From Clostridia bacterium (GTDB taxonomy: Bacteria > Bacillota > Clostridia > Christensenellales > Aristaeellaceae): a DNA stretch of 36,882 bases. Every line of letters starts with the position of its first letter. Position 1 is the stretch's first letter. Shown piece by piece: positions 1-36,882 of the stretch. Below the pieces are notes generated by a model. It was given only the letters and a program-made list of their open reading frames with translations, was not told where the DNA came from and searched no databases. The stretch is from assembly GCA_017470945.1 (NCBI GenBank), contig JAFUXH010000147.1, positions 1-36,882 on the forward strand. Reading direction: 5' to 3'. The position numbers and the translations under genes were made by a program.

Positions 1-587
1 AGCGTCAATTCATGCAGCTTTGTCAAATCGCAGCTGACCGACAGATACGCCCCCGGCAGCACGTCGCCGATGGCCTTCACCAAGGCCTTCACCCGGTGGG
101 GCGATTCGTGGAAAATGGCGGCCTCATCCTTCCGGCCGACGCGAATCAGCGCTTCCCGCAGTTCCCCGGGGTTCCGGGGCGGGAAGCCGTAAAAGGTGAA
201 GGAGGAAAGATCCATCCCGCTCACCGATACCGCCGCCGCAAAGGCGCTGGGCCCGGCCACCGCCACCACGGGGATGCCCCGCTCCGCCGCCGCCTTCACG
301 ATTTCCGTGCCGGGGTCGGAAATGGCCGGGGTGCCCGCGTCGGTGACCACCGCCACGTCGATATTTTCCGAAAGCATCCTTTCCGCGATTTCCGGCCCCC
401 GGCTGCGCTCGTTGTGCTGGTGGCAGGAGATCAGGGGCGTATCGATGCCGAAATGGGTGGTCAGCTTCCGGGTCACCCGGGTATCCTCCGCCGCGATGAG
501 GGCCACGCTTTTCAGCGTTTCCACCGCTCGGGGGCTCATATCCGATAGATTGCCGATGGGGGTCGCCACCACGTACAGCGTGCTCAT
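1..587 (-). CDS. rsmI: 16S rRNA (cytidine-1402-2'-O)-methyltransferase RsmI, partial (C-terminus off window)
   Basis: RsmI adds the 2'-O-methyl group to C1402 in the decoding centre of 16S rRNA. About 195 N-terminal residues are visible of a family usually near 280, so the C-terminal third lies beyond the left edge. Hallmarks of the tetrapyrrole-methylase fold are present: the N-terminal VVATPIGNLSD, then AEDTRVTRKL, VVTDAGTPAISDPG and AVAGPSA, followed by FYGFPPR. The ATG at 587-585 overlaps the rsmH stop (586-584) as ATGA, so translation is probably coupled. RsmH modifies the same nucleotide, so the pair is functionally matched. It is the last visible gene of the valS-GNAT-rsmH-rsmI run. 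Confidence 0.95.
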   Translation of the reverse strand, partial: MSTLYVVATPIGNLSDMSPRAVETLKSVALIAAEDTRVTRKLTTHFGIDTPLISCHQHNERSRGPEIAERMLSENIDVAVVTDAGTPAISDPGTEIVKAAAERGIPVVAVAGPSAFAAAVSVSGMDLSSFTFYGFPPRNPGELREALIRVGRKDEAAIFHESPHRVKALVKAIGDVLPGAYLSVSCDLTKLHELT

Positions 588-1513
588 AGGCCCTCCCCCT
601 TTTCAAATACCCGCAGCGTGGCGCTGTGGGCCCGGGGATTATCCCGCAATTCCTCCGGCCCGGCCTTGACGGCCCCGCCGATCGCCCGGCCCTGGGGCAC
701 CCGGCCGCAGGTGCAGATGGGTGCCTTGGGGGGGCAGACGCAGGGGCGCTGCAGGGAACGGAAGGTCAGCTTCACGATCCTGTCCTCAATGGAATGGAAG
801 GTAATCACGCACAGCCTTCCCCCCGGCAGCAGCAGATCGACCCAATCCCTCAGCGCCTTTTCCAGCGGGGCGATCTCATCATTCACCGCGATGCGCACCG
901 CCTGGAAGGTGCGGCGGGCGGGGTGCCCCTCGTCCTTCCGGCGCACTGCCTTGGGGATGGCCGCGTCCACCACCGCCACCAAATCGCCGGTGGTGCGCAG
1001 GGGGGCCTGCCGCCGCTTTTCTACGAGGATCTGGGCAATGCGGGCCGCCCACTTTTCATCGCCGTAATCCCGCAGGACCCGGCAGAATTCCTGTTCATCA
1101 ACGGTGTTAACGTAATCCGCCGCCGTCATGCCCTGGGTTGGATCCATGCGCATATCCAGCGGCGCGTCCTCGTGATAGGAAAAGCCCCGGCCCGGGGTAT
1201 CCAATTGGTGGGAGGATACCCCCAGGTCCAGCAGGCCGCCGTTGAGCCGCACGCCCGGCAGCAATTCCTTCACATCGTGAAAATTTCCGGAAACGGCATG
1301 AAAGCCGGGATAGGCCCCCAGCCTGGCCGTCGCCGCGGCGATGGCCGCCGGGTCCCGGTCGATGCCGTACAGCGTGCCGTCGCCCAAGGCGCGCAAAATG
1401 GCCTCGCTGTGCCCGCCGCCGCCCAGGGTGCCGTCGGCAAAAACCTGCCCTGGCTGGGGGGCCAATGCCGACAGCACCTCCGTCAGCAGCACGGGGATAT
1501 GGTGAAACGCCAT
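584..1513 (-). CDS. rsmH: 16S rRNA (cytosine-1402-N4)-methyltransferase RsmH (MraW)
   Basis: RsmH is the SAM-dependent enzyme that makes N4-methyl-C1402 in 16S rRNA. The protein has 309 residues, normal for the family. It begins with HIPVLLTEVL and carries the SAM motif DGTLGGGGHSEA, then MDPTQGMTAADYVN, the GGRLCVITFHSIEDR motif and the Cys-rich tail segment PCVCPPKAPICTCG. The start ATG at 1513 follows GGGGAAGGAG, which lies inside the last codons of the upstream acetyltransferase (7-bp gap). In many bacteria rsmH opens the division/cell-wall cluster (mraZ-rsmH-ftsL); here it is beside rsmI and valS instead, with no fts genes in view. Confidence 0.97.
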   Translation of the reverse strand: MAFHHIPVLLTEVLSALAPQPGQVFADGTLGGGGHSEAILRALGDGTLYGIDRDPAAIAAATARLGAYPGFHAVSGNFHDVKELLPGVRLNGGLLDLGVSSHQLDTPGRGFSYHEDAPLDMRMDPTQGMTAADYVNTVDEQEFCRVLRDYGDEKWAARIAQILVEKRRQAPLRTTGDLVAVVDAAIPKAVRRKDEGHPARRTFQAVRIAVNDEIAPLEKALRDWVDLLLPGGRLCVITFHSIEDRIVKLTFRSLQRPCVCPPKAPICTCGRVPQGRAIGGAVKAGPEELRDNPRAHSATLRVFEKGEGL

Positions 1514-1520
1514 CGTATGG

Positions 1521-2087
1521 TTACTCCTTCCCCCGGTTCAGGGGCTTGATCATCAGGTATTCATTGCGCGTTTCGCCGCTGCGCAGGCGGATGGCGTCGG
1601 GGTGCGCGCCTACGATGCGGAAGCCCATTTTTTCATACAGGCCCCGGGCCCGGGCGTTGCCCTCGATGAATTCCAGCTCCATCTGGGTGATTTCGGGCCG
1701 CGCCTGCGCCGCGGCGATCAACCGTTCAAACATCCTGGTGCCGATGCCCTGGCCCCAGTAATCCTTCAAAATGGCGATGGCCACCCTGGCGCGATGCCGG
1801 GTTTTCATGCCCTGCAGGAAGGCGATTTCACTGTTGCCGATCACCTGCCCATCCACCAGGCACATGAGCATGGCGGTATCGGGCGCTTCCCGCTTTTGCC
1901 GAAGCAGCGCCTGCTCCTTTTCCACCGTCAGCGCCGCCCATTCCTCCGGATAGCGCAGCAGAAACTCCGTCTCCCCGGACGCCTGAACGAGATAGCGGAT
2001 GACGCTCTGCGCGTCCTCTTCCCGGGGGCTGCGCAGCACGGCCTGCCGGCCATCCTTCAATTGGAAAACGACCTCATCAAAAATCAT
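1521..2087 (-). CDS. GNAT-family N-acetyltransferase
   Basis: A 188-residue single-domain GNAT acetyltransferase. The acetyl-CoA pyrophosphate loop is visible as DYWGQGIGTRMFERLI, followed by the typical C-terminal strand-helix containing GNARARGLYEKMGFRIVG. The ATG at 2087 is preceded by AAGGAGG at good spacing. It lies 34 bp downstream of valS and 7 bp upstream of rsmH, so it is probably co-transcribed with both. The substrate cannot be told from sequence. The location between a tRNA synthetase and rRNA methylases hints at, but does not show, a ribosomal or amino-acid substrate. Confidence 0.88.
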   Translation of the reverse strand: MIFDEVVFQLKDGRQAVLRSPREEDAQSVIRYLVQASGETEFLLRYPEEWAALTVEKEQALLRQKREAPDTAMLMCLVDGQVIGNSEIAFLQGMKTRHRARVAIAILKDYWGQGIGTRMFERLIAAAQARPEITQMELEFIEGNARARGLYEKMGFRIVGAHPDAIRLRSGETRNEYLMIKPLNRGKE

Positions 2088-2121
2088 CGCATCCGCCTCC
2101 TTCCCCCGGTCGATCCCATCG

Positions 2122-4803
2122 TTACCCCAATTCGGCGATGCGCGCCTCCAGGGCAGCCAGCATTTCCTTGTTCTTTTCCAGCTTTTCCTTTTCGGCGGCC
2201 ACCAGGTTGGCGGGGGCCTTGCTGACGAAGCCGGGGTTATTCAACTTTCCTTCCGCCCGGGCGATTTCGCCCAGGATGTTCTGCTTTTCCTTGTTCAGGC
2301 GGGCCTTTTCCTTTTCAAAATCCACCAGCTCGCCCAGGGGAATGAAGAATTCGCCGGCGGTGCACACGGCGCTGACCGTTTTTTCGGTGACGGCGGCGTT
2401 CCGGCCCAGCAGCTCCAGCTGGCTCACGCTGGCCAGGCGGGCGAAATACACCTCGGTGCCGCTGAAGGCATCCTGCCAGCCATCGGCGGGGCGCACCATC
2501 AGCCGGGCCTTGTGGGAGGGCTGCACGTTCATGCCCGCCCGCAGGTTGCGGATGGTACGGATCATTTCCATGATGCCCTCCATCCGGGCGGATTCGACGG
2601 CAAATTCACAGCCGGGCAGCGCCTGGGGCCAATCGGCCAGCATGCAGGAGGCGTCGGCTTTGCCGGGCAGGTTTTTGTATACCTCCTCGGTCAGGAAGGG
2701 CATGAAGGGATGCAGTAGCCGCAGCAGGCCGGAAAGCACCGTTTGCAGCACAGCGCGCACCGCCGCCTTGCGCTGGGGATCATCCCCCAGCAGGCCGCCC
2801 TTGGCCAGCTCAATGTACCAATCGCAGAACTCGCTCCAGGTAAAATCGTAAATCTTCTGGGCGGCCAGGCCGAATTCGGCCTCCTCCATATTCTTGCTGA
2901 TCTGGCGCACGGCCTCGTTATACCGGGTCAGGATCCACCGGTCAGGAAGCAGCAATTCCTTGCCTTCGATGGTTTCTTCGCCATCCAGATTCATCAGCAC
3001 GAACCGGCTGGCGTTCCACACCTTGTTGGCGAAATTCCGCGCCATTTCCACCTTTTCCGTGGAATAGCGGGTGTCGTTGCCGGGAGAAATGCCCATCACC
3101 AGGGAGAAGCGCAGGGCATCGGCGCCGTACTGATCGATCACTTCCAGCGGATCGACGCCGTTGCCCAGAGATTTGCTCATTTTCCTTCCCAGGGCGTCCC
3201 GCACCAGGCCGTGGATCACCACGGTATCAAAGGGCGTTTTGCCCATGTTTTCGATGCCGGAGAAGATCATCCGGGCCACCCAGAAGAAGATGATATCATA
3301 GCCGGTGACCAGGGTGCTGGTGGGATAGAAATACTGCAAATCCTCGGTGTTTTCCGGCCAGCCCAGGGTAGAGAAGGGCCACAGGGCGGAGGAAAACCAG
3401 GTATCCAGCACGTGTTCATCCTGGGCAATATCCTTGCAGCCGCAGTCGGGGCATTCCGTCGGATCGGTGCGGCTGACGATGGTCTTTCCGCAATTGGGGC
3501 AATACCAGGCGGGGATGCGATGGCCCCACCACAATTTGCGGCTGATGCACCAATCCCGGATATTTTCCATCCAGTTGAAGTAGGTCTTGGCGAAGCGATC
3601 GGGCACGAATTTGGTTTCGCCGTTTTTCACCGCTTCGATGGCGGGCTTGGCCAGGGGCTCCATCTTCACGAACCACTGCTTGCTCATCATGGGCTCGATC
3701 ACGGTGTGGCAGCGATAGCAGGTGCCCACCTCGTGCTTGATGGGCTCCACGGATTTGAGCAGGCCCTTTTCCGTCAGGTCCGCCACGATGGCCTTGCGGG
3801 CCTCCAGGGTGGCCATGCCGGCGTACTTGCCGCAGTCCAGCACGCTGTCGTCGTCCGCATCGGCCTTGTCCGCAGCGCCGGTCATGTGGCCGTCGTAGGT
3901 GAACACCCGCACGTTGGGCAGATCGTGCCGCAGGCCCACTTCGTAGTCGTTGGGATCGTGGGCGGGGGTAATCTTCACCACGCCCGTGCCCTTTTCCATA
4001 TCGGCGTGCTCGTCGCACACGATGGGGATTTCCTTGTCGATCAAAGGCAGCACCGCGTGGCAGCCGTGGAGATGCGCATAGCGGGGGTCCTCCGGGTTGA
4101 TGGCCACGGCAGTATCGCCCAGCATGGTTTCAGGCCGGGTGGTAGCCAATTCCAGCAGTTCGCCGGTCTCCTTCACGGGATACAGGATGTGCCAGAAATT
4201 GCCGTCCTTTTCCTCGTATTCCACTTCAGCGTCGGACAGGGCGGTATTGCAGCAGGGGCACCAGTTCACCAGCCGGTTGCCCTGGTAGATCAATTTCTTT
4301 TCATACAGCCGCACAAACACTTCGCGCACGGCCTTGGAGCAGCCCTCGTCCATGGTGAAGCGTTCCCGGCTCCAATCGCAGGAAGAGCCCATGCGGCGAA
4401 GCTGCTGGGTGATGCGGCCGCCGTACTCCCGTTTCCAGGCCCAGGCGTGCTCCAGGAATTTTTCCCGGCCCAGCATTTCCTTGGTCAAGCCCTGCTCCCG
4501 CAATTTATCCACCACCTTAACTTCGGTGGCGATGGCGGCGTGATCAGTGCCGGGCAGCCACAGGGTGGGATCGCCCTTCATGCGGTGATAGCGGATCAGG
4601 GCGTCCTGCAAGGTGGCGTCCATGGCGTGGCCCATGTGCAATTGGCCCGTCACGTTGGGGGGCGGCATCACGATAGTGAAGGGCTTTTTGCGCTTGTCGA
4701 TCCGGGGGGCGAAGGCGCCGCTGCTTTCCCATTTCTGGTAGGTTTCGCCCTCGATGGCCTGGGGATTATAGGTTTTTTCCATGTTGAAGGTCGTTTCGCT
4801 CAT
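2122..4803 (-). CDS. valS: Valyl-tRNA synthetase
   Basis: Charges tRNA-Val and edits mischarged Thr. With the start at 4803 the protein has 893 residues, normal for bacterial ValRS. Class I signatures are clear: HMGH (residues 56-59, the HIGH box) after PPPNVTGQL, and KMSKS (about 541-545). CPCC and CPNCG/CPDCG cysteine pairs suggest zinc binding. The charged C-terminal coiled coil (FEKEKARLNKEKQNI onward) is typical of ValRS. An ATG also exists at 4809, but AGGAAGG is better spaced for 4803. The frame stays open further upstream through the T-box leader, which is not coding. Expression is expected to respond to uncharged tRNA-Val through that leader. Confidence 0.97.
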   Translation of the reverse strand: MSETTFNMEKTYNPQAIEGETYQKWESSGAFAPRIDKRKKPFTIVMPPPNVTGQLHMGHAMDATLQDALIRYHRMKGDPTLWLPGTDHAAIATEVKVVDKLREQGLTKEMLGREKFLEHAWAWKREYGGRITQQLRRMGSSCDWSRERFTMDEGCSKAVREVFVRLYEKKLIYQGNRLVNWCPCCNTALSDAEVEYEEKDGNFWHILYPVKETGELLELATTRPETMLGDTAVAINPEDPRYAHLHGCHAVLPLIDKEIPIVCDEHADMEKGTGVVKITPAHDPNDYEVGLRHDLPNVRVFTYDGHMTGAADKADADDDSVLDCGKYAGMATLEARKAIVADLTEKGLLKSVEPIKHEVGTCYRCHTVIEPMMSKQWFVKMEPLAKPAIEAVKNGETKFVPDRFAKTYFNWMENIRDWCISRKLWWGHRIPAWYCPNCGKTIVSRTDPTECPDCGCKDIAQDEHVLDTWFSSALWPFSTLGWPENTEDLQYFYPTSTLVTGYDIIFFWVARMIFSGIENMGKTPFDTVVIHGLVRDALGRKMSKSLGNGVDPLEVIDQYGADALRFSLVMGISPGNDTRYSTEKVEMARNFANKVWNASRFVLMNLDGEETIEGKELLLPDRWILTRYNEAVRQISKNMEEAEFGLAAQKIYDFTWSEFCDWYIELAKGGLLGDDPQRKAAVRAVLQTVLSGLLRLLHPFMPFLTEEVYKNLPGKADASCMLADWPQALPGCEFAVESARMEGIMEMIRTIRNLRAGMNVQPSHKARLMVRPADGWQDAFSGTEVYFARLASVSQLELLGRNAAVTEKTVSAVCTAGEFFIPLGELVDFEKEKARLNKEKQNILGEIARAEGKLNNPGFVSKAPANLVAAEKEKLEKNKEMLAALEARIAELG

Positions 4804-4841
4804 GGTCATTTCCTTCCTGCAACGCGTGCTGATGCTGATCG

Positions 4842-5095
4842 AAAATACAAAACGGGCTGATCCTTCCCGAAGGACGGAGCAACCCGTGGTACCACCTTGC
4901 TTCACCGGGCGGCCCAAGCCGCCGCGGCCTTTGAGACGCTGTAACGCGCGCCGCGCGGGCGGACTACTTTGCTTTCATCCGCCGCCCTCCCGGGCGACTT
5001 TCTGCCTTCGCATCCCGGCGGCCTTTCAGCCAGGGGCCGCCTCTCTTTCAGGGCGCGAAAAGCATACTCCTCCCGTTCTATCGGGCCATTTTTCC
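4842..5095 (-). promoter_or_regulatory. T-box riboswitch leader of valS with attenuator terminator
   Basis: Reading the minus strand, the T-box core AAGGTGGTACCACGGG lies at 4898-4883. Its UGGU bulge complements the ACCA end of tRNA-Val. The Stem I distal AG-bulge element, AGAGAG followed by GGCTGAAAG, is at about 5046-5023. An AGTA element pairs into a helix whose 3' side leads to GTC (Val) at 4998-4996, my candidate specifier codon. The competing terminator is ACGGGTTG...CAGCCCGT around a TCCTTC/GAAGGA hairpin (about 4887-4852), followed by TTTTGTATTTT. The motifs are seen directly. The specifier assignment was made by hand folding and is less certain. Confidence 0.92.
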
Positions 5096-5105
5096 TCATT
5101 ATTCC

Positions 5106-5140
5106 GGAAAATGCGGGCAGGCCATGGCCCATCCCGCATT
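5106..5140 (-). terminator. Rho-independent terminator after rpmF
   Basis: On the minus strand AATGCGGG (5140-5133) pairs with CCCGCATT (5117-5110). There is an inner GGC/GCC pairing and a short T-run (ATTTT). It ends the yceD-rpmF unit just before the valS T-box. I found no convincing promoter between it and the T-box, so some read-through may feed valS. Confidence 0.65.
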
Positions 5141-5164
5141 CAGATCCGGCTGAAGAGAAACGCC

Positions 5165-5362
5165 TTACGCGTTCTTCTTCTTTTCTTCGTCGATCACGAT
5201 GACCTGCTTGCCATCATAATAGCCGCAATGCTTGCATACACGATGGGCCAGCTTCATCTTGTGACACTGAGAGCACTCCACGATGGCGGGGGCTTCCAGC
5301 TTCCAATTGGCGCGACGGGAACGGCCGCGGGCCTTCGAAACTTTTCCTTTGGGCAGAGCCAT
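5165..5362 (-). CDS. rpmF: 50S ribosomal protein L32
   Basis: L32 of the large ribosomal subunit, 65 residues. The N-terminus MALPKGKVSKARGRSRRA and the zinc-ribbon cysteines (CSQCH, then CKHCGYY) identify the Cys4 zinc-binding form. The C-terminus is a charged tail ending in KKKNA. It follows yceD after a 3-bp gap, the classic yceD-rpmF arrangement, and shares the strong promoter at 5923-5952. A hairpin terminator lies about 25 bp downstream. Confidence 0.97.
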   Translation of the reverse strand: MALPKGKVSKARGRSRRANWKLEAPAIVECSQCHKMKLAHRVCKHCGYYDGKQVIVIDEEKKKNA

Positions 5363-5365
5363 AAC

Positions 5366-5899
5366 TTACACCTCCTGATCCTTTGTCAGCAACTGCTGCA
5401 ATGCCGAAAAAGGATGCTGGTCGGGCATGTCCTTCTGGCAATCGCTGAGATATGGGGTATCGTCCGACGGCAAACCGGCCTGGGCCGGGCAACCTTCCCC
5501 GCATTCGAAGCGGATGGGAAGATCGAGCACCGCCAGCGTCATCGCCAGATGCGACAGCTCCACCTTGGAGCCCTCGTACATCAGGCGTTCCTCCTCGTCG
5601 GGGGTTTCTTCCTTCCGGGTGTACTTGTTGATCCGGGTGAAGGCCTCGTCGAAGGGGACCTCCACCGGGTAATCCACCGGCTCCAGGCACCAGGCGCAAT
5701 GGCCATGGGCGGTCGCCGTCAGCGTGCCCCGGATACGCAGGCTTTCGTCTGCCACGGAATAATGCCCGGTCAGGATCACATCGTCGAACGTTACCGTTTC
5801 TCCGAAAATATCCTGCGGCGGGATGGCGTCACGATGCTGGAAAGGGATTTCCTCTCCGGGAGTGCGCAACGCACGGGAAATGTCCAGCAGCAAATACAT
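5366..5899 (-). CDS. yceD: DUF177 / YceD-family protein (large-subunit rRNA accumulation)
   Basis: YceD/DUF177 proteins are encoded next to rpmF across bacteria and are linked to 23S rRNA accumulation and large-subunit biogenesis. This 177-residue protein has the family layout. The N-terminal half contains VTFDDVILTGHYSVADESL, a central CAWC motif (HCAWCLEPVDYP) is the family's cysteine pair, and the C-terminal part has FECGEGCPAQAGL. I take the ATG at 5899; a GTG directly before it (5902) is also in frame, and GGAG overlaps it, leaving unusually short spacing. The strong promoter upstream gives a leader of only about 17 nt. Confidence 0.9.
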   Translation of the reverse strand: MYLLLDISRALRTPGEEIPFQHRDAIPPQDIFGETVTFDDVILTGHYSVADESLRIRGTLTATAHGHCAWCLEPVDYPVEVPFDEAFTRINKYTRKEETPDEEERLMYEGSKVELSHLAMTLAVLDLPIRFECGEGCPAQAGLPSDDTPYLSDCQKDMPDQHPFSALQQLLTKDQEV

Positions 5900-5922
5900 C
5901 ACTCCAATCGTGACCGGATGCT

Positions 5923-5952
5923 ATTATATCGTGATCCGGCCCTCTTTGTCAA
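5923..5952 (-). promoter_or_regulatory. Promoter of yceD-rpmF
   Basis: A perfect -35 TTGACA (5952-5947), an 18-bp spacer and a perfect -10 TATAAT (5928-5923) on the minus strand. It lies about 25 bp upstream of the yceD start, in a position fitting a highly expressed ribosomal protein operon. Confidence 0.85.
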
Positions 5953-6019
5953 TCCCTTTTTCCGTTTTCCTGCGCCCTTTTCAGGGAATTTTAACATTTT
6001 TTCTTTGCCGGGCGCGCCT

Positions 6020-6961
6020 TTACGCCGGCAGCGTGCGCAGCAGCGCCTCCACCTCGTCCAACGTCAAGGCGGTGTGGATCCTGGTGCGCAGGGCGGCGGC
6101 CCCCCGCCGGCCCGCCACATACCAGGAAAAATGCTTGCGCATTTCCAGCACCGCGCTTTTTTCCCCTTTCCACGCGGCCATTTCCCGGCCGTGGCGCATG
6201 GCCGTATCGATCACTTCGCGATATTCCGGCGGGGCACAGGGAACGCCGGCCAGCGCCGCCTTGACCTCCTCAAAGATCCAGGGGTTGCCCAGGGCTCCCC
6301 GGCCGATGGCGATCCCGTCGCACCCCGTTTCCCGCAGGCATGCCAACGCGGAGGGGCCGTCCGCCACGTCGCCGTTGGCAATGACGGGGATCGATACCGC
6401 CTGTTTCACCTGCCCAATGGCCGCCCAATCGGCCCGGCCGCTGTACTGCTGCATGCGGGTGCGGCCGTGCACGGTCAATCGGTCGGCCCCGGCGTCGGCC
6501 ACGCAGCGGGCGAACGCCACGGCGTTTTGATGCTCCGCGTCCCAGCCCAGCCGCATTTTCACCGTCACCGGCAGGCTGGTGGCCCTCTTCACCGCCGCCA
6601 CGATGCGCGCCGCCAGGGCGGGGTCCTTCATCAGGGCGCTGCCCGACGCGCCGCCCACCACCTTCTGGGCCGGGCAACCCATGTTGATATCAATGGAAGA
6701 AAACAGATCCATATCCGTCAGCCGGGCCGCCGCGTCGGCAAGGAAGCGGGGCTCGCTGCCGAACAACTGCACCGCCAGTGGCCCTTCGTCGTCATACCGG
6801 GCCAGCAGGAACCGGTAGGCGTTGCGGTCCTTGGGGGCCGTTAAAAAGCCCTGGGCGCTGACCATTTCGGTAGTGGCCCCATCGCACCCATGGGCAAAGC
6901 ACAGCCTGCGGAACACCTGATCGGTGATGCCCGCCATGGGCGCTAAGTAAATGGATGGCAT
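6020..6961 (-). CDS. dus: tRNA-dihydrouridine synthase
   Basis: A flavin enzyme that reduces uridine to dihydrouridine in tRNA D-loops. The protein has 313 residues. The TIM-barrel opens with YLAPMAGITDQVFRRLC. The catalytic cysteine sits in DINMGCPAQKVV, followed by GGASGSALMKDP; TVKMRLGW, LTVHGRTRMQQYSG, VIANGDV and GCDGIAIGRGALGNPW are further family motifs. The start is ATG 6961, preceded by GAGG at 8-nt spacing; a longer reading from TTG 6982 has no ribosome site. The GAGG overlaps the stop of the upstream membrane protein gene, so the two form an operon. The Dus subtype is not assigned. Confidence 0.95.
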   Translation of the reverse strand: MPSIYLAPMAGITDQVFRRLCFAHGCDGATTEMVSAQGFLTAPKDRNAYRFLLARYDDEGPLAVQLFGSEPRFLADAAARLTDMDLFSSIDINMGCPAQKVVGGASGSALMKDPALAARIVAAVKRATSLPVTVKMRLGWDAEHQNAVAFARCVADAGADRLTVHGRTRMQQYSGRADWAAIGQVKQAVSIPVIANGDVADGPSALACLRETGCDGIAIGRGALGNPWIFEEVKAALAGVPCAPPEYREVIDTAMRHGREMAAWKGEKSAVLEMRKHFSWYVAGRRGAAALRTRIHTALTLDEVEALLRTLPA

Positions 6962-6971
6962 GCGCGTATCC

Positions 6972-7502
6972 TCATTCGTCAAGATTTTTGATGCTGGTCA
7001 GGTTTTTCACCCGCCATTGGCCGTTTTCCCGGCTCAGCAGCACGGAATACTGGGTGGTCTGCCATTTGGGCGTGCTGCCCCAGCCCAGGGCGCTGGCCGC
7101 CTCCCGGGCGGAGGGCCGCATGCGCCCGTCGATGGCGGGGATGCGCTCCGTCACCGTGGCCCGCGCGCTGTCCTCCCAGGGCCAGCACCACACCCAGTTC
7201 AGGTTGATCCGGTGGTCAAAGCCGGTGATGGTGTAATAATTCTGGTAGGGCGATTCCCCGTTTCGGGCCTGGATCAGGGCGGCGTCCCGCTCCAGATAGG
7301 CCGGGGCGAAGTACTGCGTCAGGTCCTCCTCCTCGCCCATCATCACCACCTGGGCCCGCTTGGCCATGCCGTCCTTTAAGATCACGTAAATATTGGTGGC
7401 GTTCATGGAAAAGTAAAACGCCATCGTCATCAGCCCCAGCACGGCCACCGCCACCATCAGCCGGGAGCACACATACCAAATCAACCGCCGCAGATATTTC
7501 AC
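6972..7502 (-). CDS. Membrane-anchored protein of unknown function
   Basis: I do not recognise this 176-residue protein. One hydrophobic segment near the N-terminus (about residues 12-33, including MVAVAVLGLMTMAFYFSMN) should anchor it, with the rest outside the cytoplasm. The soluble part has Trp/Tyr-rich stretches (NLNWVWCWPWEDSA) and ends with a strand-rich segment (QYSVLLSRENGQWRVKNLT). The start is GTG 7502, with AGGAGGT 4 nt upstream; an earlier TTG has no ribosome site. It is translated just ahead of dus. Its promoter lies between it and the DnaA-box cluster. The extracytoplasmic part might be an NTF2-like or immunoglobulin-like sensor fold, but nothing here proves it. Confidence 0.8.
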   Translation of the reverse strand: MKYLRRLIWYVCSRLMVAVAVLGLMTMAFYFSMNATNIYVILKDGMAKRAQVVMMGEEEDLTQYFAPAYLERDAALIQARNGESPYQNYYTITGFDHRINLNWVWCWPWEDSARATVTERIPAIDGRMRPSAREAASALGWGSTPKWQTTQYSVLLSRENGQWRVKNLTSIKNLDE

Positions 7503-7581
7503 AGGCACCTCCTGGAACGTGGGCAAGGTTCTTGCGTTCAGCGGCTTCTTCCGCCGCCGCGCCGTTGGATCGGCACGGTTT

Positions 7582-7611
7582 ATTATAGCATAATCCGGCG
7601 CCGCTTGTCAC
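7582..7611 (-). promoter_or_regulatory. Promoter of the membrane protein-dus operon
   Basis: Minus-strand GTGACA (7611-7606), an 18-bp spacer and a perfect TATAAT (7587-7582), about 80 bp upstream of the GTG start. Confidence 0.7.
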
Positions 7612-7745
7612 CCCCGCGCGCTTCCCTGTATTTCAACGGGACGATCCGCCGTTTTCTTCCCTTTCGGTGTCTTTTTGGGGCGGAGTAACGCCAAAAAAAG
7701 ATGACGATTCTGTTTCTTTTTTCCGCAGAAAATGTCATTTTTCCC

Positions 7746-8110
7746 TGTGGAAAAGGCCGGGATAATCCTGTGGAAAAAGGGCCCGAATCCGGTCGGATCG
7801 GCTGTGGATAACTTTTTTGCCGTCAAAAGTTATCCACAATCCCGGCGCAAAATCAAGCGGGAAGCGGGTTTTTTCTCTGGTTTTTGTGGATAACTCTGTG
7901 GATAATGTGGAAAACGTCGCGTTTTTCGCGCAACGCATAAAATTGATCCCCCGCATCCCGCCTATACATTTTCCCCGCCCCGATTCTGCCTGGTTTTCCG
8001 CCGAAGGGGCCTGCATACGCCCCTCAGTTTTATGCAAAAATTCATTTTTTCCCGCTGTGGATAATTCCGGGAAAGGCCGGTGGAAAAAAAGTTCAGATTT
8101 TTTTCATTTG
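7746..8110. other. DnaA-box cluster with AT-rich flanks: candidate replication origin (oriC-like)
   Basis: Eight exact matches to the DnaA-box consensus TTWTNCACA lie between 7746 and 8064. Five are the perfect TTATCCACA: 7803-7811, 7830-7838, 7885-7893, 7897-7905 and 8056-8064. Three are TTTTCCACA: 7746-7754, 7769-7777 and 7906-7914. A ninth near match is at 8079-8087. All the exact boxes except 7830-7838 point the same way (minus strand). Three of them (7885, 7897, 7906) are almost contiguous. A/T-rich runs flank the cluster (7681-7745 and 8083-8110). No gene occupies 7612-8161. The motif density is seen directly; origin function is inference. Confidence 0.75.
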
Positions 8111-8161
8111 ACAGCATAACCCGCGCCTCCTTTCCCATAATTTGTTACGGGAGGCGATGCA

Positions 8162-8890
8162 ATGGCAGGCAAACTGAAGCGGAAACTGACAGTTTTGGCG
8201 GCGGCGGGGGCGGTCCTTTTGGCGCTGGCCATCGCCCCCCGGCCCGCCCGGCCCGCCGTTCCCGCCCGACCGGTGGAGCAAAGCGGGACCGTCGGCGCGC
8301 TGTGGGGAAAGACCATCCTGGTGGACGCCGGCCACGGCGGCAGCGACGGCGGGGCCCGGGCCAGAGATTCAGGCGTCTGGGAAAAGGAAATCAACCTGCA
8401 AACCGCCCTGGCCCTGCGGGAGGAACTGACGGCCCACGGCGCAACGGTCCTCATGACCCGGGAAACCGACATGGAATATGACCGCGGGAAACGGGCCGAT
8501 CTGACCGCCCGGCTGGATATCGCCCGGCAAAACGGGGCCGACCTGCTGATCTGCGTGCACATGAACGAATACCGCAGCCGCAGGGAATCCGGCCCGCAGG
8601 TATTTTACCGCGGCGGGCAGGAGCCCAGCCGCCTGCTGGCCGGGGCCATTCAGGACGCCATGATCCAAACGCTGAAGCCGGCCAAGGAGCGGGCCGCCCT
8701 GGCGGGGGATTATTTCATGCTGTCGCTCGATATCCCCTCGGTGCTGGTGGAATGCGGCTTCCTGTCCAACCCCGAGGAGGAAATGCTGCTGCTCACCGCC
8801 GATTACCGGCAGCGGGTGGCCCAGGCCATTTGCCGGGGCGTGATCGAATACTGCGCCCTGACGGAACCCGCCGCTTCCCCGGCTCCATGA
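8162..8890 (+). CDS. cwlD: N-acetylmuramoyl-L-alanine amidase, CwlD type
   Basis: A zinc amidase (Amidase_3) that cleaves the stem peptide from muramic acid. CwlD of spore formers takes part in making muramic-delta-lactam in spore cortex. The 242-residue length matches CwlD. An N-terminal hydrophobic anchor (about 8-25) precedes the catalytic domain. Zinc ligands are visible in VDAGHGGSDGG, in WEKEINL and in ICVHMNEY, and the catalytic Glu in SVLVECGFLSNPEEE. GGGAGG lies 7 nt before the ATG. The gene stands alone, reads rightward, and is flanked by the DnaA-box cluster and a strong bidirectional terminator. The CwlD assignment rather than another amidase rests on length and architecture. Confidence 0.9.
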   Translation: MAGKLKRKLTVLAAAGAVLLALAIAPRPARPAVPARPVEQSGTVGALWGKTILVDAGHGGSDGGARARDSGVWEKEINLQTALALREELTAHGATVLMTRETDMEYDRGKRADLTARLDIARQNGADLLICVHMNEYRSRRESGPQVFYRGGQEPSRLLAGAIQDAMIQTLKPAKERAALAGDYFMLSLDIPSVLVECGFLSNPEEEMLLLTADYRQRVAQAICRGVIEYCALTEPAASPAP

Positions 8891-8942
8891 AGCAACATTG
8901 CCGCCATCACCCTTTGCCCATCCACGATAGGCAAGCGGATAA

Positions 8943-8993
8943 AAAAACAGGAGCGCAATGAGATGCCATTTCTCACATTGCGCTCCTGTTTTT
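8943..8993. terminator. Bidirectional terminator between cwlD and the NYN gene
   Basis: An 18-bp stem: 8943-8960 pairs with 8976-8993. It is bounded by A-runs on the left and T-runs on the right, so it works for both converging genes. Confidence 0.93.
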
Positions 8994-9011
8994 GATCGCC
9001 GCGGGCGGACC

Positions 9012-10001
9012 TTACAGCATTTTGATCAGCATATTTTTCTGTTCATCCATTTCCAGGCTCAGCAGGTGTTCCTTTTCCATTTGCTTGAGCACGTCGGAAA
9101 AGCGCTTGAAGCCGATGGATCGTTCCGAATAATCGGGATACGCCGCCTGAATATCGGCCTTGAGGATGGAGGGATTGATGCGCTGGAACCCATCGTCCTT
9201 GTAGTGCTGCAATTGCTCGGTAAAGGCGGCGCGCCAGGAATCCTGGGTCAATTGCTTTTTCTTTTCCTCCGGCGCTTCGGCGTTGAGCGACACCATCACG
9301 TTGTAGTTATCGTTTTTCACTTTGATGGTGCCGAATTTGCCGGCCAGCTTGAACAGCAATTTGCCAAAGGACGCGCAGCCAAAGGATTTTTCGTTGAAAT
9401 CGGGCCGCAGGCGCAGCAGCACTCCCTTCAATTCGCTGGCGTACATTTCGTCCTCGTCGGTCTGCTCGGACAGGATGCCCTCCAGCAGCTTATTGAGCCC
9501 GGCGTCGTCCAGGGGCTCGTCCTTGGATTGTTTCTGGCTCCGGCGCTTATCCCGCGTCACGGAGGATACCGATTCCAGGAACTGGAATTCGTTGCAGGCG
9601 TTGATAAAAATGCTGCTGGCCACTTCGCTGCGGCTGATGCCCAGCACGAACTTGCCCATAGATTTCAGCCGGCCCACCAGGGGGGTATAATCGCTGTCGC
9701 CGGATACGATGCAGAAGGAATCGATCAGCGGGTTGGTATAAGCCACCTCCAGGGCGTCGATCACCAGCATGATATCGGCGTTATTTTTCTGGGAAAAGCC
9801 ATAGCGAATGGAGGGCACCACGGTAAACGTGTTGGACAGGAGCACCTCCTTCAAATCGCTGAACCGGTCGGTGTACCCATACACCTTGCCCAGCAGGATA
9901 TCCCCGCGGATCTTCACCTTTTCCAAAATATTGTTCAGCGTGGCCGCCTTGGCCCCGCAGTTTTCCAAATCCACAAATAAAGCAAAACGGGATGTACTCA
10001 A
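9012..10001 (-). CDS. NYN (PIN-like) ribonuclease domain protein with two OST-HTH/LOTUS domains
   Basis: 329 residues. The N-terminal NYN domain (about 1-150, LabA/DUF88 type) shows the acidic active-site set: FVDLEN (Asp11), NADIMLVIDAL (Asp76, Asp82) and SGDSDYTPL (Asp102, Asp104). A charged linker (RDKRRSQKQSKDE) leads to a first winged-helix OST-HTH/LOTUS domain (about 175-235) and a second at about 265-325 (INPSILKADIQAAYPDYSER, then KRFSDVLKQME). LOTUS domains bind RNA, so this is probably an RNA nuclease; its target is unknown. The start is TTG 10001, supported by AAGGAGG 7 nt upstream. It is the last gene of the DUF1292-uvrC-GNAT run, 74 bp after the acetyltransferase. Confidence 0.9.
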   Translation of the reverse strand: MSTSRFALFVDLENCGAKAATLNNILEKVKIRGDILLGKVYGYTDRFSDLKEVLLSNTFTVVPSIRYGFSQKNNADIMLVIDALEVAYTNPLIDSFCIVSGDSDYTPLVGRLKSMGKFVLGISRSEVASSIFINACNEFQFLESVSSVTRDKRRSQKQSKDEPLDDAGLNKLLEGILSEQTDEDEMYASELKGVLLRLRPDFNEKSFGCASFGKLLFKLAGKFGTIKVKNDNYNVMVSLNAEAPEEKKKQLTQDSWRAAFTEQLQHYKDDGFQRINPSILKADIQAAYPDYSERSIGFKRFSDVLKQMEKEHLLSLEMDEQKNMLIKML

Positions 10002-10075
10002 AATTTTTCCTCCTTACGAAACTGATAGAATCCCGGCCGCAGCCCGCGGCCCGGATCCATAGAAAACCCGTTGAT

Positions 10076-10843
10076 TCATTGATTCATTTCGTTCACGATC
10101 CGGGTCGGCTTGGCCGTCATTTCCACCCAGGCGGGAATGAACCCGCTTTTGATCGCGTTCCTAACCGACCTGATGTTGGACCAGGCAGAGCAGTAAAACG
10201 GCGTTTTGCCGCGGCGGATGATTTCCCTGGCCAGCCTGCTGGTGAGCGACGAGGCGATCCCTTGGCGCCTGTAGGCCGGCAGCACGTCCACGCCGATCTG
10301 CCACATCGTTTCGCAGTCGGCGGAGCAGCCGGCCAGCCCCACCAGCTTTCCCCGGTCATAGGCGCCGACGCCCAGCACGTCCAATTGCTTCCGTTCTTTG
10401 CACAGGGCGTTGCTCCATTCCGGCACGTACAGCGGCTCAAAATCCGGCTGCTCCAGCACCTTCGTTTCATACGCGCAGGGCAGATCGGGGATCGCGCCGA
10501 CATCCGGCAGATAGTACTCCGCCATGAAGCAAATCTGATGCCCTCTTTCGGCCAGCCGTTCGTTGAGCCAGTGCATGTTCGGCGTTTCAAAGCAATGATA
10601 AAACGTGAATTTGTCAAGGTAGGCCGCCACGATATCCGCCGCTTCGTCCGTCGCCCCGGCCACGATGTTGCTGCCATAGGAAACCAGGTTGCAGGTGACG
10701 GGCTGCTGAATATACTTCCGCGCGTTTTTCCCCAGGCGGAGGGGCACCACCACGTTGTGATCCCGAAGGAAATCCCGGGCGTCGCAGCCGAGGTCCTCGG
10801 CGGATTGCAGCATGGCCGTTTCCAAAATATCGCGGTTTGTCAT
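10076..10843 (-). CDS. GNAT-family N-acetyltransferase (two-part, 255 aa)
   Basis: The C-terminal half (about 130-255) is a GNAT domain with the acetyl-CoA loop DVLPAYRRQGIASSLTSRLA and the later CSAWSNIRSVRNAIKSGF. The N-terminal half (to about residue 125) is a less familiar extension that begins with TNRDILETAMLQSAEDLGC. ATG 10843 follows GGGAGG at 10-nt spacing; an ATG at 10861 overlaps the ribosome site and is less likely. It sits 50 bp downstream of uvrC. The substrate is unknown. Confidence 0.85.
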   Translation of the reverse strand: MTNRDILETAMLQSAEDLGCDARDFLRDHNVVVPLRLGKNARKYIQQPVTCNLVSYGSNIVAGATDEAADIVAAYLDKFTFYHCFETPNMHWLNERLAERGHQICFMAEYYLPDVGAIPDLPCAYETKVLEQPDFEPLYVPEWSNALCKERKQLDVLGVGAYDRGKLVGLAGCSADCETMWQIGVDVLPAYRRQGIASSLTSRLAREIIRRGKTPFYCSAWSNIRSVRNAIKSGFIPAWVEMTAKPTRIVNEMNQ

Positions 10844-10893
10844 GTGTTTGGGTCCTCCCATTTTTTTGCTTCTGCCCGGCGCTTTCCTTTGGC

Positions 10894-12744
10894 TTATTCG
10901 GCGTCGGCCGCCGCTTCCTCCTCCGGATGGGCCCAGCGGTACACCGCCTTCACGGCGGGGGCGGTCATGCCGGGCACCTGGGCCAATTCCTCCTCCCCCG
11001 CTTCCCGGATGGCCTTGATGCTTTTGAAATACTGCAGCAGGGCCCGGCGGCGGGCGGGGCCGATGCCGGGGATATCCTCCAGGGCGCTGTGGGTCTGGGC
11101 TTTCCCGCGCAGGCCCCGGTGGTAGGTGATGGCGAAGCGGTGGGCCTCATCGCGGATGCGCTGGATCAGGTGCAGCACCGGGGAATGGTGATCCAGCAGG
11201 ATGCTTTCCTCCTGCCCCGGCAGGAAAATTTCCTCCAGGCGCTTGGCCAGGCCGAACATGGGCACGTCGGCCCCGGCAGCCAGCATGGCCTCCCGGGCGA
11301 AGGCCAATTGCTCCGGGCCGCCGTCGATCAGCACCAAATCGGGCAGAGGCCACCGATCCTTGGGGTCCTCGGCAAAGCACCGGCGGAAGCGCCGGCCCAG
11401 CACCTCGTTCATGGAGGCGAAATCATTGGCGCCTTCGAAGGATTTGATGCGGTAGTGCCGATATTCCTTGGGGGCGGGGGCCCCGTCAATGAACACCACC
11501 ATCGACGCCACGTTCAGCATGCCCTGGGTGTTGCTGATATCGTAGCCCTCGATGCGCCGGGGCGTTTCGGCCAGGCCCAGGATGCGGCCCAATTCCTCCG
11601 CCGCGCCTACGGTGCGCTCGTACTGCACCTGCTTCTTGGCGTTGCGCTTTTCCAGCGCGTCCCGGGCGTTTTTTTCGGCCAGCAGCGTCAGGGCGCGCTT
11701 GTCGCCCCGCTGGGGAATGGTCAAGGTGCAGGCGCTTCCCCGCTTCTGCCGCAGCCATTCCTCCAGATCGTCGCCGATGATATCCCCCGGCAGGGAGGGG
11801 CACAGCACCTCCCGGGCAGGCCGCCGGTCGCCGTCGTAAAACTGGATGATGAAATCCAGCAGCACCTCCCCCGGATCCTCCTTGCCCTCCCGGGGCAGGG
11901 CGAAGGAATCGCCCCCCAGGATGTGGCCGTTGCGGATGTAAAGCACCTGCGCCATGGCATCCAGATCGTCCTGGGCCAGGGCGAACACATCCTGCTCCAC
12001 CCCGTTGGTCTGGATGGCCTGCTGCCGCTGCATCAGCCCTTCAATGTCCCGCAATTGATCCCGCAGCTGGGCCGCCTTCTCAAATTGCAGCTGGGCGGCG
12101 GCAGCGCGCATATCCCGCTCGATCCCGGCCGTCACATCCTGGTATTTCCCGCCCAGGAAGGCAATCACCCGCTGCACCGCCGCGTCGTACGCCGCCTGGG
12201 TGCATTTGCCGCCGCAGGGGCCCAGGCACTTGCCGATTTCATAATTCATGCAGGGCCGCTTGGGCGTTTTCAGGGGCAGGGCGTGCTTGCACGTGCGCAG
12301 GGGGAACAATTTGCGCAGGGCCTCCAGCACCTCCCGCACCGCCGTGGCGCCGATGTAGGGGCCGAAATACTTCGCCCCGTCGTTCACCTGCCGCCGGGCC
12401 AGGGTCACCCGGGGGTAAGGCTCGTTCAGATCGATGCGGATGTAGGGGTAGTGCTTGTCATCCTTGAGCAGGATGTTGTAATAGGGCTTGTGCAGCTTGA
12501 TCAGGTTGCATTCCAGGATCAGCGCTTCCAGGTTGGTGCGGCAAAGCATGATATCGAAATCCTCGATATGCGAAATCATGGCCGCCACCTTGGGGGTGTG
12601 GTCGCGGCCATGAAAATAGCTTCGCACGCGGTTTTTCAGATTGACGGCTTTGCCGACGTAAATGATTTTCCCTTGCTCCTTCATCAGGTAGCAGCCGGGC
12701 GAATCGGAAAGCAATTTCAGCTTCCGGGCGATGGTTTCATTCAT
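10894..12744 (-). CDS. uvrC: Excinuclease ABC subunit C
   Basis: The dual-incision nuclease of nucleotide excision repair, 616 residues. Domains in order: GIY-YIG nuclease (about 10-95, SPGCYLMKEQGKIIYVGKA), a Cys-rich cluster (CKHALPL, then CMNYEIGKCLGPCGGKC), a UVR motif that contacts UvrB (about 200-235), the RNase H-like C-terminal nuclease (EGYDISNTQG, then LVLIDGGPEQLAFA), and helix-hairpin-helix motifs (DIPGIGPARRRALLQYF; QVPGMTAPAVKAVY). It starts 15 bp after the DUF1292 gene and probably shares its promoter. The ribosome site is weak, so coupling to the upstream gene is likely. Confidence 0.97.
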   Translation of the reverse strand: MNETIARKLKLLSDSPGCYLMKEQGKIIYVGKAVNLKNRVRSYFHGRDHTPKVAAMISHIEDFDIMLCRTNLEALILECNLIKLHKPYYNILLKDDKHYPYIRIDLNEPYPRVTLARRQVNDGAKYFGPYIGATAVREVLEALRKLFPLRTCKHALPLKTPKRPCMNYEIGKCLGPCGGKCTQAAYDAAVQRVIAFLGGKYQDVTAGIERDMRAAAAQLQFEKAAQLRDQLRDIEGLMQRQQAIQTNGVEQDVFALAQDDLDAMAQVLYIRNGHILGGDSFALPREGKEDPGEVLLDFIIQFYDGDRRPAREVLCPSLPGDIIGDDLEEWLRQKRGSACTLTIPQRGDKRALTLLAEKNARDALEKRNAKKQVQYERTVGAAEELGRILGLAETPRRIEGYDISNTQGMLNVASMVVFIDGAPAPKEYRHYRIKSFEGANDFASMNEVLGRRFRRCFAEDPKDRWPLPDLVLIDGGPEQLAFAREAMLAAGADVPMFGLAKRLEEIFLPGQEESILLDHHSPVLHLIQRIRDEAHRFAITYHRGLRGKAQTHSALEDIPGIGPARRRALLQYFKSIKAIREAGEEELAQVPGMTAPAVKAVYRWAHPEEEAAADAE

Positions 12745-12759
12745 GGAAAACCCCGATGA

Positions 12760-13056
12760 TCATTCCTCGTCGTCCGCTTCGTCGAAGGTGGCTTCCACCA
12801 CCTGGATCAATTGCTCCATCAAATCCTCGTCCACGGGAACGAATTCTTCCATATCCTCTTCCCCGTTTTCCCCTTCGATGGGCTGCACCTTCATCACGTA
12901 CCGGGAAACCTCCTCGCCCTCGGGCAGGTCGATTTCGTCGCTGAGCAGCACGTATTCATCCCCATTATAGAAGAAATAACGCTCCACGATCAGCCGAAGC
13001 ACCTCGCCGTCCTCGCCCTCCAGCTCAATGATATCCAGATCTTCCTGATTTGCCAT
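12760..13056 (-). CDS. DUF1292 family protein
   Basis: A 98-residue, very acidic protein. The pattern LEGEDGEVLRLIVERYFFYNG followed by DEYVLLSDE is typical of DUF1292 (YrzB-like) proteins common in Bacillota, whose function is unknown. The C-terminus is strongly acidic (EEDMEEF, DEADDEE). AAAGGAG at 8-nt spacing sets the ATG at 13056. It opens the operon with uvrC. Confidence 0.9.
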   Translation of the reverse strand: MANQEDLDIIELEGEDGEVLRLIVERYFFYNGDEYVLLSDEIDLPEGEEVSRYVMKVQPIEGENGEEDMEEFVPVDEDLMEQLIQVVEATFDEADDEE

Positions 13057-13098
13057 GGAAATCGCTCCTTTCTTCCGGGCCTCTCTTGGGCCGGTTCT

Positions 13099-13127
13099 AT
13101 TATATCCTAAATTCAAAAAAAGCACAA
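13099..13127 (-). promoter_or_regulatory. Promoter of the DUF1292-uvrC operon
   Basis: Minus-strand TTGTGC (13127-13122), a 17-bp spacer and a perfect TATAAT (13104-13099), 42 bp upstream of the DUF1292 start. Confidence 0.7.
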
Positions 13128-13143
13128 GCGGGGGAATTCGCAT

Positions 13144-13182
13144 GAAAAAGCCCCGGGTTCCGCGGATGGCGGGCCCGGGGCG
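13144..13182 (-). terminator. Terminator of the first secreted-protein gene
   Basis: GCCCCGGG (13150-13157) pairs with CCCGGGGC (13174-13181). On the minus strand the hairpin is followed by five T. It ends the gene at 13207-14415. Confidence 0.85.
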
Positions 13183-13206
13183 GCTTGGCGCGCGGCGCCG
13201 ATCAGG

Positions 13207-14415
13207 TCATTTCTTGAAATACACCGTCATACCGCTGCTGCCGTCATAGTAGCTCACGCTTCCCAATTCGGTTTTGCCGGAGGTGATGGTATAGGTGGTG
13301 GTGCTGTAGGACGTCTTTTTCTTGATCGTCAGGCCGGCCTTTTTCAGGGCGTTGATATAGCTGGTCACCAGCTTTTCCATACTGCTGTCGCTGTACCGGG
13401 CGTAATAATAGTAGTAGTATTCCACGACCTTGCCGTTGACGTTCTTACCTTCGGAAACACTGCTCAGCACCACGTCCACATAGCTTTCGGGCTTGGGCAG
13501 CTTGCTCTTTTCCTTGAAATAGGTCACCTTCTTCGCGGTGGTTTTCCGAATGGCGTCAGCTTTCTTTTCCGTAATATTGACGCTGAAGAAGTAATCGCCC
13601 TCCGCTTCCGTAGAGGCATATTCGGCGAACTGATCGAAGAAATTGATGCGCACTTTGGCGGTTTTGAAGGATTTGGCCAAGCTTTCCGAAATCTCGGCAA
13701 ACATGAACCATTGCGTGCTGGTCTTTGCATCGACGTCATAATTCAGATAGGTTTTCTCCTCGGGCAAGACCCTGATTTCAAAGGGATACGTTTCTCCGTT
13801 GTCGAAGGTCACCTGGGCATGCATCGAATAGACGGCCATCGAGCTGCTGCCGGGGTTTTCCACCGTGCCGTTGAGGACAAAGTATTTCGTGCCCTTCTTC
13901 ACGTCGAGGGTGTAATGATTTTCGGGCAGCACTTCGTACATGGAGCGGTACAGCGCGCAGTTGTCGATGGAGAAACGGATGAAATCCAGCTCCACCTGTT
14001 CCTTCCACTTCAAGGCGTAGGTTTTGCTGTCGGCCTCCGCCTTAGCCTTCTTGGCGGCTTCCTCCGCCTCCTGCCGCCGGCGGGCGTCCACGCTGACCTG
14101 CAGATAGGTAGCGCCGTTGGCCCACAGCTGCGGATCGCCCTGATTGGAGGACAGGGTGATTTTCAATTCCCGGGTGCCGTACTGCTCATAGGTCAGCACG
14201 ATGGTCCGATCGGTGATCGTCCAGGTGCCTTCGTGGCTGGCACCTTGGCTGCTGGTATATACCCCCACGCCGGTATCCAAAAATTCCAGGGACGAGCCGT
14301 TTTCAGCGACCCACTTTTCCGCCACGATGAAGCTGATATCCGTCTCCTCCGCCCACGCGGGCAGCGCGGTCAGCAAAAGAACCGCCAACAAAAGCACAGA
14401 AATCCATCTTTTCAT
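13207..14415 (-). CDS. Secreted protein of unknown function, paralogue of the next gene
   Basis: 402 residues with a clear signal peptide (cleavage likely after ALPAWA). An N-terminal module (about 25-105) looks lipocalin-like: a short strand series with LEFLDTGVGVYTSSQGA and GTWTITDRTIVLTYEQYG. A short Ala/Lys/Glu-rich helix (RRRQEAEEAAKKAKAEA) leads to a long domain (about 135-400) shared with the 14586-15488 product: LKWKEQVELDFIRFSIDNCA, YFVLNGTVENP, VTFDNGETYPFE, YFKEKSKLPKPESYVDV, and a Tyr run (EYYYYYYARYSDSS). ATG 14415 is used; a TTG codon precedes it. It has its own promoter and terminator. I recognise no function. An exported structural or binding role is possible. Confidence 0.85.
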   Translation of the reverse strand: MKRWISVLLLAVLLLTALPAWAEETDISFIVAEKWVAENGSSLEFLDTGVGVYTSSQGASHEGTWTITDRTIVLTYEQYGTRELKITLSSNQGDPQLWANGATYLQVSVDARRRQEAEEAAKKAKAEADSKTYALKWKEQVELDFIRFSIDNCALYRSMYEVLPENHYTLDVKKGTKYFVLNGTVENPGSSSMAVYSMHAQVTFDNGETYPFEIRVLPEEKTYLNYDVDAKTSTQWFMFAEISESLAKSFKTAKVRINFFDQFAEYASTEAEGDYFFSVNITEKKADAIRKTTAKKVTYFKEKSKLPKPESYVDVVLSSVSEGKNVNGKVVEYYYYYYARYSDSSMEKLVTSYINALKKAGLTIKKKTSYSTTTYTITSGKTELGSVSYYDGSSGMTVYFKK

Positions 14416-14466
14416 CAATGAGATACCCCTTTCCTTTCGATCCTGCAGATCGATTACGCTGGTTAT

Positions 14467-14495
14467 ATTCTATCACATGTTTCCAGGAATGACAA
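14467..14495 (-). promoter_or_regulatory. Promoter of the secreted-protein gene at 13207-14415
   Basis: Minus-strand TTGTCA (14495-14490), a 17-bp spacer and TAGAAT (14472-14467). The paralogue next door has the same layout and the same -10. Confidence 0.65.
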
Positions 14496-14526
14496 TCCTT
14501 GCAAGGGCGGAGAGAAGCGGCGCGAT

Positions 14527-14559
14527 CAAATAAAAGAATCCCGGGCGCAGCGCCCGGGA
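14527..14559 (-). terminator. Terminator of the second secreted-protein gene
   Basis: TCCCGGGCG (14539-14547) pairs with CGCCCGGGA (14551-14559) across a CAG loop. It is followed on the minus strand by TTCTTTTATTTG. Confidence 0.85.
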
Positions 14560-14585
14560 AACACAGGCAGAATCCGATTTGAAAA

Positions 14586-15488
14586 TTACCGCTTGATCGT
14601 AATCGTCACGGAAGGGTTGCCTTCGCTGTAAATCACGTGAGCCAGCGTGGCTTTGCCGGATTGGACGAGATAATCGGTCATGATGGAGGTCGTGGTTTTC
14701 TTCACGCTGAGGCCCTCTTGTTTCAGGGCGGCGATGTAGGCGTCCACCAGCTCGGTGATGGAAGCGTCGCTATACTTGGCGTAATAGTAGTAATTGCACT
14801 GGATGATCGTGCGGTTTTCATCCTTTTTCTCGAATTTGCTGTTCAGGATCACATCCACATAGCTTTCCGGCCGGGGCAGCTTGCTCTTTTCCTTGAAATA
14901 GACCAGCTTTTTTTCCGCCGTTTGCTGGATGGAAGCGGCCTTTTTCTCGGTGATGTTGACGCTGTAGAAATAATCGCCGTCCTGATCCGTTTCCGCGTTC
15001 TTTTTCAGGCGATCGTAGAAATTGACGCGCACCTTGGCGGATTTGAACGTATCGGCCAGCTCCGCGGGGATCTGGGCGATTAGGAACCATTTCTGGCTGG
15101 CATTCCCCGCCAATTCGGCGTCGAGGGCCATTTGATTTTCCTTCAGGGTCTTGAATTCGAAGGGATAGGCTTCGCCGTTATCGAACGTTACCTGGCCAAA
15201 CAGGTTGTCAAAGCTCAGCGCGGCCTTCTTGGGGTTTTCCACGGTGCCGTTCATCACGAAGTACTTCGTATCCTCCAGCGCCGCGAAGGTGTTGGGGTAA
15301 TTGTCGATCACTTCCAGCGGGGAACGGTACAAAGCGCAGTTATCGATGCTGAAGCGGATGAAATCCAATTTCACCTCTTCCTTCCACTTCAGCGCATTGA
15401 CCTTGACGGGCGCATCCCCGCTGGCCCAGGCGGGCAGCGCGGAGGCAAGCAGAACCACCAGCAGCAGCACGGAAACGATTTTTTTCAT
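14586..15488 (-). CDS. Secreted protein of unknown function (short paralogue)
   Basis: 300 residues with a signal peptide (MKKIVSVLLLVVLLASALPAWA is its span, residues 1-22). The mature part is the same domain as in the 13207-14415 product, without the lipocalin-like module: LKWKEEVKLDFIRFSIDNCA, YFVMNGTVENP, YFKEKSKLPRPESYVDV and CNYYYYAKYSDAS recur in the same order. The pair is a tandem duplication in which one copy gained or lost about 110 residues. It has its own promoter and terminator, so the copies can be controlled separately. Function unknown. Confidence 0.85.
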   Translation of the reverse strand: MKKIVSVLLLVVLLASALPAWASGDAPVKVNALKWKEEVKLDFIRFSIDNCALYRSPLEVIDNYPNTFAALEDTKYFVMNGTVENPKKAALSFDNLFGQVTFDNGEAYPFEFKTLKENQMALDAELAGNASQKWFLIAQIPAELADTFKSAKVRVNFYDRLKKNAETDQDGDYFYSVNITEKKAASIQQTAEKKLVYFKEKSKLPRPESYVDVILNSKFEKKDENRTIIQCNYYYYAKYSDASITELVDAYIAALKQEGLSVKKTTTSIMTDYLVQSGKATLAHVIYSEGNPSVTITIKR

Positions 15489-15542
15489 CTGCGGTTTACC
15501 CCTTTCTTTATCACTCGGGTGAAACGCTTGTCAGTTTTTTGT

Positions 15543-15571
15543 ATTCTACCACATTCCCGGCAAAAATGCAA
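15543..15571 (-). promoter_or_regulatory. Promoter of the secreted-protein gene at 14586-15488
   Basis: Minus-strand TTGCAT (15571-15566), a 17-bp spacer and TAGAAT (15548-15543). Confidence 0.65.
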
Positions 15572-15587
15572 TCTTCCCGGCGCGGTC

Positions 15588-16796
15588 TTATTGGAATTTG
15601 GCCCATTGGATCTGCTCGGTGGGCACGTTGACGGTTTTTCCTCCCTCGATGGTGTAGCTGACGATGCCGGCCTCAACCTGCTTGACCCCGCTGACGCCCG
15701 CCAAGCTCAATTCATCCTTGGCGTTGTTGCGGGTTTTGCCGGGGGGCAGGGTGATCTTTTTCACGTTCTGGGAAAATACGGTTTGGCCGTTGACGGCGAT
15801 GGGCTTGCCCTTCTTATCCAGCAGGCGGAACACCACGCTGATGCCGGTGACGGTGTATTCGCAATCCACGTTCCGAAAAAAGAAGCGGATCGACTGAGCC
15901 CCTTTGGCCGATTTGAGAAAGGAATCCGACAGCGTGATGGCGGGCCGCCAGGGGATGGCCTTCGCATACAGCTTCTGCTGGGTTTTTTCATCGGCCATGC
16001 CGGAGGGCGACAGGCCCGCCTTCCTTTGGAATTTCTTCACGGCCTCCACCACGGCCTTGCTGTATTTGCCGTCCGCCGTGCCGGTCAGGTAACCCTGCTC
16101 GATCAGGTACCGTTGCAGTTGCTTCACCGCGTCGCCGGAGGATTTGGCGTTCAATTCCGTATAGACCGGTTCGGCCTCCGGCTTTTTGTCGCTCACCTGG
16201 ATTTCCGCCGCCGGTATCGTCACGTATTTCATGCGGTCCAGGGTATCCATGGCGTCGTACACCTTGGCGATGTGGCCGTTGTATTCCGCCACGATCAGCT
16301 TGATCAGGCTGCGCTTTTCCTCCGTCAGGATGATTTCATAGGTGTTTTTGGCGCTTCCGCAGGTGATGCGCACGGCTTTACTTTTCGCCATATCCTGAAA
16401 CATGGCGATGGAATCGGGGCCCACGGCGATATTGAAGGCGCTGGGGTTCTCCGCCACCCCCGTTTTTTTCAGGTTGGACTGCAGCATGACCTGATACACC
16501 TTCTGATCGGTGGTTACGGTGAGGGTGGTGTTGCCTTTATTGCCGTTGTGGGTAAAATACACCACCAGCAGCGGCAATTCCTTTTTCTCATCCGTCGACC
16601 GGTCGGCGTAGATCATGCCGATGGAACCGGGGGCGTACCGCTCGTCGCCGTACAGCAGGGTGACGGACCGATCGGTATGGGCCTCGTAGATCTTGGTTTT
16701 CTTCGGCGCTTTGTCAAAGCGGCTCAACGCCGCCTGGGCAGGCAGGGCGGAAAACAGCGCCAATAGCAGCGCCAACAGGCAAACGGCTTTTTTCAC
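15588..16796 (-). CDS. Secreted protein with a central peptidoglycan-binding domain
   Basis: 402 residues. Signal peptide with cleavage likely after ALPAQA. After an unrecognised N-terminal region (about 22-200) there is a PG_binding_1 domain at about 225-285, with GDAVKQLQRYLIEQGYLTG, then ADGKYSKAVVEAVKKFQRKA and KTQQKLYA. The C-terminal third (about 290-402) is strand-rich (SIRFFFRNVDCEYTVTGISV, VFRLLDKKGKPIAVNG) and resembles extracellular immunoglobulin-like folds. GTG 16796 is the start, preceded by GGAAAGGA. It lies 23 bp after ybaK and is probably the third gene of the rpiB operon. It likely binds cell wall; no catalytic residues are evident. Confidence 0.85.
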   Translation of the reverse strand: MKKAVCLLALLLALFSALPAQAALSRFDKAPKKTKIYEAHTDRSVTLLYGDERYAPGSIGMIYADRSTDEKKELPLLVVYFTHNGNKGNTTLTVTTDQKVYQVMLQSNLKKTGVAENPSAFNIAVGPDSIAMFQDMAKSKAVRITCGSAKNTYEIILTEEKRSLIKLIVAEYNGHIAKVYDAMDTLDRMKYVTIPAAEIQVSDKKPEAEPVYTELNAKSSGDAVKQLQRYLIEQGYLTGTADGKYSKAVVEAVKKFQRKAGLSPSGMADEKTQQKLYAKAIPWRPAITLSDSFLKSAKGAQSIRFFFRNVDCEYTVTGISVVFRLLDKKGKPIAVNGQTVFSQNVKKITLPPGKTRNNAKDELSLAGVSGVKQVEAGIVSYTIEGGKTVNVPTEQIQWAKFQ

Positions 16797-16819
16797 GGGC
16801 TTTCCTTTCCAAATATGGG

Positions 16820-17296
16820 TCACACGGTCAAATCGGCGCTGGTCACGGGGATGGCCCTGCGAAGATCGGCAAGGGTACATTCCACCTGGTAGCCGATCTT
16901 TCCGGCGCTGAAGAGGATGGTGCCGCAATCTTCCGCAGTGAAATGGATGAAGGTGGGGAAGGGCTTTTTCATCCCGATGGGCGAGCAGCCCCCATGGATA
17001 TAGCCGGTCAGGGGCAGCAGCTCCTTGCTCTTGATCATTTCGACGGCCTTTTCCCCCACGGCGGCGGCGGCCTTTTTCAGGTCCAGTTCCTCCGCTACCG
17101 GGATCATGAACACGAAATGATTCCTGCTTTTGCCCACGGTGACCAGGGTTTTGAAGGTACAGGCGGGGTCCTCCCCCAGGGCGCGGGCCACCTCCACCCC
17201 GCTGACGGCGCCAGTATCCCCGTAATAATGATCGGCATAGGGGATCTTCAGCCGATCCAGCGTGCGCATCACGTTGGTTTTTTCCTGCTTAGCCAT
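16820..17296 (-). CDS. ybaK: Cys-tRNA(Pro)/Cys-tRNA(Cys) deacylase YbaK/EbsC family
   Basis: A trans-editing enzyme that hydrolyses mischarged Cys-tRNA(Pro). 158 residues, normal length. The family lysine lies in CTFKTLVTVG, and KSKELLPLTGYIHGGCSPIG and FSAGKIGYQVE are typical. ATG 17296 overlaps the rpiB stop by one base (TAATG), so translation is coupled. The link with rpiB is one of transcription, not of an obvious shared pathway. Confidence 0.93.
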   Translation of the reverse strand: MAKQEKTNVMRTLDRLKIPYADHYYGDTGAVSGVEVARALGEDPACTFKTLVTVGKSRNHFVFMIPVAEELDLKKAAAAVGEKAVEMIKSKELLPLTGYIHGGCSPIGMKKPFPTFIHFTAEDCGTILFSAGKIGYQVECTLADLRRAIPVTSADLTV

Positions 17297-17748
17297 TATT
17301 CCACAGGCTTTCCTTCCTCGATCAACCGGAACATATCGATCCGGCGCTGGTGGCGGCCGCCCTCAAATTCGGTGGTCAGCCAGCCCTCCACGATCAGCCG
17401 GGCGTTTTCCGGGGCGATCACCCGGCCGCCCAGGGCCAGCATGTTGGAATCGTTGTGGGCGCGGCTGAGGGTGGCGCTGTAATAATCGGAGCAGCAACAG
17501 CACCGGATGCCCTTCACCTTGTTGGCGGCGATGGAAATGCCCACCCCCGTGCCGCACAGGATGATGCCCCGGTCGCACGCGCCCTGCGCCACGGCGTTGG
17601 CCGCCCGCACGGCAAAGATGGGATAATCCCGGGGGTCGCCCTCGTTGATGCCGTAATCGATATATTCGATGCCCTTTTCCTTCAGCAGTTCCTCAATGGG
17701 GCCCTTCAGCACGGCCCCCGCCGGGTCGCAGGCAATGGCGATTTTCAT
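17296..17748 (-). CDS. rpiB: RpiB/LacA/LacB-family sugar-phosphate isomerase
   Basis: Ribose-5-phosphate isomerase B family, 150 residues as usual. The catalytic cysteine (Cys65 in ILCGTGVGISIAANK), His98 in RAHNDSNML and the phosphate-binding GGRHQRR are kept. Two oddities: the usual DH near the N-terminus (Asp-His of DHAG) is Asp8-Pro9 here, and four cysteines stand in a row at 83-86 (GIRCCCCSDYY). The Pro change may alter substrate choice among aldose phosphates, so the exact substrate is uncertain. The start at 17748 follows GGAAAGGAAGG; the frame remains open upstream through the serS leader, which is not coding. Confidence 0.88.
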   Translation of the reverse strand: MKIAIACDPAGAVLKGPIEELLKEKGIEYIDYGINEGDPRDYPIFAVRAANAVAQGACDRGIILCGTGVGISIAANKVKGIRCCCCSDYYSATLSRAHNDSNMLALGGRVIAPENARLIVEGWLTTEFEGGRHQRRIDMFRLIEEGKPVE

Positions 17749-17780
17749 TGTTTTTTCCTTCCTTTCCTGATTTCGCCAAT

Positions 17781-17809
17781 AGTATACCGCAATTCCGTCC
17801 CGGTAGCAA
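17781..17809 (-). promoter_or_regulatory. Promoter of rpiB-ybaK-secreted protein operon
   Basis: Minus-strand TTGCTA (17809-17804), a 17-bp spacer and TATACT (17786-17781). It is divergent from the serS promoter only 13 bp away. Confidence 0.7.
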
Positions 17810-17822
17810 GGCAAATTTCCCC

Positions 17823-17851
17823 TTGCAATTCCGGCAAAATAGGAATATAAT
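17823..17851 (+). promoter_or_regulatory. Promoter of serS
   Basis: TTGCAA (17823-17828), a 17-bp spacer and a perfect TATAAT (17846-17851). The transcript would start near 17858, just ahead of the T-box Stem I. Confidence 0.82.
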
Positions 17852-17857
17852 GCTTCC

Positions 17858-18085
17858 ATACCGCGAGGAACGGGATCAGCGGCATGGGAACGCGCGCAGA
17901 AAGCTGCCGGGCGATGCGAGGCAGGGCGTTCGTGCCGCCCTCCACCCGGGAGCGGGCGATGACGAATCGCCGGGGCGCGCCCCTTACAGCGCATAGGAGC
18001 GGACGGGCGGCCAACGCCCGTCAAGCTGGGTGGCAACGCGGAAACCTTCCGTCCCAGAGGTGGGACTGAAGGATTTTTTCTTTTC
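17858..18085 (+). promoter_or_regulatory. T-box riboswitch leader of serS with attenuator terminator
   Basis: The T-box core AGCTGGGTGGCAACGCGG is at 18024-18041. Its UGGC bulge complements GCCA, the end expected of tRNA-Ser. The Stem I distal element is visible as AGAAAGCTGCC, then GATGCGAGGCAG (17898-17923). The helix GGCATGGGAACGC / GCGTTCGTGCC leads into a loop containing TCC followed by A (17941-17943), the candidate Ser specifier. The attenuator hairpin pairs CCTTC (18045-18049) with GAAGG (18068-18072) and GTCCC with GGGAC, followed by TTTTTTCTTTT. The core and terminator are seen directly; the specifier comes from hand folding. Confidence 0.93.
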
Positions 18086-18121
18086 AGCGGCAAACAACAA
18101 TCAGGAAAGGAAGTCATTCCC

Positions 18122-19402
18122 ATGATCGACATCAATCTGATCCGTACCAACCCCGATCTGGTAAGGGAAAACATCAAAAAGAAATTCCAGGATGATAAAC
18201 TGCCCCTGGTGGATGAGGTGCTGGAGCTGGACAAAAAAAACCGCGCGGTCATTCAGCGCGCCAGCGACCTGCGCGCCCAGCGCAACAAGATCAGCAAGCA
18301 GATCGGCGCTATGATGGCCCAGGGCAAGGCCGGCGAAACCGAGGCGGCCAAGCAGCAGGTCAAGGATATGCAGGATGAAATGGCCGCCCTGGAGGCCCAG
18401 GAGGATGAATACGCCCAGGAGATCCGTAAGCGCATGATGGTGATCCCGCAGATCATCGATCCTTCCGTGCCCATCGGCCGGGACGACAGCCAGAACGTGG
18501 AAAACGAACGCTTCGGCGAGCCCGTGGTGCCCGCGTGGGAAGTGCCCTACCACATTGATATCATGGAGCGCCTCAACGGCATCGACCTGGACGCCGCCCG
18601 CCTGACCTCGGGCAACGGCTTTTACTACCTGAAGGGCGATATCGCCCGGCTGCACAGCGCCATTCTGGCCTACGCCCGGGATTTCATGATCGATCGGGGC
18701 TTCACCTATTTCGTGCCGCCCTTCATGATCCACGGCAGCGTGGTCAACGGCGTGATGAGCTTCGCCGAAATGGAAAACATGATGTACAAAATCGAGGGCG
18801 AGGATCTGTACCTGATCGGCACCAGCGAGCACAGCATGATCGGCAAATTCATCGGCCAATTGCTGGATGAGAGCGCCCTGCCCCAGACCCTGACCTCCTA
18901 TTCCCCCTGCTTCCGCAAGGAAGTGGGCGCCCACGGCATCGAGGAGCGGGGCGTGTACCGCATCCATCAGTTTGAAAAGCAGGAAATGATCGTGGTGTGC
19001 AAGCCCGAGGAAAGCATGGATTGGTACAACAAAATGTGGCAATACACCGTGGATTTCTTCCGCAGCATGGATATTCCCGTGCGCACGCTGGAGTGCTGCT
19101 CGGGCGATCTGGCCGATCTGAAGGTGAAATCCTGCGACGTGGAGGCCTGGAGCCCCCGGCAGAAGAAGTATTTCGAGGTGGGCAGCTGCTCCAACCTGGG
19201 CGACGCCCAGGCCCGCCGCCTGAACATCCGCGTCAAGGGCGCCGACGGCAAGAAATACCTGCCCCACACCCTGAACAACACCGTGGTGGCCCCGCCCCGT
19301 ATGCTGATCGCCTTCCTGGAAAACAATCTGCAGCCCGACGGCAGCATCCGCATCCCTCAGCCGCTGCGCATGTATATGGGCGGCAAGGAGGAAATCCGGT
19401 AA
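18122..19402 (+). CDS. serS: Seryl-tRNA synthetase
   Basis: Class II synthetase charging tRNA-Ser, 426 residues. The N-terminal coiled-coil arm that grips the tRNA spans about 30-100 (Lys/Gln/Glu-rich, e.g. RAQRNKISKQIGAMM). Motif 2 is FRKEVGAHGIEERGVYRIHQ (from residue 264). Motif 3 starts near residue 382 and reads HTLNNTVVAPPRMLIAFLEN, where many bacterial enzymes have NGSxxAxxR; the motif arginine is kept. AGGAAAGGAAG precedes the ATG. It is a single-gene unit with its own T-box and terminator. Confidence 0.96.
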   Translation: MIDINLIRTNPDLVRENIKKKFQDDKLPLVDEVLELDKKNRAVIQRASDLRAQRNKISKQIGAMMAQGKAGETEAAKQQVKDMQDEMAALEAQEDEYAQEIRKRMMVIPQIIDPSVPIGRDDSQNVENERFGEPVVPAWEVPYHIDIMERLNGIDLDAARLTSGNGFYYLKGDIARLHSAILAYARDFMIDRGFTYFVPPFMIHGSVVNGVMSFAEMENMMYKIEGEDLYLIGTSEHSMIGKFIGQLLDESALPQTLTSYSPCFRKEVGAHGIEERGVYRIHQFEKQEMIVVCKPEESMDWYNKMWQYTVDFFRSMDIPVRTLECCSGDLADLKVKSCDVEAWSPRQKKYFEVGSCSNLGDAQARRLNIRVKGADGKKYLPHTLNNTVVAPPRMLIAFLENNLQPDGSIRIPQPLRMYMGGKEEIR

Positions 19403-19441
19403 TACAACGGCAACGGGAAATCGGCCGTCTAAACCACGCAA

Positions 19442-19487
19442 GGGGACGTCGCTTCTTCTTTTCAAAAAGCGGCGTCCCCTTTTTTTG
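19442..19487 (+). terminator. Terminator of serS
   Basis: GGGGACGTCGCTT pairs with AAGCGGCGTCCCC (one mismatch), followed by a run of eight T. Confidence 0.93.
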
Positions 19488-19507
19488 TCAGATACTTAGG
19501 GCCTTGC

Positions 19508-19610
19508 CATCATCCGACACTTCAATCCGGCGCTTCGCGCCGCCTTCCCCTCCAAAGAAAGGCATACGAGGCTTCCCCATTGAGGGGAAGCTCCGCCGAA
19601 GGCGGTGATG
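19508..19610. repeat. Multi-hairpin palindromic repeat-like element
   Basis: Three perfect hairpins in a row: CGGCGC/GCGCCG (19528-19542), CTTCCCC/GGGGAAG (19572-19590) and CCGCC/GGCGG (19593-19605). They are enclosed by a near-perfect outer pairing, CATCATCCG (19508-19516) with CGGTGATG (19603-19610). This layout resembles the dispersed intergenic palindromes common in gut Clostridia. Only one copy is in the window, so repeat status is an inference. Confidence 0.6.
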
Positions 19611-19685
19611 AGATGGGATGCCGGGAACGATACACGCGCCTTCCGTGAAGAACCGCTTTTTTCTTCTACCGTCCCGCCGGCGCGT

Positions 19686-20276
19686 TTACCGCTTGATCCT
19701 TTGCCGGAACAGCCCGTGCCGGTTGCAGGCGGCATACAGCCAGCCGTCGCCCCGGGCAAAAAAGCGGGCCTCGGCGCTCCCTTCGGGATACAGGGCTTTC
19801 ATTTCAAACCGATCCATGGTCACGTAAGCGATGAACGAGATGAAATGATCTTTCGTCATATCGTGGGGCACGGTGACGTAATACTCATCCTCCACCCTGT
19901 CGACCCGGAGGGCGTGGGCTTCATCCGGCTCCTCCGCCTCCAGGGCGGGCAATGTGATGCCGCAGCAGGAAATCACGGCTTCCCCCTTGGCGTGGATCAC
20001 ATTGCCGCATACCGGGCACAGATACATCCTGCTCCGCAGCAGATTGGAGGCCCGGTTGGTATTTTCAATGGCCCTGCCGGCCAGCAATTCGGGCACGGAA
20101 ATATGCAGGGCCTTCGCCAGGGGCTCGATCAGGGAAATATCCGGGAGGCCGCGCCCGTTTTCCCATTTTGAAATCGCCTTGTCGCTGACGCACAGCACGG
20201 CGGCCAGGTCGGATTGCGTCATGCGCTGCTTTTCTCGCAGGGCCTTGATGACGGCCCCCGTTACATAGTGATCCAT
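19686..20276 (-). CDS. XRE-family regulator fused to a desulfoferrodoxin-like domain
   Basis: 196 residues in two parts. Residues about 7-61 form an XRE helix-turn-helix (MTQSDLAAVLCVSDKAISKW, then ENGRGLPD). Residues about 84-196 follow the full desulfoferrodoxin (superoxide reductase) plan. A rubredoxin-like Cys4 centre is given by Cys87, Cys90, Cys104 and Cys105. The candidate ligands of the second iron site are His121, His138, His144, Cys184 and His187 (VPHDMTKDH; CNRHGLF). The lysine that precedes the first histidine in active enzymes is Ala here. It may sense iron or superoxide/redox state and control genes, but the targets are unknown. GAAAGGAG precedes the ATG. Confidence 0.85.
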   Translation of the reverse strand: MDHYVTGAVIKALREKQRMTQSDLAAVLCVSDKAISKWENGRGLPDISLIEPLAKALHISVPELLAGRAIENTNRASNLLRSRMYLCPVCGNVIHAKGEAVISCCGITLPALEAEEPDEAHALRVDRVEDEYYVTVPHDMTKDHFISFIAYVTMDRFEMKALYPEGSAEARFFARGDGWLYAACNRHGLFRQRIKR

Positions 20277-20308
20277 TGCGCATCACTCCTTTCACAAACA
20301 GCATAACA

Positions 20309-20362
20309 GAACCCCCGCCCGGCGGCAACCTACGCTTCGTAGAGATGCCCGGGCGGGGGTTC
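20309..20362 (-). terminator. Long GC-rich hairpin downstream of the YdcF-type gene
   Basis: GAACCCCCGCCC (20309-20320) pairs perfectly with GGGCGGGGGTTC (20351-20362), with an inner CTACG/CGTAG pairing. Only a poor T tract follows on the minus strand, so terminator activity is likely but not certain. Confidence 0.5.
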
Positions 20363-20419
20363 GGCGCGCCGGGGCCGCCGCGCCGCCCCTTCGTATGCCT
20401 GCCAATGATCGGGTATGCC

Positions 20420-21049
20420 TCAGCGCAGCACGCCCCATTTTTCCGCGAAATACTTTCCCCAGGCCAGCACTTCCCGGCAATGATTCTTGATCCAGAAACG
20501 GGCCGCCGGGTCGCAGGGGCTGCCCACGCCGTCGGCGGTCAGGCCCTGATCCCGGGCCAGCGCCATCGCCCGGGGCAGGTGATAATCGCTGGTGATGATG
20601 GTCACCTTCCCGGCGCTTTCAGGCAGCAGCCGGGCGGCGTTTTGCAGGTTTTGCCGGGTGTTGCGGGACGCGGTTTCGGCGATCACCCGGCTTTCCGGCA
20701 CACCGCGGGCCACCAGCCAATCCTTCATGATCTGCCCCTCCGGTCCGGGCTCGTTCTGTCCCTGGGCCCCGCAGGTGATGATCAGCCGGGGATGCCTTTC
20801 ATATTGCGCCAGCACCGCCTCCAGCCGCAGGGTCAATTGGGGGCTGAGGGTCCCGTCGGCGTACACCTGGGCCCCCAGGGCGATGATGGCGTCGCTGTCG
20901 CCCTTTTCATCCGCCCCCGCCCCACGGGCCTGGGCTTCCATCAGCGTCAACGCCCCCAGGGCGATGCCGAACAGCAGCACGCCCAGCGTGATCAATTGAA
21001 CCAACAAGCGTAACCACCACCTCAGGATCCGGTGCTTCTTTCTGGCCAT
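20420..21049 (-). CDS. YdcF/SanA-like membrane protein (DUF218)
   Basis: 209 residues. A basic N-terminus (ARKKHRILRWWLRLL) precedes one membrane segment (about 15-36). The rest is a DUF218 domain with SDAIIALGAQVYADGTLSP, then LRLEAVLAQYERHP, LIITCGAQG, ETASRNTRQNLQNA and IITSDYHLPRAMALA. Members of this family are thought to act in envelope or periplasmic processes; the reaction is not established. ATG 21049 follows AAGGAGG. It is a single gene with its own promoter, divergent from cdaA. Confidence 0.88.
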   Translation of the reverse strand: MARKKHRILRWWLRLLVQLITLGVLLFGIALGALTLMEAQARGAGADEKGDSDAIIALGAQVYADGTLSPQLTLRLEAVLAQYERHPRLIITCGAQGQNEPGPEGQIMKDWLVARGVPESRVIAETASRNTRQNLQNAARLLPESAGKVTIITSDYHLPRAMALARDQGLTADGVGSPCDPAARFWIKNHCREVLAWGKYFAEKWGVLR

Positions 21050-21082
21050 GGTGTCCTCCTTCGCGGCGCGGGCCGCAAAAAT

Positions 21083-21111
21083 ATTGTAACATTCCCCGGC
21101 ACAAATTGCAA
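21083..21111 (-). promoter_or_regulatory. Promoter of the YdcF-type gene
   Basis: Minus-strand TTGCAA (21111-21106), a 17-bp spacer and TACAAT (21088-21083), 34 bp upstream of the start. Confidence 0.65.
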
Positions 21112-21226
21112 GAAACCCGGCGGATCGGCCGTTGTATGGGCGGCAGCTGGTAACGCCCCCGCCGCAGGAATGAAAAAAATTCTTCTTTTTTGTGTAAAGA
21201 TTTCGAAAAAAATACCGGAAAGGGGA

Positions 21227-21255
21227 TTTATTCGAGAACAATTCTGTAGTATAAT
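21227..21255 (+). promoter_or_regulatory. Candidate promoter of the cdaA operon
   Basis: A perfect -10 TATAAT (21250-21255) lies 33 bp before cdaA. The -35 at 17-bp spacing (TTTATT) is poor. The upstream 70 bp are AT-rich. Confidence 0.55.
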
Positions 21256-21288
21256 AGGATTTGCTCAAATGGAAGGAAAGTGAGGGTG

Positions 21289-22158
21289 ATGCCCATGGCC
21301 GGTTTCTGGGATCAGGCGCAGACCTTTATGTGGAACTTGATCCATCGCCCCACCTTGATTGATTATATCGATATTCTGATCATCGCTTTTTTGATTTATC
21401 AGTTGGTGCTCCTGACCCGGCAGACCCGGGCCATCCAGGTGCTCAAGGGGCTGGCCGTGATCATCGTAGCCAGCTACGTCAGCGAATTGATCGGCCTGAC
21501 GGCGCTGAACTGGGTGCTGCGCAGCATTTTGAATAACGGCGTGATCGCCCTGATGATCCTGTTCCAGCCGGAGCTTCGCCGCGCCCTGGAGCAATTGGGC
21601 CGCACCGCCAAGATCGAGCATGGCCAGGCCCAGGATGAAAGCGAGCGCATCGTGGATGAAATCACCCAGTGCCTGCTGCGGCTGAGCCGCCGCCGGGTGG
21701 GCGCGCTGATCGTATTTGAGCAGCGCACCGGACTGAAGGATGTGACCGAAACCGGCACAGCCATCGATTCGTTGATTTCCGCGCCCCTGCTGGAAAATAT
21801 CTTCGAGCCCAACACCCCCCTGCACGATGGGGCCGTGATCATCCGGGGCCAGCGGGTGGTATCCGCCGCCTGCGTGCTGCCGCTGAGTGAATCCAGCTCC
21901 ATCTCCCGGGATCTGGGCACCCGCCACCGGGCCGGCCTGGGCATGAGTGAAAATACCGACGCCATCGTGCTGATCGTCAGCGAGGAAACGGGCGTGATCA
22001 GCATGGCCCGGGGCGGCCGCCTGACCCGCCATCTGGACGCCGAGGCCATCCGCCGGCAATTGCGGGAAATGTACCACGAGGATCATTCCCGCATCTGGCA
22101 ATGGACCCATAAAAAGCTCTGGCCCTTCCGGAAAGGAGGCGCTGGCCATGATGAATAA
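21289..22158 (+). CDS. cdaA: Diadenylate cyclase CdaA (c-di-AMP synthase)
   Basis: A membrane enzyme that joins two ATP into cyclic di-AMP, a messenger controlling potassium, osmolyte and cell-wall balance. 289 residues. Three N-terminal membrane helices (about 25-90) lead to the DAC domain. Both signature motifs are present: DGA (about 180-182 in TPLHDGAVI) and RHR (about 212-214 in GTRHRAGLG). ATG 21289 is chosen; GTG 21280 and ATG 21295 are also possible, the last having GAGGG at 8-nt spacing. It overlaps cdaR by 11 bp, as expected for this enzyme-regulator pair. Confidence 0.96.
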   Translation: MPMAGFWDQAQTFMWNLIHRPTLIDYIDILIIAFLIYQLVLLTRQTRAIQVLKGLAVIIVASYVSELIGLTALNWVLRSILNNGVIALMILFQPELRRALEQLGRTAKIEHGQAQDESERIVDEITQCLLRLSRRRVGALIVFEQRTGLKDVTETGTAIDSLISAPLLENIFEPNTPLHDGAVIIRGQRVVSAACVLPLSESSSISRDLGTRHRAGLGMSENTDAIVLIVSEETGVISMARGGRLTRHLDAEAIRRQLREMYHEDHSRIWQWTHKKLWPFRKGGAGHDE

Positions 22159-23269
22159 CGACGTATCCCGCGCCCCCGCCGCCCCGGAAAAGGAAAAGCT
22201 GTGGAAGCGCGCGCTGAAAAGAATCAAAAAGACCCTGACCCACAACTTGGGCTGGAAAATCGCCAGCCTGGTATTGGCCATCTGCCTGTGGGGCGGGCTG
22301 ATCACCCAGGATACCTCCCTGCCCCGGGACAAGGTGATCGACGGGGTGCGGGTGACGGTGGTCAACGCGACCAACGTGCGCAGCAACGGCCTGGTGGTCG
22401 TATCCGGCCTGGATGAGGGCCTGACCGTGCGGGTGCGGGCCCGGGTGCCCCAGCGGTACTATTCCGCCGTCACCGCCGCCAATTATTCCGCCCGGCTGGA
22501 CCTGAGCCAGATCCAGGGCACTGGAGAGCAGACGCTGAAAATCACCGCCTCCTCCACCAACGCCACCATGTACGGCACGGTGACCGAGATCTTCAACCCG
22601 GAAATCACCGTGGAAGTGGAAGCATACGCCACTCAGAACCGGGTGCCGGTGGAGGTGCGCACCACGGGCGAGGTGCCGGAGGGCTACTATCCCGCGGCGC
22701 TGACCTATTCCCCCCAGTATGTGGATATCGGCGGGCCCAAGGACATCGTGGAGGCCGCCGTGCGGTGCGTGGCCGTGTTTGACCAAAGCAGCCTGTCCAC
22801 CTCCCGGAACCCCAACACCATGAACGTGGATTTCACCCTGGAGGACGCGGAGGGCAACGCCCTGGACGGCAGCAACCTGACCGTCACATCCGCCGGGCAA
22901 ACGTCGGCCCTGCAGCGCATCGCCGTCAGTCAATATGTTTACACCATGGCCCAGGTGCCCATCGACACCGAGTTCCTGATCCGGGGCGAGCCGGCGGAGG
23001 GCTATGCCGTTACCAATGTGGAAATCATTCCCGCCGCCGTTACCATCGCCGGCCGGGAGGCGGTCATCGCCCCCTATCTGCAAGAGGGCACCGTGCTGTT
23101 CCCCTACGAGCAGATCGACGTCAGCAACCGACGGCAGAGCGTATCCACCTTCCTGGCGTTGAGAACGCCCACCAACATGGAATACGTCAGCAACAACGTG
23201 GTGCAGGTGCGCGTGACCATCGAGCCGCTGCCCGCCGACGAACCCATCGGGGAAGCGGAGCAGCCATGA
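22148..23269 (+). CDS. cdaR: YbbR-domain regulator CdaR
   Basis: 373 residues. CdaR is the membrane-anchored partner that modulates CdaA. A cytoplasmic basic N-terminus is followed by one membrane helix (about 35-52, IASLVLAICLWGGLI) and then repeated extracytoplasmic YbbR domains (e.g. VPVEVRTTGEVPEGYY; DIGGPKDIVEAAV; TIAGREAVIA). AAAGGAGG lies about 9 nt upstream, inside the 3' end of cdaA. In many Bacillota glmM follows cdaR; here a different membrane protein gene does, overlapping by ATGA. Confidence 0.93.
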   Translation: MMNNDVSRAPAAPEKEKLWKRALKRIKKTLTHNLGWKIASLVLAICLWGGLITQDTSLPRDKVIDGVRVTVVNATNVRSNGLVVVSGLDEGLTVRVRARVPQRYYSAVTAANYSARLDLSQIQGTGEQTLKITASSTNATMYGTVTEIFNPEITVEVEAYATQNRVPVEVRTTGEVPEGYYPAALTYSPQYVDIGGPKDIVEAAVRCVAVFDQSSLSTSRNPNTMNVDFTLEDAEGNALDGSNLTVTSAGQTSALQRIAVSQYVYTMAQVPIDTEFLIRGEPAEGYAVTNVEIIPAAVTIAGREAVIAPYLQEGTVLFPYEQIDVSNRRQSVSTFLALRTPTNMEYVSNNVVQVRVTIEPLPADEPIGEAEQP

Positions 23270-23943
23270 ATACATTTTCCAATTCCCTGTTCACCTTCCT
23301 GTTCGGCTGGGCCCGGGGCCTGATCGAAGGCCTGTGGAACGCGGCGGCGGAAGGAAAATTCAGCCGGTTTTTCACCTGGCTGGGCGATCATTGGCTGGCG
23401 GTGGCGCTGGTATTGTGCCTGGGCGGCACGGCCCTGGATTTTCTGATCTGGATCATCCGGTGGCGGCCCTACCTGGTGTGGCGCACCGCCCTGAGGAAGT
23501 GGACCAGCCGCCTGTCCGGCCAGCGGGTCGATAGCCGGCGCCGCTTTAGCCGGGGTTACCGGGACGGGGTGGAATTGACGTGGACGGAGCAGGATACCGC
23601 CGTCCAGGAAGCAGCGGAATGGGATTTTGACGATGAAAGCGTCTTTTCGCCGCCAATCGAAGAAGAATTCCTGCCCCCCGCCCCAATGGAGGAGCCCTTG
23701 CCCGACGATCCCGGCCCGGCCGTGCCCGAACGCCGCCGTCGCCGCCGGGAAAAGCATATTTCACTTCGTAAGCCCGCCTGGCGTCCCCGCTTTCCCATCA
23801 GCGATCAGGAGGAGGAGGGCATGCTGGACGGCCTGCCCCCCGCCGTGGATAGGCAGCAGGCGTTTCACGAACCGGTGTATCCCACCACTCCCCTCGCCGC
23901 CTGGCAAACCCAGGATGGCGCGACCAACGGAAAAAACGCATGA
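23266..23943 (+). CDS. Membrane protein of unknown function in the cda operon
   Basis: 225 residues. A first amphipathic or hydrophobic stretch (about 6-27) and one clear membrane helix (about 44-66, WLAVALVLCLGGTALDFLIW) are followed by a long, charged, Pro-rich and probably disordered cytoplasmic tail with an acidic part (EWDFDDESV; EEEFLPPAPMEEP) and an Arg run (RRRRRREKH). It overlaps both neighbours by ATGA, so translation is coupled to cdaR and to the methyltransferase. I do not recognise a family. Its place suggests a scaffold or regulator tied to c-di-AMP signalling, but that is only context. Confidence 0.8.
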   Translation: MNTFSNSLFTFLFGWARGLIEGLWNAAAEGKFSRFFTWLGDHWLAVALVLCLGGTALDFLIWIIRWRPYLVWRTALRKWTSRLSGQRVDSRRRFSRGYRDGVELTWTEQDTAVQEAAEWDFDDESVFSPPIEEEFLPPAPMEEPLPDDPGPAVPERRRRRREKHISLRKPAWRPRFPISDQEEEGMLDGLPPAVDRQQAFHEPVYPTTPLAAWQTQDGATNGKNA

Positions 23944-25241
23944 TGGAACAAAACACATTTCCCGCCGGATGGATCGAGCAGCTGCGCCCCCTGCTGGGCG
24001 ACCGGCTGCCCGATTTTTTGCGTTCGTATGATCAGCCGCCCGTCCGGGGCATCCGCATGCGGCCCGGGCTGCCCCCTCCGCCCGACGCGCAGGGGCCCAT
24101 CCCCTGGGCGGACAACGCCTATTACCTGCCCCTGTCATCCGACGCCGGCGCTGTGCCAGCCCACGACGCGGGGGCCTACTATTTGCAGGAGCCCAGCGCC
24201 ATGGCGGCAGCCGCCGCTTTGCGGCCCGCGCCCGGCGACCGGGTGCTGGATCTGTGCGCCGCCCCCGGTGGGAAAAGCACCCAGCTGGCCGCCATGATGG
24301 GGGGCCGGGGCCTGCTGATCTGCAACGAGCCGGTGCCCGCCCGGGCGCAGATCCTGTCCCGGAACATCGAGCGGATGGGCGTTACCAACGCCGTGGTGAT
24401 CAGCGCTTATCCGGAGGATCTCAGCCCCCGCTGGCCCGGGTTCTTCCATAAGATCCTGGTGGACGCCCCCTGCTCCGGCGAGGGCATGTTTCGCCGCCAC
24501 CCGGAAACCCGGCAGGAATGGAGCGCCGCTTCCCCCGCGGGCTGCGCCCAGCGGCAGGGGCAAATCCTGCGCTGCGCCGCCCGCATGCTGGCCCCCGGCG
24601 GCACGCTGGTTTACTCCACCTGCACCTTCAACCCCACGGAAAACGAGGGGGTCGTGCAGGCATTCCTGTATGAGCACCCCGATTTTTCGCTGACGCCCAT
24701 TGCCCTGCCCGGGCTGCCGGAAAACGATGGCATGCTGCACCTGTGGCCCCACGAGATCCAGGGCGAGGGACATTTCGTGGCCCAGCTGCAAAGGCGGGAT
24801 GACGCGGCGCCGCCAAAATTGTCCCCCTACCACCTGCCCCGCCCCGGGAAAGCGGAAGAAACGCAGGCGGCGGATTTCCTGCGGGAGCACCTGATCGACC
24901 CGCCCCGCCCCAACGCCCTGTTTGCCGGGCGTTTGGCGCAAGCGCCGGAGGATCTGCCGCCCCTGGACAAGATCCGTGTGCTGCGGCTGGGGCTGCAGCT
25001 GGGCGAAATGAAGGGGAAGGTATTCATCCCCGATCACGCCGTGGCGATGGCGTGGCCAAGCCGCCGGACCCTGCCCGTCACCGCCGATCAGGCGAGGGCT
25101 TACCAGCAGGGGGAAGTGCTGGCGGTGCAGGATGCCCTGCGGGGCTTTTACGTTCCCACCCTCGACGGCCTGGCCCTGGGCTGGGGCAAGGCCAGCGGCG
25201 GACAATTGAAGAATCACTACCCAAAAGGCTTGCGCCGCTGA
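23940..25241 (+). CDS. RsmF/RsmB-type RNA (cytosine-5) methyltransferase
   Basis: 433 residues. The SAM-binding motif DLCAAPGGKSTQLAAMM (about 102-118) and both cysteine motifs of RNA m5C enzymes are present: DAPCSGEGMFRR and YSTCTFNPTENEGVV. The C-terminal region (LRLGLQLGEMKGKVFIPDHA, then QQGEVLAVQDALRGFYVP and LGWGKASGGQLKNHYPKGLR) matches the RsmF-type RNA-binding tail. The probable target is an rRNA cytosine; the exact base cannot be told. ATG 23940 overlaps the previous stop. Confidence 0.92.
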   Translation: MMEQNTFPAGWIEQLRPLLGDRLPDFLRSYDQPPVRGIRMRPGLPPPPDAQGPIPWADNAYYLPLSSDAGAVPAHDAGAYYLQEPSAMAAAAALRPAPGDRVLDLCAAPGGKSTQLAAMMGGRGLLICNEPVPARAQILSRNIERMGVTNAVVISAYPEDLSPRWPGFFHKILVDAPCSGEGMFRRHPETRQEWSAASPAGCAQRQGQILRCAARMLAPGGTLVYSTCTFNPTENEGVVQAFLYEHPDFSLTPIALPGLPENDGMLHLWPHEIQGEGHFVAQLQRRDDAAPPKLSPYHLPRPGKAEETQAADFLREHLIDPPRPNALFAGRLAQAPEDLPPLDKIRVLRLGLQLGEMKGKVFIPDHAVAMAWPSRRTLPVTADQARAYQQGEVLAVQDALRGFYVPTLDGLALGWGKASGGQLKNHYPKGLRR

Positions 25242-25262
25242 GTGGCGCGGAAAGGACGATCG

Positions 25263-25730
25263 ATGATTCGCAGAGCGGAAAATAAGGACATTCCCGGCAT
25301 CATGAAATTGCTGCTGCAGGTCAACATGGTGCACCACCTGGGCCGGCCCGACCTTTTCAAGGGCCCCGCCACCAAATATAATGAAGAAGAATTATCCGCC
25401 CTCCTCCGGGACGACCGCACGCCCATCTTCGTGTATACCGACGATCAGGACCGGGTGCTGGCCCATTGCTTCTGCGTGCTGAAGCAATTTGAGCACAGCG
25501 ATTTGATGACCGATATCAAAACCCTCTATATCGACGACCTGTGCGTGGAGGAAACCTGCCGGGGGCAGCACATCGGCCAGGCAGTCTACGCGTTCGTGAA
25601 GGATTACGCCGCCGCCATCGGCTGCTACAACATCACCCTCAACGTGTGGACGCTGAACCCCGCCGCCCTGAAATTTTACGAAAAATGCGGCCTGGTTCCT
25701 CAAAAAATCGGAATGGAAACAATTTTGTAA
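25263..25730 (+). CDS. GNAT-family N-acetyltransferase
   Basis: 155 residues, one GNAT domain. The acetyl-CoA loop is LCVEETCRGQHIGQAVYAFV, followed by YNITLNVWTLNPAALKFYEK and the closing CGLVPQKIGMETIL. AAAGGA precedes ATG 25263; an in-frame GTG at 25242 lacks a ribosome site. It lies 21 bp after the methyltransferase, so it is probably the last gene of the cda operon, with a terminator right behind it. The substrate is unknown. Confidence 0.9.
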   Translation: MIRRAENKDIPGIMKLLLQVNMVHHLGRPDLFKGPATKYNEEELSALLRDDRTPIFVYTDDQDRVLAHCFCVLKQFEHSDLMTDIKTLYIDDLCVEETCRGQHIGQAVYAFVKDYAAAIGCYNITLNVWTLNPAALKFYEKCGLVPQKIGMETIL

Positions 25731-25755
25731 TAATTTCGTAATCTCTTTAACAATT

Positions 25756-25788
25756 AAAACGGACAGCCAATCGCTGCCCGTTTTTTGT
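25756..25788 (+). terminator. Terminator of the cdaA operon
   Basis: ACGGACAGC pairs with GCTGCCCGT (one mismatch) across CAATC, followed by TTTTTTGTTT. Confidence 0.85.
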
Positions 25789-25810
25789 TTCGTTTTTATG
25801 ATTTCTCTAA

Positions 25811-25971
25811 TACTAAGTCAAATCTAAAATAATTCCAGGATTCGGGATGGATTTTTCGTTCTGGTTAAGCTGAACGAAGGGAGGCGTAGCAGCGCTACGT
25901 TGACCGGAGGGAAGCACAGCCAGAACGGAAAAAACGCCCGAAGACGGAAGGATTTTAGGTTTGACTTAGTA
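25811..25971. mobile_element. MITE-like foldback element with terminal inverted repeats
   Basis: A 161-bp element. The left end TACTAAGTCAAATCTAAAAT (25811-25830) is the reverse complement of the right end (25952-25971) at 19 of 20 positions. The inside folds back too: GTTCTGG near 25859 pairs with CCAGAAC at 25919-25925, and a CGTAGC/GCTACG hairpin is at the centre. Both outer ends carry TA, which fits insertion at a TA target as in IS630/mariner-type elements. It encodes no protein. Its right end supplies the last Tyr codon and the stop codon of sfsA. Confidence 0.75.
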
Positions 25972-26646
25972 TAATACGATCTTCACCGGCTGATCCAGGG
26001 TCTGGCTGTCCGGGGTGATAAGGCAATCGTAGGCCAGCAGGATCACCCCCGCGTCCCGGGCGTGGATCAAGGCGTCGGCAAAGGCGGGGTGGGTGGCGCG
26101 GTTGGGCAGGAAGCGGGAAACGCCCTTCATTTGGATCACGAACAGCACCGCCGCTTCATAGCCCGCCGCCCGGCATTTTTCCAGCTCCCGCAGGTGCTTC
26201 ACGCCCCGCTCGGTCGGCGCGTCGGGGAAAAGCGCCGCGCCGCGATCCTCCAGGGTGACGCCCTTCACCTCCAGAAAAATCCTTCTGTTTCCGGCTTCTA
26301 TATAGAAATCCAGCCGGGAATCGCCGAATTTCGCCTCGGGCTTTACCAGCGTCAGCCCCGGAAACAGGCGGGGCAGGGCCTCCCGGGCGGTCCGGTTGGG
26401 GGCTTGGCTGTCCATATTGATCAGCAAATCGCCCTTTTTCACCGCCACCAGATCGAAGGCCGTTTTCCGTCCGGGGGTATCCGCCGCCGCCAGGAATACC
26501 GGCGCGCCGGGCGTCAGCAATTCCCTGCACCGGCCGGTGTTTTTCACGTGGCAGCGCTGGATGCCCCGGTCCGTTTCCACGTGGGCGATGAACCGGTTGG
26601 GCCGATCCACAAACATCCCGGGGATCACCTGCTGATAGAGCTTCAT
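25966..26646 (-). CDS. sfsA: SfsA family protein (DNA-binding/nuclease-like)
   Basis: 226 residues. SfsA was named from sugar fermentation stimulation; the fold combines a nucleic-acid-binding N-terminus with a PD-(D/E)XK-like nuclease core. Visible motifs are CHVKNTGRCRELLTPG, NRTAREALP, RLDFYI and LEVKGVTLE, with the acidic and lysine residues of the core, then RGVKHLRELEKCRAAGYEA and VIQMKGVSRFLPN. ATG 26646 follows GGGAGGA. The final codons TAC TAA lie inside the inverted repeat of the foldback element, so the native C-terminus may have been replaced. Confidence 0.92.
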   Translation of the reverse strand: MKLYQQVIPGMFVDRPNRFIAHVETDRGIQRCHVKNTGRCRELLTPGAPVFLAAADTPGRKTAFDLVAVKKGDLLINMDSQAPNRTAREALPRLFPGLTLVKPEAKFGDSRLDFYIEAGNRRIFLEVKGVTLEDRGAALFPDAPTERGVKHLRELEKCRAAGYEAAVLFVIQMKGVSRFLPNRATHPAFADALIHARDAGVILLAYDCLITPDSQTLDQPVKIVLY

Positions 26647-26673
26647 ACCGTCCTCCCGCGCGTTGATAGGGGC

Positions 26674-26703
26674 ATTATAGGGAACGGGATGCGGCCCTGT
26701 CAA
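26674..26703 (-). promoter_or_regulatory. Promoter of sfsA
   Basis: A perfect TTGACA (26703-26698), an 18-bp spacer and a perfect TATAAT (26679-26674) on the minus strand, 28 bp from the start. Confidence 0.82.
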
Positions 26704-26811
26704 GATCATAATTGTTACAAAATTTACGAGAATTTTTTCCTAAATTTCGTCTTTTTCTTAATATTTTCGAAAAATTCGCAAAAATAATTTACAATTTGTG
26801 ATATTTATGTA

Positions 26812-26840
26812 TTGATTTTTTAATAATTTTGTAATATAAT
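26812..26840 (+). promoter_or_regulatory. Promoter of the SH3/PG-binding protein gene
   Basis: TTGATT (26812-26817), a 17-bp spacer and a perfect TATAAT (26835-26840). The 150 bp upstream are strikingly AT-rich for this genome, like an UP-element region. Confidence 0.82.
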
Positions 26841-26875
26841 GGTCGCGAATTCCAAAGAAAGTGAAGGTGAGCCCA

Positions 26876-28165
26876 ATGAAAAAAGCTCAGCGCAGCATCG
26901 CTTTACTGTTGGTAATCGTATCCATTCTCGCCATGCTGCCCACCGCCCTGGCCGCAAGCTATACCGGCATCATCAATACCGATAAGGTTTTCTTCCGCAA
27001 AAAGGCCAGCACCAGCGCGGATTATTACGCCATTTTGAAAAAGAATACCAGCGTGACGGTCACCGGCTCCAGCGGGGATTTTTACAGCGTCACCTACAAT
27101 AACCGCAAGGGCTATGTGATGAAGAAGTTCGTATCGGCGGCCCCCAGCCCCGCCACGAACGACAGCAAGGCCCCCACCGTACAGAGCAAGTATGCCTCCA
27201 TTACCTCTGCCACCACCATCGCCGCCCTGGGCGCGGTGCCCAGCGCCACGAAGGTGGGCTCCACCGGCAACAACGTGGCCAAATTGCAGCAGGCCCTGAA
27301 ATTGAAGGGCTATAAAATCACGGTGGACGGCATTTACGGCAACGGCACAGCCAGCACCGTGAAGGCCTATCAGAAAAAAGTGGGCCTGAGCCAGACCGGC
27401 ACGGCGGATAAGAATACCCTGAACGTGCTCTTTGGCAAAACCACGCCCAAGCAGACCGCCACGCCGACCGGCAAAACCACCACCGCGGCCACCGACCCGC
27501 AGATGAAGGGCATCACCAAGATCAGCCAGATCTCTGTGCCCGCCACCACCAGCAAGGGCAGCAGCGGCAAGAACGTGCTGGCCCTGCAGCAGGCCCTGAA
27601 GCTCAAGGGATATTATAAGGCCCCCATCAACAGCAAGTACGACGAGAACACCGTGGCGGCCGTGAAGGCGTTCCAGAAGGCCAAGCGGCTGTATGTGGAC
27701 GGCGTGGCGGGCAACAACACCATCAAAGCCCTCTTTGGCAAAAACGCCTCCAACTACACCTTCAAAACCGAGCGGCTGGATTGGTTCCACGGCGGCGCTT
27801 CCCGCATCCCCCGTGGCGCGATCTTTGAAGTGAAGGATGTGCGCACCGGCAGGACCTTCTCCTGCAAGCGGCTGTTCGGGGCCAACCATATGGACTCCGA
27901 GCCCCTGACTAAATCCGACGCCGCCACGCTGAAATCCATCTACGGCGGCCACTACAGCTGGAACCGCCGGGCCATCCTGGTGAAATACAACGGCCGGGTG
28001 TACGCCGGATCCATGAACGGCATGCCCCACGGCACCTCCACCATCGACAACGGCTGGCCGGGCCACTTCTGCATCCATTTCTACGGCAGCATGACCCACG
28101 GCACCAAGAAGGTGGATTCCGCCCATCAGGCCGCCGTTACCCGGGCCATGAGCGCCACCTGGTAA
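26876..28165 (+). CDS. Secreted cell-wall protein: SH3 domain, two peptidoglycan-binding domains, unknown C-terminal domain
   Basis: 429 residues. A signal peptide ends after LPTALA. Residues about 30-88 are a bacterial SH3 domain (VFFRKKASTSADYYAIL, then KGYVMKKFV). Two PG_binding_1 repeats follow at about 120-185 and 220-285; both contain LQQALKLKGY, then a turn and VKAYQKK or VKAFQKA. Thr/Pro/Lys linkers separate them. The C-terminal part (about 290-429) has repeated His-containing motifs (FGANHMDSEP, NGMPHGTSTI, GHFCIHFYGS, MTHGTK) that could hold a metal or active site. I cannot name that domain; a cell-wall hydrolase is plausible. A strong promoter suggests high expression. Confidence 0.88.
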   Translation: MKKAQRSIALLLVIVSILAMLPTALAASYTGIINTDKVFFRKKASTSADYYAILKKNTSVTVTGSSGDFYSVTYNNRKGYVMKKFVSAAPSPATNDSKAPTVQSKYASITSATTIAALGAVPSATKVGSTGNNVAKLQQALKLKGYKITVDGIYGNGTASTVKAYQKKVGLSQTGTADKNTLNVLFGKTTPKQTATPTGKTTTAATDPQMKGITKISQISVPATTSKGSSGKNVLALQQALKLKGYYKAPINSKYDENTVAAVKAFQKAKRLYVDGVAGNNTIKALFGKNASNYTFKTERLDWFHGGASRIPRGAIFEVKDVRTGRTFSCKRLFGANHMDSEPLTKSDAATLKSIYGGHYSWNRRAILVKYNGRVYAGSMNGMPHGTSTIDNGWPGHFCIHFYGSMTHGTKKVDSAHQAAVTRAMSATW

Positions 28166-28168
28166 TCT

Positions 28169-28251
28169 CCCCTCGATCGTATTTTGATTATTTGACAGCC
28201 GAAGCGCCGCGCATGTCGCCGGCTGCGGATTTCAATCGAAGGGGGCTTCGG
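28169..28251 (+). other. Structured intergenic stretch with competing pairings
   Basis: Between two genes, CCCCTCGAT (28169-28177) can pair with ATCGAAGGGG (28235-28244), enclosing CAGCCG (28196-28201) with CGGCTG (28220-28225). Alternatively CCGAAGC (28199-28205) can pair with GCTTCGG (28245-28251). The two folds exclude each other. There is no T-run, so it is not an ordinary terminator. Confidence 0.4.
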
Positions 28252-28280
28252 TCCCAGCTGCATTCAGTTAGCGATAAAAC

Positions 28281-28336
28281 GCAAGGACGCAATTTCACCG
28301 GCACGGTGTATAATTGCGCCCTTGCTTTCTATTCTT
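28281..28336 (+). terminator. Strong hairpin terminator before the transglutaminase-like gene
   Basis: A 20-bp interrupted stem, 28281-28300 with 28304-28325 (GCAAGG, CGCAATT and CACCG on the left arm), is followed by TTTCTATTCTT. It probably ends transcripts from the SH3/PG-binding gene. The next promoter begins inside its right arm. Confidence 0.75.
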
Positions 28337-28350
28337 CCCTATGATATGAT
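28322..28350 (+). promoter_or_regulatory. Promoter of the transglutaminase-like gene
   Basis: TTGCTT (28322-28327), a 17-bp spacer and TATGAT (28345-28350), 34 bp before the GTG start. Confidence 0.55.
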
Positions 28351-28384
28351 GATAGCGGCCAATCGGGATATACAGGAGGCAAAA

Positions 28385-29287
28385 GTGAGCAAAAAGACGA
28401 AAGTAGTATTCTGGATAATATCTGCTCTTTTCTTGCTGTCGGTAGCATTTTTGATATATATATTATCGGGCCATGGCAGTTGGATCACATATATATCGTA
28501 TCTTCAAGAACCACAGGAAATATCTAAAATGGAAGCCGGAATCGTCAAAAGGCTCTGGGAGTTTCAAGACGGAATTGATTACAAAATCACCTATGATCTT
28601 GAGAATGCGGAATACCCGGAGCTCCTCTCTCTCTATGGAATAGAAGGCATTGCCGGAAACGGATCTGAGTTTGAAAAAGGGAAAGCGTTAATGAGCGCGT
28701 TTGCCGGCAGATTGGATCACAAGTCTGATTATGACAATCAAAGTGATATGAATGCGCTTGAATTGTTAGCATACAGTTTGGATAACAAAGCCCACGGGAT
28801 CAACTGCCGAGCCAAATCACAGATCCTGAATGAGATGTGCCTCGCATTGGGCTTGTATGCCAGGAAGGTCTGGATCAATCCAAACTCAGAATACGATACA
28901 GATTGTCATGTTGTAAATGAAATATGGGATTCAACGCTTCATCAATGGATCATGCTGGATATCACAAACAATTTTTATTGGGTGGATGAAACAGGAAAAC
29001 CACTGTCTGTTTTGGAAATCAGAGATCATATAGCAAATCAGGAGTTTTGTACGCCAGTCACACCGGGTGACAGCTTAAAAGATCTGCATCAATCCCTTCG
29101 GCGGAATTATGATAACTTTTTGTATATTGCCAAAAACATGGCCTATATGTATTATTGCACAAACAATTCCACAGGAGAAACAGATAGCTTTTATATTCTA
29201 TTGCCAAAAGCCTGTGTTTTGAATGAAAGCGCTCCGTTATTGCTCATCTCCAAAGAATCGATAGACGCTGCACCTTACACAAATTAA
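28385..29287 (+). CDS. Membrane-anchored transglutaminase-like protein
   Basis: 300 residues. An N-terminal membrane helix (about 7-29, VVFWIISALFLLSVAFLIYI) places the rest outside. The core has the transglutaminase-like order of Cys, His and Asp: GINCRAKSQILNEMCLALGL, DCHVVNEIWD and WIMLDIT. These folds act as cysteine proteases or cross-linking enzymes; the substrate is unknown. GTG 28385 is set by AGGAGG 5 nt upstream; in-frame ATGs further upstream lie near the promoter and hairpin and are rejected. Codon use is much richer in A/T than in all neighbours, and the gene is bracketed by hairpin-rich non-coding DNA, so recent transfer is likely. Confidence 0.85.
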   Translation: MSKKTKVVFWIISALFLLSVAFLIYILSGHGSWITYISYLQEPQEISKMEAGIVKRLWEFQDGIDYKITYDLENAEYPELLSLYGIEGIAGNGSEFEKGKALMSAFAGRLDHKSDYDNQSDMNALELLAYSLDNKAHGINCRAKSQILNEMCLALGLYARKVWINPNSEYDTDCHVVNEIWDSTLHQWIMLDITNNFYWVDETGKPLSVLEIRDHIANQEFCTPVTPGDSLKDLHQSLRRNYDNFLYIAKNMAYMYYCTNNSTGETDSFYILLPKACVLNESAPLLLISKESIDAAPYTN

Positions 29288-29358
29288 ATACCGAAAAACC
29301 GGGAAGCATGAAGGACCGCAGCAAGTTGCCGGGTTTCATCCCCTCATTTCAATCCGCA

Positions 29359-29656
29359 GGCGGCGTGTACGCCGCCGAGGAGAAAATTTCCGGAGCGGAG
29401 CTTGCCCCGCGGAGGAAATTTTCATTCCTATCAATTTTTCCGTCCGTGACGCGCGTCGTCACAGGAAAATTTGCAATAGCGTCCGCCATAGGCGGACTGA
29501 GGGCTAAAAATCCTTTGGATTTTTGCCCGAAACCCGCGCTTGCCGTAAGCAACAGCGCGGGGCGTTAATCCGAAGAAAATGATTCATCATTTTCTTCGAG
29601 TGCATCGGTTCTGCCGATGCACTACAACGCCGCGCATAAACCGCGGCGCTTTTTTG
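29359..29656. repeat. Array of nine consecutive hairpins in non-coding DNA
   Basis: Between the transglutaminase-like gene and gerA no gene is seen, but nearly every base is in an inverted repeat. The hairpins are at 29359-29376 (GGCGGC/GCCGCC), 29382-29423 (GAAAATTTCC/GGAAATTTTC), 29446-29462 (GTGACG/CGTCAC), 29481-29497 (GTCCGCC/GGCGGAC), 29501-29528 (AAAAATCC/GGATTTTT inside GGGC/GCCC), 29533-29561 (CCCGCGCT/AGCGCGGG), 29571-29598 (CGAAGAAAATGA/TCATTTTCTTCG), 29599-29623 (AGTGCATCGG/CCGATGCACT) and 29628-29648 (CGCCGCG/CGCGGCG). The stems differ in sequence, so it is not a tandem repeat. It could be stacked palindromic elements or one large structured RNA. Confidence 0.75.
29628..29656 (+). 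terminator. Terminator at the end of the hairpin array
   Basis: CGCCGCG/CGCGGCG stem followed by CTTTTTT. It isolates the germination operon from upstream transcription. Confidence 0.8.
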
Positions 29657-29663
29657 CATACTT
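29634..29663 (+). promoter_or_regulatory. Possible forespore (sigma-G-like) promoter of the ger operon
   Basis: GCATA (29634-29638) and CATACTT (29657-29663), 18 bp apart, resemble sigma-G -35 and -10 elements, 33 bp before gerA. Forespore expression is what germination receptors need. The match is short and overlaps the terminator hairpin, so this is tentative. Confidence 0.3.
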
Positions 29664-29696
29664 CCTTTATGCACCATTTTGGAAGGAAGGGATTCC

Positions 29697-31220
29697 ATGC
29701 AGCAAGCGCCGGAAAACACCGTGCTGGTGGGGGAATTCCAGCGGGATCTGGCCCTGATCCGCCGTTACGCCCACGCCGAGGAAAGCGAGGACGTGATCAT
29801 CCATTCCTTCCGCGCCATGGGCCGCGACGCGGCGGTGATTTACGTGGACGGCCTGGCCGACGACCGAAAAATCCAGCATTTTCTGCTGACGCCGCTGCTG
29901 GGCGCCGCCGCGCCTGCCGACGATACGCCGCTGGATACCTACCTGACGCAATACGTGCTGCCCCTCTCCGCCCTGTCCCCCACCGCCCAATTGCCGGCGC
30001 TGCTGCAGCGGGTGTTCAGCGGCGACGCCGCCCTGATCCTGGACGCCATGCCCGGCGCGCTGATCGCCGACGTGAAGGGCTTTGCCCACCGCGCCCCCGG
30101 GGAGCCGATCAACGAATCGGTGGTCATGGGGCCCCACGAGGGGTTCAACGAATCCCTGCGGGACAACGTGGTGCTGATCCGGCGGCTGATGCGCACGCCC
30201 CGGCTGGTCAGCGAAGGGATCAGCATCGGCAATGAGATCCCCAGCCGGCTGTGCCTGCTGCACCTGGACGGCGTGGCCCGGCCGGAAACGCTGGAAGAAT
30301 TGAAGCGCCGCATCGCGGGCTGCAACATCGATTACGTGTCCTCCATCGGCATGCTGGAGCAATTGATCGAGGATCGGCCCTTTTCCCTGCTGCCCCAGTG
30401 CGTGGCCACCGAGCGGCCCGACCGGGCGGTCAGTTTTCTGAACGAGGGGCAGATCCTGATCGTGATGGAAAATTCCCCCACGGTGCTGGCCCTGCCCGCC
30501 GCCTTCCTGCATTTGTTCCACGCCCCGGATGATACGGCCCTGCGCTGGCCCTACGGCACGTTCCTACGGTATCTGCGCTTATTTGGCCTGCTGATCGCGC
30601 TGATCCTGCCGGGGCTTTTCATTTGCCTGACGGTATATCACCCGGAGGGCATGTCCCTGTCGCTGCTGACCAGCGTGACGGAAAGCCAGGAGCGGGTGCC
30701 CTTTTCCCTGTTCACCTCCACCCTGCTGATGCTGCTGATTTTCAGCCTGATCAGCGAGGCCGGGGCCCGGGTGCCCGGGGCCATGGGCAGCAGCATTTCC
30801 ATCGTGGGCGGGCTGATCCTGGGCCAGGCCGCGGTGGAGGCCGATCTGATCAGCCCTCTGGTGATTATCGTGGTGGCCATCAGCGGCCTGGGCAGCTACG
30901 CCGTGCCGGTGTTTCCTTTCACCCTGGCGCTGCGCATCGCCCAATTGGCCCTGGTTTTCCTGTCCGGCCTGGCGGGCTTTCCGGGGCTGATTTTGGGGGC
31001 GTTTCTGCTGCTGCGGCATCTGTGCGGCCTGACCAGCCTGCGCACTCCCTTCTTCGCCCCCATTGCGCCCCGGCGCGTCGCCAATCCCGATGGGATCGCC
31101 CGGCTGCCGGTGTGGCGACAGCGGCTGCGGGGCATGCTGGCGCAGCAAAACGCCCTGCACAGGATCAACGGCGTTATGCGGGCCTGGGATCGCCCGAGGG
31201 AGGAGCGGGATGGTAACTGA
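29697..31220 (+). CDS. gerA: Spore germination receptor A subunit (GerA/GerKA family)
   Basis: 507 residues. The A subunit of an inner-membrane nutrient receptor in spores. The N-terminal soluble part (about 1-290) contains VIYVDGLADDRKIQHFLL, then NESVVMGPHEGFNESLRDNV and TLEELKRRIAGCNIDYV, all typical. The C-terminal half has several membrane helices (about 300-460), including LRLFGLLIALILPGLFICL and SSISIVGGLILGQAAVEADL. ATG 29697 follows GGAAGGAAGG. It overlaps gerB by 11 bp. The name indicates family position, not which nutrient is sensed. Confidence 0.95.
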   Translation: MQQAPENTVLVGEFQRDLALIRRYAHAEESEDVIIHSFRAMGRDAAVIYVDGLADDRKIQHFLLTPLLGAAAPADDTPLDTYLTQYVLPLSALSPTAQLPALLQRVFSGDAALILDAMPGALIADVKGFAHRAPGEPINESVVMGPHEGFNESLRDNVVLIRRLMRTPRLVSEGISIGNEIPSRLCLLHLDGVARPETLEELKRRIAGCNIDYVSSIGMLEQLIEDRPFSLLPQCVATERPDRAVSFLNEGQILIVMENSPTVLALPAAFLHLFHAPDDTALRWPYGTFLRYLRLFGLLIALILPGLFICLTVYHPEGMSLSLLTSVTESQERVPFSLFTSTLLMLLIFSLISEAGARVPGAMGSSISIVGGLILGQAAVEADLISPLVIIVVAISGLGSYAVPVFPFTLALRIAQLALVFLSGLAGFPGLILGAFLLLRHLCGLTSLRTPFFAPIAPRRVANPDGIARLPVWRQRLRGMLAQQNALHRINGVMRAWDRPREERDGN

Positions 31221-32229
31221 CGGAATAAGAAAAGAAGCGGAACGGGGCGCGCGCCTGACGGAGGGGCTGCACCTGTACGCCCAAGTGACGATCGGCCTGT
31301 GCCTGTTCCTGACGGAATGGGCCGGCACGCCGGGATGGATCAGCATCCTGCTGACGCTGCCCTGGCTGCTGCTGTGCCTGGTTTTACGAAAGCGGGTCAA
31401 AGCCCGGCCCGGCAAGACAGCTTGGCTGATCGCCGCCGTCGCCGCCTGGCTGGATGGGGCGCTGGCCTATTACGCCCTGTGCGTCCTGTGCCGCGGTCTG
31501 CTGCCCGATCGGAACCCCTGGCTGGTGGCCGGCATGCTGGCGGCGTTCGCCATCGCCGCGGGCGGGAGGTGCGGCGTGTTCCCCATTCTGGCCCGGCCCG
31601 TGGCTCCGCTGATCATTGTGCCGCTGCTGTACTGCGCCGGGGCGGCCCTACCCCACGCCCGCGTCGGCCATTTGTTTCCCCTGCTGGGCCGGGGCGGCGC
31701 TTCCATCGGCTGGGCAGCGGTATGGATGTGCGGGTGCGTATCCACCGCCGCGCTGCCCGCTTCCCCCTGGAAAACCGGCGACGGTCACTCCTCCCCCGGA
31801 ACGATCGTGGCTTTCCTGATCGCCGGCGCGGCGACGGCGCTGCTATACGCCCTGCTGCTGCCCTATCTCGCCTTGACCCGGGCCGACGGCTTGGCGGAAA
31901 AGTGGATGCTGCCAACCCATCTGTCCGGCCCCATCGCCATCTGGCCGCTGCTGATCATGGCCCTCTTGCTGCTCCTGTTCTTTTCCCTGTCCTTCAGCCT
32001 GGCCCGGACTGCCGATGCCCTGGCCCGTGCCCAGGGGCGCTTCTCCCCCTCCCGTCTAACGGTTTGCGTGCCGGCGCTGCTCATGCTGCCCCTGGGGGCG
32101 GTGATGACGGCGGGCGTTCGGCAGGCCTTGATCGTTTCCTCCCCCATCCGGGCGATGCTGACGCTGGCGCTGCTGATGGGCCTGAACCTGAAAAAAAGCC
32201 CGGTGAAGGGGGCGGAGCATCATGCGTAA
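31210..32229 (+). CDS. gerB: Spore germination receptor B subunit (GerB-type permease)
   Basis: 339 residues, about ten hydrophobic segments across nearly the full length, as in the APC-like spore permeases that form the nutrient-binding B subunit. GLHLYAQVTIGLCLFL, WISILLTLPWLLLCLVL and AIWPLLIMALLLLLFFSLSF are examples. Sequence identity to model B subunits looks low by eye, so the call leans on its place between gerA and gerC and on the membrane layout. ATG 31210 overlaps gerA; GGGAGGAGCGG serves as the ribosome site. Confidence 0.85.
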   Translation: MVTDGIRKEAERGARLTEGLHLYAQVTIGLCLFLTEWAGTPGWISILLTLPWLLLCLVLRKRVKARPGKTAWLIAAVAAWLDGALAYYALCVLCRGLLPDRNPWLVAGMLAAFAIAAGGRCGVFPILARPVAPLIIVPLLYCAGAALPHARVGHLFPLLGRGGASIGWAAVWMCGCVSTAALPASPWKTGDGHSSPGTIVAFLIAGAATALLYALLLPYLALTRADGLAEKWMLPTHLSGPIAIWPLLIMALLLLLFFSLSFSLARTADALARAQGRFSPSRLTVCVPALLMLPLGAVMTAGVRQALIVSSPIRAMLTLALLMGLNLKKSPVKGAEHHA

Positions 32230-33328
32230 ATCCGCCGCGCTGCTGTTGATCCTTGCCTTCCTGCTGACCGGCTGCGCGGGCCGACAAATGGAAGAGGAAT
32301 TGCTGGTGATCGTGCTGGCGGTGGACGAGCAGGACGGCTGGACCCGCCTGGCCGTCAAGGCCCCCGCCGCCGCCACCCCGGATGAGGAGCAAAAGGGCTA
32401 CCTGACCTTGGAAGCCTCCGGCCGCAGCCTGGCCGAGGCGGTGGTGCTGCTCAACGCTTCCACCCCCCGGAAGCTGAATTTTTCCCAGGTGAGGGAAATC
32501 GTGCTGGGCATCGAGGCCTGCCAAAGCGCCGCCTTCCCCGCCCTGCTGCGGCAGATCAACGCCCTGCCCCGGATCCGCAGGGCCGCCCGGCTCATCGTGT
32601 GCAACGGCAGCGCCTGTGCATTGGCCGCCCAGCAAAAGCCCTACATGGGCCTGCGCCTGAGCCGCTATGCCGACGATACCCTGGCCGATTCCGCCAGCAA
32701 GGGCTTCACCCCCGATACCACCCTGGCCGAAACGCTGCGGGATCTGGGCGGCGGGCTGCGCGATCCGCTGCTGATCCTGGGGGCCGTCAACGATTTTTCC
32801 AACGCATCGCCCGCCCAGAGCCCCGTTCTGCGGGCCGACGCCGGAAATATGGCCCGAAAAAGCGCCGATCCCATCGATCTGTTTGGCGCGGCCGTCACCG
32901 ACGGGGCCGCCGTCACCGGCACGCTGAACGGCGAGGAAATGGCGCTGCTGCACCTGCTCACCGGCGCGGGGCATTCCTACACCGCCAATTTGACCGGCCA
33001 GCCCGCCACCCTGTACGCCAGGACCGCCGCCACCCTGACGGTGGATCTGACCGCCCGGCCCATCCGCCTGGGGGTGCAATTGCTGTGCGACGTCCGGGGG
33101 TATCCCAGCGAACCGCCCGACCTGAATAGCCTCGAAAATCAGATCGGCGGCGAAATCCGAACGCTGATCCAAAAGCTGCAAGGCCTGGACAGCGACGCGC
33201 TGGGGTTCGGCGATCTGGCGGTGCGGCGTTTTTGGACGATCGGGGCGTGGGAAAGCTTGAATTTCAAGGGCTTGTACCGGGAGGCGGCCATCGACATCCG
33301 GCTTTCGCTGCGCCTCCTGGCCCCTTAA
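32222..33328 (+). CDS. gerC: Spore germination receptor C subunit (GerC lipoprotein)
   Basis: 368 residues. A lipoprotein signal with the lipobox LLTGC (Cys at about 17) anchors it to the spore inner membrane. The GerC pattern follows: ELLVIVLAVDEQDGWTRLAV near the N-terminus, FSQVREIVLGIEA, and later GAAVTDGAAVTGTLNGEEMA with a C-terminal domain (about 250-368). It overlaps gerB by 8 bp. Its last 4 bp overlap the convergent bofA gene. Confidence 0.92.
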   Translation: MRKSAALLLILAFLLTGCAGRQMEEELLVIVLAVDEQDGWTRLAVKAPAAATPDEEQKGYLTLEASGRSLAEAVVLLNASTPRKLNFSQVREIVLGIEACQSAAFPALLRQINALPRIRRAARLIVCNGSACALAAQQKPYMGLRLSRYADDTLADSASKGFTPDTTLAETLRDLGGGLRDPLLILGAVNDFSNASPAQSPVLRADAGNMARKSADPIDLFGAAVTDGAAVTGTLNGEEMALLHLLTGAGHSYTANLTGQPATLYARTAATLTVDLTARPIRLGVQLLCDVRGYPSEPPDLNSLENQIGGEIRTLIQKLQGLDSDALGFGDLAVRRFWTIGAWESLNFKGLYREAAIDIRLSLRLLAP

Positions 33329-33573
33329 AGCGCGCGCAGGATCATCAGCAGCGCGTACCCCGGCGCGCCTAACGCGCTCACCGCCGCCAGGCTGACCCCA
33401 TTCAGCCCCACGCCGCCCAGCGCCCCGCTGAACCACAGGGCCGCCGCCGCCCAGAAAAGCCGCTGGCTCCACCGGGCAATGGGCCCCCGGCCCCGGCCCA
33501 GCAGGGCCACGGCCAGCAAAACGCCCACCATCCCGTAAAGAAACAGCAGAATCATCCAGCGCTCCATTTTCAT
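33325..33573 (-). CDS. bofA: BofA-family membrane protein (pro-sigma-K processing inhibitor type)
   Basis: 82 residues with two membrane helices (about 5-25 and 38-80). The C-terminal signature GVGLNGVSLAAVSALGAPGY followed by ALLMIL matches BofA, which in Bacillus inhibits the SpoIVFB protease and so delays activation of sigma-K in the mother cell. GGAGGG at 8-nt spacing sets ATG 33573. It reads against gerC with a 4-bp overlap. In many relatives bofA sits near recR rather than germination genes. Confidence 0.85.
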   Translation of the reverse strand: MKMERWMILLFLYGMVGVLLAVALLGRGRGPIARWSQRLFWAAAALWFSGALGGVGLNGVSLAAVSALGAPGYALLMILRAL

Positions 33574-33607
33574 GCAAAATCCCTCCGCTCCACCCTATGC
33601 CCAACGA

Positions 33608-33637
33608 TTGACAAATATGCATACGCCGGTGTAAAAT
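33608..33637 (+). promoter_or_regulatory. Promoter of the CofE-like gene
   Basis: A perfect TTGACA (33608-33613), an 18-bp spacer and TAAAAT (33632-33637), 34 bp before the start and divergent from bofA. Confidence 0.78.
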
Positions 33638-33671
33638 AAGGCATTCTTTCCTGTGTTTGGAGGTATGGACC

Positions 33672-34418
33672 ATGGGCATCATCCCTTCCCGGAATCTGGA
33701 AGATCAGCGCCGTGAGGAAAACGGCATCGTATACTTTGACCGCGGCACCGTGACCGGCAAAAACGGCCGGAAGTACGACCGCTTCGCCATTCAGACCCAC
33801 TTCGTGCAGCGGGGCGAAAGCCAGAAGGAACTGGTGGAAAAATACGTGCGGCCCCTGTATCGGGAGGGCGACGTGCTGTCCTTCGGGGCGAAGGTCATGT
33901 GCATGTGCGTGGAATCGGTCAAAACCCGGGATGAGGTCAAGCCCGGCTTCTGGGCCAATTTCCTGTGGCGCTTCGCCGGCATCAACCACACGGGCGTGGG
34001 CATGCACGAGCCCTATAAGCTGCAATTGGTCATCGATATGTGCGGCCTGCCCCGGGTGCTGCTGGCGGCCTTCCTGTCCGCCGTCACGAAGCCCTTCGGC
34101 GTCAAGGGCGTGTTCTACCGGGTGTGCGGCAAGGGCGTGGGCGGCATCGACGGCTTCTATTTCCGCTCCAGCTTCGATCTGTACAAGGAAATGGCCCTGA
34201 TCAACCCCGATAACCCGGTGGAGCTGTGCGATGAATTGTATCAGCAGACCGGCATCCCCGTGGTGCTGATGGACGCTAACGACATCCAGCGGGATCAATT
34301 GGGAAAGAGCCATGATTTCCCCCTGACCGACGAAGAAATTCAGGACGCCATGCAGGATAATCCCTCCGGCCAGGGCGACGAACTGACCCCCTTGATCCTG
34401 ATCCGGCCGCTGCAATAA
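33672..34418 (+). CDS. CofE-like protein (F420-0:gamma-glutamyl ligase family)
   Basis: 248 residues. The pattern fits the PF01996-type family of F420-0:glutamyl ligases: FAIQTHFVQRGESQKELVEK, YREGDVLSFGAKVMCM, GVGMHEPYKLQLVIDMCGLP, SAVTKPFGVKGVFYR and LMDANDI. In F420 makers the enzyme adds glutamates to the cofactor. No other F420 gene is in view and Clostridia rarely make F420, so the true substrate is open; amide-bond formation on another acid is one possibility. ATG 33672 follows GGAGG. The gene stands alone with its own promoter. Confidence 0.82.
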   Translation: MGIIPSRNLEDQRREENGIVYFDRGTVTGKNGRKYDRFAIQTHFVQRGESQKELVEKYVRPLYREGDVLSFGAKVMCMCVESVKTRDEVKPGFWANFLWRFAGINHTGVGMHEPYKLQLVIDMCGLPRVLLAAFLSAVTKPFGVKGVFYRVCGKGVGGIDGFYFRSSFDLYKEMALINPDNPVELCDELYQQTGIPVVLMDANDIQRDQLGKSHDFPLTDEEIQDAMQDNPSGQGDELTPLILIRPLQ

Positions 34419-34458
34419 TTTCACCCTTTTTGGTTCGGCAGCAAGCGAGGTCCTTTTT

Positions 34459-35844
34459 ATGAAAAAGCATTTGATTCGCGCGCTGGCGCTGTGCGCGGCA
34501 ATTTGCCTGATCCCCGCCGCTTCCCTGGCCGCCAGTAAAAAGAAAGCCCCGGCTACGCCCAAGCCCAAAACCAAAACGACGGCCAAGAAAAAGGCCACCG
34601 CCACCCCCAAGCCGTCCAGCAAAGAAAAAGCCTATTCCCTGTGGGTCAATCGGAATATTTCCGCCATCCAGCTGAATACCACCAACAAGGTCACCACCAG
34701 CCTGACCAAAGCGGCCCTGAACAAGAATAACATGACCCTGTTTTTCAGCCTCCAGGGCGGTAAAAAACACGCCAGCGTCACCGTGACCAATTTGAAGGTG
34801 GACGGAAAAAGCGTGAAGGAGAATCGGGCGAAGGGCATCGTGCTGACGGGGTATTTATCCAGCGACAACGGCACCGCCGCCGTGAATTTCCCCAACGCCA
34901 AATTGAAGGACGTGCAATTCTCCCTGCAGATTTCCCCCTATGACCGGGCGAAAAAATACACCATCGGTCCCTTCAAGCTGTCCTTCAAGGGGGATTTCGC
35001 CAAATCCGCCGAAAAGGCGATCAAGGTTCCCCTATCCTCGCTGGATCAAGGCGAGCCGGTCCCCCTGCTGGATCAGGATGGGGTCAAGATCCAGCTCAAC
35101 TCCGTTTCCGTGCGCGATTCCTATGGCGGCGATCTGGAAATGCTCTTTACGGGCCGTTTCACCAATACGACCGGCAAAAACGTTTCCTTCTCCTTTGAAC
35201 AAATCACGCTCAACGGCAAGGAGTATTACGGCTTCACCAATATCATCGGCATCGGCACCCCCGGCATGCCCATCCTGTTCAACCTGTCCGTCCAGAGCGT
35301 CGATGAGAAGGTCAAGGTCCCTCAGCTCAGCCAGTTAAAGAGCGGCTCCTTCACCCTGCGGGTCAAGGCGGAGCAGAACGATTTGGCCCTCGCCTCCTTT
35401 GAATTGGATACGACCCCGGCCAAAACCACCCCCGTCAAGGTTCAGTTGCCGGGATGGGCGGAAAAGCTGGAAGAAGAAATCCCGCTGCTGGATGCAAAGG
35501 GCGTGAAGATCCGCTTGCTTGGCGCCACCGTGGAAATGCTGGAATACAACACCGTGGTTTTCCGCGTGGCCATTGAAAACCAAAGCAGCGACACCGTATC
35601 CATCGCCCTGCATAAGCCAACGATCAACGGCGCCTCCGTCGTCAACGCCGCCTACTGGGATTCCCCCAGCAGCCTGGTCCCCGGCGCCAGCGGCGAATAC
35701 AGCCTGTTCCTGTTCAACCGGGTCACCCCCCTGGAGAGCGCCGACGCGATCCGCGATCTGCAATTCTTCCTGCGGGTGTGGGTGGACGCCACCGAGAAAA
35801 ACCTGGTGTACGCCGGCCCGTACCAATTCACGATCGGGCCGTAA
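34459..35844 (+). CDS. Secreted protein with a basic linker and a duplicated domain, function unknown
   Basis: 461 residues. Signal peptide cleaved likely after ASLAA, then a Lys/Thr/Pro low-complexity linker (about 26-58). After an unrecognised region (about 60-190) two similar halves follow, each starting with a matching motif: VPLLDQDGVKIQLNSVSV (about 205) and IPLLDAKGVKIRLLGATV (about 345). Each continues with strand-rich sequence typical of immunoglobulin-like folds (LEMLFTGRFTNTTGKNVSF; TVVFRVAIENQSSDTVSI). No catalytic motif is seen. It resembles DUF4352-like telomodules of surface proteins only loosely. It lies 40 bp after the CofE-like gene. Confidence 0.82.
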   Translation: MKKHLIRALALCAAICLIPAASLAASKKKAPATPKPKTKTTAKKKATATPKPSSKEKAYSLWVNRNISAIQLNTTNKVTTSLTKAALNKNNMTLFFSLQGGKKHASVTVTNLKVDGKSVKENRAKGIVLTGYLSSDNGTAAVNFPNAKLKDVQFSLQISPYDRAKKYTIGPFKLSFKGDFAKSAEKAIKVPLSSLDQGEPVPLLDQDGVKIQLNSVSVRDSYGGDLEMLFTGRFTNTTGKNVSFSFEQITLNGKEYYGFTNIIGIGTPGMPILFNLSVQSVDEKVKVPQLSQLKSGSFTLRVKAEQNDLALASFELDTTPAKTTPVKVQLPGWAEKLEEEIPLLDAKGVKIRLLGATVEMLEYNTVVFRVAIENQSSDTVSIALHKPTINGASVVNAAYWDSPSSLVPGASGEYSLFLFNRVTPLESADAIRDLQFFLRVWVDATEKNLVYAGPYQFTIGP

Positions 35845-35860
35845 ATCAGCCGCGTTTTCT

Positions 35861-35892
35861 TCTCCCTGGTCATTGCGCCGGGGAGATTTTGC
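35861..35892 (+). terminator. Hairpin terminator before purB
   Basis: TCTCCCTGG (35861-35869) pairs with CCGGGGAGA (35878-35886), one mismatch, followed by TTTT. It overlaps the -35 of the purB promoter. Confidence 0.6.
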
Positions 35893-35901
35893 TTGTATAA
35901 T
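35873..35901 (+). promoter_or_regulatory. Promoter of purB
   Basis: TTGCGC (35873-35878), a 17-bp spacer and a perfect TATAAT (35896-35901), 35 bp before the start. Confidence 0.7.
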
Positions 35902-35936
35902 AGAATCCTGAATCTGACCACAGGAGGGATCGCCCT

Positions 35937-36882
35937 ATGCCGCAGGATCACACCCGCTACCTTTCCCCCTTTTCCACCCGCTACGCCAGCGACGAAATGC
36001 AATACCTGTTTTCCGCCCAGAACAAATTTTCCCTGTGGCGGAAGCTGTGGATCATCCTGGCCGAGGCGGAGCAGGAATTGGGGCTGCCCATCAGCGACGC
36101 GCAGATCGCCGAAATGCGCGCCCACGTGGACGATATCGATTTTGACGCGGCGGCGGCCTATGAAAAAAAGCTGCGCCACGACGTGATGGCCCACATCCAC
36201 GCCTGGGGCGATCAATGCCCCAGCGCCCGGCCCATCATTCACTGGGGGGCCACCAGCTGCTACGTGGGCGACAACGCCGACATCCTGATCCTGCGGGACG
36301 CGCTGACCCTGATCCGCGCCCGGCTGGTATCGGTGATCCGCGCCTTGGCCTCCTTCGCCGGGCAATACGCCGATCTGCCCTGCCTGGCCTTCACCCACTT
36401 CCAATCCGCCCAGCCCACCACGGTGGGCAAGCGGGCCACCTTGTGGCTCAACGATCTGACGCTGGACCTGGAGGAAATCAATTTCTGCCTGGACACCTTA
36501 AAGCCCCTGGGCTGCAAGGGCACCACCGGCACCCAGGCCAGCTTCCTGGAATTATTCGACGGGGATTTTGAAAAAGTGAAGCGGCTGGACGCGCTGATCG
36601 CCGGCAAAATGGGCTTTTCCGCGGCGGTGCCTGTATCGGGCCAGACCTATTCCCGCAAAACCGACGCCCGGGTGCTCAACGCCCTGGCCCAGATCGGGCA
36701 AAGCGCCCACAAATTCGCCAACGACATCCGCCTGCTGGCCCACAAAAAGGAAATCGAGGAGCCCTTTGAAAAAAACCAGATCGGCTCCTCCGCCATGGCC
36801 TACAAGCGCAACCCCCTGCGCTCGGAGCGGATCGCCTCGCTGTCCCGCTATGTGATCTGCGAGGCGCAAAACCCCGCCGTTA
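35937..36882 (+). CDS. purB: Adenylosuccinate lyase, partial (3' end off window)
   Basis: Catalyses two steps of purine synthesis, releasing fumarate from SAICAR and from adenylosuccinate. 315 codons are visible and the frame runs off the right edge; full enzymes are about 430-480 residues. Motifs seen: [17 protein letters not shown] at the N-terminus, [34 protein letters not shown] and, near the end, the fumarase/aspartase signature [22 protein letters not shown] lies 9 nt before the ATG. It has its own promoter. Confidence 0.96.

Follow-up and report, generated by a model that had tools for sequence, protein, structure and literature searches.

A DnaA-box cluster conserved upstream of cwlD is probably not a chromosomal origin and may act as a DnaA sink and switch

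A dense array of DnaA boxes with no dnaA gene nearby raises the question of whether it marks the chromosomal origin at an unusual place, as the first-pass annotation proposed, or is a DnaA-binding site of another kind. The window, i.e., the whole stretch of 36,882 nucleotides that was analysed, corresponds to contig C124 in a draft assembly that totals 2.985 Mb (165 contigs, 95% complete, 8.4% contamination). It contains exactly eight matches to TTWTNCACA, all of them in positions 7746-8064 (319 bp). Dinucleotide-shuffled versions of the window held a mean of 1.24 matches and a maximum of 4 in 100 shuffles, which places the density of the cluster far above chance. On recount, the figures given at first (eight boxes in 319 bp, five perfect, seven in one orientation and three near-contiguous at 7885-7914) proved exact. 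The surrounding gap had also been described as gene-free: two 100-aa ORFs lie inside 7526-8162, and neither was scored as a gene by a codon-based caller. The features of the locus are as follows.

6972..7526, minus strand: divergent gene of 184 aa without a Pfam match, the left neighbour of the cluster
7746..8064, both strands: DnaA-box cluster of eight TTWTNCACA (7746-, 7769-, 7803-, 7830+, 7885-, 7897-, 7906-, 8056-)
7803..7838: perfect inverted repeat with 14-bp arms, an 8-bp loop and one box per arm, read from the sequence
7885..7914, minus strand: core of three boxes spaced by 12 and 9 bp
8056..8064, minus strand: solitary conserved box, the closest of the eight to cwlD
8108..8154, plus strand: conserved TTGACAGCATA ... 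CATAAT and GGGAGG block before the cwlD start, from conserved alignment columns
8162..8890, plus strand: cwlD-type N-acetylmuramoyl-L-alanine amidase (Amidase_3; Pfam PF01520, E 9.4e-42)

The model hit of the last gene is Amidase_3 itself; the name cwlD was given in the first-pass annotation, and we take it to be correct. The cluster gap is bounded by the starts of the leftward gene (7526) and of cwlD (8162). Seven of the eight boxes are on the minus strand and one (7830) is on the plus strand. Five read TTATCCACA (7803-, 7830+, 7885-, 7897- and 8056-) and three read TTTTCCACA (7746-, 7769- and 7906-). The genome as a whole has 25 exact copies of TTATCCACA, including the five inside the cluster. 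The arms of the inverted repeat at 7803-7838, a feature absent from the earlier annotation, are TGTGGATAACTTTT and AAAAGTTATCCACA. The block at 8108..8154 is the probable promoter and ribosome-binding region of cwlD, judged by its sequence, and it may resemble sporulation-type promoters. The best 40-bp stretch in the cwlD spacer of the window is 72% A+T.

The boxes were strongly conserved in related genomes, and the lack of conservation that had been named in advance as something that would refute the first-pass interpretation was not observed. A cwlD probe matched an orthologue in 26 of the 28 other same-genus genomes searched (no match in G003 and G011). All 27 same-genus genomes with a cwlD match, the own genome included, had 4-8 boxes in the 610-640 bp upstream of the gene, and the order and spacing of the boxes were similar in most of them. 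In the alignment of 28 spacers (the 27 genus genomes and G035 of the same family), pairwise identity was 0.80 for box columns vs 0.43 for other spacer columns (p 1e-22), as expected for selection on the boxes. The box at 7885-7893 was identical in 27 of the 28 spacers, and TTATCCACA stood at the aligned position of box 8056-8064 in 19. The inverted-repeat boxes 7803 and 7830 had identities of 0.94 and 0.87, and box 7746 was not conserved (0.35). Of the 26 matches in G020, 25 were listed, and within these at least three exact boxes occurred together at the cwlD cluster only, which counts against the non-origin reading.

The persisting unit is the cluster together with cwlD, while the flanking genes differ between genomes. 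Among the 25 same-genus genomes with a called neighbour, the 184-aa gene was the immediate left neighbour in 16 and another gene was found in 9; in G022, the 184-aa gene was one position further out. The right neighbours also differed. These calls come from our own gene caller, which gave none for two genomes, and single calls may be wrong. Other parts of the window deserve a brief description. The genes of the stretch 9012-17748, among them an NYN gene and uvrC, point leftward here, and the uvrC- and NYN-like genes of G013 point rightward, which suggests a local inversion beside the cluster. Within it, two adjacent leftward genes (13207-15488; 389 and 300 aa) of similar sequence and without a Pfam match look like diverged paralogues. 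A rightward run of three genes at 29697-33328 looks like a spore-germination receptor operon; this would fit a spore-forming organism that has cwlD.

Family and order labels (f, g) used below are those of the genome collection. An exact box pair was found in 165 of 297 genomes of the order; its reversed control gave one match among those listed (G060). From the listed box-pair matches, 53 genomes were picked, of which 43 have a cwlD match. In this biased set, where each genome carries the pair somewhere, at least two boxes stood upstream of cwlD in 26 of the 43; 16 had none in the stretches and coordinates examined, and one could not be oriented. The 26 positive genomes represent families f1, f3, f8, f10, f16, f19 and f24. 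Two further families had boxes upstream of cwlD as well, namely f22 (three in G056) and f23 (two in G057). Many genomes of other families retain two to five boxes at cwlD, and the pair with 12-bp spacing recurs there. Within the picked set, boxes were not found at cwlD in six f28 genomes, five f14 genomes, f4 and others; the six f28 genomes have the box pair near dnaA instead. Among named genomes, at least two boxes were present at 8 of 80 cwlD loci, which are the eight best matches and include Candidatus Ventricola intestinavium, and at none of the remaining 72, to which the loci from Paenibacillus and Clostridium belong.

Does the cluster mark the start of the chromosome? The statement that no dnaA gene lies nearby holds for the contig of the window. 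The own dnaA is on contig C81, beside genes that we take to be parA- and parB-like, and has a single exact box upstream. In G013, dnaA and the cluster are on one contig, about 30 kb apart. A check for a box cluster at dnaA gave 1-3 boxes near the start at the same-genus loci listed (L080 not in full), and the repeat TAGTAGTA, which consists of DnaA-trios, was absent from all 17 dnaA spacers; the dnaA locus was therefore rejected as the origin. A dnaN match was obtained in 18 of the 23 same-genus genomes searched, the own genome being among the 23; dnaN was not found in G000 (the own genome), G004, G015, G017 and G018. Since dnaN is missing from its 95% complete assembly, the origin of the own genome cannot be read directly, and assemblies of this genus seem apt to lack the origin contig. 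In all 16 same-genus genomes having both genes, dnaN and dnaA were on different contigs, and both were found on contigs other than that of the cluster, except for dnaA of G013.

Of the 18 same-genus dnaN spacers, 17 contained the TAGTAGTA repeat, compared with 0 of 28 cwlD spacers; shuffled dnaN spacers contained it in 81 of 3600 cases. The dnaN spacers, with 0-8 boxes each, often show a box, 3-4 bases, CTACTACTACTA and then an ATATAT-like stretch. In its strict form (a box, at most 16 bases and at least three trios), the arrangement occurred in 10 of 18 dnaN spacers vs 0 of 28 cwlD spacers. The layout of box, short spacer and DnaA-trios is that of the basal unwinding system as presented in the available text of PMC8287927, and it was not found at the cwlD spacers, which do have the cluster of DnaA boxes that is also expected of an oriC. 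In the same text, 15% of genomes are without a recognised trio, and the published motif is looser than the one used here. The oriC2 of C. difficile, as far as described in the excerpted PMC7561715, has the same box-trio layout as the dnaN spacers. The A+T content of the best 40-bp stretch was 72-93% in the 28 cwlD spacers and 70-82% in the 18 dnaN spacers.

A box-trio search of 60 relatives gave matches in 19 of 28 same-genus genomes. By position, 14 were just upstream of dnaN and 5 on contigs without a located dnaN; there were none on any cwlD contig and none in the own genome. The number of matches in the 28 same-genus genomes was close to that of the reversed control (37 vs 31), so only the position is informative, and the counts per genome were dropped as evidence. 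Of nine genomes outside the genus, four had TAGTAGTA in front of dnaN and none had it in front of cwlD; a weak run resembling trios is present at the cwlD of G058. Based on these motifs, the chromosome start most likely lies next to the sliding-clamp gene dnaN, elsewhere than the cluster.

Several observations concern the wider surroundings of these genes. In G269 and G183, two genomes of the same family with two contigs each, dnaA and dnaN are 1.2-1.3 Mb apart (1,306,370 and 2,590,813 on contig C1 of G269; 458,394 and 1,671,073 on contig C1 of G183), and the split of dnaA from dnaN may be family-wide. G183 also has a box pair 345 bp upstream of its dnaN match. Further clusters of three, four and three boxes are found in G226, another genome of this family (contig C11, 72092-72133 and 109685-113038) within 50 kb of dnaN (117.8 kb). 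The own genome has, near the end of contig C5 (27098-27130), three tandem box-like sites with 12-bp spacing: TTATCCACA GAG TTGTCCACA GAG TTATCCACA.

GC skew was dropped as the sole arbiter, being too noisy within the genus, and for this reason the motif test with the trios was added. Skew corrected for gene direction was calculated for the 11 genus genomes and G226 that had four or more genes on both sides, 17 of 29 genomes having too few genes, and several of the both-side estimates were within one standard deviation of zero. A switch from minus to plus at the cluster was seen in two of the 12 genomes (G013 and G001). The sign was the same on both sides in six, minus in four (the window among them) and plus in two, and the remaining four showed other combinations. 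The right-minus-left difference was positive in 8 of 12, and in G015 and G226 a negative skew gave way to a value near zero. The skew switch tends to be close to the cluster but does not reliably coincide with it. In G013, the cumulative minimum was 3.5 kb from the cluster (block permutation p 0.0038); this apparent V shape at first favoured oriC and was outweighed by the trios, by G042 and by the same-sign genomes.

Skew was also read in genomes outside the genus, namely G042, G109, G058, G265 and G291. One contig of G042 carries both clusters. Its skew minimum is at 15,200 and the dnaN trios are at 15,210, while the cwlD boxes (4,925-5,308) are located 10 kb away inside skew of one sign; only 4.9 kb of the contig remains to the left of the cwlD cluster. 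The minimum was just upstream of dnaN in G109 and at dnaN in G058. The minimum of G265 fell in the dnaA-dnaN stretch, but only 2 kb away from where the contig ends; a second, local dip ended at the cwlD boxes. The minimum of G291 was on the dnaN contig, 8 kb from dnaN. The cwlD pair lies in one-sign skew over 160 kb in G291 and 80 kb in G109, which contradicts an order-wide origin at the cluster. Outside the genus, G226 and G253 had minima near their cwlD boxes, and G286 was ambiguous. The skew check suggested in the first-pass annotation thus gave a divided answer: the minima at dnaN in G042, G109 and G058 speak against oriC, and G013, G001, G226 and G253 have theirs, or a switch, at the cwlD boxes.

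In three of nine sources searched, a 5S rRNA gene less than 1 kb downstream of cwlD is oriented toward the cluster, each time at a contig end (L096 in G007, L109 in G026 and L111 in G020). The gene is presumably the end of an rRNA operon, and a head-on rRNA operon next to an origin would be unusual.

That the genus relocated its chromosomal origin from dnaA and dnaN to cwlD is therefore unlikely. The cluster is the densest box array found in the genome, its boxes are kept in each of the 27 genus genomes where cwlD was matched, and the skew behaviour of G013, G001, G015 and G226 would agree with such a move. Against this stand the contrast in TAGTAGTA between the cwlD and dnaN spacers, the same-sign skew in half of the 12 genomes with several values within one standard deviation of zero, the 5S rRNA genes reading toward the cluster, and the minima at dnaN. 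Hence, of what was first proposed (oriC, a second origin-like element or a DnaA-titrating site), the headline reading as oriC was not supported, and the option of a DnaA-binding or DnaA-titrating site, which is predicted from the motifs, fits all the data.

We consider it probable that the locus is a conserved DnaA-box cluster of the cwlD upstream region, distinct from the origin, with the roles of a sink and a switch. With the genus origin placed at dnaN, it has several high-match boxes outside the origin. Judging from the arrangement of the boxes, DnaA would bind the paired and tandem sites strongly and cooperatively. The bound complex could serve as a sink for DnaA and could also switch the cwlD promoter just downstream, in which case the output of cwlD would track fork passage or how much DnaA is available. 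Control of cwlD is likely an added role, because the link of the cluster to cwlD is fixed.

It is also conceivable, though improbable in our view, that the cluster serves transcription only, with DnaA or a protein recognising the same site regulating cwlD and titration being irrelevant. The cluster stays with cwlD where the neighbours differ, the promoter-like block adjoins it, and the two to five boxes in many genomes of other families would suit such a function; however, 4-8 boxes in 300 bp seem to us beyond the needs of a simple promoter. It is highly doubtful that dnaN holds the unwinding half of a bipartite origin and the cluster is its remote half: a trio-free half in C. difficile (PMC7561715) and the bipartite origin of B. 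subtilis (PMC5295017) appear in the available parts of these sources, and the two clusters of G042 are 10 kb apart, but the halves described there flank one gene, and the distance between the loci here, as measured from contig ends, is no less than about 20 kb in G013 and exceeds 100 kb in G291 and G109.

Returning to the sink and switch, a bolder picture can be offered tentatively for much of the order, with nine families represented in the genomes at hand. DnaA at cwlD would be a replication-coupled switch, the cluster would gate a sporulation or cell-wall amidase by DnaA availability, and in the genus dnaA would have left an origin that remained at dnaN. We hold this to be less likely than not.

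DnaA-box clusters outside the origin are a known kind of element, described in a few model bacteria. In the limited collection searched, we found no report of a cluster linked to cwlD or of its conservation over several families, and no paper combining "DnaA box" and "Christensenella". A strongly selected cluster tied to one gene across several families offers a comparative handle on whether such elements are sinks, switches or both. It also carries a warning for annotation: in a draft genome, the origin may lie elsewhere than at the array where boxes are densest, and the DnaA-trios here point to dnaN.

Among known systems, the oriC of clostridia and Bacillus (boxes, DnaA-trios and an AT-rich element) resembles the cluster in being a dense conserved array in an intergenic gap; unlike it, the cluster has no TAGTAGTA in 28 spacers and no consistent skew switch. 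The datA locus of E. coli is likewise non-coding and outside oriC. According to the portions consulted of PMC5295017 and PMC4585315, it consists of five boxes and lowers active DnaA; it needs IHF and a defined box-IHF spacing, and it belongs to another phylum and another place. DARS1 and DARS2 of E. coli, which have a reactivating function, possess a three-box core of conserved spacing in the excerpt of PMC4585315, which the three-box core of the cluster may resemble.

The closest comparison is with the DnaA-box clusters (DBCs) of B. subtilis, in which boxes are also grouped outside oriC (PMC5295017 and PMC4447404, as excerpted). Removal of six of them together led to early initiation (PMC5295017, in part), which suggests that they hold back free DnaA. 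The review text available in the same source regards the clusters as having no significant part in initiation and notes a strong effect only for the removal of all six. B. subtilis DnaA also regulates genes at several strong sites, and sda is activated (PMC4447404, in the text at hand). The strong sites given there are sda, ywlC, ywcI, yydA, trmE, dnaA, dnaA/dnaN and gcp/ydiF, a list without cwlD. Unlike the B. subtilis DBCs, the cluster described here is tied to cwlD and is found in another order, in a genus whose origin apparently lies at dnaN without dnaA.
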